Below, one piece after another: positions 1-50,972 of a stretch of DNA of 50,972 nucleotides. The notes below the pieces were generated by a model. The model was not told the DNA's origin and did no database searches. It worked only from the letters and a program-made list of their open reading frames with translations. Within the stretch, counting starts at the first letter, position 1. Every line of letters begins with the position of its first letter. The position numbers were made by a program, and so were the translations under genes. Source of the stretch: Minwuia sp. (lineage in GTDB: Bacteria; Pseudomonadota; Alphaproteobacteria; Minwuiales; Minwuiaceae); assembly GCA_029210175.1 (NCBI GenBank), contig JARGPL010000036.1, positions 1-50,972 of the forward strand, given 5' to 3'.

Positions 1-289
1 CAACATGGACCGTCTGGTGTTCCATGAGCGGAGAAACGCGACGGGATGAATCCGTCCGGTTTGCAGAAAACCATTGCCTGAAGCCTTGAAATGGGCAGGA
101 AGGCCGCAAAACCCTTGCCCCAAGTCATCAAGCCTCTGCGCCAAATTCAGGACGTATCAAAATTGCGGGTTAATGCGGGTGTCCATCTTTGATGCGTATA
201 GCCCCTGCGATCACGAAACATGATTGCGGGTTATTGGTTGATTGTGCGCGGATGGCGGCACATGGACCTTCAGTCGTGCCGCCTGAATG
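1..289. other. Intergenic left edge with short direct repeat
   Basis: I see no gene that can be supported here. The 11-base word ATTGCGGGTTA occurs at 162-172 and again at 223-233, with a partial copy (ATGCGGGT) directly after the first. A minus-strand ATG at 23-25 opens a frame that runs off the left edge, but it is too short to judge and has no clear ribosome binding site. The aminopeptidase gene ends at 290 on the minus strand, so this is also its downstream region. No U-tract hairpin was found. Confidence 0.4.
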
Positions 290-1681
290 TCAGTTGACGA
301 AGCGGTCTTCGATCATCCGGAAAAGCGCGCGCAGTCCCATGGCCTCACCACCGCGCGGCCGTCCAGGCCTGCTGCGGCTGTTCCAGGCCATGATGTCGAG
401 ATGCAGCCAGCGGTCAGGGTCTGCAACGAACTCCTTCAGGAACAGCGCAGCCGTGCTGGCACCGGCAAAGCGGCCCGACCCGGCATTGTTGATATCCGCG
501 AACGGCGTATCAAGCATGTGCCGATACCCTTCATGCAGGGGCAGTCGCCAGACTGCGTCGCCGGCCTTTGCGCCCGCCTGCTCCAGCGCGTGGGCAAGGT
601 CGTTGTCGCGCGCAAAGAACGCGGCAATCTCCGTCCCCACGGCCACACGCGCAGCACCTGTCAGGGTCGCGAAATCCACCAGCAGATCAGGCTCCTCCTC
701 CCCCGCGAGAGTCAGCGCGTCCCCCAGCACCAGACGCCCCTCGGCATCCGTATTGCCGATCTCCACCGTCAGGCCCTTGCGGCTTCGCAGGATGTCACCC
801 GGACGATACGCATTGCCCGCCACCGCATTCTCCACCGCCGGGATAAGCACCCGCAGGCGCACCGGCAGATCCAGTGCGAGGATCAGGTGCGCGAGCCCGA
901 GTACCGTCGCCGCGCCCCCCATGTCCTTGCGCATCAATTCCATGCCGGACGCCGGTTTCAGATCCAGCCCGCCGGTGTCGAAGCAGACCCCCTTGCCCAC
1001 CAGGGTAACCTTGGGCCTGTCCGCATCACCAAACGTCAGATCGATCAGGCGTGGCGGATCAACTGCGGCCCGTCCGACGGCGTGGATCATGGGAAAGTTT
1101 TCGCTCAACAGGTCTTCGCCGACAATCGTTCGGGCCTTGCCGTCAAAGCGGTCGGCCAGTGACCTCGCCGCTGCCTCCAGCGCCGACGGCCCCATGTCCT
1201 GTGCCGGCGTATTGATCAGCGTCCGTGCCAGGCAGGTCGCTTCCACGACCGCAAGCACGCGATCCTGGTCAACATCTACCGGCCAGACCAGATGCGCCAC
1301 TGGGGGCGTCTCGGATTTCTTGTAGCGGTCGAAGGTATAGGTGCCCAACGCCCAGCCAGTGACAAGGTCCTGCGCCAGTGCCAGCGCATCGTCGGTGTTC
1401 AGGGCCGAAATATCCAGGACATAGCGATCCGCCGGCAGGCGTTTCTGCAACCCGGCGATGCTCCACATGTCCGGTGTGTCCGCGACAACGGCAAGCACGG
1501 CAGCCGGTGTGCCATCGTCATCGGGCAGCATCAGCGCACTGTCCGCCTTCAGACGGTCGATCCGGCCCGACAGCCAGTTGCGCCAGAGCGGGGCTTGCGC
1601 CTCCAGCCAGTCCGCCAGGCCGGAAACCGGCACCAGATGGATCGGCAGCGCGCCCGCGCTTTCCTCAACGAGATCGTACAT
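290..1681 (-). CDS. M17 family leucyl aminopeptidase
   Basis: A 463-residue cytosolic metallo-exopeptidase that removes N-terminal residues from peptides. The M17 signature NTDAEGRL lies at residues 310-317, and the upstream metal/lysine block VGKGVCFDTGGLDLKP at 228-243. From family knowledge, Lys230, Asp235, Asp253, Asp312 and Glu314 bind the two metals or act in catalysis, with Arg316 next to them; all are present. The N-terminal third (about 1-150) is the poorly conserved regulatory domain. Length fits the shorter alphaproteobacterial M17 group (about 460) rather than the roughly 500-residue PepA. It lies 62 bases downstream of the TAXI gene on the same strand and may be co-transcribed. 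I leave out a symbol because pepA and other paralogues cannot be separated by eye. Confidence 0.93.
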   Translation of the reverse strand: MYDLVEESAGALPIHLVPVSGLADWLEAQAPLWRNWLSGRIDRLKADSALMLPDDDGTPAAVLAVVADTPDMWSIAGLQKRLPADRYVLDISALNTDDALALAQDLVTGWALGTYTFDRYKKSETPPVAHLVWPVDVDQDRVLAVVEATCLARTLINTPAQDMGPSALEAAARSLADRFDGKARTIVGEDLLSENFPMIHAVGRAAVDPPRLIDLTFGDADRPKVTLVGKGVCFDTGGLDLKPASGMELMRKDMGGAATVLGLAHLILALDLPVRLRVLIPAVENAVAGNAYRPGDILRSRKGLTVEIGNTDAEGRLVLGDALTLAGEEEPDLLVDFATLTGAARVAVGTEIAAFFARDNDLAHALEQAGAKAGDAVWRLPLHEGYRHMLDTPFADINNAGSGRFAGASTAALFLKEFVADPDRWLHLDIMAWNSRSRPGRPRGGEAMGLRALFRMIEDRFVN

Positions 1682-1743
1682 GGCTCACCTCAGCAATTTC
1701 GGGCAGGAGACTGCAACACGCGGGATGGCAACAGCAAGGATGA

Positions 1744-2919
1744 TCAATCGGAGACGGCTGTACCGGCCTCCGGAGCGGCACCAGGCTCGGGGGCACCACC
1801 AGACTCAGGGGCACTACCAGACTCAGGGGCAGCACTTGCGGCACCTGTGCCTTCGCCCGCTGCTGGCACTTCACCAGGACCGGCATCCTTCTCAGGCTCC
1901 GGTTCTGCGGGCAACAGCCCCATTTCCTCATAGAATCGCTGGGCACCGGGATGCAGCGGCACCGTCAGCCCCTCCAGCGCGGTCTGAAGGCGTATCTGCT
2001 TGCCCTTGACGTGACCGGAATTCAGCAGGCTGCGATTGCTGTCCTTCCAGAACGCCCGCGTGATCTGGTAAATCAGCTCCGCGTCGGCTTTCGCATTGAC
2101 GATCCACTGCGCCCCCACCTGCAGCGTCGGCGTGGTTCCGACCCCGTGATAGACGCCCGGCGGCAAGGCACCAGCCGTGTAGAAGCGATTGGTGATCATC
2201 AACTGGTCCGCCGCAACACCGGCAATGGGCGCCACTGTGAAGCGGCCTGTCTCGGCGAGTTCGGTCACGGCTGCCGACGGATAGCCGACGACGAAGAATG
2301 CCGCATCGATGGTGCCGTCCAGCAGGGCACTGATGGCCGGTTCCGGTCCCATTTCCACCGATTCGATATCAGATGCCTCGACGCCAAAGGCGTTCAGGAT
2401 CAGCAGCGTGTTGATGCGCGTACCCGAACCAACCCTGTCGATGGCCACGCGTTTGCCCTTCAGGTCCGACACCGACAGGATACCGAGGTCACGCCGGACG
2501 ACCAGATGCACATGCTCGGCATACAGGTTCGCAATGGACCTGAGCTGCGGGTATGCCAGCTTCCCCGTGAAGACGTGGTCGCCGCGATAGGCCCACGCCG
2601 CGATATCGGCCTGGGACAGGGCTGAATCGAACCGCCCGGTCAGCAGCCCCTCGATATTGTCGAACGATCCCCGGCTGGTGACGGCGGTCGCGATCAGATT
2701 GTCAACGCCACAGGCACCGCCCTCATCACAGGGCGCACTGCCCGGGGGACGGGAAATGGCGGACGCGATCAGTGCCCCGATGGGGTAATAGGTTCCGGCG
2801 GTCGATCCGGTTCCGATACGGAACAGACGGACATCTTGCGCACGCGTGGCTGAAGCGGCAATGAGCATGAAGCCCATCAGGATTGCCGCTATGGCGGTTG
2901 TGACCGACCGTTCCCGCAT
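1744..2919 (-). CDS. TAXI family TRAP transporter solute-binding protein
   Basis: A 391-residue predicted periplasmic binding protein. Residues 1-27 form a signal peptide ending ATRA before QD. The mature start, FRIGTGSTAGTYYPIG, is the typical TAXI opening, followed by GKRVAIDRVGSGTRINTLLI and a region that senses acidic ligands in this family. Known TAXI proteins bind glutamate-like or other carboxylates and work with a fused 4TM-12TM TRAP permease; no such permease is in this window, so it is an orphan or works with a distant permease. The last 55 or so residues (about 337-391) are a low-complexity tail of Pro, Glu, Gly, Ala and Ser with PESG/APEP repeats, not part of the usual fold. It diverges from the broken carboxyltransferase gene across a 47-base gap. 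Confidence 0.9.
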   Translation of the reverse strand: MRERSVTTAIAAILMGFMLIAASATRAQDVRLFRIGTGSTAGTYYPIGALIASAISRPPGSAPCDEGGACGVDNLIATAVTSRGSFDNIEGLLTGRFDSALSQADIAAWAYRGDHVFTGKLAYPQLRSIANLYAEHVHLVVRRDLGILSVSDLKGKRVAIDRVGSGTRINTLLILNAFGVEASDIESVEMGPEPAISALLDGTIDAAFFVVGYPSAAVTELAETGRFTVAPIAGVAADQLMITNRFYTAGALPPGVYHGVGTTPTLQVGAQWIVNAKADAELIYQITRAFWKDSNRSLLNSGHVKGKQIRLQTALEGLTVPLHPGAQRFYEEMGLLPAEPEPEKDAGPGEVPAAGEGTGAASAAPESGSAPESGGAPEPGAAPEAGTAVSD

Positions 2920-2966
2920 GCTTCCCTTATACGCCGTTCCGTGGGGGCGGCAAGGGGAGGAAGCCG

Positions 2967-3700
2967 ATGAAAGACACCGAAAGCCTGAACGACAGCAATA
3001 GTGCAGATGCAGACAAGTCAGACGACCTGCGCACCGATATTGCCGAGGTGGTGGCGCTGCGGCGTGCCGCGCTCGACGATGCCAGACCCGCTGCCGTGGC
3101 CAAGCGCCGAAAGACGGGCCACCGTACCGCGCGGGAAAACATCGACGATTTCCTCGACACGGACTCGTTTCCGGAAATCGGTCGACTGACCAAGCCGAAA
3201 CTGGCCCACATGGAAGGCCCCGCCGACGGGCTGGTGATGGGCACGGGTACTGTCGACGGCAACGCCGTGGCGGTCATGTCCGCCGGTCTGCACGGGTCCT
3301 GCTGGCCCTGGCGAATGCGACGATCCCGTTCATGACCGTCGTCCTGCGCAAGGCTTATGGCCTGGGATACTACGTGATGGGGTCGGAGCCGCTGGAACCG
3401 ACGCTGCTGCTTGCCTGGCCCACGGCAGAATTCGGCGGCATGGGGATCGAGGATGCGGTCAACATCATCCACAAACCCGAGCTGGATGCCGCCCCGGACA
3501 AGAAAGCCCACGACCGCCAGCATGCGGAAAAGGTGGCCGAACTGAAAAAGGCCAATACGGCACTGGAAGTCGCGGGCAGATTCGAGTTCGACGATGTCAT
3601 CGACCCGGCTGACACCCGCTGGTATCTGGCCGAGACGCTGAAACGCCTGCCCCCGCCCGAACCGCGCACGCGCAAGAAACACCCGGTGGACGCCATGTAG
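2967..3700 (+). pseudogene. Acyl-CoA carboxylase carboxyltransferase, internally deleted and frameshifted
   Basis: Two frames read as the two ends of one carboxyltransferase (propionyl/acetyl-CoA carboxylase beta type). The first, 2967-3335, has the N-terminal block RRKTGHRTARENIDDFLD and stops resembling the family after VDGNAVAVMS. The second resumes the family at about 3293, reading RVLLALANATIPFMTVVLRK, and continues to 3700 with the C-terminal PTAEFGGMGIEDAVNII region. The two are in different frames (phase 0 and phase 2). About half of a roughly 500-residue enzyme, including the usual central AGG-type acyl-CoA and biotin-site loops, is missing. The simplest reading is an internal deletion of some 250-300 codons with an out-of-frame junction near 3285-3295. 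A functional product is very unlikely. Confidence 0.85.
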
Positions 3701-3758
3701 CCGCGCCCTTTATCTTCATCGTTGCATCGGGCCATTCAACATTCGGACCACGTACCGC

Positions 3759-4487
3759 ATGATCGTTACACGACAGACAGCATTGTTCCTGGATTATGAT
3801 GGAACGCTGGTGGATCTGGCCGCCACGCCGGAGGCTGCGGTGCCCGGGCCGTGCCTGGTTGATCTGCTGCACGATCTCGGTGAAGCACTGGGGGGCGCAC
3901 TGGCCATATTGAGCGGCCGCACCGTCAGTGACCTCGACTCCCTGCTGACCCCCTTGCAACTGACCATCGGCGGCGTGCACGGGGCGGAGGTGCGGGTCGT
4001 CGGCACGACACTGCAACGGCGCGAACCACCCGCAGAACTTTCCGCCGTGCGTCAGGCCGCACACAAGCTGGCGGACGACCACCCTGGCATTCGGGTCGAG
4101 GACAAGGGACCGGCGGTTGCCGTCCACTACCGCGCCAATCCTGATGTCGAGAAGGCCGTCGAAGCAGCCCTGCATGCCGCGCTCGGGCGTACCGATGGCA
4201 TCGAGATGATCCACGGCAAGATGGTGTTCGAGGTCCGTGCCCGTGACATGCACAAGGGGGCGGTGCTGGAACACCTGATGCAGCACCGCCTGTTTCGTGA
4301 CCGCAAGCCGGTGATGATCGGCGATGACCGGACGGACGAAGATGCGTTCGCCAGGGTGATTCAGCTTGGCGGCAAGGCGATAAAGGTCGGTACGGGGCAA
4401 ACGCTGGCGCAGTCCCGCCTGTCCGATCCATCCGACGTGATAACCCACCTGCAAGACGCGCTTGCGACCATGAAGGACCTGAGATGA
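3759..4487 (+). CDS. otsB: Trehalose-6-phosphate phosphatase
   Basis: A 242-residue HAD-superfamily phosphatase that converts trehalose 6-phosphate to trehalose in the cytoplasm. HAD motif I is LDYDGTLVDL with the nucleophile Asp12 and acid/base Asp14. LSGR at 51-54 is motif II in trehalose phosphatases. MIGDDRTDEDAF around 187-197 is motif IV with the Mg-binding aspartates. HGKMVFEVR (about 152-160) is the OtsB substrate-cap segment. Length matches OtsB. It is the first gene of a four-gene operon and overlaps the next gene by ATGA at 4484-4487, so translation is probably coupled. The partner synthase OtsA is two genes downstream. Confidence 0.96.
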   Translation: MIVTRQTALFLDYDGTLVDLAATPEAAVPGPCLVDLLHDLGEALGGALAILSGRTVSDLDSLLTPLQLTIGGVHGAEVRVVGTTLQRREPPAELSAVRQAAHKLADDHPGIRVEDKGPAVAVHYRANPDVEKAVEAALHAALGRTDGIEMIHGKMVFEVRARDMHKGAVLEHLMQHRLFRDRKPVMIGDDRTDEDAFARVIQLGGKAIKVGTGQTLAQSRLSDPSDVITHLQDALATMKDLR

Positions 4488-6295
4488 CCCCTGTGAATGC
4501 CCCGACAGCAAGTCCGTCCCTGAACCTGGGCGTCATCGGCAATTGTGCCTTCAGCGCGCTGATCGATGCGCAAGGGGGCGTCGTCTGGTGCTGTCTGCCC
4601 CGCTATGACAGCAACCCGGTGTTTCATGCGCTGCTGAGCGATGGCAGTCAGGGGGCAAGCGGGCGGTTTGCCATCGATGTGGAGGATTTCGACCACGCGG
4701 AACAGGCCTACGAACCCAACACCGCGATCCTGCGCACCCGCCTGTTCGACACCCGCGGGCGCGGGCTCGAGATCACGGATTTCGCCCCCCGCTTCGAAGC
4801 GCGCGGCCGCTTGTTCCGTCCCCTGACCATGATACGCCGCCTGCGCCCGATCAATGGATCGCCCCGCATCCGTGTCCGGTTGCGCCCGACCCAGGACTGG
4901 GGAACACGGGCCACGGACATCACCCATGGCAGCAACCACATCCGCTTCGTCGGTGATCAGTACACCATGCGCTTCACCACCAGCGCCCCGATCGATTATG
5001 TGCTGAAGGAAACAGCATTCCTGCTCGACAAGCCCATCGCCATGATACTGGGTCCGGACGAAACCCTGACAGACGGGGTCGAGCAGACGGCAGCAGACTT
5101 CCAGGAAAAGACTGCCAGTTACTGGCGCCACTGGACCCGGCGTCTTGCCCTGCCGCTGGAATGGCAGGATGCGGTGATCCGGTCGGCGATCACCCTGAAA
5201 CTCTGCGTTTTCGAGGAGACTGGTGCCATCGTCGCGGCGCTGACGACCAGCATCCCGGAATCTGCAGGGTCCGGGCGCAACTGGGACTACCGGTTCTGCT
5301 GGCTGCGCGACGCGTTCTTCGTCGTCCGTGCCCTCAACACCCTGTCCGAAGTGGCAACCATGGAGGATTACCTGCGTTGGCTGCGCAACGTCGTGGTCGA
5401 TGCCGATGGTGGCCACATGCAGCCGGTGTACGGGATCGGCCTCGAAGCGCAGATCAGCGAACGCATCATCGAAGGCATTCCCGGATACCGCGGCATGGGC
5501 CCGGTTCGGGCGGGCAATCAGGCGCATGAGCATTTTCAGTATGACGTGTTCGGCAATGTCGTGCTTGGTGCGGCTCAGGCATTCTTTGACCGCCGACTGC
5601 TGCGCCCTGCCGACGATGACGACTTCGAGCGTCTGGAGAAGGTGGGTGAACAGGCCTTCCATTTCTACGACAAGCCTGACGCCGGAATGTGGGAACTGCG
5701 CACCCGGGCGAGGGTTCATACATCATCCGCCCTGATGTGCTGGGCCGCTTGCGATCGGCTGGCAAAGATCGCCCGGGAAATCCGGCGGGCGGAGCGAGCT
5801 GACGTCTGGGCCGAACGGGCCAGCCTGATCCGGGACCGCATCCTGGACGAGGCCTGGAGCGAGGAACGCCAGGCCTTTGCCGAGAGTTTCGGCGGTCGCG
5901 ACCTTGATGCATCCGTCCTGCTGATGGCGGAGGTCGGCCTGATCGACCCGATGGATCCGCGTTTCGTCGCCACTGTGGAACGGCTGGAGGAAGCGCTGAC
6001 CGACGGGCCGTACATGCTGCGTTACGAGGCGGATGATGACTTCGGTGCGCCGGAGGTTTCATTCAACATCTGCGCCTTCTGGCGCATCGAAGCCCTGGCC
6101 CGCGTCGGCCAGATGGAGAAAGCGCGGGAGACGTTCGAGGCCATGCTGGCCCTGCGCAATCCGCTTGGCCTGCTGTCGGAAGATACCCACCCGGCGACAG
6201 GGGAGCTTTGGGGCAACTTTCCCCAGACCTACTCGATGGTGGGGATCATCAACTGCGCCCGCTTGCTGAGCACCGGATGGGAGACAAGGATATGA
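4484..6295 (+). CDS. Glycoside hydrolase family 15 (glucoamylase/trehalase-like)
   Basis: A 603-residue GH15 protein without a signal peptide, so cytoplasmic. The N-terminal beta-rich domain (about 1-230) contains the family opening LGVIGNCAFSALID. The (alpha/alpha)6 catalytic domain follows, with NWDYRFCWLRDAFF (about 265-278), GIPGYRGMGPVRAGNQ (about 329-344) and the end motif LLSEDTHPATGELWGNFPQT. GH15 enzymes use a pair of glutamates; candidate residues sit in the GIGLEAQ segment and in LLSED. Family members hydrolyse alpha-glucosidic bonds, and several bacterial and archaeal ones are trehalases. Its place between otsB and otsA, with ATGA overlaps on both sides, makes trehalose or a trehalose-linked glucan the likely substrate, though glucoamylase activity cannot be excluded. 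Confidence 0.92.
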   Translation: MTPVNAPTASPSLNLGVIGNCAFSALIDAQGGVVWCCLPRYDSNPVFHALLSDGSQGASGRFAIDVEDFDHAEQAYEPNTAILRTRLFDTRGRGLEITDFAPRFEARGRLFRPLTMIRRLRPINGSPRIRVRLRPTQDWGTRATDITHGSNHIRFVGDQYTMRFTTSAPIDYVLKETAFLLDKPIAMILGPDETLTDGVEQTAADFQEKTASYWRHWTRRLALPLEWQDAVIRSAITLKLCVFEETGAIVAALTTSIPESAGSGRNWDYRFCWLRDAFFVVRALNTLSEVATMEDYLRWLRNVVVDADGGHMQPVYGIGLEAQISERIIEGIPGYRGMGPVRAGNQAHEHFQYDVFGNVVLGAAQAFFDRRLLRPADDDDFERLEKVGEQAFHFYDKPDAGMWELRTRARVHTSSALMCWAACDRLAKIAREIRRAERADVWAERASLIRDRILDEAWSEERQAFAESFGGRDLDASVLLMAEVGLIDPMDPRFVATVERLEEALTDGPYMLRYEADDDFGAPEVSFNICAFWRIEALARVGQMEKARETFEAMLALRNPLGLLSEDTHPATGELWGNFPQTYSMVGIINCARLLSTGWETRI

Positions 6296-7683
6296 GCCGC
6301 CTGATCGTCGTTTCCAATCGCGTTCAGGACCCGGCCGCAGGACCTGGCGTCGGCGGCCTTGCGGTTGCCCTGGGCGAAGCTCTCAACAGCAGCGGCGGCA
6401 TCTGGGTCGGCTGGAACGGGCATGTCGAAGACGACCCGACGCTGCCTGTCAGCTGGCAGGAAGAAAGATCCGGCAACCTGACCCTGCTGACCACATCCCT
6501 GACGCAGGAAGAGCACCAGGGATACTACCTCGGGTTCGCCAATCGCGTACTCTGGCCCGCATTCCATTACCGGCTCGACCTGGTCGACTACACCAACGCC
6601 CACACCCGTGTTTACGGTGCGGTGAACCGACGGCTGGCGATGAAGATCGCAACGATCCTGAAACCCGACGACCGGATCTGGATCCACGACTATCATCTGA
6701 TCCCGCTCGCGGCGGAACTGAGGGCGGCGGGATGCGGCAATCCCATCGGCTATTTCCAGCACATTCCCCTGCCCCCGCCGAGCATCCTGACCGCTGTCCC
6801 CGAATACAGCTGGCTGGTGCGGGCGCTGTTCGCCTACGACGTGGTCGGTTTCCAGACGGAAACAGATCGCCAGCACCTGATCCAGCAGGTCTGCCAGCAG
6901 GAAAGCGCGGCCACGGTCGACGGTGAATATGTCACCGCGTTCGGGCGATCAACCCGCGTGAAGTCCTATCCCATCGGCATTGATGTGGATCGGTTTGGCG
7001 ACATGGCCCGAACCGCCGACGCGCAGGAGATCATAGACCGTCTGCACCGGCGCAACCTGAACCGGGCGCAGGTCATAGGCGTTGACCGTCTGGACTATTC
7101 CAAGGGGTTGCCGGAGCGGCTGGAATCCGTACGTCGCCTGCTGGAGCTGTATCCGGAGAACCGGGGCGCGATGACCTTCATGCAGATTGCACCAACATCG
7201 CGCGGCGCCGTCGACGCCTATGTCGATCTGCATGAGCGGCTGGATTCCCTGAGCGGAGAGATCAACAGCAAGTTCAGTGACTTTGACTGGACACCGATCC
7301 GATATATCAACCGCCAGTTCCCGCGTGAGACGCTGGCTGCGCTGTATCGCGCCAGCCGGGCGGCGCTGATCACTCCCTTGCGCGACGGCATGAACCTGGT
7401 GGCGCACGAATATGTCGTGGCGCAGGACCCGGAAGACCCGGGCATGCCGGTGCTGTCGCGGTTCGCAGGGGCGGCCGATTACATGAAGGATGCCGTGCTG
7501 ATCAACCCCTACAACATCGATGAAACCGCCATTGCCCTGCAGACAGCCCTGCAGATGCCATTGAAGGAACGCCAGCGCCGCCACGAACGCCTGATGGATG
7601 TGGTCCGGGACCTGGATGTTTCACGCTGGAGCAGCCGGTTCCTGAACGACCTGGGCCAGCTGGTCCGTGCCATCCCGAGCTGA
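6292..7683 (+). CDS. otsA: Alpha,alpha-trehalose-phosphate synthase
   Basis: A 463-residue GT20 enzyme that joins UDP-glucose (or another NDP-glucose) and glucose 6-phosphate into trehalose 6-phosphate. The start is the ATG at 6292, overlapping the preceding TGA as ATGA; longer upstream readings would lie inside the GH15 gene. The opening is RLIVVSNRV. Further markers are GGLAVALGEAL with its Gly-Gly loop, IWIHDYHLIPLAAELR, IGYFQHIPLPPPSI, GVDRLDYSKGLPERL (nucleotide-sugar site) and TPLRDGMNLVAHEYV near the C-terminus. Length fits bacterial OtsA. It is followed after 5 bases by the glucokinase gene. Together with otsB it completes trehalose synthesis in one operon. Confidence 0.97.
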   Translation: MSRLIVVSNRVQDPAAGPGVGGLAVALGEALNSSGGIWVGWNGHVEDDPTLPVSWQEERSGNLTLLTTSLTQEEHQGYYLGFANRVLWPAFHYRLDLVDYTNAHTRVYGAVNRRLAMKIATILKPDDRIWIHDYHLIPLAAELRAAGCGNPIGYFQHIPLPPPSILTAVPEYSWLVRALFAYDVVGFQTETDRQHLIQQVCQQESAATVDGEYVTAFGRSTRVKSYPIGIDVDRFGDMARTADAQEIIDRLHRRNLNRAQVIGVDRLDYSKGLPERLESVRRLLELYPENRGAMTFMQIAPTSRGAVDAYVDLHERLDSLSGEINSKFSDFDWTPIRYINRQFPRETLAALYRASRAALITPLRDGMNLVAHEYVVAQDPEDPGMPVLSRFAGAADYMKDAVLINPYNIDETAIALQTALQMPLKERQRRHERLMDVVRDLDVSRWSSRFLNDLGQLVRAIPS

Positions 7684-7688
7684 CCGGC

Positions 7689-8609
7689 ATGTCAGAGCAG
7701 ATGCGCCTGATTGCGGACATTGGCGGCACCCATGCACGGTTCGCACTGGCAGGGCGCGACGGTGGCCTGCATCACGTGCAGAAGCTTGCGACCGATGCAC
7801 ATGAAACCTTCGAAAGTGCCGCCGTTGCCTATCTGGCGCAGGTGCCAGAAGGCAAAATCACGTCAGCGGCCATCGCAATGGCAGGGCCGGTCCGCGACGG
7901 TGCAGGCAAGCTGGTCAACGGAACCTGGCGGATCAGTGAGGCTGCCATCTCGGCGCTGGTCAGCAGCAGACAGGTGCGCCTGCTCAATGATCTGCAGGCG
8001 GCAGCGCTCGGCACCCGGCACTGCAAGGCGGTACCACTGGAAGCCGGTCGCGGCATCGATCACGAAAGGCCGGTACTTGTCATTGGCATTGGCACGGGCG
8101 TTGGCGGCTGCCTGCTTGTGCCAGGCACCGATGGTTCACGCACAGCAATCGCCACGGAGATCGGGCACGGACTGCTGGCCACCAATGGCCTTCTGGCAAC
8201 AGATCAGGTCTTCAGTGCGGAGGCATTGCTGTCCGGCACCGGCCTGCCAACCCTCCGCAAGCTCACCAGGATTGCGAGCAAGAGTCGCGCAGATCAGACA
8301 GCCCGGACACCGCAGATCATCGATTTTCTGGCATCAGGCGGACAGGAGGCGGCCGAGTTCTCCGCAATCTACGCCCGCCTGTTCGCGCGCTTCGCCGCAA
8401 CAGCGGCACTGACGGTCGGTGCAACCGGGGGTGTCGTGCTCGTCGGGGGCATGGCGGAGCGGTTGTTCCCGTTGTTGCCGACGACGGACCTGATCGAAGC
8501 ATTTCACCTGCCCGGCCCGATGACGGAATGGCTGAAAGCCATCACCATCAATCGGGTGGCAGATGACGCTGTCGCCCTGAAAGGCCTGGCAATGCTGTCC
8601 CTCGACTGA
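7689..8609 (+). CDS. glk: Glucokinase
   Basis: A 306-residue kinase of the bacterial Glk/ROK-related family that phosphorylates glucose with ATP to glucose 6-phosphate. The N-terminal phosphate loop IADIGGTHARFALAG, the central GNVIG-like segment VLVIGIGTGVGGCL (about 118-131) and the C-terminal GATGGVVLVGGMAERLF adenosine motif are all present. EIGHGLLATN is the region that lies by the sugar site. The start ATG at 7689 is 5 bases after otsA, so it is the last gene of the trehalose operon. Glucose released by the GH15 enzyme would be re-phosphorylated here to feed OtsA or central metabolism. An inverted repeat covers its stop codon and that of the convergent trcR gene. Confidence 0.94.
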   Translation: MSEQMRLIADIGGTHARFALAGRDGGLHHVQKLATDAHETFESAAVAYLAQVPEGKITSAAIAMAGPVRDGAGKLVNGTWRISEAAISALVSSRQVRLLNDLQAAALGTRHCKAVPLEAGRGIDHERPVLVIGIGTGVGGCLLVPGTDGSRTAIATEIGHGLLATNGLLATDQVFSAEALLSGTGLPTLRKLTRIASKSRADQTARTPQIIDFLASGGQEAAEFSAIYARLFARFAATAALTVGATGGVVLVGGMAERLFPLLPTTDLIEAFHLPGPMTEWLKAITINRVADDAVALKGLAMLSLD

Positions 8610-8636
8610 CCCGGTCGCCAGGTCCGAGAGGTCAGT
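8605..8636. terminator. Inverted repeat at convergent glk/trcR ends
   Basis: ACTGACC at 8605-8611 and GGTCAGT at 8630-8636 are exact inverted repeats with an 18-base loop. They enclose the two converging stop codons (TGA 8607-8609 plus, TGA on minus 8632-8634). There is no U-tract on either side, so if it ends transcription it is not a textbook intrinsic terminator. It could also be chance. Confidence 0.35.
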
Positions 8637-9339
8637 CAGACTTGCCGAAGACGGAATCGACCGTCGGCTCGTCTTCCTTGGACTCTTCCTTCGGCTTGCC
8701 GATGCCCAGCGCAGCAGACGCAATTGCAGCCTCGGCCGAAAGACGACCAGCCGCGCTCGGCGTGCTGTGGGTGACTTCAGGTGCCGGAATCAGATCAGGC
8801 TTCTCGGCGACCATCTTGCGACGACGGTCCGCAGCCTCGGTGACCAGTGCCGCCAGTTCGGTCTGGGTGCAGATACCCAGGCTGACCGGATCGGTCGGCT
8901 TGATGTTGGTCATGTTCCAGTGGGTGCGTTCACGGATCTTGTTGATCGTGTCCTTCGTCGTACCGAGCAGGCGGCGGATCTGGGCGTCGGTCAGTTCCGG
9001 GTGATGACGCAGGATCCAGGCAATCGCTGCCGGGCGATCCTGACGCTTGGACACCGGGGTGTAGCGCGCACCCTTCTTCTGACGCTGGATCGGGATCGCG
9101 GATTCACGGAGTACAAGGTTCGCGTCCGCGTGCTTTTCGCACCGTTCGATCTCGGCGCGGGTCAACTGGCTGTTGGCAACCGGGTCCAGGCCGACGATGT
9201 TCTGATCGACCTCACCATCAGCCATGCCCTGGATGGCCAGCGGATGCAGGCCACAGAACTCGGCGATCTGGCGAAATGAAAGCATCGTGTTGTCGATCAG
9301 CCATACGGCGGTGGCCTTCGGCATCAGAGGTAATGCCAC
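8632..9339 (-). CDS. trcR: Cell-cycle transcriptional regulator TrcR (DUF1013)
   Basis: A 235-residue protein of the alphaproteobacteria-specific DUF1013 family. The opening MALPLMPKATAVWLIDNT and the block FRQIAEFCGLHPLAIQGMAD are near-invariant family features. The central region holds two helix-turn-helix-like segments, including RPAAIAWILRHHPELTDAQI and RRLLGTTKDTINKIRERTHW, and the tail after about 185 is polar and disordered-looking, rich in Lys, Glu, Ser and Pro. The family includes a cell-cycle regulator in Caulobacter that associates with transcription; binding RNA polymerase or DNA is therefore expected. It is monocistronic, with a 10-bp inverted repeat about 100 bases upstream and a convergent neighbour glk. 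Confidence 0.88.
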   Translation of the reverse strand: MALPLMPKATAVWLIDNTMLSFRQIAEFCGLHPLAIQGMADGEVDQNIVGLDPVANSQLTRAEIERCEKHADANLVLRESAIPIQRQKKGARYTPVSKRQDRPAAIAWILRHHPELTDAQIRRLLGTTKDTINKIRERTHWNMTNIKPTDPVSLGICTQTELAALVTEAADRRRKMVAEKPDLIPAPEVTHSTPSAAGRLSAEAAIASAALGIGKPKEESKEDEPTVDSVFGKSD

Positions 9340-9439
9340 TGTTCTCTCCCGTTCAGACTGTCAGGGGTACCGCGCGTGCAACAGGCGAGGGCCGTGCGCA
9401 TATCAGCGGTGTTCAACTTGCATCTCGTCCGATTAAACG

Positions 9440-9473
9440 TTTCCCGCGCAGGATTCAAGTCACGCGCGGGAAA
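9440..9473. promoter_or_regulatory. 10-bp inverted repeat upstream of trcR, GATTC in loop
   Basis: TTTCCCGCGC at 9440-9449 and GCGCGGGAAA at 9464-9473 are exact inverted repeats around a 14-base loop. The loop holds GATTC (9452-9456), a GANTC site of the type methylated by CcrM in alphaproteobacteria. It lies between the end of the quinone oxidoreductase gene (9486) and the start of trcR (9339), both on the minus strand. It could terminate the first gene (no U-tract seen) or regulate the second. Confidence 0.5.
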
Positions 9474-9485
9474 CCTGCGTCGGAG

Positions 9486-10493
9486 TCAGCCGACTTTCAG
9501 CATGATCTTGCCCACATGGGTGCTTGCATCCATCAGCGCATGCGCCTCCGATGCCTTGTCCAGCGGGAACACGCTGTCGATGACCGGCAAGGCCCGACCA
9601 TCGGCCAGCATCGGCAGGACATGGTCTTCCAGCGACTTCGCGATCAACGCCTTGTCGGCGACGGGGCGGGGACGCAGGGTCGAGCCGGACAGGTGCAGGC
9701 GCTTCTGCATCACATGCAGCAGGTTCAGTTCGACCTTCGGCCCCTGCTGCACGGCAATCTGGACCAGACGCCCCTCGACAGTCAGCGACTTGATGTTGCG
9801 CGCGAAATAATCGGCACCGCCGACCATGTCGATGACCAGGTTCACGCCCTTGCCATCCGTGGCCTCCGCGATCACTTCCGCGAAGTCCTCCTCGCGGTAG
9901 TTGATGGCACGTTCCGCCCCAAGCTTCTCGCAGGCGGCGCACTTGTCGGCAGATCCGGCCGTGACGAACACACGCGCGCCAAAGGCCTTGGCCAGCTGGA
10001 TCGCCGTGGTGCCGATTCCGCTCGACCCACCATGGATCAGAACGCTCTCGCCACCCTGCAACCGTCCGCGATCGAACATGTTGGTCCAGACAGTGAAATA
10101 GGTCTCGGGCACGGCTGCGGCGTGAACCATTTCCAGCGATGCAGGCACTGCCAGGCACTGCCCCTCCGGCGCGACACAATATTCGGCGTAGCCGCCACCC
10201 GCGACCAGCGCCATCACCCGGTCGCCCAGGGCGAACTGATGCACCCCGGCGCCCTTGGCCACGACGGTGCCGGCAACTTCAAGACCCGGATAGTCCGGCG
10301 CACCCGGCGGCGGCGGATAGCCACCGGTGCGCTGCATGACGTCGGGTCGATTGACCCCCGCGTAAGCAACCTTGATCAGGACCTCGTCATGCCCGGCGGT
10401 CGGCACTGGCCGCCTGGTGGGCTTCAGGACCTCCGGACCGCCAAATCCATCAAGTCCGATGACCGTCATCTCTGTCGGCAGTGAAGCACTCAT
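9486..10493 (-). CDS. NAD(P)H-quinone oxidoreductase, MDR family (PIG3-like)
   Basis: A 335-residue zinc-independent medium-chain dehydrogenase/reductase. The N-terminal GroES-like part contains AYAGVNRPDVMQRTGGYPPP and PGLEVAGTVVAKGAG. The Rossmann fold carries GGSSGIGTTAIQLAKAFGA with its nucleotide-binding glycines, and LVIDMVGGADYFARN follows. The GVNRPDVMQRTG pattern and the length match the PIG3 (p53-inducible gene 3) quinone oxidoreductase group, which reduces quinones with NADPH. I chose the ATG at 10493 (start MSASLP), preceded by GGGGACAGGA, over an extended start at 10562 that would reach into the divergent promoter of the DUF1192 gene. Substrate is unknown. Confidence 0.87.
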   Translation of the reverse strand: MSASLPTEMTVIGLDGFGGPEVLKPTRRPVPTAGHDEVLIKVAYAGVNRPDVMQRTGGYPPPPGAPDYPGLEVAGTVVAKGAGVHQFALGDRVMALVAGGGYAEYCVAPEGQCLAVPASLEMVHAAAVPETYFTVWTNMFDRGRLQGGESVLIHGGSSGIGTTAIQLAKAFGARVFVTAGSADKCAACEKLGAERAINYREEDFAEVIAEATDGKGVNLVIDMVGGADYFARNIKSLTVEGRLVQIAVQQGPKVELNLLHVMQKRLHLSGSTLRPRPVADKALIAKSLEDHVLPMLADGRALPVIDSVFPLDKASEAHALMDASTHVGKIMLKVG

Positions 10494-10618
10494 GTCCTGT
10501 CCCCCCTCGAAGGTCCGAAACGTCGCCGCAGCATCTGCCGCGCGGTGTTCCGGATTGTGCATCTGATCTATGCTGTCAGTCCCGATCAGACAAGGCAGCA
10601 GTGGGACAGGGGATTGCG

Positions 10619-10798
10619 ATGGACGACGAAGAACGGGCGAGAGAGAAATACTTCCAGGCGCGTGATCTTGATGATGTTTCCATCGACGAGCTTGAGGAAC
10701 GCATCTCCGAACTGGAGGCGGAAATCGCCACGTTGCGCGCCGCCATCGAGAGCAAGCGCGGCGTCCGAAGCGCCGCTGACGCGCTTTTCAGCCGATGA
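10619..10798 (+). CDS. DUF1192 small protein
   Basis: A 59-residue acidic protein of the alphaproteobacterial DUF1192 family. The start is the ATG at 10619 (MDDEERAREKYF); upstream readings of the frame cross the divergent promoter region. It contains the family core DDVSIDELEERISELEAEI, a short amphipathic coiled-coil helix, then LRAAIESKRGVRSAADALF. Function is not known; the coiled coil suggests a binding partner role. It is divergent from the quinone oxidoreductase gene, with 125 bases between starts. Confidence 0.85.
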   Translation: MDDEERAREKYFQARDLDDVSIDELEERISELEAEIATLRAAIESKRGVRSAADALFSR

Positions 10799-11025
10799 CC
10801 GGGCGGCCTGCATGATTTACCGTCCGCCGTTAGGGCCTGGTTAAGACTTGCACGCTAGATTGATCATTCTGAGATGAAGCACGGCTTCTCTCGAACTCCC
10901 TGTCGAACTCAGGCCGCTCCTGCGATCCCCTCCCCGGGGGCGGCCTACTTCGCCTGTGCTGATGCGGCATGGTATTCATGCTGCAGTGCAGCGTCATTTT
11001 TGTGAAATCTGCCTGATGCAGTTCC
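10799..11025. other. Structured intergenic region before the metY leader
   Basis: No coding region is convincing here. Three inverted repeats stand out: AGGCCGC at 10911-10917 with GCGGCCT at 10940-10946; GCGGCATG with CATGCTGC at 10964-10984 (5-base loop, one G-U pair); and the 13-base palindrome GCTGCAGTGCAGC at 10980-10992, which competes with the second. An untranslated RNA or a regulatory site is possible; I recognise no known family. Confidence 0.35.
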
Positions 11026-11054
11026 TTGACTCCTTGCGGCAATATTGGCCTAAT
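11026..11054 (+). promoter_or_regulatory. Candidate sigma-70 promoter for the metY leader
   Basis: TTGACT at 11026-11031 is followed after exactly 17 bases by CCTAAT at 11049-11054. The -35 matches five of six consensus bases, the -10 four of six and lacks the important A at position 2. A start near 11061 would give a leader of about 170 bases before metY containing the terminator at 11141-11172. Confidence 0.4.
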
Positions 11055-11140
11055 CCGCTCGCGGAGCCGAGTTAACAGGGACAGGCGCGTAACAACGGAG
11101 CGGCCAACGCTTCGAGGGAGACGACTCGTACTAATTCGGG

Positions 11141-11172
11141 AAAACCGCGACCGGAAACGGGCGCGGTTTTTT
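11141..11172 (+). terminator. Intrinsic terminator in the metY leader (attenuator candidate)
   Basis: AAAACCGCG (11141-11149) pairs with CGCGGTTTT (11162-11170). Inside it CCG-GAAA-CGG (11151-11160) closes the hairpin, giving a near-continuous stem with one A-G mismatch and a GAAA tetraloop. The 3' arm runs into TTTTTT-C-TTT. This is the strongest terminator in the window. It lies 60 bases before the metY start and behind a possible promoter, so it either attenuates metY or ends a small RNA. Small hairpins CCGC-TC-GCGG (11055-11064) and CGAG/CTCG (11113-11128) precede it. I could not match it to any known SAM riboswitch class. Confidence 0.8.
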
Positions 11173-11231
11173 CTTTGCGCGCTTCAGCGAATGCCGGAAC
11201 ACTGATTCCCGACCGGAGGAGGAGAGCTGCC

Positions 11232-12542
11232 GTGAAACCCAAATATCCGAAGTTCGACACGCTGGGCCTGCATGCGGGCCAGCACCCCGACCCCGTGACG
11301 GGCGCGCGCGCCGTACCCATCCACATGACCACGTCCTACGTGTTTCAGGACACGGACCACGCGGCAGCGCTGTTCAACATGGAAACGCCGGGTCACATCT
11401 ATTCCCGCATTTCCAATCCGACAGTCGCCGTGCTGGAAGAACGCCTCGCCGCGCTGGAAGGCGGCGTCGGGGCCGTCTGCACCGCATCAGGCCAGGCTGC
11501 ACTGCATGTCGCGATCACCACACTGATGGGCCAGGGCGGACATATCGTCAGTTCCGCGTCCGTCTATGGCGGCAGCCACAACATGTTCCACCACACCCTG
11601 CCGCGGTTTGGCATCACCACGACATTCGTTGATCCGCGCGACACGGAAGGTTTCGCAAAGGCGATCACGCCGGATACGCGCCTGGTCTTCGGTGAGACGC
11701 TGGGCAACCCCAGCCTGGAGATCATGGACATGCCGGCGGTGGCGCAGATCGCCCACGACAACGGCATCCCGCTGATGATCGACAATACATTTGCCACGCC
11801 GTACCTGTTCCGTCCGTTCGAACACGGGGCCGATATCGTGATGCATTCGGCCACGAAGTTCCTTGGCGGTCATGGCGTTGCCATCGGCGGCGCGCTGATC
11901 GACAGCGGCAACTTCGACTGGGATGCGTCCGGCAAGTTCCCGACACTGACCGAACCCTATGCGGGTTATCACGGCCTGAACTTCTGGGAAGAATACGGCC
12001 CCGCAGCCTTCGTCATGCGTGCGCGAGGTGAAGGCGTCCGGGACTTCGGGGCCTGCCTCAGCCCGCAGAATGCGTTCTACCTGCTGCAAGGTGTCGAGAC
12101 ACTGCACGTCCGGATGCCGCGCCACGTGGAGAACGCCCAGAAGGTCGCGGCGTTCCTGGAAACCAATGATGCGGTGAGCTGGGTTTCCTACCCCGACCTG
12201 CCCAGCCATCCGGACCACGCACGGGCGAAGCACCTGCTGCCCAGGGGGTCCGGCGCAGTCTTCAGCTTTGGCGTGAATGGTGGCAGGGAAGCCGGGCGGG
12301 CCTTCATCGAGGCACTGAACGTCTTCTCCCACCTGGCGAATGTCGGTGATGCCAAGTCGCTGGTCATCCACCCCGCCTCCACCACGCACCAGCAGATGGA
12401 TGCCGCTGCGCTGAAAGCCGCTGGCATCGGGGAAGACATGATCAGGCTGTCTGTCGGCATGGAAGATGCCGACGACCTGATCGATGACCTGAAACAGGCC
12501 CTGCGTGCAGCCCAGCGCGCTGTGCCGATGGCGGCGGAGTAA
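11232..12542 (+). CDS. metY: O-acetylhomoserine aminocarboxypropyltransferase (sulfhydrylase)
   Basis: A 436-residue PLP enzyme of the Cys/Met metabolism family that makes homocysteine from O-acetylhomoserine and sulfide. The GTG at 11232 is chosen as start because GGAGGAGGAGAG lies just upstream and the protein then opens PKFDTLGLHAGQHPDPVTGA, the family N-terminus. The PLP lysine is Lys209 in HSATKFLGGHG, and Asp184 in LMIDNTFATP contacts the pyridine nitrogen. YSRISNPT (57-64) and ASGQAALH are further family motifs. Length about 430 and the LNFWEEYGP insertion match MetY rather than MetB/MetZ (about 390). It sits behind a terminator-bearing leader, which suggests control by methionine or a derivative. 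Confidence 0.94.
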   Translation: MKPKYPKFDTLGLHAGQHPDPVTGARAVPIHMTTSYVFQDTDHAAALFNMETPGHIYSRISNPTVAVLEERLAALEGGVGAVCTASGQAALHVAITTLMGQGGHIVSSASVYGGSHNMFHHTLPRFGITTTFVDPRDTEGFAKAITPDTRLVFGETLGNPSLEIMDMPAVAQIAHDNGIPLMIDNTFATPYLFRPFEHGADIVMHSATKFLGGHGVAIGGALIDSGNFDWDASGKFPTLTEPYAGYHGLNFWEEYGPAAFVMRARGEGVRDFGACLSPQNAFYLLQGVETLHVRMPRHVENAQKVAAFLETNDAVSWVSYPDLPSHPDHARAKHLLPRGSGAVFSFGVNGGREAGRAFIEALNVFSHLANVGDAKSLVIHPASTTHQQMDAAALKAAGIGEDMIRLSVGMEDADDLIDDLKQALRAAQRAVPMAAE

Positions 12543-12548
12543 GCAATC

Positions 12549-13343
12549 ATGCAGTTCGAAGTCGACGGCCAGACCGTCTATGCCCACACGGGGGGCAAGA
12601 AATTCGACCCGCAGGGCAATGTGGTCGTGATGGTCCATGGCGCCGCGATGAGCCACCTCGCCTGGTCCCTGCAGACGCGCTATCTGGCGCACCATGGCAT
12701 GAGCGTGCTGTCACTGGACCTGCCCGGTTGCGGCAAGTCGGGCGGCGATCTGCCCGATTCCATACCTGCCGCTGCCGAATGGCTGGTGCGCGTACTGGAT
12801 ACGCTCGGCATCGCCAGAGCTGCGCTGGTCGGGCACTCCATGGGTGCCCTGATCGCGCTGCAGGTTGCCGGTACGCAGCCGGACCGGATCAGCCGACTGG
12901 TGCTGATGGGGGTTGGCTATCCAATGGCCGTGAATGACGCGTTCCTGAATGCGGCGGACGAGAACCTGCCGCTGGCCATCGGCCTGATGAATGACTGGGC
13001 ACATGGCCGCCGCGCGCACATCGGCGGCTATCAGGTGCCTGGCCTGTGGATGGTGGGCGCCGACACCCGCGTCGTGCAACAGGCCGCAGCCGGCGTCATG
13101 CATCGCCATCTCGCCATCTGCAATGCCTATGACGGTGGGGAGGCCGCAGCAGCAGCCGTGACCTGCCCGACGCATCTGATCCTGGGCGCAAATGACAACA
13201 TGACCCCCGCCAAGGTCGGCCAGAAGCTGGCCCGGATGGTCAAGGGTGCGGAGACAACCGTCATTCCCGAGTGCGGACACATGATGATGTCGGAGCAACC
13301 GACAGCGGTCATGCGGGCGCTGAAGCCAGCGCTGGGCATCTGA
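12549..13343 (+). CDS. Alpha/beta hydrolase
   Basis: A 264-residue alpha/beta-hydrolase-fold protein, 6 bases after metY and probably co-transcribed. MVHGAAMSHLAW (about 28-39) is the oxyanion-hole HG loop, GHSMGA (about 97-102) holds the nucleophile serine, ILGANDNMTP holds the likely acid Asp, and ECGHMMMSEQP the catalytic His. The triad is complete. No signal peptide, so cytoplasmic. The substrate is not visible from sequence; esterases and C-C hydrolases share this layout. Its position after metY does not prove a methionine role. Confidence 0.85.
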   Translation: MQFEVDGQTVYAHTGGKKFDPQGNVVVMVHGAAMSHLAWSLQTRYLAHHGMSVLSLDLPGCGKSGGDLPDSIPAAAEWLVRVLDTLGIARAALVGHSMGALIALQVAGTQPDRISRLVLMGVGYPMAVNDAFLNAADENLPLAIGLMNDWAHGRRAHIGGYQVPGLWMVGADTRVVQQAAAGVMHRHLAICNAYDGGEAAAAAVTCPTHLILGANDNMTPAKVGQKLARMVKGAETTVIPECGHMMMSEQPTAVMRALKPALGI

Positions 13344-13368
13344 CAGGCGAGATGCGGCACCACATGGC

Positions 13369-14628
13369 ATGAGCGACCCGACACCCACGGCAAGATCAGG
13401 GGGCACGTCCCCCTGGGATGCGGTCGGCGTGCTGCTGTTCTGCTTCATCCTCGGCATGGTGGCGCGTGGCATGTTCGACAGCTTTGTCGTCATGCTGCGA
13501 CCGCTTGACGACAGTCATGACTGGGACCGCGACAAGCTGACCGCAATCTATGCGATCGCCATGGTCTGCTGGGGTGCCGGCGCGCCCCTTGCCGGTCTGA
13601 TCTTTGACCGTTTCGGGCCCCGCGCTGTCTATCTGAGCGGCCTGTCACTCATGGTCAGCGGCATGCTTCTCGCCAGCATGGACTACGGATTGTGGAGCTT
13701 CTACCTGGGGCACGGCATCGCTGTCGGCACCGCCGGGGCCATGCTGGGCAATGTCACGCATGCGGCACTTGTCAGCCGCTGGTTCGACAAGCGACGCGCG
13801 GCAGCGCTGGGCCTGGTTCACTCGTCCATGGGTATCGGGGTGCTCGCATTCTCTCCCATTTCCCAGATCCTGATCGATGAACTGGGCTGGCAGTCCGCCT
13901 ATCGCTGGCTGGCCGTAATCGGTCTCTGCATTGTCCTGCCGGTCGTGTTGTTCGCGCCATGGAAACGGTTTCTCAGGGGCGATCCAGCCATCATGGAGCG
14001 GTCTTCGCCAAATGGGACGAAGGCACAAGGCAAGGTACAGATCACATCCCTGAAGGGTGCCATGGGGACCTGGTACTTCTGGGCGCTCGGCTGGATCTAT
14101 GCCACCACGGGTGCCGGAATCTACGTCGCCATCACGCAGCAGGTCGATTATTTCCAGACGGTGGGAATCCCGGCGCTTGATGCCGCCAGCCTTTATGGAA
14201 TCACTGGTGCACTGGCGCCGGTCGGCATGATCGGGTTCGGCTTCCTCGGCGACCGCTTCGGCATCCTGCCTGCCGCAACCCTGTCCTATGCGCTGACCCT
14301 GACGGCCTATGCTGGGTTCCTTTCACTCGCGGTCGATGTCAACATTGCCGTGCTGTACGGAGCCATCATCTGTCTGGGTCTGTCGATGGGCAGCCGTGGT
14401 CCGATGATTTCATCCATCGCATCGCGCCTGTTTCAGGGACCGGCGTTCGGGCGAATCTATGGCTTCATGCTGGCGGCGGGTGGTACAGGTGGCGGATTGG
14501 GCGCGTGGATCGGCGGATTCATTCAGGAGGCATCCAATGGCTACGCTGCACTGTATTATGTTGGAGTGGCAGTCCTGATCGTCAGTGGCGTGCCATTCAT
14601 CTTTCTTGCGCGATTGGTCGCGCGTTAA
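13369..14628 (+). CDS. MFS transporter
   Basis: A 419-residue major facilitator with about 12 predicted membrane helices. After a short polar N-terminus (about 1-16), helix 1 is AVGVLLFCFILGMVARGMF. The loop 2-3 signature appears as GLIFDRFGPRAVYLSG (about 66-81) and is repeated in the second half as GFLGDRFGILPAA. The layout resembles monocarboxylate/oxalate-formate type carriers (MCT-OFA), an inference from overall pattern only. It lies 25 bases after the hydrolase gene and 41 before the acyl-CoA dehydrogenase, so it may move an organic acid that these enzymes handle. Confidence 0.88.
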   Translation: MSDPTPTARSGGTSPWDAVGVLLFCFILGMVARGMFDSFVVMLRPLDDSHDWDRDKLTAIYAIAMVCWGAGAPLAGLIFDRFGPRAVYLSGLSLMVSGMLLASMDYGLWSFYLGHGIAVGTAGAMLGNVTHAALVSRWFDKRRAAALGLVHSSMGIGVLAFSPISQILIDELGWQSAYRWLAVIGLCIVLPVVLFAPWKRFLRGDPAIMERSSPNGTKAQGKVQITSLKGAMGTWYFWALGWIYATTGAGIYVAITQQVDYFQTVGIPALDAASLYGITGALAPVGMIGFGFLGDRFGILPAATLSYALTLTAYAGFLSLAVDVNIAVLYGAIICLGLSMGSRGPMISSIASRLFQGPAFGRIYGFMLAAGGTGGGLGAWIGGFIQEASNGYAALYYVGVAVLIVSGVPFIFLARLVAR

Positions 14629-14669
14629 GCTACACAGGTTCGATCACGTAGCATTCTTGGGAGGACATC

Positions 14670-15836
14670 ATGGATTTCAGAATGACCGAAGAGCAGGAAG
14701 CAATCCGCGATGCGGTGCAAAAGATCTGCGAACCCTTCGACGATTCCTATTGGCTGGATCGCGATGAAACCGGCATCTTTCCGCATGACTTCCACCAGGC
14801 CATGGCCAAGGGCGGCTGGCTCGGCATAACGATGCCGGAGGAATATGGCGGATCCGGTCTGGGCGTGAAGGAAGCCGCGATCATGATGCACACGATCGCC
14901 AAGTCCCCCGGCGCACAGAGCGGCGCATCCGCGGTGCACATCAATATCTTCGGGCCACATCCGATCGTCGTCATGGGCACGGACGAACAGAAGCGCCGTC
15001 ACCTGCCCCCCCTCATCCGGGGTGAGCAGATCACCTGCTTCGGCGTGACGGAACCGGACGCCGGCCTCGACACCACCAGCATCACGACAAAGGCGGAGCG
15101 GACGAAGAACGGCTACGTCGTTCACGGACGCAAGATGTGGACGTCGACCGCGCAGGAAGCCCACAAGATCCTGCTGCTGGCCCGCACGACGCCAAAGGAA
15201 GATTGCAAGAAATCCACCGACGGCATCAGCCTGTTCTACACGGACTTCAACCGCGACCACATCGAAGCCCGCGTGATACCGAAGATGGGCCGCAAGTCGG
15301 TCGAATCCAACGCGGTATTCATCGACGGCCTGCCGATTCCGAAGGAAGACCTGATCGGTGAAGAGGGCAAGGGGTTCTATTACCTGCTGCACAGCCTCAA
15401 CCCGGAACGCATCCTCGTGGGTATCGAAGGCATCGGCATCGGTCAGAACGCGCTGCAACGGGCCGTTGACTATGCCAACGACCGGGTCGTCTTTGGTCGC
15501 CCGATCGGCATGAACCAGTCCATCCAGCACCCGCTGGCCGTCAACTGGGCAGAGCTGGAAGCCGCGCAGATGATGTGCATGAAGGCCGCCGATCTCTACG
15601 ATCGCGGCCTGCCCTGCGGGGCGGAAGCCAATGCAGCCAAGTACCTGGGTGCGGAGGCCGGCTTCAAGGCCGCAACACAGGCCGTGCTGACCCACGGCGG
15701 CATGGGCTACGCCAAGGAATATCACGTGGAACGACTGATGCGCGAAGTCATGATCTCCCGCATTGCGCCGGTATCCATGCAGATGATCCTGAACTACATC
15801 GCGGAACGGAAGCTTGGTCTGCCCCGCAGCTACTGA
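14670..15836 (+). CDS. Acyl-CoA dehydrogenase
   Basis: A 388-residue flavoprotein that would oxidise an acyl-CoA to the 2-enoyl-CoA and pass electrons to ETF. A good GGAGG lies 7 bases before the ATG. ITCFGVTEPDAGLDTTSIT (about 119-137) is the FAD/substrate motif, and the C-terminal helical domain ends GGMGYAKEYHVERLMREVM. The usual catalytic glutamate near residue 370 seems absent: the segment reads SRIAPVSMQM. A glutamate in LNPERILVG (about 244-252) matches the place used by isovaleryl-CoA and long-chain dehydrogenases, so it is the probable base. Substrate chain type is not known. Confidence 0.92.
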   Translation: MDFRMTEEQEAIRDAVQKICEPFDDSYWLDRDETGIFPHDFHQAMAKGGWLGITMPEEYGGSGLGVKEAAIMMHTIAKSPGAQSGASAVHINIFGPHPIVVMGTDEQKRRHLPPLIRGEQITCFGVTEPDAGLDTTSITTKAERTKNGYVVHGRKMWTSTAQEAHKILLLARTTPKEDCKKSTDGISLFYTDFNRDHIEARVIPKMGRKSVESNAVFIDGLPIPKEDLIGEEGKGFYYLLHSLNPERILVGIEGIGIGQNALQRAVDYANDRVVFGRPIGMNQSIQHPLAVNWAELEAAQMMCMKAADLYDRGLPCGAEANAAKYLGAEAGFKAATQAVLTHGGMGYAKEYHVERLMREVMISRIAPVSMQMILNYIAERKLGLPRSY

Positions 15837-15875
15837 CGTTCGTACCGGGCCACGATCAGGAAGCTGGCAGCCGCC

Positions 15876-16529
15876 ATGTACTCCGACCTGTTCATCGTCG
15901 TGACGCAGATTTTCGCAGCGCCCCAGTGGTTCGTGCCACTGGTGGTGCTGGCCTATCTGCTGGGGTCGGTGCCGTTCGGCCTGGTCCTGACCCGGCTGGC
16001 GGGACTGGGCGATGTGCGCAAGATCGGGTCAGGCAACATCGGCACGACCAATGTCCTGCGCACGGGGCGGAAGGATCTGGCGGCGGCCACCCTGATCCTC
16101 GATGCGGGCAAAGGCGCTGCGGCTGTGCTGCTGGCGGATCATTTCCTGGGTATCAACGGTGCGATCCTGGCGGCCATCGCGGCATTCCTGGGGCACCTGT
16201 TCCCGATCTTCCTTGGCTTTCGCGGTGGCAAGGGCGTGGCGACGTTCCTTGGCATCGCGCTGGCGCTGGATCCGCTGGTGGGCGCTGCGTCGTGCGCAAC
16301 CTGGCTGCTGACGGCCGTCATCTTCCGCTATTCATCGCTCGCGGCGCTGGCAGCGGCGGCGCTGACACCGATCTATGTATTCTACCTGATCGATCACCTG
16401 CGCATGGAACTGGTGATCGTGCTGGCCGCATTCATCTACATCAAGCACAGAGAGAACATCCAGCGCCTGATACAGGGCGAGGAACCGAAGATCGGTCAGA
16501 AGAAAAAAGCTGGTGAGGCTTCGGAATAG
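15876..16529 (+). CDS. plsY: Acyl-phosphate glycerol-3-phosphate 1-acyltransferase
   Basis: A 217-residue inner-membrane enzyme that acylates glycerol 3-phosphate with acyl-phosphate, the first step of phospholipid synthesis. The three cytoplasmic PlsY loops are visible: [14 protein letters not shown] (about 29-42), [13 protein letters not shown] (about 50-62) and [18 protein letters not shown] (about 106-123). Five membrane helices are expected and the hydrophobic segments agree. Length is slightly above the usual 200, from a Lys-rich tail. It is the last gene of the plus-strand run starting at 10619. Confidence 0.96.
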
Positions 16530-16556
16530 CGGATTGCGCCAGATGGTCAGTTCAGG

Positions 16557-17405
16557 TCACGGCAAACCCGCACCAGGCACTTCGACCTCCACGACCTCGA
16601 TCCGGCCAAGGCCCTGTCCCGCGATGTCGGGTCCGCTGTCCTGATTGGTGATCACGAACAGATGCTGCCCCTTCGGCCCGCCCAGCATGCAGGCATAGGC
16701 ACCGCGGTCCCCCAGCGGAATTTCCTCCGCGATGCGGCCACCATCGAACACCCGGACAACGCGCTTGCCACGCGGGTCCGCGACCCAGATCGCGCCTTCC
16801 GAATCCAGGCAGATCCCGTCGGGGAAGCAACCGGGCGTGTTGGCAAACAGGCGTTTGCCGGACAGGCTGCCATCGGCGGCGATGTCGAATGCCGTCAGCC
16901 GATTGCCGAACGTCTCCCCGATGATCATCGTCTTGCCGTCCGGGGTGATGACCGTGCCATTGGGAAAGAAAAGGTCGTCGGCGGCCCGGTGGACGGATCC
17001 GTTCGGGTCAACCCGCCAGATGCTCGTCATCGCAGGCTCTTCACCCTTGTGCCGCTCGAACCCGAAATTACCCACGTAGGCGCGTCCCCTGGCATCGACC
17101 ACCATGTCGTTGCAGGGTGCCGATACCCGGTCGGACAGGTCTGCCACAACAGTCTTGCTGCCATCCGGTTCCAGACGCAGCAGCAGCCGATCCAGCATGG
17201 ACACGATCAACAGCCGCCCTTCAGTGTCAAAGCCCAGACCGGACGGCTGGCCTGCCACGTCCGTGACATGATTCACGTTGCCGTCGAGGTCGATCGTCTG
17301 CACTCGGTGCGCATAGAAATCGGAAAACCAGAGCTTGCCGTCACGCCAGCGCGGCCCCTCGCCGAACTGCAAACCGTCGAGCAAGGTTGTCAGCGTTCGT
17401 GTCAT
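16557..17405 (-). CDS. SMP-30/gluconolactonase (LRE) family protein
   Basis: A 282-residue six-bladed beta-propeller hydrolase of the SMP-30 family. The first metal glutamate sits in LQFGEGPRWRDGKLWFSDF (about 10-28), the Asn ligand in SAPCNDMVVDARGRAYVGNF (about 95-114), and the Asp ligand in FPDGICLDSEGAIWVADP. These are the positions used by gluconolactonases and lactonases of the family. No signal peptide. Likely a sugar lactonase, substrate unknown. GGGAG lies 9 bases before the ATG at 17405. It lies 6 bases after the NrtS-like gene and is probably co-transcribed. Confidence 0.87.
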   Translation of the reverse strand: MTRTLTTLLDGLQFGEGPRWRDGKLWFSDFYAHRVQTIDLDGNVNHVTDVAGQPSGLGFDTEGRLLIVSMLDRLLLRLEPDGSKTVVADLSDRVSAPCNDMVVDARGRAYVGNFGFERHKGEEPAMTSIWRVDPNGSVHRAADDLFFPNGTVITPDGKTMIIGETFGNRLTAFDIAADGSLSGKRLFANTPGCFPDGICLDSEGAIWVADPRGKRVVRVFDGGRIAEEIPLGDRGAYACMLGGPKGQHLFVITNQDSGPDIAGQGLGRIEVVEVEVPGAGLP

Positions 17406-17411
17406 CGAAGT

Positions 17412-17642
17412 CTACTCCCCCATGGACCGCTTGGCGCAGACCGCGCCATAGGTCGTCACGCAATAGGGTACCATGAAGGTGAGGATGAATTTCCAGAGGA
17501 CAATCGGCTCCGAGCCCAGCAAGCCATCCGGCTGATTGATCAGGTTGAGCAACAAGCCAACGAACAGCGCGACACAGATTGCGCGTTTCGGGGTTCCGTC
17601 CCCCAGGGCAAGCGACGGTAACGATCGGCGCACACCCTGCAT
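17412..17642 (-). CDS. NrtS-like small membrane protein
   Basis: A 76-residue protein with two predicted membrane helices. The first (about 20-38) ends VGLLLNLINQPDGLLG and the second is FILTFMVPYCVTTYGAV (about 51-67). The pairing LLNLINQ ... PYCVTTYGAV is the pattern of the NrtS family, small proteins described as nitrate/nitrite transporters in cyanobacteria and found in other bacteria. Transport has not been shown for this branch and no nitrate genes are nearby. Located between DnaJ-family and SMP-30 genes on the same strand. Confidence 0.75.
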   Translation of the reverse strand: MQGVRRSLPSLALGDGTPKRAICVALFVGLLLNLINQPDGLLGSEPIVLWKFILTFMVPYCVTTYGAVCAKRSMGE

Positions 17643-17645
17643 GAC

Positions 17646-18545
17646 CTAACCCGCCCGGAGACCGGCGCGGGGATCATGCGATTCCCCCTGCTTCCAGCTC
17701 TCCACAAAGGCTTCCAGTGCGGGGTCCGGGGTTTCCGGCAGCACGACCTTGAGCTTGACGTACTGGTCCCCTGCGCTCTGGTCCTTGGGGTTTCGGATGC
17801 CGCGACCCTTCAGCCGCAATACCCGCCCGGCATTCGATGTCCTGGGTACGTTGATCGTGACATCACCATGGATGGTCGGCGATGTGATCTTTGCCCCCAA
17901 CACCGCTTCACGCAGCGATATCGGCAGTTCAAGATGAATGTCGCGACCTTCGCGGGTGAACATCGGGTGCGGGCGAACCGTCACCTCGATCATCGCGTCA
18001 CCGGCTTCGCCGCCGGGGGCCTGGTCCCCCTGCCCTTTCAGGCGAATCTGCTGCCCGCTTTCCAGGCCTTCGGGAATGCGAACGTCCAGCGTACGCCCGC
18101 CCGGCAGGGTCAGCCGCCGATTGCCGCCTCGTGCGGCCTCCAGAAAATCCACCGTCAGGCTGTACTTGCGGTCACGCCCGCGTACCGGCCCTGTACGGCC
18201 ACCGCGAAAGCCGCCGAAGATGTCACCGACGATATCCTCAAACCCGCGCGGACCGCCGCGACCGAAGTCATCGCCGCCCGCACCGGCATAATGATAGCCA
18301 TGCGGCGCGCGTTCCTGGCCGTCCGCACCGATTTCCCCACGGTCGAAACGGGCGCGCTGCGCCGCGTCCCCCAGCAGGGTGTAAGCTGCTGAGACTTCCT
18401 TGAAACGATCGGCCGCTGCATTGTCGCCCGGATGCCGGTCGGGATGCAGTTCCTTCGCCAGCCTGCGATAGGCTTTCTTGATGTCATCCTGAGACGCGGC
18501 CTTGGTCACGCCCAGAACACTGTATGGGTCTTTCATCGTCGCCAT
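17646..18545 (-). CDS. DnaJ family (type II, CbpA-like) co-chaperone
   Basis: A 299-residue J-domain protein. The J domain (about 4-70) has YSVLGVTKAASQDDIKKAY and the HPD loop in ELHPDRHPGDN. A Gly/Phe-rich linker follows (about 75-125, DDFGRGGPRGFEDIVGDIFG). Two C-terminal substrate-binding domains (about 125-290) include the beta-strand segment LPGGRTLDVRIPEGLESGQQ. There is no cysteine zinc-finger, so it is type II. It would stimulate DnaK; curved-DNA-binding activity, as in CbpA, is possible. Start could also be 18536 (MKDPYS). Confidence 0.93.
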   Translation of the reverse strand: MATMKDPYSVLGVTKAASQDDIKKAYRRLAKELHPDRHPGDNAAADRFKEVSAAYTLLGDAAQRARFDRGEIGADGQERAPHGYHYAGAGGDDFGRGGPRGFEDIVGDIFGGFRGGRTGPVRGRDRKYSLTVDFLEAARGGNRRLTLPGGRTLDVRIPEGLESGQQIRLKGQGDQAPGGEAGDAMIEVTVRPHPMFTREGRDIHLELPISLREAVLGAKITSPTIHGDVTINVPRTSNAGRVLRLKGRGIRNPKDQSAGDQYVKLKVVLPETPDPALEAFVESWKQGESHDPRAGLRAG

Positions 18546-18713
18546 GCTGATCGAATTGTACCTGTCAGGCCATGCGGAATCGCACGTGCCACGCGGATGT
18601 TATCATGTAGGGATGCTAATGTTTCATTGCCAGAGGCGTGCTGGCAGGAAGTTCGCCCTGCCCGGCCGTTCCACGCCATCCGCGCCAACACCGCAAGACG
18701 GTGTACAGACGCC

Positions 18714-19391
18714 TCAGCTCGCCGGTGTCAGGATGGCATGGAGGGCATCAATCAACCCGCCATCGCCTGCGGGGACCCCCGACGTCATCTCCCGCACGAC
18801 CGGATCACCGCCTTCGTCGTCAACCAGCGCATCGTCGGACACATCCACTGGCGCGGCGGCGTCACGCGGTGCCAGCCTGGTCAGCCGTTCACGCGCCGGT
18901 CCATGCCCACCGGCTGCGGCACGCTGATACCAGGTCCGTGCCTGGTCGATGTTCTGCTCCACCCCGAAGCCGCTTTCGATCAGCACACCGAGATTGTGTT
19001 GCGCCTCCGCCAGGCCAGCCTCTGCCGCCTGACGGAAAAAGGTCACGGCTCTTTCCGGATCGCGCGGAACGCCAATGCCGCGCAGATAGAGATCGCCAAG
19101 ATTCGCCGCCGCGCGGGGTAAACCCTGATCAGCCGAACGGCGGAACCAGGCTGCTGCGGCTGCCGCATCCTGCGGCACGCCCTGCCCGTTGAGGTACAGC
19201 AGGCCCAGGTTGCGTTGTGCTGCCGGGTCGCCTTCCGACGCATCCTCCCGCCAGATCTTCGCCGCCGCAGCATGATCACCACGATTGTAGGCTGCTACCC
19301 CTTCCAGAAATGCCGCGCTGGCAGGCACCGCGACGGCGCAGGCCAGCAGTGGCAGCAGGATCGGCAGGATATGGCGTACAGATGATTTCAT
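18714..19391 (-). CDS. Exported Sel1-repeat protein
   Basis: A 225-residue protein with a signal peptide (about 1-26, MKSSVRHILPILLPLLACAV then VPASA) and four or so Sel1 repeats (SLR), seen as WREDASEGDPAAQRNLGLLY, WFRRSADQGLPRAAANLGDL, FFRQAAEAGLAEAQHNLGVL and WYQRAAAGGHGPARERL. Sel1 proteins are periplasmic adaptors that hold protein complexes together, often in envelope or signalling roles. The C-terminal 45 residues are acidic and not part of a repeat. A second Sel1 gene lies at 44.8 kb. A 168-base gap to the dnaJ-family gene suggests a separate unit. Confidence 0.9.
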   Translation of the reverse strand: MKSSVRHILPILLPLLACAVAVPASAAFLEGVAAYNRGDHAAAAKIWREDASEGDPAAQRNLGLLYLNGQGVPQDAAAAAAWFRRSADQGLPRAAANLGDLYLRGIGVPRDPERAVTFFRQAAEAGLAEAQHNLGVLIESGFGVEQNIDQARTWYQRAAAGGHGPARERLTRLAPRDAAAPVDVSDDALVDDEGGDPVVREMTSGVPAGDGGLIDALHAILTPAS

Positions 19392-19441
19392 GCGCCGGAG
19401 GATACCTGAATATGGACGACACGCCAGAGGGTGCTGCTCGT

Positions 19442-20338
19442 TCAGATCGTCAGATCACCGACCATGACACGAACAACCTGACCGCCGATGTTCGGACCTG
19501 CGCCGACCGCCGGGACGCTGGCCGAAATCAGACCGGCGCGCCCCATCTCCACCCCCTGTTCCGCCAGGAAACTGACGGGGGCGTCACCCAGGACACGGTC
19601 CCGCGCAATCAGGGAGGCGAGGCAGCCATTGGCAGAGCCGGTGACCGGGTCCTCCGGCACGCCCTCAGCCGGGGCGAAGCAACGAAGCTTCACATCAACA
19701 CCCGGCAAGGTGCCACCAACAGACCATGCACCCAGGCCGGTGATGCCCGTTTCCATGGAAAGGACCGAGATTGCCGTCATGTCTGGCTCAAGCCTGGCCA
19801 CCACTTCAGGTGACGTGCAACGGGCAAACATCCACCAGATCCCGGTGGTTGCGGCATCCAGTCCAGGACCGACCAGTTCATCGACGTCGCAGCCCAGCAT
19901 GGATGCCACGTCTGATCGGGAAACATCCAGCGTCCGGAACGCAGGCGCGACCTGGGTCATCGTATAGGTTTCACCCCCTGCACCCTGGCTGATCGCCACA
20001 GGCACGATGCCAGCCAGACATTCCTGGTGCAGCACGGTTGGCAAGGGTCCGAAACCGGCGTCGCGCATGCTGTTCAGGACGCAAAAGGCGGCTGAGATCG
20101 TCGGATGCCCGGCGAAGGGCAGCTCGTTGCGTGGTGTGAAGATGCGCGCCCGGTAGTCAGCGCCCTCAACAGTCGGCGGGCAGAGAAAAACTGTCTCCGA
20201 CAGGTTCATCTCCTGCGCGATCCGCTGCATCTCGTCCGTGCCCAGATCACCACCATCAAAGAACACCGCGCAGGGATTGCCGCGATAACGGTCAGCCGTG
20301 AAGGCATCCACCTGCCAAAGTCGCTTGGTGCGTGTCAT
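19442..20338 (-). CDS. PhzF family isomerase-like protein
   Basis: A 298-residue protein of the PhzF/diaminopimelate epimerase fold. The opening QVDAFTADRYRGNPCAVFF and the following LSETVFLCPP are the PhzF signatures, with Glu in SETVF the usual catalytic acid. RIFTPRNELPFAGHPT is the second conserved loop and DPVTGSANGCLASLI the C-terminal one. PhzF itself isomerises DHHA in phenazine synthesis, but most family members have no known substrate and no other phenazine gene is near. I chose the ATG at 20338, preceded by GGAGG with 7-base spacing, over 20359. Confidence 0.9.
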   Translation of the reverse strand: MTRTKRLWQVDAFTADRYRGNPCAVFFDGGDLGTDEMQRIAQEMNLSETVFLCPPTVEGADYRARIFTPRNELPFAGHPTISAAFCVLNSMRDAGFGPLPTVLHQECLAGIVPVAISQGAGGETYTMTQVAPAFRTLDVSRSDVASMLGCDVDELVGPGLDAATTGIWWMFARCTSPEVVARLEPDMTAISVLSMETGITGLGAWSVGGTLPGVDVKLRCFAPAEGVPEDPVTGSANGCLASLIARDRVLGDAPVSFLAEQGVEMGRAGLISASVPAVGAGPNIGGQVVRVMVGDLTI

Positions 20339-20459
20339 GCCGCAGCCTCCATCTGTCATGCTCAGACAGGGACGATAGGCTTCTCACGAACCACTGCACG
20401 CGAGTATTTCTCACATGCGCAACAGTTTGACTTGTCAGACTGCCCGACAATGCATCCGT

Positions 20460-21113
<654 letters not shown>

Positions 21114-21249
21114 GACAGTTCCGTTCCCCGCTTTCTGCGGCTCCATGCTGGTCTGGGCCAGAAAAAGCCCGCTCCAGAACCGGAATTTAGACGTATGACG
21201 CTAAGACTTGGTTAACAGACCGGCAAGCCCTGACGATGCGCGATCAGCC

Positions 21250-22659
21250 TTATTTCAAGCCGGGCGCATCGAATCCGAACCAGCGCTCCCGCACGGCCTT
21301 GTAGTTGGTCAGCGGGTTGTAGACCTCGACCTCCAGGCTGAGGGACCGGGCATCCAGCTGGCCGACGGCGTCGAGCAACTGGAAGGCGGCGACATATTCA
21401 TCGCGTTCCGCCTGAACCAGAGCAACCTGCGAATCGAGCAGTTCCTGCTCCGCGTCCAGCACATCAAGGGTGGTGCGGGATCCGACCTGCGCCTCCTGAA
21501 TAACGCCTTCCAGCGCAATCTCGTTGGCGCGCACTTCCTCACGCCCGGCCTGAATGCGGGCCTGTGCCGTGGTCAGGGCTTCCCACCCCTGGGTGACCCC
21601 CTGTTCCACCAGTCGCCGGGTTTCCTCGACTTCCAGCCGACGCTGGCTCTCGACCTGGCGCTGCTGGCGCACGGCACTGTAAACCGCACCCGTCTGGTAG
21701 AGCGGCACGGTGGCCACGACCTGGAACGTCAGCTGGCTCGTGACATTGCCACGCTGGTTGGCGTCGCGGGCATGCACGCCCGTGGTCTGGAAATCAACGC
21801 TGGGGTTCAACTGTCCTTCAGCCGTCTTGATATCGAAGCGCGCAGATCGCGCAACCTCACTGGAGGCCAGCAGGTCCGGATTGTTGGCGATGGCTGCGGT
21901 CATTGCAGCCTCTTCATTCTCGGGCAATGCAGGCAGCGGCGGCGGCGGTTCCAGCTGTCCCGGCTGAGTACCCACGATGCGTGCGTAATTGGCTTGCGCC
22001 GCGATCAGATCACCTTCCGACTGCGCCCGATCAGCCGCTGCACGGGCCAGACGAGCCTGGGCCTGGGCCACGTCGGTGCGGGTAATCTCCCCCACACTGA
22101 ACCGGTCAGACGCAGCTTCCAGCTGACGGCGCAGCCGTTCCTCATTGTTCAGGTTCAGCCGGACGACGGCCTGGTTCTGCAAGACGTCCAGATAGGCCGT
22201 GACCACATCCAGCAGGACATCCTGTTCCGTACCGCGCAGATTCTGGCGACCGGCGCGCACCAGTGCCTCTGCCGAACCAACGCCTGAATCGACACGACCG
22301 CCCTGATAGAGCGGCTGTGTCAGCTGCACGTTGGCCGTTGAAGGAACCAGCGTCTCACGCTGGTTCACATTGCCGATGTCCTGGTCAGAAAGGCGAACGC
22401 CAAGGTCGCCGGTGACAACCACCGTTGGCTGCCAGCCGGATACAGCCTGGGAAACATTTTCGTCGTTCGCCCGCAGATTGGCCCGCTCCGCCCTGAGTGT
22501 CGGATTGGTCGCATAGGCTGCGTTCAACGCATCACGAAGCGTTTCCGCTCTGACCGGGCTTGCAGCCATCAGCCCGAATGCGACCAGCCCCGTGACCAGC
22601 GCACCAAGCGCGGTTGCGGTCAATAGCGTGCGATCGAACTGTCGATTTCCTGCGACCAT
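21250..22659 (-). CDS. tolC: TolC family outer-membrane efflux protein
   Basis: A 469-residue outer-membrane channel protein with signal peptide (about 1-38, ending SPVRA before ETLRD). ETLRDALNAAYATNPTLRAE is the typical opening of TolC's first repeat, and the two long coiled-coil halves (residues about 45-240 and 255-440) are rich in Gln, Ala, Arg and Glu. Family members end envelope efflux or type I secretion lines. The ATG at 22659 lies inside the rhodanese gene by 40 bases and has GGAGG 10 bases upstream, so translation is probably coupled. It could be the exit duct for the RND pump at 37.8-42.2 kb. Confidence 0.94.
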   Translation of the reverse strand: MVAGNRQFDRTLLTATALGALVTGLVAFGLMAASPVRAETLRDALNAAYATNPTLRAERANLRANDENVSQAVSGWQPTVVVTGDLGVRLSDQDIGNVNQRETLVPSTANVQLTQPLYQGGRVDSGVGSAEALVRAGRQNLRGTEQDVLLDVVTAYLDVLQNQAVVRLNLNNEERLRRQLEAASDRFSVGEITRTDVAQAQARLARAAADRAQSEGDLIAAQANYARIVGTQPGQLEPPPPLPALPENEEAAMTAAIANNPDLLASSEVARSARFDIKTAEGQLNPSVDFQTTGVHARDANQRGNVTSQLTFQVVATVPLYQTGAVYSAVRQQRQVESQRRLEVEETRRLVEQGVTQGWEALTTAQARIQAGREEVRANEIALEGVIQEAQVGSRTTLDVLDAEQELLDSQVALVQAERDEYVAAFQLLDAVGQLDARSLSLEVEVYNPLTNYKAVRERWFGFDAPGLK

Positions 22660-22955
22660 AGGTCGATGCCTCCATGTAGGTTCGTCACGTTGTCATAACC
22701 CTGATCGCGCAACCAGTTCACTGCCTGCAAGCTGCGCATTCCGTGGTGGCAGTTTACGATCACCGGTCGGTCGGTCGGCACCTGGTCGCGTTTTTGAGGC
22801 ACTTCCCTCAACGGTATATGGCGGGCGCCTGCGATCCTGCAAACATCCCATTCCCATTTTTCGCGCACATCGATGATCACGCCGCCGGATTCCGCCACCA
22901 GTACGCGTGCGTCCCGCGGGGTCACTTCCAGCGGCAAGGCTTCGTCCGCGCTCAA
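22620..22955 (-). CDS. Single-domain rhodanese-like protein
   Basis: A 111-residue rhodanese-fold protein. GGVIIDVREKWEWDVCRIAGA (first half, about 26-46) and the active-site loop NCHHGMRSL with the cysteine (about 70-78) are both present; CHHGMRS is the group found in alphaproteobacterial tolC neighbourhoods. It likely handles persulfide sulfur. The start is a TTG at 22955 that overlaps the pcm stop as TTGA; no nearer ATG opens the domain. It overlaps the tolC start by 40 bases, joining three genes into one coupled unit. Confidence 0.88.
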   Translation of the reverse strand: MSADEALPLEVTPRDARVLVAESGGVIIDVREKWEWDVCRIAGARHIPLREVPQKRDQVPTDRPVIVNCHHGMRSLQAVNWLRDQGYDNVTNLHGGIDLWSQEIDSSIARY

Positions 22956-23602
22956 AACACGAACCTCTTCCGGGCCTCGAAACCCGGCAGGATCGGGGTC
23001 GCGGCATCAAAAAGTTCACGATGTCCGACAACACCGTTCTCACGCCGATAGATCGTCGCCACACCGACACCCTTGTTGCGCACCACCGCCAGCAAGCGTC
23101 CGCCTTCTGCGACCTGATCGATCAGGGCCTGCGGCACTTCCGCAACCGCACCTTCGATCATCACTAGGTCGTATGGCCCCTGATCAGCCAGCCCGGCGGC
23201 CAGGTCGCCTGCCACGACAGCCGCATTCGCCACCTGCTGTTCGGCCAGCAGATCCGTTGCACGGGCCACCAGATCCTCATCCGATTCCAGGGCCACGACC
23301 GTTCCGGCGAGCATTGCCATCACGGCGCTGGCATATCCGGTGCCGCAGCCGACATGCAGCACGGTGTCCTCCGGCCCGATCTCGCCATACTGAAGCAAGC
23401 GCCCCAGAACCATCGGTTCCATCATGTATCGGCCCTTGCCGAGGGGGATGTCCTCATCGACATAGGCAACCCCCGAAAGGGCCTTGGGCAGAAATTCCTC
23501 CCGCGGCAGCGACAGCATCGCCGTGGCGATACGTTCGTCGGTCAGACGGTTGGGTCGCAACTGACTGTCGACCATGGCTCTGCGTGCTGCCTGGAAGTCC
23601 AT
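22952..23602 (-). CDS. pcm: Protein-L-isoaspartate O-methyltransferase family protein
   Basis: A 216-residue SAM-dependent methyltransferase that, in the family, repairs isoaspartyl residues. The start is the ATG at 23602 (MDFQAARRAMVDSQLRPN), with GGAG about 9 bases upstream; the open frame continues upstream through the tRNA-Cys gene, which is not coding. SAM motif I is VLHVGCGTGYASAVMA (about 86-101). The alphaproteobacterial tolC-linked group, typified by SQLRPNRLTDERI, is diverged from classical Pcm, so the exact substrate is less certain. It is first in the pcm-rhodanese-tolC unit and divergent from the tRNA gene. Confidence 0.85.
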   Translation of the reverse strand: MDFQAARRAMVDSQLRPNRLTDERIATAMLSLPREEFLPKALSGVAYVDEDIPLGKGRYMMEPMVLGRLLQYGEIGPEDTVLHVGCGTGYASAVMAMLAGTVVALESDEDLVARATDLLAEQQVANAAVVAGDLAAGLADQGPYDLVMIEGAVAEVPQALIDQVAEGGRLLAVVRNKGVGVATIYRRENGVVGHRELFDAATPILPGFEARKRFVF

Positions 23603-23753
23603 TTTCCCCGTCTCTCCTGCATCGTTACGCGGGCTGATACCCTGATGCTTATAGTTCCGGCTCCTGACAGGCGCAATGCGGCGGATGGGTCCTGTGCCAT
23701 GCAGCTTGACCCACCCCTGTCGCCCGCATATACACCGGTGCCCTGTCGGCTTC

Positions 23754-23827
23754 GGCGCGGTGGCGGAGTGGTTACGCAGCGGATTGCAAATCCGTGTACG
23801 CCGGTTCGATTCCGGCCCGCGCCTCCA
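23754..23827 (+). tRNA. tRNA-Cys (GCA)
   Basis: A 74-base gene with encoded CCA (23825-23827). The acceptor arms are GGCGCGG (23754-23760) and CCGCGCC (23817-23823), with U at the discriminator position, as usual for tRNA-Cys. The anticodon loop TTGCAAA carries GCA, and the T arm is CGG-TTCGATTC-CCG in form. It lies in the divergent region before pcm and reads toward the MFS gene. No terminator is obvious after it. Confidence 0.97.
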
Positions 23828-24018
23828 GCCGAACCGACAGGCCTTTCCATCCCAGGGTATCGGTTCCCTGCGCGGCATCAGTGCAGCGGCTCCGCGCATC
23901 GCCATTGCAGCGTTGCGTGCACCCTCCCATTCCGTTGAATCAGACATGGGGAACAGGTTCAGGGGCCAGGTGTCGAGACAGGAAGCGACCTGGCCGGCAA
24001 AGCAGTATGCTGCGACCC

Positions 24019-25230
24019 ATGAACAGTGATTCAGCCAGAACACGATGGTCCATCACCTGGATAGCCATCGGCGCAGGCATCATCTGCGGCATGCAGGTGG
24101 GCAAGGCCCCGCCGATGATCGGTGGCGTGCGCGACAGCCTCGGTATCGATCTGGTAGGGGCCGGATTCTACATGTCGGTGATCAACGGACTTGCTGTGGT
24201 GACCGGCATCATTGCCGGTGTCTTCGCAGACCAGATCGGTCGCAGGCGTGCGGTCACTCTTGGCCTGGTCGCGATCATCGCCGGTAATGCCATCGGTGCG
24301 ACGGCAGAGACAAGCAGCGTCATGTACCTGTCGCGCTTCGTGGAAGCCATGGGCTTTGTGGCGATCGTGACCGCCGTTCCGGGGTTGATATCGGAACTGG
24401 TTGCCCCCCGGGACATCCGGGTGGCACTGAGCGCCTGGAGCATCTACATGCCCGCCGGGTTCTGCATCATGATGGCTGCCGCCCCGCTGCTGACTTCGCC
24501 GGATGGCTGGCGCAGCATCTGGTGGCTGAACGCCGCTGTCGTTGCCGCCTATCTGGCCCTGTTCCTTGCCACGACGCGCGGCATCGGCGGTCGCCCGACC
24601 CAGCCCCGCAGCTTGAGCGGTCTGCGCGCCGTCGCGGCCCGACCCGGCCCGTGGCTGCTGGGCCTGATCTTCATGAGCTACACCACCCAGTGGTTCGGCG
24701 TGCTGACCTGGATGCCCACGATCATGGAACAGGTCGGCCTGACTGCGGCGGATGCAGGGCTGGGCGTCGCACTGGTGGTCGGGGCAAACATGGCCGGGTG
24801 CCTGGGGTCAGGGCCGCTGCTGCAGCTCGGGCTGGCGCGCTGGAAGATCGTTGTCACCTGCTCGCTCAGCCTCTCCGTCCTGGCCTTCGGCATCTATGAC
24901 GACACGCTTTCGCCGGAACTCCGCCTGATCCTTGCCGGCCTGTTCTCCGCCATTGGCGGTCTGATCCCCGGCGCTATCCTGGCTGGCGCCCCGATGCACA
25001 GCCCCGGACCCGCGAACGTCGGCACAACCAACGGCGTGATCGTGCAATGCACCAACCTCGGCTCCCTGCTCGGCCCACCGGCCGTTGCGTGGATTGCGGT
25101 TCAGGCGGATGGCGATTTCGGCGCCGCGCGCTGGCTGGTTCTGGGTGCGGGTCTGCTGGGTGCGGTACTGGCGCTGACCTTGCGCACCGTTGAACAACGC
25201 ATGACGACGGCTGCCAGGAAATCGGCATGA
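24019..25230 (+). CDS. MFS transporter
   Basis: A 403-residue major facilitator with about 12 predicted helices. The loop 2-3 motif is GVFADQIGRRRAVTLG, a good match to the family. Helix-rich segments such as ITWIAIGAGIICGMQVG open the protein. The start could also be 24007 (MLRPMNSD); longer readings reach the tRNA-Cys gene and are rejected. There is no clear ribosome binding site. The pattern is near the CynX/NimT or sugar-phosphate side of the family, but the cargo is not known. Its TGA overlaps the DUF1194 gene start as ATGA. Confidence 0.87.
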   Translation: MNSDSARTRWSITWIAIGAGIICGMQVGKAPPMIGGVRDSLGIDLVGAGFYMSVINGLAVVTGIIAGVFADQIGRRRAVTLGLVAIIAGNAIGATAETSSVMYLSRFVEAMGFVAIVTAVPGLISELVAPRDIRVALSAWSIYMPAGFCIMMAAAPLLTSPDGWRSIWWLNAAVVAAYLALFLATTRGIGGRPTQPRSLSGLRAVAARPGPWLLGLIFMSYTTQWFGVLTWMPTIMEQVGLTAADAGLGVALVVGANMAGCLGSGPLLQLGLARWKIVVTCSLSLSVLAFGIYDDTLSPELRLILAGLFSAIGGLIPGAILAGAPMHSPGPANVGTTNGVIVQCTNLGSLLGPPAVAWIAVQADGDFGAARWLVLGAGLLGAVLALTLRTVEQRMTTAARKSA

Positions 25231-25940
25231 AGCCGCTGTTGCGTACCATGGCGCTGCTGGTCGGCCTGATGTTGTCGGCTCTGCCCGGGCATGTGCGGGC
25301 GCAGGCGTCCGTGGATCTTGCCCTGGTGCTGGCGGTTGATGCCTCGACATCCGTCAGCCGCGATGAATTCGGCCTGCAGCTGGATGGCATTGCCACATCC
25401 CTGCGCCACCCGCGCGTCATCCAGACGATCCGCAATGGTGCCGCCGGGGCCATTGCCATTGCGCTGGTGGAATGGTCCAGTCCGCACCAGACGTGGCTGG
25501 CCATCCCCTGGACCCGCGTGTCGGACGCGGCCTCGGCCAATCGTCTGGCAGACATGGTCAGCAACACACCGAGGCTGTTCAATGATGGCGGGACGGCCAT
25601 CGGCGCCGCCCTGAAATTCAGTGCCGACCAGTTCGACCTGCTGCCGTTTCCAACCGCGCGGAAGGTCATTGATGTTTCCGGCGATGGCAGCAACACGCAC
25701 CTGCCCGACGTTTCGGAAATGCGCGACGCGGCCATTGCCCGTGGCATCACCATCAATGGCCTGCCCATCCTCAGCCGCGAAGACGGGATGGAGAAGTACT
25801 ATCGCAACAGGGTGATCGGCGGGCCGGGATCATTCCTGGAGATCGCGGTCGATTACGACTCCTTCCCTGCTGCCATGCTGCGCAAGCTGCTGCGCGAGAT
25901 CAGAAGCGACCCGCTCGTGTCGATCCTGCAGCAACGATGA
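25227..25940 (+). CDS. DUF1194 exported VWA-like protein
   Basis: A 237-residue protein with signal peptide (about 1-25, cut after VRA before QAS). DUF1194 proteins are von Willebrand A-like domains. The metal-ion site DASTS is at 38-42 (LVLAVDASTSVS), and FNDGGTAIGAAL and VIDVSGDGSNTH are further conserved parts. They lie in the periplasm and function is unknown; VWA domains usually bind proteins through a divalent metal. It is coupled to the MFS gene by an ATGA overlap. Confidence 0.9.
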   Translation: MKPLLRTMALLVGLMLSALPGHVRAQASVDLALVLAVDASTSVSRDEFGLQLDGIATSLRHPRVIQTIRNGAAGAIAIALVEWSSPHQTWLAIPWTRVSDAASANRLADMVSNTPRLFNDGGTAIGAALKFSADQFDLLPFPTARKVIDVSGDGSNTHLPDVSEMRDAAIARGITINGLPILSREDGMEKYYRNRVIGGPGSFLEIAVDYDSFPAAMLRKLLREIRSDPLVSILQQR

Positions 25941-25967
25941 CCTGCTCTGACAAGGACCAATTCACCG

Positions 25968-26357
25968 ATGAAATCGCCAACAACCATGCGCGTGGTGCGG
26001 CCCACCGATGACCTGGGACCGATTCGCCGGTTCTACGTCGATGCCCTGCAGCTCTCCGTCATCTACAGCTTCGAAGGCCATGATGGCTTTGACGGGTTGA
26101 TTGTCGGCATACCGGGGGCGGACCATCATCTGGCCTTCACCCGCAAGCATGGGTTCATGGCGGGGCAGGCCGCATCCGCCGAGAATCTGCTGGTCTTCTA
26201 TCTGGATGATCATGCCGAATGGGAAAGCGCCACACAGCGCATGCGCGACCATGGCTTCCAGCCCGTGGAACCGCACAACCCCTATTGGCTGGCCAATGGC
26301 GAAACATTCGCGGATGCGGACGGATATCGTGTCGTCCTGCAGAACAGCGCGCCGTGA
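25968..26357 (+). CDS. VOC (glyoxalase-like) family protein
   Basis: A 129-residue protein of the vicinal oxygen chelate fold: paired beta-alpha-beta-beta-beta modules, seen in PTDDLGPIRRFYVDALQL and ADHHLAFTRKHG, and in a second module ending NGETFADADGYRVVLQN. Possible metal ligands are the His in DHHLAF and the late acid residues. The ending pattern (FADADGYRVVL) matches VOC proteins. Substrate is unknown and it could be a bleomycin-resistance-like or glyoxalase-type protein. Confidence 0.85.
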   Translation: MKSPTTMRVVRPTDDLGPIRRFYVDALQLSVIYSFEGHDGFDGLIVGIPGADHHLAFTRKHGFMAGQAASAENLLVFYLDDHAEWESATQRMRDHGFQPVEPHNPYWLANGETFADADGYRVVLQNSAP

Positions 26358-26390
26358 CAGGCAACACCGTTCTGCGGATGACAGGATGGG

Positions 26391-27782
26391 TCAGTCGATG
26401 GCCCGGACGATCTGCTCACAGCAGGTCTTGGCGTCCGCAAACAGCATCATCGTGTTGTCGGCATAGAACAGGTTGTTGTCGATGCCCGCGTAGCCCGGGC
26501 TGAGCGATCGCTTCACGAACAGCACGGTCTTGGCCTTGTCCACGTCCAGAATCGGCATGCCGTAGATGGAGCTTTGCGGATCGTCGCGCGCAGCAGGGTT
26601 GGTCACATCGTTGGCACCGATGACGAAAGCCACATCGGCAGTCTGGAAGGATGAATTGACCTCCTCCAGCTCGAACACCTCATCATAAGGCACGTTGGCT
26701 TCGGCCAGCAGCACGTTCATGTGGCCCGGCATCCGACCGGCAACGGGATGAATCGCGTAGACGACTTCCACGCCCTCTTCCTTCAGCTTGTCAGCCATTT
26801 CACGCAGCGCATGCTGCGCCTGGGCGACGGCCATACCATAGCCCGGCACGATGACCACCTTGCCCGCGTTCTTCATGATGAAGGCTGCGTCGTCCGCCGA
26901 TCCGGCCTTCACCGGGCGGTCGCTGCGGATCGCATCGGCTGCACCGGCATCGCCACCAAAGCCACCAAGGATGACGTTGAAGAACGACCGGTTCATGCCC
27001 TTGCACATGATGTAACTCAGGATCGCACCGGAAGAACCGACCAGCGCACCAACGATGATCAGCGCCGTATTCTCCAGCGTGAAGCCGATGCCTGCCGCCG
27101 CCCAGCCGGAATAGCTGTTCAGCATGGACACGACGACCGGCATGTCGGCGCCGCCGATGGGGATGATCAGCAGGAAGCCGATCACCAGCGCCAGGATGGT
27201 CATGATCCAGAACCAGGTCGGATCGACGTCGATGCAGAACATCACGATGGACGCGACGATCAGCAGCCCCAGCAACGCATTCAGCGGATGCTGCGCCGGA
27301 AACGTGATCGGGTTGCCTGTCATCAGTTCCTGCAGCTTGGCAAAGGCGATGATGGAGCCGGAGAAGGTAATGGCACCAATGACCACGCCCAGCGCCATCT
27401 CGATGCGGCTGCCGAGCTTCAGTTCACCGGCTGCATTCAGGATCCCGTATGGCTCCGGATTGTAGAACGCAGCGGCGGCGACCAGCACGGCGGCGAGGCC
27501 GACCAGGCTGTGGAAGGCCGCGACCAGCTGCGGCATGGCCGTCATCGGGATCTTGCGCGCGATGAACGTGCCGATACCGCCACCGATGATCAGTGCGACG
27601 ATGATCCAGACATAGGACGTGACGGCAGGACTGACGATGGTGGTCAGCACGGCGATGGTCATGCCGACCATGCCGAAGACATTGCCCCGACGACTGGACT
27701 CAGGTGACGAAAGCCCCCTCAGCGCCATGATGAAGAGGATGCCTGAAACCAGATAGGCGATTGCGGTCAGGTTGGCCGACAT
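26391..27782 (-). CDS. pntB: NAD(P)+ transhydrogenase subunit beta
   Basis: A 463-residue membrane and NADP(H)-binding subunit of the proton-translocating transhydrogenase, which makes NADPH from NADH at the cost of the proton gradient. The N-terminal part (about 1-265) has eight to nine helices, including AFHSLVGLAAVLVAAAAFY. The soluble domain III follows with VIVPGYGMAVAQAQHALREM, the NADP site, and ANDVTNPAARDDPQSSIYGM further on. It is the last of three consecutive genes with gaps of 12 and 2 bases. Confidence 0.97.
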   Translation of the reverse strand: MSANLTAIAYLVSGILFIMALRGLSSPESSRRGNVFGMVGMTIAVLTTIVSPAVTSYVWIIVALIIGGGIGTFIARKIPMTAMPQLVAAFHSLVGLAAVLVAAAAFYNPEPYGILNAAGELKLGSRIEMALGVVIGAITFSGSIIAFAKLQELMTGNPITFPAQHPLNALLGLLIVASIVMFCIDVDPTWFWIMTILALVIGFLLIIPIGGADMPVVVSMLNSYSGWAAAGIGFTLENTALIIVGALVGSSGAILSYIMCKGMNRSFFNVILGGFGGDAGAADAIRSDRPVKAGSADDAAFIMKNAGKVVIVPGYGMAVAQAQHALREMADKLKEEGVEVVYAIHPVAGRMPGHMNVLLAEANVPYDEVFELEEVNSSFQTADVAFVIGANDVTNPAARDDPQSSIYGMPILDVDKAKTVLFVKRSLSPGYAGIDNNLFYADNTMMLFADAKTCCEQIVRAID

Positions 27783-27794
27783 GCCCGGTTGCTC

Positions 27795-28097
27795 CTACTT
27801 CTTCTTTTTGTACATGCCCAGCATCCGCTGGGTGACGACGAAGCCGCCAAAGATATTCACCGAGGCCAGGATCACCGCGAAGAAACCCATGACCTTTGCG
27901 GCCATGGACCCATCGCCACCGATATCAGGGCCGACGGCCAGCAGGGCACCGACCACAATCACCGAACTGATGGCATTGGTAACCGACATCAGCGGCGTGT
28001 GCAGGGCGGGTGTCACCGACCAGACCACGTAGTAACCGACGAAAATGGCGAGCACGAAGATCGCCAGACGGAAGACAAACGGATCAACGACTTCCAT
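27795..28097 (-). CDS. pntAb: NAD(P)+ transhydrogenase subunit alpha part 2
   Basis: A 100-residue membrane subunit carrying three or four helices of the transhydrogenase domain [37 protein letters not shown] and [19 protein letters not shown]. The end KKKK is cytoplasmic. This is the split-alpha layout found in alphaproteobacteria, where E. coli has one PntA. The stop is 2 bases before the pntB side gap, and the start directly follows pntAa. Confidence 0.95.
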
Positions 28098-28099
28098 GA

Positions 28100-29245
28100 T
28101 CAGCCCTCACCCTTCAATTGCGGATGCACCACCTGACCGTCGCGCGTCAGCAGCGTTCCAGTCACGGTCTCATCTGCCCAGTCGATCTTCAGTTCACCGG
28201 AATCCTTGTCGAAGTGCGGCGACAGGAAGTTCCAGAGATTCTTGGCGAACAGTTGCGACGCATCTGCTGCCACCCGGCTGGCCACGTTCAGGTGCGCGAC
28301 GATTGTCACGCCGTGTTCCACGGTGACTTCGCCCGGCGTCGACAGTTCACAGTTGCCACCCATTTCTGCCGCCAGATCGACAATCACCGATCCGGCGCGC
28401 ATGGACTTCACATGATCCGCCGTGATCAGGATCGGGGCCTTGCGGCCCGGAATCAGCGCGGTGGTGATCGCGATGTCGGTCTTTTCCAGCGCCTTGGCCG
28501 TCATTTCAGCCTGCCTGGCCTTGTAGGCGTCGGACATTTCCCTGGCGTAGCCGCCTTCGCCATCGCCGGATTCCTCGATGTCCGGGGCAACGAACTTCGC
28601 GCCCAGGCTCATCACCTGTTCCCGGGTGGCCGGTCGCACATCCGTGGCGGACACGATCGCGCCCAGCCTGCGGGCGGTCGCGATGGCCTGCAGCCCGGCA
28701 ACGCCGGCACCAAAGATGAAGACCCGCGCCGGGGCGACCGTGCCCGCAGCCGTCATCATCATGGGCATGGCCCGGGGGAAGTATTCATTGGCGTCCAGCA
28801 CGGCCTTGTAGCCCGCCAGATTGGACTGGGATGACAGGATGTCCATGGACTGCGCCCGGGTGATGCGGGGCATCAGTTCCATCGCAAAGGCGACAATGCC
28901 CCTGGACGCGTAATCCCTGACCTGGTCGGCATTCTGCACGGCATCGAGCCCGGCAACCAGCACGGCACCGGATTTCAGCATCGCAGCCTCATCCGTTCCG
29001 TCGGCTGCCGTCATGGGTCTGCGGACCTTCAACACCAGATCGGCGTCACCGACTGCACCAGCCGCGTCAGACGCGATTTCCGCACCCGCCGCCTGAAACA
29101 GCTCATCGGTCAGTCCACATGATGTGCCCGCACCGGTCTCCACGACCACTTTCGCGCCGAGACCGGTGAACTTCTTGACCGTTTCCGGAGAAACGGCAAC
29201 GCGCCGCTCCAACGGGCGGCGTTCTTTCGGTATACCGATTTTCAT
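28100..29245 (-). CDS. pntAa: NAD(P)+ transhydrogenase subunit alpha part 1
   Basis: A 381-residue soluble NAD(H)-binding domain I of the transhydrogenase. It opens [20 protein letters not shown], shared with alanine dehydrogenase, and carries the Rossmann motif [18 protein letters not shown] (about 170-187). [20 protein letters not shown] binds the adenosine ribose. I chose the ATG at 29245; the frame runs 14 codons further up without family match. It leads the pntAa-pntAb-pntB operon. A promoter should lie in the 125 bases up to the small oxidase-subunit gene. Confidence 0.96.
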
Positions 29246-29370
29246 GCTGTTCGAACGCCCCGTTCGCCTAAGACCAACCTGGCACATGCCAGAGAAGTGC
29301 AGGGTTCTTTGCCCGGATCGGCCCCTGCAGACTTGATATTCCGCGCCTTTAGCAGGCGGCGTGCATCAAC

Positions 29371-29502
29371 TCAGACCAGGAACAGCGCCATGCCGGCAAG
29401 CACGATCACCGAAGCGATGATGGTAAATTTGCTGAGCGTGACAAAGGCCGAATACATGCCCTTGTGCTGGCTGATATCCATGGAACCCGGTTCGTGCTGC
29501 AT
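29371..29502 (-). CDS. aa3-type cytochrome c oxidase subunit IV
   Basis: A 43-residue protein that is easy to miss. It begins MQHEPGSMDISQHKGMYSAF, continues VTLSKFTIIASVIVLAGM and ends ALFLV. The short polar start, the DISQH(K)xMY motif and the single transmembrane helix match the alphaproteobacterial aa3-type oxidase subunit IV, a small subunit bound beside the catalytic core in the inner membrane. No other oxidase genes are near, which is usual for this subunit. It lies upstream of pntAa on the same strand, with 125 bases between. Confidence 0.85.
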   Translation of the reverse strand: MQHEPGSMDISQHKGMYSAFVTLSKFTIIASVIVLAGMALFLV

Positions 29503-29698
29503 CGTCTGCCCCCTTGCAACAAACGTCATGCGCCTGATCGGTGAAGAACGATCCCGGCGCGACTCACATTACTGCGCCACCTGACGCGGCGCGCACCATA
29601 AAGAACTCGACAACCGGCGGCAATCATTCAACAGAGGCAAAAAACCGATCAGTGAAATCAGGTCGCCTGCCCCCAAACGAGGCGCAGGCTATCGCCCC

Positions 29699-31975
29699 TT
29701 ACTTGCTTGTGGCGCGGAATACGCCGTCCCAGTCAGCAGGCGGAGGATTCTCCCGATATTCCTCCAGCCGTTCGGTGTAGAGGTCCCAGAGCACATCCAT
29801 ATCGGGGCGCAATGCGATGCATTTCTGCAGGTGCGCCCAGCTTTCCTCGAACTGCATGCCCTTGTATGTGGCCAGCATTGCCTCGGTCTCATCCCGCAGC
29901 GCCTGATACTCGGGCCTTGCCGCTTCGTCCGGACCGCCCATCATGGTGAAGATGCGCACGGCCTCGTCCTTGCCCTTGACCGCGATCAGATCAAGCTCGA
30001 GGATCGCGTAATCCGGCACGGATTCCGCCGTGATCTCGCCGATGATGTTGGTCACGCCATAGGACTTCGACTGGCCTTCAAGCCGCGCGCCCAGGTTCAC
30101 CGCGTCACCCAGCACCGAATAGTCAAAGCGCTGCTGCGAGCCCATGTTGCCGACCACACATTCGCCGGTGTTGACACCGATACCGATGCGGATCGGGATG
30201 AAGGGGCGTCCCTCCTCCTCCGCTTCGATCTTCAGCTGATCGTTCACCCGTATCAGATCGGTCTGCATCGTCAGGGCGGATTCACAGGCATGACGGGGGT
30301 GTTCATCATCCGACAAGGGCGCATTCCAGAACGCCATGATGCAATCGCCCATGTATTTGTCGATGGTGCCGTGGTTGGCCATGATGATGTCGGTCATCGG
30401 CGTCAGGAACTTGTTGATCAGCCGGGTCAGGCCCTGAGGATCACCCTTGAAGCTTTCCGAGATCGGCGTGAAACCACGAATGTCGCAGAACAGGAACGTC
30501 ATGTTCTTGGTCTCGCCACCCAGCACCAGGCGATCCGGATCCTCGGCCAGCTGTTCCACCAGCGCCGGTGACAGGTACTGCGCAAATGCGCCACGCACCT
30601 GTTTCTTCTGCGCCTGTTCGCGGGCGAACTTCTGGTACACCAGCAGCACGAACAGGAAGAACAGCGCCACCACAGGCGTCAGACCATCCACCAGAAGCGA
30701 CTCGAACTTGAACAGATACCAGCTCCCCCCCAGCAGCAGCAGGCTGAACGGCACGAAGAACACGATCGTCGTGACCGCCGAAAGATAGGGCACGAGGGAA
30801 ATCAGGATGACGCCGGCGACCAGCACGACAGCCAGTTCGATGGCGTTGGAAACCGAGGGCCGGATCAGGTAAGCCTCGTTCTCGATCATGTCGATGATGT
30901 TGGAATGGACCTCCACCCCCGGAATCGCGCCGACCAGCGGCGTTGCCCGAATATCCTTCAGTCCCTCTGCCGACGTGCCGACCAGCACGTACTTGTCTTT
31001 GATCTTGCCGAACAGTTCCTGCACCTTTGCCTGATCGGACGGGTCGATCTTCACGATGTCGGACGCGGAGACATAGATATCGGGGTTATGGGCCTGAAAC
31101 CGGGGCCAGATGATGCCGTTCTCGTTCGTCGGAATGACGAGTTTCTTGTCCTCCCGCAGCTTTGATCGCATCCGGATGGAGGCTATGCCCGAATTCTTGT
31201 CCGCCTTGGAGATGATGATGCCCTTGGAGCCATGGACCAGCCGGATCAGTTCGATGCCCAGACTGACGTAGACTTCCTGGTTCTTCGGGTCATTCGGTGG
31301 ACCGACACGGGTCAGTGAGGGAACGCGACGCACGACGCCATCAGTGCTGGGATCGGTGTTGAAGATGCCGAAACCGGGTGCCGCCTCCTGAAGCAGCGGA
31401 TTGTTCTCGATCAATTCAGGGTACAGGGGCAGCCACGTCTTGCCGGGGCCGTTCTCCTCCAGAATGCGCGCGCCACGCGGCAGCTTTCGATCCTTGCCCT
31501 CGACCTTCTCGAACGTCGTGGTTCCGCCAAGCACCGTGACACTCTGCTTCAGCACTGCAGCAAGCTGGGCATCGGTATTGGGCAGCGTCTTGAGCGCGGC
31601 CGCGATCTCCGGCGGCAACTGCGCGTTCTGCTGGCTGTATATCGTCGGCGAAAGCCGGTCGAACTCGGGGAAGGTGATATCGAAGGCGATGCCCTTGGCG
31701 CCAAGCTGGCTGAGCACCTGAATCATGACGGCGATCTGATAGCGTGACCATGGCCACTGGCCAATGGCCGCAAGGCTCTTCTCGTCAATGTCGATAATGG
31801 CGGTGTGTCGCACCGGAGGCACGTAGCCATCGAATTTCTGGAACTGATCGAACCAGACGTTTTCCCGCACGAAGCGCGTGACATCGGGGTCCTCGACCCT
31901 GACCCACAGCAAGGCGGCCAGCACGATGAACGCGATCCAGCGCTGTCCGAAGAACTTCCCCAGCTTTCTCATCAT
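29699..31975 (-). CDS. CHASE2-domain adenylate cyclase
   Basis: A 758-residue membrane signalling enzyme. Order: N-terminal helix (about 12-28), periplasmic CHASE2 sensor (about 35-365; IIDIDEKSLAAIGQWPWSR and GIAFDITFPEFD are typical), three helices (about 377-448), then a class III cyclase domain (about 490-690). Asp498 (CDIRGFT) and Asp544 (KYMGDCIMAFW) are the metal ligands, and Lys540 favours ATP over GTP, with FDYSVLGDAVNLGARLEGQS also fitting adenylate cyclase. The last 60 or so residues look like a TPR-like helix pair. It would make cAMP in response to a periplasmic signal. Start at 31975 or the second Met at 31972. Confidence 0.94.
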   Translation of the reverse strand: MMRKLGKFFGQRWIAFIVLAALLWVRVEDPDVTRFVRENVWFDQFQKFDGYVPPVRHTAIIDIDEKSLAAIGQWPWSRYQIAVMIQVLSQLGAKGIAFDITFPEFDRLSPTIYSQQNAQLPPEIAAALKTLPNTDAQLAAVLKQSVTVLGGTTTFEKVEGKDRKLPRGARILEENGPGKTWLPLYPELIENNPLLQEAAPGFGIFNTDPSTDGVVRRVPSLTRVGPPNDPKNQEVYVSLGIELIRLVHGSKGIIISKADKNSGIASIRMRSKLREDKKLVIPTNENGIIWPRFQAHNPDIYVSASDIVKIDPSDQAKVQELFGKIKDKYVLVGTSAEGLKDIRATPLVGAIPGVEVHSNIIDMIENEAYLIRPSVSNAIELAVVLVAGVILISLVPYLSAVTTIVFFVPFSLLLLGGSWYLFKFESLLVDGLTPVVALFFLFVLLVYQKFAREQAQKKQVRGAFAQYLSPALVEQLAEDPDRLVLGGETKNMTFLFCDIRGFTPISESFKGDPQGLTRLINKFLTPMTDIIMANHGTIDKYMGDCIMAFWNAPLSDDEHPRHACESALTMQTDLIRVNDQLKIEAEEEGRPFIPIRIGIGVNTGECVVGNMGSQQRFDYSVLGDAVNLGARLEGQSKSYGVTNIIGEITAESVPDYAILELDLIAVKGKDEAVRIFTMMGGPDEAARPEYQALRDETEAMLATYKGMQFEESWAHLQKCIALRPDMDVLWDLYTERLEEYRENPPPADWDGVFRATSK

Positions 31976-32034
31976 GACCTTATCGCCCCCCTAAGGCGAT
32001 TGGTGGCCGCGGCGCCCCCCCCGGACGTCGTGAC

Positions 32035-32520
32035 CTAATCGATGTTCACCCGGTGGGCGAAATTCTCTCCGTCAGAAATGACGATCTGCCGGTAGCCGAG
32101 CATCTTTGCCAGATCGAAGAAGGTGAAGAGGTCTTCCACCTTCAACTCCCGGAACAACGGCGTGCCACGTGCGGTCGCCGTCAGTTGCGCCAGCAGCGCA
32201 CGCGCCTGGTAGATCGTGCGAAAACCGCTGTCACCGGTCGAAACGATGATCAGTTTTTCCGCCTCCGCCCCCTTCGCGAAGACAACGAATGTCGGCCAGT
32301 ACGGGCGGGCAAGCTGCTCACCCGTCAGACCGGTTATGAACCCCAGCCGCTTGGCACGATCGGCATTCACCAGCGTCTCTGCACGGCTGACGTAACTCTC
32401 CTCCGTCACCGGGCCCGGATAGTAATAGCCCTCATGCCGATCAGCCTGTCCCTGCGCGTGCACCGCAGGGACCACGAACACCAGCGCTGCAGCAAGCATG
32501 GCGACGAAACGTAAACGCAT
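32035..32520 (-). CDS. Conserved exported protein of unknown function
   Basis: A 161-residue protein with a signal peptide (about 1-23, ending VHA before QGQ). The mature region begins DRHEGYYYPGPVTEESYVSR and holds GFITGLTGEQLARPYWPTFV, a pattern I recall from alphaproteobacterial proteins of unknown role that are sometimes mislabelled as molybdopterin-guanine dinucleotide biosynthesis protein A; nothing supports that. I chose the ATG at 32520 because AGGA sits 8 bases upstream; the ATG at 32529 is nearly on top of it. It lies 59 bases upstream of the cyclase gene and may be co-expressed. Confidence 0.75.
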   Translation of the reverse strand: MRLRFVAMLAAALVFVVPAVHAQGQADRHEGYYYPGPVTEESYVSRAETLVNADRAKRLGFITGLTGEQLARPYWPTFVVFAKGAEAEKLIIVSTGDSGFRTIYQARALLAQLTATARGTPLFRELKVEDLFTFFDLAKMLGYRQIVISDGENFAHRVNID

Positions 32521-32657
32521 TGTTTTCATCCTAAGATGATCACCCGCCAACCGATCCCGCGCAAGCGTTGACGGTCACTGGTGTGACGCCGAACCGGCGC
32601 TATACTCCGGCCAGCCTGACAGGTCTTGTCGGGTCACGGGGTTTGAGGGGACACCGC

Positions 32658-33425
32658 ATGGCTTTCGAGCGGATTGCATTCAGTTCGGCACCGACACCAG
32701 GTGCCGAAGAGGCCATTGACGCGCTCAGGAAGCGCTATGGCGACACGCATATCGATGACGCGGACGTGGTCGTGGCGCTCGGCGGCGATGGCTTCATGTT
32801 GCAGGCCATGCACAATTTCATGCACCGCGACATCCCGATCTACGGCATGAACCGCGGCACCATCGGCTTCCTGATGAACCAGTATGCGGAAGACGACCTG
32901 CTGGAACGTCTGGATACGGCCACGATGGCCCAGATTCATCCTTTGCGGATGGTCGCAATTCCCGAATCCGGCGGACGCCAGGAAACCCTGGCCATCAATG
33001 AGGTATCGCTGCTGCGCCAGACGCGTCAGGCCGCGAAGATCCGCATCGAGATCGATGGACGCGTGCGGATGGATGAACTGATCTGCGACGGCGTGCTGCT
33101 GTCCACGCCCGCTGGCAGCACGGCCTACAATCTTTCCGCACACGGCCCGATCCTGCCCCTGACCGCCGGTGTCCTGGCCATGACGCCGATCAGCGCCTTC
33201 CGACCCCGGCGCTGGCGCGGTGCCCTGCTGCCGCGCGGAACGGAAGTGACCTTTCACGTAAGGGAAGTCTTCAAGCGCCCTGTCAGTGCCGTTGCGGACA
33301 CGTTTGAAGTCCGTCACGTCAAGGAAGTGCACGTCAGTGAGGCGCTGGACGTCACCATGCGGCTACTCTTCGACCCGGAACACAGCCTGGAAGAGCGCAT
33401 TCTGAACGAACAGTTCGTCCCCTGA
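32658..33425 (+). CDS. nadK: NAD kinase
   Basis: A 255-residue enzyme that phosphorylates NAD+ to NADP+. [14 protein letters not shown] holds the GGDG catalytic motif (about 38-41), [14 protein letters not shown] the following glycine-rich loop, INEVSLLRQ the NE motif, and [17 protein letters not shown] the C-terminal substrate loop. Start at ATG 32658, preceded by GAGGGG; longer frames begin at TTG-like codons without family match. The length of 255 fits alphaproteobacterial NadK. Its TGA overlaps the next gene's ATG as TGATG. Confidence 0.96.
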
Positions 33426-34111
33426 TGGCTGCCGCGGTGACGCCGGAGCGGATTGCGCATGCGCTGCGCTATCCGTTCGATGCACCCCACCGGTCCTATC
33501 ACTTCAGCAAGGGCCAGATGCGGGCGGCAGAACCTTTCGAGCCGGCGGCGCGTCATGCCGTCGTGGCATCCGGGTCGAACGGTGCCCCGGATCGATTGCG
33601 CGAGAAATTCGCCGATACGCATGACGTGCCGGTCACCTATGGCACGCTGCACGATCTGGTGCCCGTCTTCGCGGCGCGAGTGACCGGATATGGCTCCATT
33701 CCGGCAACCCTTGCCGTCGTCCCCGGTGCACGGGCGGGGGTGCATGTCACCTGGCTGACGGACGACCAGTTGGAGATCATGCATCGGACAGAGTCCTTGG
33801 GCACGGGCTATGCCTATTGTCGGCTCGACGGATTTGCGTTCGAACCGACCGGCGCACACCCCCAGGCCCCGCTGCATGCCTATATCAGCATGCATGGCGC
33901 ACTGGTGTCGGAAAGCGGCTTCATGCCCCTCGCCGACATCTCCCAGGCCGCCGCCCAACGCCATGTCATGGCCAGCATGCAGTTCGAAGGCGACGTGGAG
34001 TCCTTCGTGACCGCCAACCTGTCGGACCTTGCGCATCGCGGCGCGGCGAACCTGGCCGCCGCAGCCGCCGGATCGACGTTGACCGACCCCCGGCTGGTCC
34101 GTATTGCCTGA
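33425..34111 (+). CDS. Unknown protein with gamma-glutamylcyclotransferase-like motifs
   Basis: A 228-residue protein of no named family that I know. The segment HAVVASGSNGAPDRLREKF (48-52 is ASGSN) resembles the YGSN loop of gamma-glutamylcyclotransferase (GGCT) fold proteins, and GVHVTWLTDDQLEIMHRTES (about 105-124) resembles the later strand-helix ending in the catalytic glutamate, here Glu123. The domain may be fused to further C-terminal helices (about 150-228). No signal peptide or membrane helix. It is translationally coupled to nadK by TGATG, so a cofactor or redox-linked role is possible. I cannot name the reaction. Confidence 0.7.
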   Translation: MAAAVTPERIAHALRYPFDAPHRSYHFSKGQMRAAEPFEPAARHAVVASGSNGAPDRLREKFADTHDVPVTYGTLHDLVPVFAARVTGYGSIPATLAVVPGARAGVHVTWLTDDQLEIMHRTESLGTGYAYCRLDGFAFEPTGAHPQAPLHAYISMHGALVSESGFMPLADISQAAAQRHVMASMQFEGDVESFVTANLSDLAHRGAANLAAAAAGSTLTDPRLVRIA

Positions 34112-34205
34112 CCTGTCAGCAGGTTGGCGGAAATCCAGGGTCAATCGGGGCGTGTGCAAATAATACCGCATGCAGATGCCATTGTTTGCAAAGCAGTTTT
34201 TTCCC

Positions 34206-34234
34206 TTGACGTGCAGTTTTCCGCTCTCTAGAAG
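34206..34234 (+). promoter_or_regulatory. Sigma-70 promoter of rplM-rpsI
   Basis: TTGACG at 34206-34211 is followed after 17 bases by TAGAAG at 34229-34234. A start near 34241 leaves a leader of about 60 bases before the rplM ATG. The leader holds a small hairpin CCGGG-ACGG-CCCGG (34265-34278). The T-run TTTTTTCCC before the -35 may be an AT-rich upstream element. Confidence 0.7.
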
Positions 34235-34302
34235 CGCGAACTTCGAGACACGTTTTATCGGGAACCGGGACGGCCCGGGACTCCTGCGAGAGGCAGAACA
34301 TC

Positions 34303-34761
34303 ATGAAAACCTATTCTGCCACACCGGCTGATATCGAGAAGAAGTGGATTCTGATCGACGCCGAGGGTGTGGTCCTGGGTCGTATGGCGACCTTCATTGC
34401 GAACCGCCTGCGCGGCAAGCACAAGCCCGGCTTCACGCCGCACATGGATGATGGCGACTACGTCATCGTCATCAATGCGGACAAGGTCGTCCTGACCGGC
34501 GACAAGAAGCAGGACAAGATCTACTACTGGCACACCGGTTATCCGGGCGGCATCAAGCAGCGCACGGCCCGCGAGATCCTGGAAGGCAAGTTTCCGGAGC
34601 GTGTGGTTGAAAAGGCCGTGGAACGCATGATCCCGAAGGGGCCGCTGGGTCGCCAGCAGTTCAAGAACCTGCGTGTCTACGCCAGTTCCGAACATCCCCA
34701 TGCCGGGGCGCAGCCGGAGGTCATCGACCTCAAGCCGCTCAACAGCAAGAACACGAGGTAG
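34303..34761 (+). CDS. rplM: 50S ribosomal protein L13
   Basis: A 152-residue large-subunit protein. [20 protein letters not shown] (about 15-34) and [19 protein letters not shown] are the conserved early strands, and [19 protein letters not shown] the typical late region. Length fits L13 (about 142-154). It leads the rplM-rpsI operon, which is universal in bacteria, with its own promoter upstream. In some bacteria L13 represses its own operon through the leader; a hairpin is present here, but nothing more shows this. Confidence 0.98.
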
Positions 34762-34769
34762 TCCGCATC

Positions 34770-35261
34770 ATGTCCGAAGAACAGAACACTGTCGGCGACC
34801 TGTCCGACCTCGGCGATGCGATGGGTGTCGTTCCCGAAGAGGTTCAGGCACCGGTTGAACCGCAGATCGATGCCCTTGGCCGTTCCTACGCCACCGGCAA
34901 GCGCAAGAACGCCATTGCCCGCGTCTGGATCAAGCCCGGCTCCGGCCGTTTCAGCGTCAATGGCCGCGAACTGGACATCTACTTCGCCCGTCCGGTGCTG
35001 CGTCAGATCGTTTCCCAGCCGTTCCACGTCGCCAACCGCGACAACCAGTTCGACGTCTTCGCGACCGTCACTGGTGGCGGCCTGTCGGGTCAGGCCGGTG
35101 CGGTACGCCACGGCATCTCCAAGGCACTGACCTACTACGAACCGGGCCTGCGCCCCGTTCTGAAGAAGGGCGGGTTCCTGACCCGTGACAGCCGCGTGGT
35201 GGAACGCAAGAAGTACGGCAAGGCCAAGGCCCGCCGGAGCTTCCAGTTCTCCAAGCGGTAA
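34770..35261 (+). CDS. rpsI: 30S ribosomal protein S9
   Basis: A 163-residue small-subunit protein, 8 bases after rplM. An acidic N-terminal extension of about 35 residues ([20 protein letters not shown]) precedes the core [40 protein letters not shown] is the conserved middle and the end [11 protein letters not shown] reaches the P site, with the terminal Lys-Arg typical of S9. Such N-terminal extensions are common in alphaproteobacteria. A strong terminator follows at 35307. Confidence 0.98.
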
Positions 35262-35306
35262 GTCGCACAGGCGCTTCTGCGCCGCGGAAGACCAGAGTTC
35301 GGAAAA

Positions 35307-35335
35307 GGCGCTGCCCCACGGGGTGGCGCCTTTTT
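35307..35335 (+). terminator. Intrinsic terminator after rpsI
   Basis: GGCGCTGCCCC pairs with GGGGTGGCGCC (35307-35330) in a GC-rich stem with G-U pairs, followed by TTTTT (35331-35335) and preceded by AAAA. It lies 46 bases after the S9 stop codon. Confidence 0.88.
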
Positions 35336-35479
35336 CGTTGTGCGCATCAGCCGCTGCAGCGTTTGCCAGAAACGCGGCACGCAGGTGCGCCCCTACGCCT
35401 CCAGGGCCAACTTCACCACATCCGCATCCCTGCTCGATGAAGGTCGCATCCGCTGAGCCCGGGCAGATTGATGGGTGCA

Positions 35480-35531
35480 ATGCAGATTCAGGAATGCTGC
35501 ATCTGGCAGGACCTGTGCTAGTCTAATGCAG
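35480..35531 (+). promoter_or_regulatory. ATGCAG repeat sites upstream of TauD gene
   Basis: ATGCAG (35480-35485) and CTGCAT (35497-35502) form an inverted repeat with an 11-base spacer, and ATGCAG recurs at 35526-35531. They lie about 45-95 bases before the dioxygenase start and could be a regulator's binding sites. No regulator gene is adjacent. Confidence 0.3.
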
Positions 35532-35575
35532 ATGAATTATACTGAAGGCTGAAGAAGTAACTGGAGGAAACGACA

Positions 35576-36472
35576 ATGACGATGCAACGTCCCGCGGTAA
35601 CCTATCAGGATCACTGGAAGACTGAAGGCTACGACCACATCACGGTCACGCCCCTGAACCCTGTTGTCGGGGCGGTCGTTGAAGGCTTTGACCTGTCGAA
35701 GCCCTTCGTCGATGAGCAGGTAGCCGAAGTGAAGCGTGCTTTTCTGGCGCATCACGTGCTGGCCTTTCATGACCAGAACATCAGTGAAGCACAGCACAAG
35801 GCCTTTGGTGCCCTGTTCGGCGAGTTGCATGTTCATCCGCTGAAGCACGATGCGGCCAACGACCGGGGCGGTGATCCGGCCATCCTGGACATCAAGACCA
35901 CCGCGAACTCCAAGTATACCGCTGGCGGGGCATGGCATGCCGACGTGACGTGCGATGAACGGCCACCGTCGATTTCCATGCTGCTGATCCGTCAGATTCC
36001 GGAAGTCGGTTGTGGCGGGGACACCTGTTTCGCCAACATGTATCGCGCCTTCGAAACCCTGTCGGAGACCATGCAGGAATTTCTGCGCGGCCTGACGGCG
36101 GTGCACGACGGTGCCATACCCTATGTCGGTGCCTACAACACGACGCCGCCCGAAGGGGGCTATCCGCGCCATGAACATCCGGTGGTGGTACGTCACCCCG
36201 AAACGGGCCGGGAAGTGCTGTACGTCAATCCGGGCTTCACGTCCCACATCAAGGGCCTGACAAAGTTCGAGAGCGAGTCCCTGCTGGCCATGCTGTACCA
36301 CCACGTGGAAAAGCGGCTCGATATCCAGTGCCGGGTCAGCTATCGGCCCAACACCCTGGTGATGTGGGACAACCGGTGCCTGCAGCATCAGGCCGCCTGG
36401 GACTATTTTCCCTACAGCCGATCCGGCGGTCGGGTGTCGATCATCGGTCACCGGCCAACCCGCGACATCTGA
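35576..36472 (+). CDS. TauD/TfdA family dioxygenase
   Basis: A 298-residue Fe(II)/2-oxoglutarate-dependent oxygenase. The facial triad is visible: His121 and Asp123 in AWHADVTC and His271 in CLQHQAAWDY. An arginine for 2-oxoglutarate is expected after it, probably Arg282 or Arg286 in YSRSGGR. GGDTCFANMYRAFETL (about 147-162) is the usual TauD segment. Family members hydroxylate taurine, alkyl sulfates, 2,4-D and similar acids; the actual substrate is unknown. GGAGG sits 8 bases before the ATG. The gene stands alone. Confidence 0.92.
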   Translation: MTMQRPAVTYQDHWKTEGYDHITVTPLNPVVGAVVEGFDLSKPFVDEQVAEVKRAFLAHHVLAFHDQNISEAQHKAFGALFGELHVHPLKHDAANDRGGDPAILDIKTTANSKYTAGGAWHADVTCDERPPSISMLLIRQIPEVGCGGDTCFANMYRAFETLSETMQEFLRGLTAVHDGAIPYVGAYNTTPPEGGYPRHEHPVVVRHPETGREVLYVNPGFTSHIKGLTKFESESLLAMLYHHVEKRLDIQCRVSYRPNTLVMWDNRCLQHQAAWDYFPYSRSGGRVSIIGHRPTRDI

Positions 36473-36510
36473 AAACGGGCCGGTTGCGGAGATGGATCTT
36501 CCGGTGGCCT

Positions 36511-36984
36511 TCAGTCGGCGAACTGGACCGCCCCCAGGAACATGTCGACATTCTCCCCATCGCGCGCCAGGGGCAGCAACAGCCTGCGGTAATTGATCGG
36601 TACCGGGTCATCTTCCGCCATCAGGGCTGACGTGATCGTCAGGACAGGTTTCCTTTCCTGCATGACGTAGCGGTAGTCCTTGGCGGGCGTTGACCAGTCA
36701 GCGCCGGGATAGGCCTCCCCCACATCCATCCCCGTTGCGTCGAAACCCACGTGTTCCACGATGCCCGTGCCGACCAGCCGGTAGCGATAGGAATCCGGCC
36801 CCACGACATCCACGAGCAGAAGCCACGGCAGCAGAGGAATCATGTCCGCCGGCGCAATATCGGTACGGGAGGGCAGTCGACCATGATCGGCGAACCGTCG
36901 CCAGTAACGCAGCAGACGCAGCAGTATGGCACTGCCCATGGCGCTTTCGTCCGGGTCCTTGAAGACCTGCGTTTCCAATGTCAC
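36511..36984 (-). CDS. PAS-domain protein (PAS_5 type)
   Basis: A 157-residue single-domain protein. LLRYWRRFADHGRLPSRTDI (about 23-42) then DMIPLLPWLLLVDVVGPDSY is the standard start of alphaproteobacterial PAS_5 proteins, and YRYRLVGTGIVEHVGFDATG follows as the PAS core. The end FLGAVQFAD closes the sheet. Function is not known; such proteins have no output domain and may bind small ligands. The start is a GTG at 36984 with AGGTGAC directly upstream; a later ATG at 36939 is possible. It converges on the dioxygenase gene. Confidence 0.85.
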   Translation of the reverse strand: MTLETQVFKDPDESAMGSAILLRLLRYWRRFADHGRLPSRTDIAPADMIPLLPWLLLVDVVGPDSYRYRLVGTGIVEHVGFDATGMDVGEAYPGADWSTPAKDYRYVMQERKPVLTITSALMAEDDPVPINYRRLLLPLARDGENVDMFLGAVQFAD

Positions 36985-37138
36985 GTCACCTGATGTTCAC
37001 AATCGCCCGGTATCGTCAGGGCGACGGCAGTTCCTTGTCAAATCAACGCCTTTGACGGTTGTAAGGTGAATTCAGCAGGGTTCGGGGCGCTGGCTGACAC
37101 ACCTTGGAAATTCAGGTTGCAGATTTCGCCGCTTGAAA

Positions 37139-37164
37139 CAATATATCATTTCGCTATATATCGG
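37139..37164 (+). promoter_or_regulatory. AT-rich candidate operator before padR
   Basis: CAATATATCATTTCG then CTATATATCGG forms two TATATC half-sites 14 bases apart in an AT-rich island, about 55-80 bases before the PadR start. PadR proteins usually bind AT-rich sites in their own promoters, so this is a reasonable operator, but the repeat is direct rather than inverted. Confidence 0.35.
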
Positions 37165-37217
37165 CTCGAGTTTGCGAAAACATCATCAATCCTTGCTCGA
37201 TCCGAGAACGGCAATCA

Positions 37218-37757
37218 ATGGACATCCGAACACTTTGCCTGGGCATCCTGACGCTGCGGGATGCGACGGGATACGAGATCAAGAAGGTCTTCGAGGATGA
37301 GCTCAGCCATTTCTACGAGGCGAGTTTTGGCTCCATCTATCCGGCCCTGAACCGCATGACGGATGACGGCTGGATCATCGGCAAGGCCGAGGCCCAGGAT
37401 GGTCGCCCGGACAAGAAGGTCTATTCCATCACCTCCGCCGGACGCATGGCATTCATGGACGCGCTGGACAAGAAGCCCCGCAAGGACCGGATCCGTTCCG
37501 AGTTCCTGGCGATGATGATGTTTTCCGACCTGATGACGCCTTCGCGTATCGCGCATCTGATCGACGAGCGGCTGAAGGGCCTGGCAACCAAGATTGCCGA
37601 ACTGGAAGACTGCCCCGATGACAGAGGCAATGGCGAAGTCAGCCGGTTCCTGAGGGGGTTTGGCCATGCCATGTACGTGGCGGAGCAGAATTACCTGGAA
37701 GAAAACAGACACCTCGTTGAGGCACAGGCCCTGATGGCCCATGCGGCAGCCGACTGA
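37218..37757 (+). CDS. PadR family transcriptional regulator
   Basis: A 179-residue repressor-type regulator. The N-terminal winged helix (about 1-80) has LCLGILTLRDATGYEIKKVF and FGSIYPALNRMTDDGWI, which match the PadR domain (ATGYEIKKxFE, SIYPAL). The C-terminal part (about 90-179) is the coiled-coil dimerising domain. PadR proteins commonly bind small ligands and repress efflux or detoxification genes. It is 23 bases upstream of the RND adaptor gene, so it most likely controls the pump operon and itself. Confidence 0.92.
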   Translation: MDIRTLCLGILTLRDATGYEIKKVFEDELSHFYEASFGSIYPALNRMTDDGWIIGKAEAQDGRPDKKVYSITSAGRMAFMDALDKKPRKDRIRSEFLAMMMFSDLMTPSRIAHLIDERLKGLATKIAELEDCPDDRGNGEVSRFLRGFGHAMYVAEQNYLEENRHLVEAQALMAHAAAD

Positions 37758-37780
37758 ACCCACGGCCGGGAGAAGAGCAC

Positions 37781-38929
37781 GTGAACCGTTCCATCATCAT
37801 CGCGATCATCATTGCCGTTGCAGCGGTCGGGTGGCTTTTGACCGGAGTCCTCGGCGGCGACGATGCCGGTGGGCGCGATGCAGCCAGCGCGTCCGAGAGC
37901 ACGACGATCACCGAAACGGTGTCGTCCACCGCTTCCGGCACCGCCGTCGCCGACGCGGGTGCGCCTGCCGCAACGCCAAAGCATTCCCCGCGCAAGGCCA
38001 GTGTCCGCACCCGCATCAGTGAGGCCAAGCCCCATGCGGTGCAGATCACGGTGCGCGGCCGCACGGAATCTGTTCGCACGGTCGAGGTGCGTGCCCAGAC
38101 CCAGGGCCGCGTCGAGCGCATATTCCGCAAGAAAGGTGACCGGGTGAAGGCCGGAGACCCGATCCTGCGACTTGCCAAGGGTGACCGCGACGCACGCCTG
38201 TCGGAGACCGAGGCACTGATCAAGCAGCGCGAGATCGAATTCGATGCGGATCGCAAGCTGAATGAGAAGGGCTACCGTGCCGACACGCAGGTCGCCGCCG
38301 GTGCCGCCGCACTGGATGCCGCGAAGGCGGCGCGGATGAGCATGGAAGTCGATATTGCCTATCTGACCGTGCGCGCACCTTTCGACGGCGTCATCTCGCT
38401 GAAGCCCGCGCAGCTGGGTGCGTTCCTGAAAGTTGGCGATCACGTGGCCACCATCGTCGATCAGGACCCCATCCTCGCCATCGGCAATATCTCGGAGCGT
38501 GAGATCGGCCAGATCGAGATCGGATCCCCTGCCGAGGTCATCCTGATCGACGGGCGGAAGGTATCGGGCAAGGTGCGCTTCATCTCTCCCGTTGCCGAGT
38601 CCGCGACACGTACGTTCCGCACCGAGATCGAGATCGACAATGCGGCGCGCGATATTCGCGACGGTATCACCGCCGAGATTCATCTGGAGGCAGGCAGTGT
38701 GCCCGCCCACTTCCTCACGCCCGCCATCCTGACCCTGAACGACGGAGGTGCCATCGGGGTACGTACCGTTGACCGTAATCGTCAGGTGTCCTTCGTACCG
38801 GTCAGCATCATCGCCGACAGCACCGACGGTGTCTGGGTCAGTGGTCTGCCGGACCAGGTGCAGATCATCACGGTCGGCCAGGAATTCGTGCGCGAGGGCC
38901 AGGTCGTCGAAGTGTCGCTGATCGACTGA
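37781..38929 (+). CDS. RND efflux periplasmic adaptor protein
   Basis: A 382-residue membrane fusion protein. It starts at GTG 37781, with GGGAGAAGAG 5 bases before. The N-terminal helix (about 2-22) anchors it in the inner membrane, followed by a low-complexity Ala/Ser/Thr segment to about 70. The lipoyl half appears as EVRAQTQGRVERIFRKKGDR (about 93-112), an unusually short hairpin with SETEALIKQREIEFDADRKL follows, then the second lipoyl half TVRAPFDGVISLKPAQLGAF. The beta-barrel is next. It would link the pump at 38991 to an outer-membrane channel. Confidence 0.92.
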   Translation: MNRSIIIAIIIAVAAVGWLLTGVLGGDDAGGRDAASASESTTITETVSSTASGTAVADAGAPAATPKHSPRKASVRTRISEAKPHAVQITVRGRTESVRTVEVRAQTQGRVERIFRKKGDRVKAGDPILRLAKGDRDARLSETEALIKQREIEFDADRKLNEKGYRADTQVAAGAAALDAAKAARMSMEVDIAYLTVRAPFDGVISLKPAQLGAFLKVGDHVATIVDQDPILAIGNISEREIGQIEIGSPAEVILIDGRKVSGKVRFISPVAESATRTFRTEIEIDNAARDIRDGITAEIHLEAGSVPAHFLTPAILTLNDGGAIGVRTVDRNRQVSFVPVSIIADSTDGVWVSGLPDQVQIITVGQEFVREGQVVEVSLID

Positions 38930-38990
38930 AGCAGCCCGTGCCGAGCTTGAACTGTGGAAGCGTCCTGACGGACAAATGGAGTAGACAGCC

Positions 38991-41900
38991 ATGATGAGCG
39001 CCATCATTGATGCCGCGATCAGCCGGGCCCGCACCGTCGTTGCGACCCTTGTCCTGATCCTGCTTGCGGGCGCGGCGGCCTACAATGCCATCCCGAAGGA
39101 ATCCGATCCGGACATCAACATCCCGATCATCTATGTCTCCATGACGCATGACGGCATCTCGCCGGAAGATGCGGCACGCCTGCTGGTGCGCCCCATGGAA
39201 CAGGAACTTCAGGGCGTCGACGGCGTCAAGGAGATGCGCTCCATCGCGGCGGACGGTTTCGGTTCGGTGATTCTGGAGTTCGATGCCGGCTTCGATGCCG
39301 ACCAGGCCCTCACCGACGTGCGCGAGAAGGTCGACACCGCGAAGTCGGAACTGCCTGACGACACGGACGAGCCCAAGGTTGAAGAGGTGAATTTCAGCCT
39401 GTTCCCCGTCATTGTCGTGACGCTTTCCGGCGATGTGCCGGAACGTGCGCTCTATCGCGTCGCCCGTGAACTGAAGGATGAAATCGAAGGCATCACCACG
39501 GTGCTGGAAGTTGACATGGCCGGCGACCGAGAGGAATTGCTGGAGGTCGTGCTCGACCCGGCCAAGCTGGAAAGCTACCAGATCGATCAGGCACAGCTGA
39601 TCCAGACCATGACCCTGAACAACCGTCTGGTTGCCGCGGGTGCCATGGACACCGGCGAAGGACGCTTCGCGATCAAGGTCCCTGCCCTGTTCAAGACAGC
39701 CCATGATGTGCTCAGCCTGCCAATCAAGACCGACGGCGATGCCGTGGTCACCCTGGCCGATGTCACCACCGTGCGCCGCACGTTCAAGGACGCCGAGAAC
39801 TATGCCCGCCTGAACGGTCGCACTGCCGTGGCGCTGGAGGTCAAGAAGCGGCTTGGCGCCAACATCATCGATACCATCGACAACGTCCGCACACTGGTCA
39901 CGGAACAATCGGCGCGCTGGCCAGCAGGGATCGAGGTCTCGTTCAGTCAGGACAAGTCGAACGACATCCGCAACATGCTGCAGGATCTGCAGAACAACGT
40001 CATCAGCGCCATCCTGCTGGTCATGATCGTGGTGGTTGCTGCGCTTGGCCTGCGCAGTGCGCTGCTGGTCGGTGTGGCCATTCCCGGATCGTTCCTGATC
40101 GGCATCCTCTACCTGTTCCTGTTCGGGTTCACGATCAACATCGTCGTGCTGTTCGCGCTTATCCTGGCCGTCGGCATGCTGGTGGACGGGGCGATCGTGG
40201 TGACGGAGTTCGCGGACCGCAAGATGGCGGAGGGCGAACCGAAGAAGGTCGCCTACGCCATGGCCGCCAAGCGCATGGCCTGGCCCATCATCGCATCCAC
40301 GGCAACCACGCTGGCAGCCTTCATGCCGCTGCTGTTCTGGCCCGGCGTCGTGGGCGAGTTCATGCAGTTCCTGCCGCTGACACTGATCACGACCCTTTCC
40401 GGGTCGTTGCTGATGGCCCTGATCTTCATCCCGACGCTCGGATCGATCTTCGGCAAGACCACAGCCGGGGCCAACAATAACCTGGCGGCGGCGGAGAACG
40501 GGCCGATCACGGCCATCCGTGGCCTTACCGGCACCTATGCGCGGTTCCTCAACGGCGTCATGCGCCGCCCGGTGCTCTGGCCATTCGTGATCATGATGAT
40601 CTCCATTGCCAGCCTCATTGGCGTGAACGCGGCCTATGGCGTGTTCGGCAAGGGCGTCGAATTCTTCCCCGACGTCGAGCCGGAGCGGGCGCTGGTCTAT
40701 GTCCACGCCCGCGGCAACCTGGCCGTCAAGGAACAGGACGTCCTGGTGCGTGAAGTCGAGAAGCGTGTGCTGGAATTCGACGACTTCTCGACCGTCTACA
40801 CCCGGTCGGGCAACCGTGCGCAGGATGGCAATGACATCTCGGAAGACGTCATCGGCATCATCACGCTGGAGTTCAAGGACTGGCTGGAACGCCGCCCTGC
40901 CGACGTCGTGCTGCCGCAGGTCCGCGAGGCGACGGCAGACCTTGCGGGTATCGAGGTCGAAACCCGCAAGGAGGAGAACGGCCCGCCCACCGGCAAGGAC
41001 GTGCAGGTTCAGATCACGTCGCTGTTTGCCGAAAAGCTGCCAGCGGTCGCGCAGAAGGTACGTACGTATCTTGAGGAGGAAGTCGACGGCTTGCGTGACA
41101 TCGAGGATTCACGATCCCTGCCCGGGATCCAGTGGGAACTGCAGGTGGATCGCGCCCAGGCCGGTCGCTTCGGCACGGATGTGGCCGCCATCGGGGCCAT
41201 GGTCCAGTTCGTCACCAATGGTGTGAAGGTCGATGACTACCGGCCTGATGACACCGATGAGGAAGTCGATATTCGCGTGCGCTTCCCCGAGGAATACCGG
41301 ACCCTGGATCAGCTGGACGACCTGCGCATCAACACCCCCAACGGCCTCGTTCCCCTGTCGAATTTCGTCACCCGCACCGCACAGCCCAAGGTCGGCAAGA
41401 TCGAACGGGTGGACGGCAACTACAAGCTGGTGGTTCGCGCCAACGTGACCGAGGGCGTGCTGGTTGATGACAAGGTGACGGAGATCAAGGCCTGGCTGTC
41501 CCGGCAGACGTTCGACAAGGAAGTCGATATCGCCTTCAAGGGGCAGGATGAGGAGCAGGCTGCCGCTGTCGCTTTCCTGATGAATGCATTCATCATTGCC
41601 CTGTTCGTCATGGGCATCATTCTGGTCACCCAGTTCAACAGCTTCTATCAGGCGTTCCTGATCCTGACGGCCGTCATCATGTCCACCATTGGTGTCATGA
41701 TCGGCCTGCTGGTGATGGGGCAGCCGTTCGGTATCGTCATGACAGGTGTCGGCATCATTTCGCTGGCCGGAATCGTGGTGAACAACAACATTGTCCTGAT
41801 CGATACCTACGCCTATCTGGCGCGCCAGGGCATGGATCCGCTGGAAGCCATTGTCCGCACCGGTGCGCAGCGTCTGCGCCCGGTCCTGCTGACCACGGTC

Positions 41901-42206
41901 ACCACCATATGCGGGCTGATGCCCATGGTGTTCCAGGCCAACATCGACTTCTTCAGTCGCGAGATCACCATGGGTGCCCCGTCGACACAGTGGTGGGTAC
42001 AGCTCGCCAGCGCCGTCGCCTTCGGTCTCGGTTTCGCAACCCTGCTGACCCTGATCGTGACGCCGTCCATGCTGGCCCTTGGTGTCGCCACAGGCCGGGC
42101 GATGCCCTGGAACCGCCGCAAGCAGAAAGCCGAGGCAGAACAGGCCGAGAAGCAGAAGCAGCAGGCGGATGACACCTACGGTGGCGACGTCGTCCCTGCG
42201 GAATGA
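38991..42206 (+). CDS. RND efflux pump permease (HAE1-like)
   Basis: A 1071-residue inner-membrane antiporter with the RND layout: helix 1 (about 14-31), a large periplasmic loop (about 35-330), helices 2-6, a second large loop (about 560-850), helices 7-12. VGMLVDGAIVVTEFADRKMA (about 398-417) is the helix-4 motif with the proton-relay Asp. GIEVSFSQDKSNDIRNMLQD precedes helix 2. The C-terminal tail is Lys/Glu/Gln-rich. It exports drugs or other hydrophobic compounds; cargo unknown. No outer-membrane gene follows, and TolC at 21-22 kb could complete the pump. The stop abuts the convergent fmt stop with no gap. Confidence 0.95.
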   Translation: MMSAIIDAAISRARTVVATLVLILLAGAAAYNAIPKESDPDINIPIIYVSMTHDGISPEDAARLLVRPMEQELQGVDGVKEMRSIAADGFGSVILEFDAGFDADQALTDVREKVDTAKSELPDDTDEPKVEEVNFSLFPVIVVTLSGDVPERALYRVARELKDEIEGITTVLEVDMAGDREELLEVVLDPAKLESYQIDQAQLIQTMTLNNRLVAAGAMDTGEGRFAIKVPALFKTAHDVLSLPIKTDGDAVVTLADVTTVRRTFKDAENYARLNGRTAVALEVKKRLGANIIDTIDNVRTLVTEQSARWPAGIEVSFSQDKSNDIRNMLQDLQNNVISAILLVMIVVVAALGLRSALLVGVAIPGSFLIGILYLFLFGFTINIVVLFALILAVGMLVDGAIVVTEFADRKMAEGEPKKVAYAMAAKRMAWPIIASTATTLAAFMPLLFWPGVVGEFMQFLPLTLITTLSGSLLMALIFIPTLGSIFGKTTAGANNNLAAAENGPITAIRGLTGTYARFLNGVMRRPVLWPFVIMMISIASLIGVNAAYGVFGKGVEFFPDVEPERALVYVHARGNLAVKEQDVLVREVEKRVLEFDDFSTVYTRSGNRAQDGNDISEDVIGIITLEFKDWLERRPADVVLPQVREATADLAGIEVETRKEENGPPTGKDVQVQITSLFAEKLPAVAQKVRTYLEEEVDGLRDIEDSRSLPGIQWELQVDRAQAGRFGTDVAAIGAMVQFVTNGVKVDDYRPDDTDEEVDIRVRFPEEYRTLDQLDDLRINTPNGLVPLSNFVTRTAQPKVGKIERVDGNYKLVVRANVTEGVLVDDKVTEIKAWLSRQTFDKEVDIAFKGQDEEQAAAVAFLMNAFIIALFVMGIILVTQFNSFYQAFLILTAVIMSTIGVMIGLLVMGQPFGIVMTGVGIISLAGIVVNNNIVLIDTYAYLARQGMDPLEAIVRTGAQRLRPVLLTTVTTICGLMPMVFQANIDFFSREITMGAPSTQWWVQLASAVAFGLGFATLLTLIVTPSMLALGVATGRAMPWNRRKQKAEAEQAEKQKQQADDTYGGDVVPAE

Positions 42207-43157
42207 TCAGAGAGACGTTCCGGCAGGGATCGGTCGACCGTTGAGCATGTCAGCGGCATTGACCGGTCCCTTGCCCGCCCGCTGAAGCCGGGTCAGGCGC
42301 AGCCGTCCCTGCCCGCACTGGACGCCCAGCGCGTCATCCACAGTGGTGCCGGGGGCGACCCCGGCATCTGTATCCTGGCCGTCCAGCAGGTGTGCGGCAT
42401 GGACCTTCACCCGGTGTCCATCCAGTTCGAACCAGGCACCGGGGAACGGGGTCAACGCGCGGATCAGCCGCTCGATCATTGCAGCATCCTGCGACCAGTC
42501 GATGCGGGCTTCGGCCTTGTCGATCTTCGCGGCATAGGTCACGCCGTCCATCGGCTGCGCAGTCTCGCTGGCCGTACCCGCCGCAATCGCGGCGACCGCC
42601 GGGACGATCAGGTCAGCCCCCATTGTGGCCAGGCGATCGTGCAGGCTGACGGTCGTGTCATCGGCACTGATGGCTGTGGTATCCACCATCAGCATCGGCC
42701 CGGTATCCAGCCCCGCCTCCATCCGCATGATGGTTATGCCGCTTGTCGTGTCACCGGCCATGATGGCGCGGTGAATTGGCGCGGCACCGCGCCAGCGCGG
42801 CAGCAGCGACGCATGAATGTTGAAACAGCCCAGACGCGGTGCATCCAGGATGGCCTGGGGCAGGATCAGTCCGTAAGCCGCGACAACCGCCAGATCAGCC
42901 TCCAGACCAGCGAAGGCATCACGATCTGCCACATTCCTGAAATTCAGGGGTGAGCGTACGGGCAGCCCGAGCTCCTCCGCGGCCTGCTGTACCGGGCTCG
43001 GTCTGGGCTTCTTGCCCCGGCCCGCCGCCCGCGGCGGCTGGCAATAGACGCAGACAATCCGATGTCCGGCCTGGTGCAACGCGCGCAAGGGCGCCACGGC
43101 GAAATCCGGCGTCCCCATGAAGATGATGCGCTGGGGTGCCGCGTTCTGGTCGGTCAT
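42207..43157 (-). CDS. fmt: Methionyl-tRNA formyltransferase
   Basis: A 316-residue enzyme that formylates initiator Met-tRNA using 10-formyl-THF. [16 protein letters not shown] (about 11-26) opens the domain. [20 protein letters not shown] (about 113-132) has the catalytic HxSLLPxxRG motif, with LDTGPM following. The C-terminal OB-like domain (about 210-316) has [15 protein letters not shown]. It directly follows def, with no gap, the classical def-fmt pair. Confidence 0.96.
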
Positions 43158-43676
43158 TCAGCCCGTGGCCTGCAGCTTCTTCGCCTTCTTCAGGCGGCGC
43201 AGGATCATGTTGCGTTTCAGCGCAGAGATGTGATCCACGAACAGGATGCCCTCGAAATGATCCATCTCGTGCTGGATACAGGTCGACAGCAGACCATCCG
43301 CCTGCAGTTCCTGTTCAGCGCCATGCTGGTCGAGGTATTTCACCCGGATCGTCGCGGGCCGTTCCACATCGGCATACTGCTCGGGCAGCGACAGACAGCC
43401 TTCTTCATAGATGCGCAGGTCGTCCGATGTTTCAACGATCTCCGGATTGACCAGATACATCGGCTCCGCCGCCGCACCGTCATCGGAACAGTCGACCACC
43501 ATGACGCGCTTCGCGACACCCACCTGGATGGCGGAAAGCCCGACGCCGGGCGCGTCGTACATGGTCGCAAGCAAGTCATCCATGAACTGCCGCAGGTCAT
43601 CATCGACCTGATCAACGGGTTCGGAGCGGACTTTGAGCCGGGGATCCGGCGCCGTGATTATAGGAAGGATGGCCAT
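43158..43676 (-). CDS. def: Peptide deformylase
   Basis: A 172-residue metalloenzyme that removes the formyl group from new proteins. The three motifs are present: GVGLSAIQVG (motif 1), EGCLSLPEQ (motif 2, with the metal Cys) and QHEMDHFEGILF (motif 3, HEMDH with two metal His and the catalytic Glu). I chose the ATG at 43676 (MAILPIITAPDPRL); the frame extends upstream to a TTG at 43727 that would run through an inverted repeat. Length fits the usual 165-180. A strong inverted repeat lies 14 bases upstream of the start. Confidence 0.96.
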   Translation of the reverse strand: MAILPIITAPDPRLKVRSEPVDQVDDDLRQFMDDLLATMYDAPGVGLSAIQVGVAKRVMVVDCSDDGAAAEPMYLVNPEIVETSDDLRIYEEGCLSLPEQYADVERPATIRVKYLDQHGAEQELQADGLLSTCIQHEMDHFEGILFVDHISALKRNMILRRLKKAKKLQATG

Positions 43677-43689
43677 GGCTCTGCGTGTC

Positions 43690-43726
43690 TGATGGGCGGG
43701 TGTCGTGGAGGTAGTCCCGCCCATCA
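43690..43726. promoter_or_regulatory. 11-bp inverted repeat immediately upstream of def
   Basis: TGATGGGCGGG at 43690-43700 and CCCGCCCATCA at 43716-43726 are exact inverted repeats around a 15-base loop. They lie between the end of the pirin gene (43776) and the def start (43676), both on minus. No U-tract follows, so it may be a terminator of the pirin gene of weak type, or a hairpin just above the def ribosome binding site. Confidence 0.5.
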
Positions 43727-43775
43727 ATCACGTCAACCCCGACGCAGCGTCAAGCAAGGCAATGATGCGCCGCCA

Positions 43776-44663
43776 TCAGAACCGTCCGGCCTGATAGTCC
43801 TGGAAAGCCTGCAAGATTTCCTCTCGCGTGTTCATGACGAAGGGGCCATGGCGGGCAACCTGTTCGCCGATCGGCTGCCCGGCGATGACAAGGAACCGGG
43901 CCGCAGCGCCTGACGCCGCGACAGCCAGATGATCACCATCGCCCAGCAATGCCATCTGACTGGTGCGGATCTCGGCACCGCCAATGCTCACCGTGCCGTC
44001 GTAGACATAGATGAAGGCGTTGTGCCCGGCAGGCAGCGCCTCATCCAGTTCCCGCCCGGCTTCAAGGTGCACATCCCAGTAGATCGGGTTCACGGCGATG
44101 TCGCGCACCGCGCCTGTCCGGCCTGCCAGATCACCGGCCACCAGCCGAACCCTGACGCCCTCCGACAGCTCGACCTCGGGAATGTCCTGCGGTTCGATGT
44201 CCTGATAACGTGGGGCTCGCATCTTCTGGGCCGCAGGCAGGTTGACCCAGAGCTGGAACCCCCACATCAGACCGTCTTCCTGTTCCGGCATCTCGGAATG
44301 CACGATTCCCCGCCCGGCGGTCATCCACTGCGCACCGCCAGGCTTCAGCAACCCGGAGTTGCCCTGATTGTCCTTGTGCCCCATGCGACCGGCCAGCATG
44401 TAGGTCACGGTCTCGAAACCGCGGTGCGGATGATCGGGGAAGCCGGCAATGTAATCGCTGGCATCATCGGAGCGAAACTCGTCCAGCAGCAGGAACGGAT
44501 CGAAGAGTTGAAGCTCGTGACCACCCAGGCTGCGCTTCAGGCGCACCCCTGCTCCATCCTGGGCATCAACGCCTGGTATGATCTGAGTGACCGTGCGCGG
44601 GCTGCGCACGCCGCCTGTGGCCGCTGCGGTACCGCTGACCGACTTGTTCAGAACCGTTTCCAT
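43776..44663 (-). CDS. Pirin family protein
   Basis: A 295-residue bicupin. FPDHPHRGFETVTYMLAGRM (about 75-94) carries the metal His of the HPHRGFE motif, and WMTAGRGIVHSEMPEQEDGL the His and Glu of the second motif (HSEMP). The C-terminal cupin follows from about 170, ending NTREEILQAFQDYQAGRF, typical of pirins. Some pirins have quercetin 2,3-dioxygenase activity. I chose the ATG at 44663 (METVLNKS), preceded by AGGAG; the frame opens 24 codons upstream. It is divergent from the Sel1 gene. Confidence 0.93.
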   Translation of the reverse strand: METVLNKSVSGTAAATGGVRSPRTVTQIIPGVDAQDGAGVRLKRSLGGHELQLFDPFLLLDEFRSDDASDYIAGFPDHPHRGFETVTYMLAGRMGHKDNQGNSGLLKPGGAQWMTAGRGIVHSEMPEQEDGLMWGFQLWVNLPAAQKMRAPRYQDIEPQDIPEVELSEGVRVRLVAGDLAGRTGAVRDIAVNPIYWDVHLEAGRELDEALPAGHNAFIYVYDGTVSIGGAEIRTSQMALLGDGDHLAVAASGAAARFLVIAGQPIGEQVARHGPFVMNTREEILQAFQDYQAGRF

Positions 44664-44836
44664 GTTCGTGGCTCCTGTTGCATTTGTTGACTCATTGCCT
44701 GCAGCAGAAGTGGCGTTGCGGCTTCCGACAATCAATTCGCTGCATGGAAACGCTGCGTTTCCATAATCTCGCTGCGCTGATGCGCAGTGGCGCGCGATTT
44801 GCTGTTGTCAGTGGTATCATGATGATAGCTTGCAAA

Positions 44837-45817
44837 ATGCGAACTGCTTCCCGACGCCTGCTGGTCACCGGCGTGCTGATCGGCTGCATTTTGGGACTCG
44901 CCACCCTTTTGCCCGGTGTCGCCCATGCTGCGGAAAGCAAGGCAGACGCCTATCAGCAGGCGGTTTCCGCCTATCGGGCCGGGGAGCATGAAGCAGCCGT
45001 GGCGATCTGGCAAAAGCTGGCCGATGATGGCCATGTCGCGGCGCAGAACAACCTTGGCATGGCCTATCTCCACGGCAGGGGCGTCAAGGTCGATCGCGAG
45101 ATGGCACACAGCCTGTTCAAGGCCGCAGCCAGCCATGACCGTCCATCCGCCCAGAACAATCTCGCCCTTACCTATCTGAGGGGCTGGGGCGTGGAGAAAG
45201 ATGAGGCCGAGGCATTTCGCTGGTTCATGGCGGCGGCCGAGCAGGGGCACGTCAACGCCCAGAAAAACGTTGGCGTCATGCTGCTCAAGGGTCAGGGCGT
45301 GCCGAAGGATGAAGCGGCCGCGCGGGAGTGGTTCCTGCGTGGCGCGGAACAGGGTGAGCGCCGGTCCTTCTATTACCTCGGCCTGATCCATGCGCGCGGC
45401 ATTGGTGTCGAGCGCGACTGGGCTGTGGCTGTGCCCTATTTCCGCGAAGGCGCGGCACGCGGTGACCCGGGGTCCTGTTTCATGCTCGCCGAGGCATTGG
45501 ACGCGGGCAAGGGCTGCCAGGTTGATGACGACCAGGCGCTGAGCTGGTACCGCCGCGCCGCCGAACGTGGACATCTGCAGGCGCTGATGACCCTGGGCGA
45601 GATGTTCAGGGATGGCAGGCAGGTTACGCAGAACCCGGCCCGCGCCATCATGTGGTTTGAACTGGCGGAAGGCATGGGCCATCCCGGCGCTGCCGCCGCA
45701 CTGGAAAAACTCACGGATCAGGCCAGCAAGAGCCAGATCGCACGAGCCGAAAACCTGCGCGAGAAGTTTCTGGACGGCCTGAAACCAGATGCGCGTGCCC
45801 TATTTGAGGACCTGTAG
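44837..45817 (+). CDS. Exported Sel1-repeat protein
   Basis: A 326-residue protein with signal peptide (about 1-31, MRTASRRLLVTGVLIGCILG and then LPGVAHA) and about seven Sel1 repeats, such as IWQKLADDGHVAAQNNLGMA, LFKAAASHDRPSAQNNLALT, WFMAAAEQGHVNAQKNVGVM, WFLRGAEQGERRSFYYLGLI and WYRRAAERGHLQALMTLGEM. Sel1 repeats form a superhelix for protein binding in the periplasm. Upstream ATGs at 44744, 44819 and 44822 are possible starts; I chose 44837 because it places a classical signal peptide at the front. It runs 2 bases before the ribbon-helix-helix gene. Confidence 0.87.
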   Translation: MRTASRRLLVTGVLIGCILGLATLLPGVAHAAESKADAYQQAVSAYRAGEHEAAVAIWQKLADDGHVAAQNNLGMAYLHGRGVKVDREMAHSLFKAAASHDRPSAQNNLALTYLRGWGVEKDEAEAFRWFMAAAEQGHVNAQKNVGVMLLKGQGVPKDEAAAREWFLRGAEQGERRSFYYLGLIHARGIGVERDWAVAVPYFREGAARGDPGSCFMLAEALDAGKGCQVDDDQALSWYRRAAERGHLQALMTLGEMFRDGRQVTQNPARAIMWFELAEGMGHPGAAAALEKLTDQASKSQIARAENLREKFLDGLKPDARALFEDL

Positions 45818-45819
45818 AC

Positions 45820-46095
45820 ATGAATGATCAGCGGATAAACGTTGTCGGCTTCGGCGCGATTCACAAGCGTTCGGTACGCATTGCCGGGCACCCGACCAGT
45901 ATCTCGCTGGAGGATGTGTTCTGGAGCGCGCTGCGCGAAATCGCGGATGCACGGGGCCAGCGCCTCAGTGTACTGGTGGAGGATATCGACCGCAGCCGTG
46001 ACACGGCCAACCTGTCGAGCGCCATCCGTATCTTTGTCATGCAGACGTTCCGCGATGCCGCCGGTGAACTGGCGACCATGCGCCAGGCCAGCTGA
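45820..46095 (+). CDS. Ribbon-helix-helix domain protein
   Basis: A 91-residue protein of the RHH_4 type. The strand HKRSVRIAGHPTSISLEDVF (about 15-34) and the helices ALREIADARGQRLSVLVEDI and SSAIRIFVMQTF make a ribbon-helix-helix dimer motif. The family binds DNA or acts as a small adaptor in alphaproteobacteria; the target is not known. The ATG follows the Sel1 stop by 2 bases, and GAGG is 12 bases upstream, so the two genes are an operon. Confidence 0.88.
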   Translation: MNDQRINVVGFGAIHKRSVRIAGHPTSISLEDVFWSALREIADARGQRLSVLVEDIDRSRDTANLSSAIRIFVMQTFRDAAGELATMRQAS

Positions 46096-46108
46096 TCAGG
46101 CGTCACGG

Positions 46109-46141
46109 GTCAGGTTCTGGCGCCCGGATCAGGTTCTGGCG
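46109..46141. repeat. Short tandem-spaced direct repeat after the RHH gene
   Basis: GTCAGGTTCTGGCG at 46109-46122 recurs as ATCAGGTTCTGGCG at 46128-46141 (13 of 14 bases identical). It sits between the convergent RHH and era genes. Function unknown. Confidence 0.6.
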
Positions 46142-46150
46142 GCAGGGCAA

Positions 46151-47080
46151 TCAGCCGCGCGGGAAATCAAGTCCCATTTCCCGGTAACGCGCCGGGTCAT
46201 CCAGCCAGCGTTCCCGAACCTTGACGAACAGAAACAGATGCACGGGACGCCCCAGCAGTTCCGATAGTTCCTCACGCGCGCTCTGTCCGATCTGCCGCAT
46301 CGTGCGACCGCCCTTGCCCAGCACGATAGGTTTGTGGCCAGCGCGCGAGACATAGACGATCTGGTCGATGCGGACCGATCCGTCCTTTCGCTCCGTCCAC
46401 TTCTCCGTCTCGACGGTCAGTGAATAGGGCAGTTCCTGGTGCAGACGCAGGAACAGCTTTTCCCGCGTGATCTCGGATGCGAGCAGGCGACTCGGCATTT
46501 CCGATACCTGGTCTTCCGGGTACAGCCAAGGACTTCCGGGCACCGCATCCGCCATGGCCTTGCGCAGATCGGCGACACCGTGGCCCTTCAGCGCCGAGAT
46601 CATGAATATCTGGTCCACACAGGCATACGCATCCAGACGCGCCGCCAGTTCCAGCAGGGCTTCCTTGCGCACCAGGTCAACCTTGTTCAGGGCAACCCAG
46701 ATCGGGCGACCACGCTGTTCAAGGCGTTTCAGGATCCGGTCGGTATCCTCTCCGATGCCGCGTTCCGCGTCGACCAGCAGAACCGTCCGGTCAGCTTCTT
46801 CCTGTCCCGCCCATGCCGCATCGACCATGGCCTTTTCCAGTCGGCGTTTCGGCATGAAGATGCCGGGCGTGTCGACCAGAATGATCTGGCTCCGCCCCTC
46901 CATCAGAATGCCGACAACCCGCGCACGTGTGGTCTGAACCTTGGGGGAGACAATGGACACCTTCTGCCCGACCAACTGGTTCAGCAGGGTGGACTTGCCG
47001 GCATTCGGCGCACCGACCAGAGCCACGAAGCCCGCCCGTGTCGCCATGTCATCGCCCGTAGACTGATCCACCACCGTCAT
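46151..47080 (-). CDS. era: GTPase Era
   Basis: A 309-residue GTPase that helps 16S rRNA processing and 30S assembly. G1 is GAPNAGKSTLLN, G3 is DTPG with FMPKRRLEKAMV following, G4 is NKVD (VALNKVDLVR). The C-terminal KH domain (about 225-309) has DQIVYVSRAGHKPIVLGKGG and RTMRQIGQSAREELSELLGR, typical of Era. The ATG at 47080 overlaps the rnc stop as ATGA; an inner start at 47047 (MATRAGF) is possible. Era is last in the minus-strand pdxJ-acpS-lepB-rnc-era group. Confidence 0.97.
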   Translation of the reverse strand: MTVVDQSTGDDMATRAGFVALVGAPNAGKSTLLNQLVGQKVSIVSPKVQTTRARVVGILMEGRSQIILVDTPGIFMPKRRLEKAMVDAAWAGQEEADRTVLLVDAERGIGEDTDRILKRLEQRGRPIWVALNKVDLVRKEALLELAARLDAYACVDQIFMISALKGHGVADLRKAMADAVPGSPWLYPEDQVSEMPSRLLASEITREKLFLRLHQELPYSLTVETEKWTERKDGSVRIDQIVYVSRAGHKPIVLGKGGRTMRQIGQSAREELSELLGRPVHLFLFVKVRERWLDDPARYREMGLDFPRG

Positions 47081-47769
47081 GATCCCTGTATCTGTTGCAA
47101 CAGCAACCGCGCGGCATTGCGCTCGGCTTCCTTCTTCGATGGTCCCTTGGCAGTCGCGGTACCAAGAACACATACCGCCTCGATCGTGAATATCGGCGCA
47201 TGGTCAGGCCCGTCCGTCGCGATCACCGTATAGACCGGTGGCTCGGCACCCTGCGCGTGCGCCAGTTCCTGCACGGCTGTCTTCGGATCCCGCGGTGCCT
47301 GCTTCAGCCCGGCAACCCGATCATGCCAGAGGTTGCGCACAAAGCCCCGCGCGCATTCCAGCCCGCCTTCCAGATACAGCGCTGCGATGACCGCCTCGCA
47401 GGCATCCGCCAGGATGGCGGGCTTGGTCGCACCGCCGGTTCCACGTTCCGAATCCGCCATGATGAGGCACCGGTCGAGGCCAATTTCCAGCGCCACCTCC
47501 GCCAGGGTTTCCCGCCGCACGAGTTCGTTGTAGCGGCTGGCGATCCGCCCCACATCAGCCTTCGCATAGGTCTCGAAGAGCCATTCGGAAATCAACAGGC
47601 CCAGCACGCGGTCCCCGACGAACTCCAGCCGTTCGTAATCGCCCCGGCCCTTCCGGCCCCTGGTCAGCGCAGAGGGATGGGTCAGAGCGAGATTGAGGAG
47701 GGCAATGTCGCGGAACTCATGACCGAGAAGCCCCTGCAGGGTCGTCAGTTCGGTTCGCGTTTCACTCAC
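47077..47769 (-). CDS. rnc: Ribonuclease III
   Basis: A 230-residue double-strand-specific endoribonuclease for rRNA and mRNA. YERLEFVGDRVLGLLISEWL (about 40-59) holds the signature with catalytic residues, DACEAVIAALYLEGG the second acid cluster, and KTAVQELAHAQGAEPPVYTV with the end AKGPSKKEAERNAARLLLQQ the dsRNA-binding domain. I chose the GTG at 47769 (VSETRTELTTLQGLLGHEF), 4 bases after the lepB stop and with GGAATGAAG upstream; the open frame beyond lies inside lepB. Confidence 0.96.
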   Translation of the reverse strand: MSETRTELTTLQGLLGHEFRDIALLNLALTHPSALTRGRKGRGDYERLEFVGDRVLGLLISEWLFETYAKADVGRIASRYNELVRRETLAEVALEIGLDRCLIMADSERGTGGATKPAILADACEAVIAALYLEGGLECARGFVRNLWHDRVAGLKQAPRDPKTAVQELAHAQGAEPPVYTVIATDGPDHAPIFTIEAVCVLGTATAKGPSKKEAERNAARLLLQQIQGS

Positions 47770-47773
47770 CGCT

Positions 47774-48523
47774 TCATTCCAGCAGATCACCCAGCCGGTC
47801 ATAGCGAATGTTGCCAACCAGCTTCCACACCTCATACCAGCTGAAATCGGTATCGATGCTGAAGAACAGCACATCTGCACGACCCACCAGGTTCTGGATC
47901 GGCACGAAGCCGACACCACCACGGCTGACCGGAATCCGGCTGTCGCTGGAATTGTCGCGGTTGTCACCCATCATGAACAGGTGCCCCGGCGGCACGGTAT
48001 AGACCTGCGTGTCGTCGTCGCGTCCACGTGGTGTCAGATCGATGGTCCTGTATGTCCGCCCGTTGGGCAGGGTTTCCTCGAACTGGGAGACGAAGCTCGT
48101 CCGCCCCCGCTCATCATGATAGGCGAAATCCTCGACACGCTTGCGGATCACGGGCGTGTCGTTGATGTGCAGAACGCCCTGCCGCATCTGGATGCGGTCG
48201 CCGGGCAGGCCCACCAGACGCTTGATGAAGTCGGTGTCGTTGTCGCGCGGAGTCTTGAAGACGATGATGTCGCCACGCTCCGGATCACTGCTCAGGATTC
48301 GACCCGAAAACAGGTCCGGGCTGAACGGCAGGGAATGCTTGCTGTAGCCATAGCTGAATTTGGATACGAACAGGAAATCACCAACCAGCAGGGTCGGCAC
48401 CATGCTGCGGGATGGAATATTGAACGGCTCGAAAGCCACCGTGCGAATGACAAGTGCGATCAGAACCGCATAGACAACGGTCTTGATCGTCTCACCAATG
48501 CCGCCTTTGGATTTCGACGCCAT
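47774..48523 (-). CDS. lepB: Signal peptidase I
   Basis: A 249-residue inner-membrane peptidase that removes signal peptides. One N-terminal helix (about 11-28, TVVYAVLIALVIRTVAF) is followed by the catalytic serine in NIPSRSMVPTLLVGDFLFVS (Ser39-type) and the catalytic lysine in GDIIVFKTPRDNDTDFIKRL. MGDNRDNSSDSR (about 190-201) is the family's third box. One membrane helix and length of about 250 fit the alphaproteobacterial form. It sits between acpS and rnc. Confidence 0.96.
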   Translation of the reverse strand: MASKSKGGIGETIKTVVYAVLIALVIRTVAFEPFNIPSRSMVPTLLVGDFLFVSKFSYGYSKHSLPFSPDLFSGRILSSDPERGDIIVFKTPRDNDTDFIKRLVGLPGDRIQMRQGVLHINDTPVIRKRVEDFAYHDERGRTSFVSQFEETLPNGRTYRTIDLTPRGRDDDTQVYTVPPGHLFMMGDNRDNSSDSRIPVSRGGVGFVPIQNLVGRADVLFFSIDTDFSWYEVWKLVGNIRYDRLGDLLE

Positions 48524-48631
48524 TCCATCTCTTTCGTCAGTCGAGGGAGCCGATTCACTGGCCGGGCCGGAAAGGCCCGTTAAACGGGATATTGTGCAGC
48601 GGCGAGATAGACCCCAAAGACCCTGCCGCTG

Positions 48632-49030
48632 TCAACCGATCCGGGCCTCCAGGATCACCTCCGCCAGTGCATAGGGGGCCTCATCCGTCATCGACAGGTG
48701 CGCCACCACATGGTGGCCCGCCGGGGCCAGCCCCTGCATCGTGCGCGCAGCCGCCCCTGAAAGGCGGAGCGACGGCTTGCCATTCGGGGCAGAGACCACT
48801 TCGATCTCCGTCAGGAATGCATGTTCGCCGATGCCTGTCCCGATCGCCTTGGCAAAGGCTTCCTTGGCGGCATAGCGCCGGGCATAAGGCGGTGCGGGGT
48901 CCGCACGACCAGCCATCGCGGCCTGCTCCCCGGCGGAGAAACAGCGATTCAGAAACCGCTGACCAAAACGGTCGATGGATTTCGCGATCCGCCGTGTATC
49001 ACACAGGTCAATACCCAGTCCGACAATCAT
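48632..49030 (-). CDS. acpS: Holo-[acyl-carrier-protein] synthase
   Basis: A 132-residue enzyme that moves 4'-phosphopantetheine from CoA to acyl carrier protein. MIVGLGIDLCDTRRI (with Asp8) and RRYAAKEAFAKAIGTGI (with the metal Glu) are the two AcpS motifs. The start is the ATG at 49030. The frame runs on upstream to 49081, overlapping pdxJ, but family proteins begin MIVGLGID. It is 19 bases after pdxJ and 108 before lepB. Confidence 0.96.
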   Translation of the reverse strand: MIVGLGIDLCDTRRIAKSIDRFGQRFLNRCFSAGEQAAMAGRADPAPPYARRYAAKEAFAKAIGTGIGEHAFLTEIEVVSAPNGKPSLRLSGAAARTMQGLAPAGHHVVAHLSMTDEAPYALAEVILEARIG

Positions 49031-49049
49031 CTGATGCGGCAGTCCCTGT

Positions 49050-49805
49050 TCAGGCCGACGCGCGACCAAGCGCTTCGGCACGTGCGGCGTCGATCAGACC
49101 CCGCATTCTGGTGATGGCAGATGTCAGGCCGGAAAAGATCGCCTCTCCGATCAGGAAATGCCCGATGTTCAGTTCGACAATCTCCGGAATGGCGGCGACC
49201 GGCCCCACCGTTTCGAACGTCAGCCCATGCCCCGCATGAACTTCCAGCCCCATGGAAGCACCCTGTGCGGCAGCTTCCTGAATGCGGCGAAGGTGTTCGG
49301 CACGCTCCGCGCCCTCCGTGTCGCAATAGGCCCCGACATGCAGTTCCACGACGGGGGCACCCAGTGCCTTGGCCACATGCAGCTGCACCGGCGACGGTTC
49401 GATGAACAGCGACACGCGGATACCGGCATCGGACAGCTGCGTCACCAGCGGCGCAAGCTGCCGGTGCTTGGCGGCGACATCCAGCCCGCCTTCCGTGGTC
49501 CGTTCCTCGCGCTTTTCGGGCACGATGCAGGCGGCATGCGGCTTGTGGCGCAAGGCAATGGCCAGCATTTCCTCGGTCGCCGCCATCTCCAGGTTCAGCG
49601 GCAGATCGATTTCAGCCGCCAGCCGGTCGATGTCCCTGTCGGAGATATGTCGGCGGTCCTCGCGCAGGTGCGCCGTGATCCCGTCCGCACCGGCTTCAGC
49701 GGCCTGTCTTGCCGCACGCACAGGGTCCGGATGGCCACCGCCGCGCGCATTGCGGATGGTCGCCACGTGGTCGATGTTCACCCCCAGCCGTACACGGTTC
49801 ATCAT
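49050..49805 (-). CDS. pdxJ: Pyridoxine 5'-phosphate synthase
   Basis: A 251-residue TIM-barrel enzyme that closes the pyridoxine ring from 1-deoxyxylulose 5-phosphate and 3-amino-1-hydroxyacetone phosphate. [20 protein letters not shown] is the PdxJ start, followed by [16 protein letters not shown] (about 38-53, active His) and [20 protein letters not shown] (about 89-108). The end [20 protein letters not shown] is conserved. Start at ATG 49805 with GGAGAG upstream; the next ATG is the third codon on. It leads the pdxJ-acpS-lepB-rnc-era group. Confidence 0.97.
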
Positions 49806-49900
49806 CACCGCTCTCCTGCTCGTTTGTCCTTGCCGCGCCAAGCCAATTCAGTGCGACCGCCACTGTAGGACAGTCTGCACGGAAACGGAATCCACTGCTG

Positions 49901-50764
49901 TCATCCTGAAACCGTGCTGGCCAGATCATCCAGCCAGTCGGCGGCATCACGGGCATCGACCTCCGCCTCCCGCACCAGACTGTCGAATTGATCCGTCAGC
50001 ATTCGCACCCGGTCGCGGGACCGGAACGCCAGATAGAAACGCCCGATATAGACCACGCCCACCAGTGGCCCGAAGACCGAAATCGGGGCGGAGAATACCC
50101 GTCGGGAATCGAAGAAGAACAGCCGCAGCGACGGAAAGAAATCGCGGGCGGCTGTCGCCATCACCAACAGCTGGTCCCGCCGGACATCGGCCGCCAGGCC
50201 ACGGTAGTACCCCTGCCCTGAGGCGAAGGCATGCAACTCACCCAGCGATACCGCAACTTCGAAGTCCGACTGGTTCTGGCGCATCAGCGCCAGCCGGTCC
50301 TGCATCGCGCCAATTGCCTGTTCCGCAGTCTTGCCAAGCGCGCGCTCATACTCCCAGCGCAAGGTGCCTTCGGTCTTCAGCATGTCCGGCAAGGTCGCAG
50401 GCACGTGGCGGATCTTGTAGCCAGCGGCTTCGCGGTGCCAGTCCAGCAACTCGTCATCCCAGGATGCACGCGCCGCCTGCGTCACCGACACGGCAGCGGC
50501 GATCACGTCACCTGGCCGCTCCGGCCTGTCCGTCAGCCCGAGCAGCCAGTCGGCACTGACCCCCAGCACCTGCGCGCAGCAGGCAGCCAGGTGCGCATTG
50601 GGCAGCCGGGCCGCGTCATCGGCCAGCAATTGCGCCACTGTGGAGCGGTCCGCACCGGTCCGTCGGGCCAGCGCACTGCGGTTCACATCAGCACGCCGCA
50701 TGGCCTGCGCCAGCCGATCACGAAAAACCTCGGATCGCTCCCGTTTGTCGAATAAATCCCTCAT
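49901..50764 (-). CDS. XRE-like HTH transcriptional regulator with sensor domain
   Basis: A 287-residue DNA-binding protein. The helix-turn-helix lies at about 12-65 (RLAQAMRRADVNRSALARRT, GADRSTVAQLLADD then LGVSADWLLGL). The C-terminal two thirds (about 80-287) form a globular domain that looks like a receptor or ligand domain, with no family I can name; it includes FFPSLRLFFFDSRRVFSAPI, which might pack as a beta sheet. Its promoter region holds a 10-base palindrome at 50794-50803. The upstream IS element may affect its expression. Confidence 0.8.
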   Translation of the reverse strand: MRDLFDKRERSEVFRDRLAQAMRRADVNRSALARRTGADRSTVAQLLADDAARLPNAHLAACCAQVLGVSADWLLGLTDRPERPGDVIAAAVSVTQAARASWDDELLDWHREAAGYKIRHVPATLPDMLKTEGTLRWEYERALGKTAEQAIGAMQDRLALMRQNQSDFEVAVSLGELHAFASGQGYYRGLAADVRRDQLLVMATAARDFFPSLRLFFFDSRRVFSAPISVFGPLVGVVYIGRFYLAFRSRDRVRMLTDQFDSLVREAEVDARDAADWLDDLASTVSG

Positions 50765-50765
50765 C

Positions 50766-50803
50766 CAATTGTTTTATCTTCATATCGGCTTTTTTCAATT
50801 GAA
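50766..50803. promoter_or_regulatory. AT-rich palindromes before the HTH regulator gene
   Basis: CAATTG at 50766-50771 and the perfect 10-base palindrome TTCAATTGAA at 50794-50803 sit directly upstream of the HTH regulator gene. This AT-rich patch stands out in a GC-rich window and could be an autoregulatory operator or promoter. It is only a pattern. Confidence 0.35.
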
Positions 50804-50839
50804 TTCACATAATTCCCGTCGTCTCTCATGGGCCCTAGG

Positions 50840-50972
50840 TCATGAACTCATAAAAGGGATTCCCAAATTGACTTGTGGGTGATTCATTCTCTGAAAGGAG
50901 GACGAATCATGAACCGTCGCCGCTACGAGATCACGGACTTCGAATGGTCTGTCATTCAGCCTCTTCTGCCGA
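50840..50972 (+). mobile_element. Left end of an IS5-type insertion sequence (partial)
   Basis: The transposase start at 50909 and the sequence before it mark the left end of an IS that runs off the window. GGGATTCCC at 50856-50864, then AAATTGACTTGTGGGTGATT, may be within the terminal inverted repeat. The exact boundary is uncertain because the right end and target duplication are not visible; the element probably begins between 50835 and 50857. Confidence 0.6.
50909..50972 (+). CDS. IS5-family transposase, N-terminal fragment
   Basis: The first 21 codons of a transposase: MNRRRYEITDFEWSVIQPLL then P. The pattern xxYxLTDxEWxxIxPLLP is the standard opening of IS5-family DDE transposases (DUF4096 region). 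AGGAGG lies 7 bases upstream of the ATG. The reading frame is open to the right edge, so the full protein cannot be seen; the catalytic DDE residues lie outside the window. Confidence 0.85.
   Translation, partial: MNRRRYEITDFEWSVIQPLLP

Follow-up and report, generated by a model that had tools for sequence, protein, structure and literature searches.

The window, a stretch of 50,972 nucleotides from Minwuia sp., carries four forward-strand genes head to tail. The first, otsB (3759..4487), encodes a trehalose-6-phosphate phosphatase of 242 amino acids, with matches to PF02358 (Trehalose_PPase, 125.5 bits) and TIGR00685 (155.8 bits, above the cut-off of 68.05). It is followed by a gene (4484..6295) for a glycoside hydrolase family 15 (GH15) protein of 603 amino acids, a putative cytoplasmic trehalase in which Pfam and an AlphaFold2 model place a TREH_N domain and an (alpha/alpha)6 catalytic domain, and then by otsA (6292..7683), encoding a GT20 trehalose-6-phosphate synthase of 463 amino acids that passes PF00982 (Glyco_transf_20, 382.7 bits, cut-off 32.5) and has TIGR02400 as its best family, although its 529 bits fall under the cut-off of 564.85. 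The last gene, glk (7689..8609), encodes a glucokinase of 306 amino acids that passes PF02685 (Glucokinase, 166.3 bits, cut-off 22.1) and scores under the cut-off of TIGR00749 (117.8 against 225.45 bits). The otsB stop and GH15 start overlap in an ATGA (4484..4487), as do the GH15 stop and otsA start (6292..6295), and otsA and glk are separated by a 5-base gap (7684-7688); the start of otsA was taken as the ATG at 6292, which forms the ATGA with the GH15 stop, where the open reading frame list gives an upstream TTG at 6208. Open reading frames and domains thus confirm the layout described in an earlier note on this DNA. Upstream, a 58-base stretch (3701..3758) lies between a remnant carboxyltransferase gene and otsB.

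The GH15 protein passed the cut-offs of both PF00723 (Glyco_hydro_15, 149.5 bits, cut-off 22) and TREH_N (PF19291, 41.5 bits, cut-off 23.1). Its NCBIfam matches rank TreH1 first (283 bits), followed by TreH2 (216), oligosaccharide amylase (64) and glucan 1,4-alpha-glucosidase (22), with scores under the archaeal TreH1 and TreH2 equivalog cut-offs (283 vs 820 and 215.8 vs 1000 bits) and under that of glucan 1,4-alpha-glucosidase TIGR01535 (22.1 vs 741.9 bits). As in GH15 trehalases, two catalytic glutamates are found in conserved regions 3 and 5: the proposed acid E404, which in an alignment corresponds to the WE of isomaltose glucohydrolase, and the proposed base E566. Both are kept in all 58 rows of our alignment A2, in which W267, D268, Y269, R270, R275, D276, R342 and N345 are also invariant. 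The motif strings published for GH15 trehalases, as given in the available excerpt of PMC10232917, are WE[F/D/E/V] and [S/G/A]E[E/H]; the window protein has WEL and SED, with third letters outside these strings, and across A2 the third letters are L, F or Y in the first motif (38, 15 and 5 rows) and D, H or G in the second (52, 5 and 1 rows). Estimates of dN/dS against two congeners were 0.08–0.10 for both GH15 and OtsA, indicating equal constraint.

The AlphaFold2 model (mean pLDDT 94.1) has the two-domain GH15 fold, and GH15 enzymes rank top in its comparison with the PDB, among them glucoamylase 1lf6 (Z 38.8, rmsd 2.9, 518 residues aligned), glucodextranase 1ug9 (Z 37.2, rmsd 2.9, 521 aligned) and dextran dextrinase 9ju0. 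A single-sequence PDB search gave no match at E 0.01, and profile searches returned glucoamylase, isomaltose glucohydrolase, dextran dextrinase and designed repeat proteins, the last taken as chance, with no GH15 trehalase among the matches listed. Such neighbours would suit a glucoamylase-like enzyme that trims glycogen or maltodextrin and sits in the operon as part of general carbon storage. However, the substrates of the closest solved folds vary, so that the fold decides nothing and was dropped as a guide to substrate, the score against the glucoamylase family is far under its cut-off, and no GH13 (PF00128) match was found in the genome of the window, in a search whose control matched in 13 of 14 known genomes. 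Glucoamylase was dropped as the main reading after this empty search, which also weakens the glucan substrate that the earlier note had offered as an option, and we regard a glucoamylase-like role as very unlikely. The same genome has one GH15 gene, no GH65 or GH37 match, and glk as the only PF02685 match found.

The GH15 branch to which the window protein belongs was found in Alpha-, Beta- and Gammaproteobacteria. With membership sorted by identity, and with at most four or five first-look candidates scored per genome, so that extra copies may be missed, it was present in 50 of 289 genomes of the class, 49 of which also have an OtsA match; in the remaining genome the GH15 member is a contig-end fragment. 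In a further 20 class genomes an OtsA match occurs but no member of the ots-linked GH15 branch; two of these matches are weak and partial, and 8 of the 20 carry the class's other GH15 branch (B). The earlier note had proposed a survey of whether the four-gene order recurs. Among fetched class and family loci of the GH15 branch, the order otsB-GH15-otsA recurs in 38 of 51, with otsA in the same same-strand block in 47 of 51, and it was also found in 47 of the best 80 named loci; glk, on the other hand, lies inside the block in only 18 of the 51 and 7 of the best 80. In two loci (L189 and L085) glk stands directly 3' of GH15. Pfam gave no match for four open reading frames downstream of otsA in other loci. 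Identity to the window was higher for GH15 than for OtsA in 107 of 108 loci (best OtsA hit above 40%).

The tight joints recur beyond chance. Among same-branch loci with the same gene order, and with start codons picked mechanically, the otsB/GH15 joint is exactly -4 in 46 of 90 scored cases and the GH15/otsA joint in 48 of 82, while the otsA/glk joint is 30 bases or shorter in 21 of 23. The conserved order and the many exact -4 overlaps could be explained if the GH15 protein mainly regulated or scaffolded OtsA and OtsB with little hydrolysis, but the two catalytic glutamates and the eight further invariant residues of A2 argue against this, and we consider it extremely improbable.

In a sister species (G006, 89% complete), which pairs with the genome of the window at 99% bootstrap, 144 bases separate the two flanking genes, all four genes are missing there, and no GH15 or OtsA match was found elsewhere in that genome. 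Given this grouping, a single loss of the whole block is the simplest explanation, and the absence of all four genes from the same site suggests that the block acts as a unit. Within the order, five of the nine genomes have both GH15 and OtsA, and the other four have neither. G002, from the other genus that has the block, carries block and TrcR on different contigs, so conservation of the site ends at the genus.

The ots-linked GH15 branch is separate from branch B and differs from it beside the catalytic base. In a tree inferred by a quick method with a midpoint root and three short fragments left out, the two are separated by 1.74 changes per column, with three B rows (L110, L090 and L087) on long branches and of unsure placement. 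Most or all ots-linked rows have D567, T582, Y583, M/L585 and W576, where branch B has E, A, F, H and mostly L/V, respectively; the local strings are SED or AEH with TYS in the ots-linked branch and mostly AEE with AFSH in B. Scores against the TreH1 model are 283 bits for the window protein and 277–313 for five other ots-linked members, compared with 356–414 for five B members, which are not ots-linked.

TreT makes trehalose without trehalose-6-phosphate. In one genome, which also has two GT20 genes, a member of the GH15 branch adjoins TreT and a DUF5752 gene, and the branch also adjoins a second OtsA type. Another member adjoins MalK-like ABC transporter genes in a genome that gave no GT20 match. 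Pfam gave no match for two neighbours of a lone GH15 gene in L127 and one in L161. Free trehalose is likely the common factor behind these differing neighbours. The transporter linkage, together with the branch's own residues near the proposed active site and its long separation from B, would also fit an enzyme acting mainly on another trehalose-tied alpha-glucoside, for instance trehalose-6-phosphate, a product linked to trehalose or a disaccharide taken up from outside. That the branch occurs beside two OtsA types and in one case beside TreT points instead to free trehalose, and the joint absence of the four genes in the sister species fits a closed trehalose loop; the sequence and context analyses gave no positive evidence for trimming of a trehalose-linked product, an option raised in the earlier note. 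We therefore consider another main substrate unlikely.

From its domains, its catalytic glutamates and the searches of its own genome, we read the GH15 protein as most probably a cytoplasmic trehalase, and we estimate a probability of roughly 0.78 that the four genes are a single operon serving a trehalose cycle in the cytoplasm, with Glk recapturing the glucose. OtsA would combine UDP-glucose and glucose-6-phosphate into trehalose-6-phosphate, from which OtsB would strip the phosphate; the GH15 enzyme would split free trehalose into two glucose, and Glk would convert glucose to glucose-6-phosphate, which could enter central metabolism or return to OtsA. By the known reactions, each complete cycle would use up about three NTP (2 ATP and 1 UTP), so the GH15 hydrolase is probably a low-affinity limiter, acting once the trehalose pool has grown large or stress is over. 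Within this model we infer the substrate, the single transcript, the low affinity and the physiological role. The suggestion of the earlier note that a trehalase is coupled to recapture by Glk is the best supported reading, given the domains, the catalytic glutamates, the lack of GH13, GH37 and GH65 matches, the joint four-gene absence in the sister species and the linkage to different trehalose-making enzymes. Several observations weigh against the model: the lower TreH1 scores than in branch B, the deviating third letters of both motifs, the class genomes with an OtsA match but no ots-linked GH15, the change of site beyond the genus, the single TreT locus in a genome with two GT20 genes, and the scarcity of glk in the block, where Glk may feed OtsA with glucose-6-phosphate rather than recycle.

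It is conceivable, though doubtful, that the ots-linked GH15 proteins form a distinct trehalase subfamily whose active site is retuned to low affinity, that co-made synthase and hydrolase cap the trehalose pool, and that the conserved order and overlaps are kept because OtsB, GH15 and OtsA assemble into a complex during translation.

A scan of 3300-8900, which takes in the stretch upstream of otsB and covers organisms with sigma-70-like promoters, gave no sigma-70-like site. An EcfG-type motif, whose consensus we take to be GGAAC-N16/17-CGTT, occurs upstream of otsB in 9 of 96 loci against 0.25 expected from mononucleotide shuffles, and is absent from the window and three congeners. Osmotic or overflow tuning of the operon may be envisaged. 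According to the available part of PMC8092242, added trehalose gave no rescue in Bradyrhizobium constitutively expressing E. coli TreF, which suggests that a co-expressed trehalase needs control; none was seen at the window operon.

In E. coli, OtsA and OtsB make trehalose and TreF splits it in the cytoplasm. This resembles the window in combining OtsA/OtsB synthesis with a cytoplasmic trehalase, but the E. coli trehalase is a GH37 enzyme encoded at another locus and glk lies outside the otsBA operon. The GH15 trehalases of Mycobacterium smegmatis, Thermoplasma and Sulfolobus (TreH1/TreH2) share with the window protein the combination of TREH_N and GH15 domains, the two catalytic glutamates and the best NCBIfam hits, whereas the window protein scores far under the TreH1/TreH2 cut-offs, has other third letters in both motifs and is encoded inside an ots operon. 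Sulfolobus acidocaldarius, in the available text of PMC7688234, likewise makes trehalose and has a functional trehalase in the same cell, without growth on trehalose, but its synthase is a GT4 rather than a GT20 enzyme. Xanthomonas codiaei (L186) shares the order otsB-GH15-otsA but has no glk in the block, and in Xanthomonas citri the numbering of otsB (XAC3209) and otsA (XAC3211) leaves room for one gene between them, which the available excerpt of PMC4986880 does not mention.

The earlier note had found a make-and-break operon surprising. The order recurs widely, however, and recycling of its own trehalose by a GH15 enzyme was already printed in 2014, as a prediction, for Ca. Phaeomarinobacter ectocarpi (PMC4110880). 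In the accessible portion of that account, this organism is, like the source of the window, an alphaproteobacterium with trehalose synthesis, a GH15 assigned as trehalase and no glycogen; that portion mentions no operon or glucokinase, and the assignment is also a prediction. Relatives of the source bacterium often have this arrangement. A literature search, with subscription papers mostly outside its reach, found no report of an assayed GH15 protein from an otsB-GH15-otsA operon. A review names a GH15 trehalase of Microvirga MC18 (PMC10969515, available excerpt), and a Microvirga genome holds an ots-linked branch member (L189); the MC18 enzyme is possibly a member as well.

Trehalose ranks among the main protectants against stress. 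GH37 matches were found in 18 of the 289 class genomes; that in G190 is very strong (E 4e-133), that in G243 is moderate (E 2e-46) and the others are weaker and partial. Compared with the 50 genomes carrying the GH15 branch, this suggests that ots-linked GH15 may be a main route of trehalose breakdown in the class. Assignment of the GH15 protein would name a gene of Alpha-, Beta- and Gammaproteobacteria and explain a co-encoded make-and-break pair. Two plasmid records name a branch member only as 'glycoside hydrolase family 15 protein'.

The otsB (3759–4487), GH15 (4484–6295), otsA (6292–7683) and glk (7689–8609) genes lie on the forward strand in the order given in the earlier note, and the two ATGA overlaps and 5-base gap that it described are borne out by the sequence. 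By Pfam and NCBIfam the products are OtsB, a GH15 protein with a TREH_N domain, an OtsA of family GT20 and a glucokinase matching PF02685; the next gene after glk is TrcR. Under the reading considered here, OtsA and OtsB would make trehalose, the GH15 enzyme would split it and Glk would recapture the glucose, a recycling idea already published as a prediction (PMC4110880). The GH15 product is taken as cytoplasmic because inspection by eye revealed no evident signal peptide. Within the window's own genome, glk is the only PF02685 match, and searches for GH13, GH65 and GH37 returned no match, so that by these searches it lacks TreS, TreY, TreZ and a glycogen branching enzyme, along with every other known family of trehalases or trehalose phosphorylases.

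The GH15-ots arrangement is widespread. Of 289 genomes of the class, 59 gave a match to the GH15 query and 69 to the OtsA query. Sorted by identity to the query, the GH15 proteins form an ots-linked branch A, which includes the window (46–87% identity, fragments included; 50 genomes), and a branch B (30–39%; 9 genomes with B only), a split with 100% SH-aLRT support in a quick tree of 129 rows. An OtsA match accompanies branch A in 49 of its 50 genomes, the exception (G068) carrying a GH15 fragment at a contig end, while 22 of 23 branch-B genes have no OtsA, OtsB or Glk match in the fetched stretch and the remaining one lies near a branch-A operon (L079). Recurrence of the four-gene order in relatives, a point raised in the earlier note, was found: among the 51 branch-A loci retrieved (those drawn from the class, excluding the window, together with genomes G008 and G002; some loci end at contig ends), otsB-GH15-otsA-glk occurs in 12 and otsB-GH15-otsA in 26 more, followed by GH15-otsA-glk (5), GH15-otsA (2), otsA-otsB-GH15 (2), GH15-glk (1) and GH15 alone (3). 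At two loci (L085:1–2252 and L189:6001–8794) glk directly follows GH15 with no otsA between, which ties glk to the hydrolase. The window Glk also matches ROK, and its PF02685 score (166 bits) is lower than those of four other Glk proteins encoded near branch-A GH15 genes (238–354).

A scan of named genomes covered the 80 highest-ranked of at least 593 relatives, nearly all of them Proteobacteria; this and the TrcR gene after glk suggest that the host is probably an alphaproteobacterium. Among the 80 loci, otsB-GH15-otsA occurs at 47 (5 of these with glk), otsA lies within the same-strand block at 60 and an OtsA match is present anywhere in the locus at 75; the loci without one are L127, L135, L154, L180 and L193, and the sequences of L135 and L193 break off near GH15. 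The gene beside otsB in Paracoccus and Sulfitobacter plasmid records is labelled 'glycoside hydrolase family 15 protein'.

The AlphaFold2 model of the GH15 protein is confident (pLDDT 94.1), and the solved structures nearest to it in fold belong to family GH15 (dextran dextrinase, glucoamylase, isomaltose glucohydrolase and glucodextranase). The expected acid E404 and base E566 are present in 58/58 aligned branch-A rows, as is T582-Y583, and E566 is followed by D in 52 rows, by H in five and by G in one; at the same three places branch B has E (22/23), A (22) and F (19). The window protein reads WEL and SED, whereas the motif strings given for GH15 trehalases in PMC10232917 are WE[F/D/E/V] and [S/G/A]E[E/H], and branch A is more distant than branch B from archaeal TreH models. 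From sequence and linkage we infer that branch-A GH15 is probably a trehalase in a branch of its own, and this sub-branch is the point of interest at the locus. At five loci that group together on the tree (L180, L182, L192, L193 and L197), AEH replaces SED at the proposed catalytic base.

Branch-A GH15 is linked both to the usual OtsA and to a second GT20 type, mostly 30–34% identical to it; the seven scored members of the latter matched best to bifunctional trehalose-phosphate synthase/phosphatase and then to OtsA, all below cut-offs. A third kind of trehalose-making enzyme, TreT, is linked in one case, Geomobilimonas luticola (L180:7695–9724), where DUF5752 and TreT come directly after GH15; two GT20 genes are present in that genome as well. 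Since the TreT route to trehalose bypasses trehalose-6-phosphate, what the branch-A linkages share is likely to be free trehalose. In Methylocaldum (L154) the gene is linked to ABC transporter genes, and the genome gave no GT20 match.

Sulfolobus acidocaldarius resembles the arrangement proposed here in combining trehalose synthesis with a trehalase, functional in that organism, yet does not grow on trehalose (PMC7688234). The Km of GH15 trehalases, described as higher than in other families (PMC10232917), is the sole basis for suggesting that the hydrolase may have low affinity. Sigma EcfG places trehalose synthesis under general stress control in Bradyrhizobium (PMC8092242); a motif matching it precedes otsB in 9/96 loci and is absent before otsB of the window.

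Against two congeners, dN/dS is 0.08–0.10 for GH15 and OtsA and 0.24–0.28 for OtsB and Glk, and of 108 loci whose OtsA match is over 40%, all but one (107) show higher identity to the window for GH15 than for OtsA; GH15 is therefore subject to strong purifying selection. In comparisons inside the genus, the two genes in the middle of the block, GH15 and otsA (86–87% identity), and TrcR beside it (94%) have changed far more slowly than the genes at its ends, otsB (60–65%) and glk (58%).

Of nine genomes covered from the window's small order, five have both GH15 and OtsA and four have neither. In the sister species G006, a gap of 144 bases that contains none of the four genes separates TrcR from the carboxyltransferase gene found upstream of the block, both on one contig. 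As G006 is sister to the window genome with 99% bootstrap (tree of TrcR and the next gene), one loss of all four genes together is the simplest history, and at genus level the block behaves as a unit. The pair is absent also from G003, G007 and G001, whose fetched stretches matched TrcR and the genes beyond it, with no match to the four genes or to the other flank (in G001 the contig stops shortly past TrcR). G002, which belongs to another genus, carries the block and TrcR on separate contigs. The carboxyltransferase gene (PF01039, mmdA-like; 2967–3700, forward strand), which had no tblastn match in G008, is broken in the window, where its first and last parts are left in two frames and about 290 residues between them are gone; it is a short remnant in G005 and an open reading frame of 519 codons in G006 and G004.
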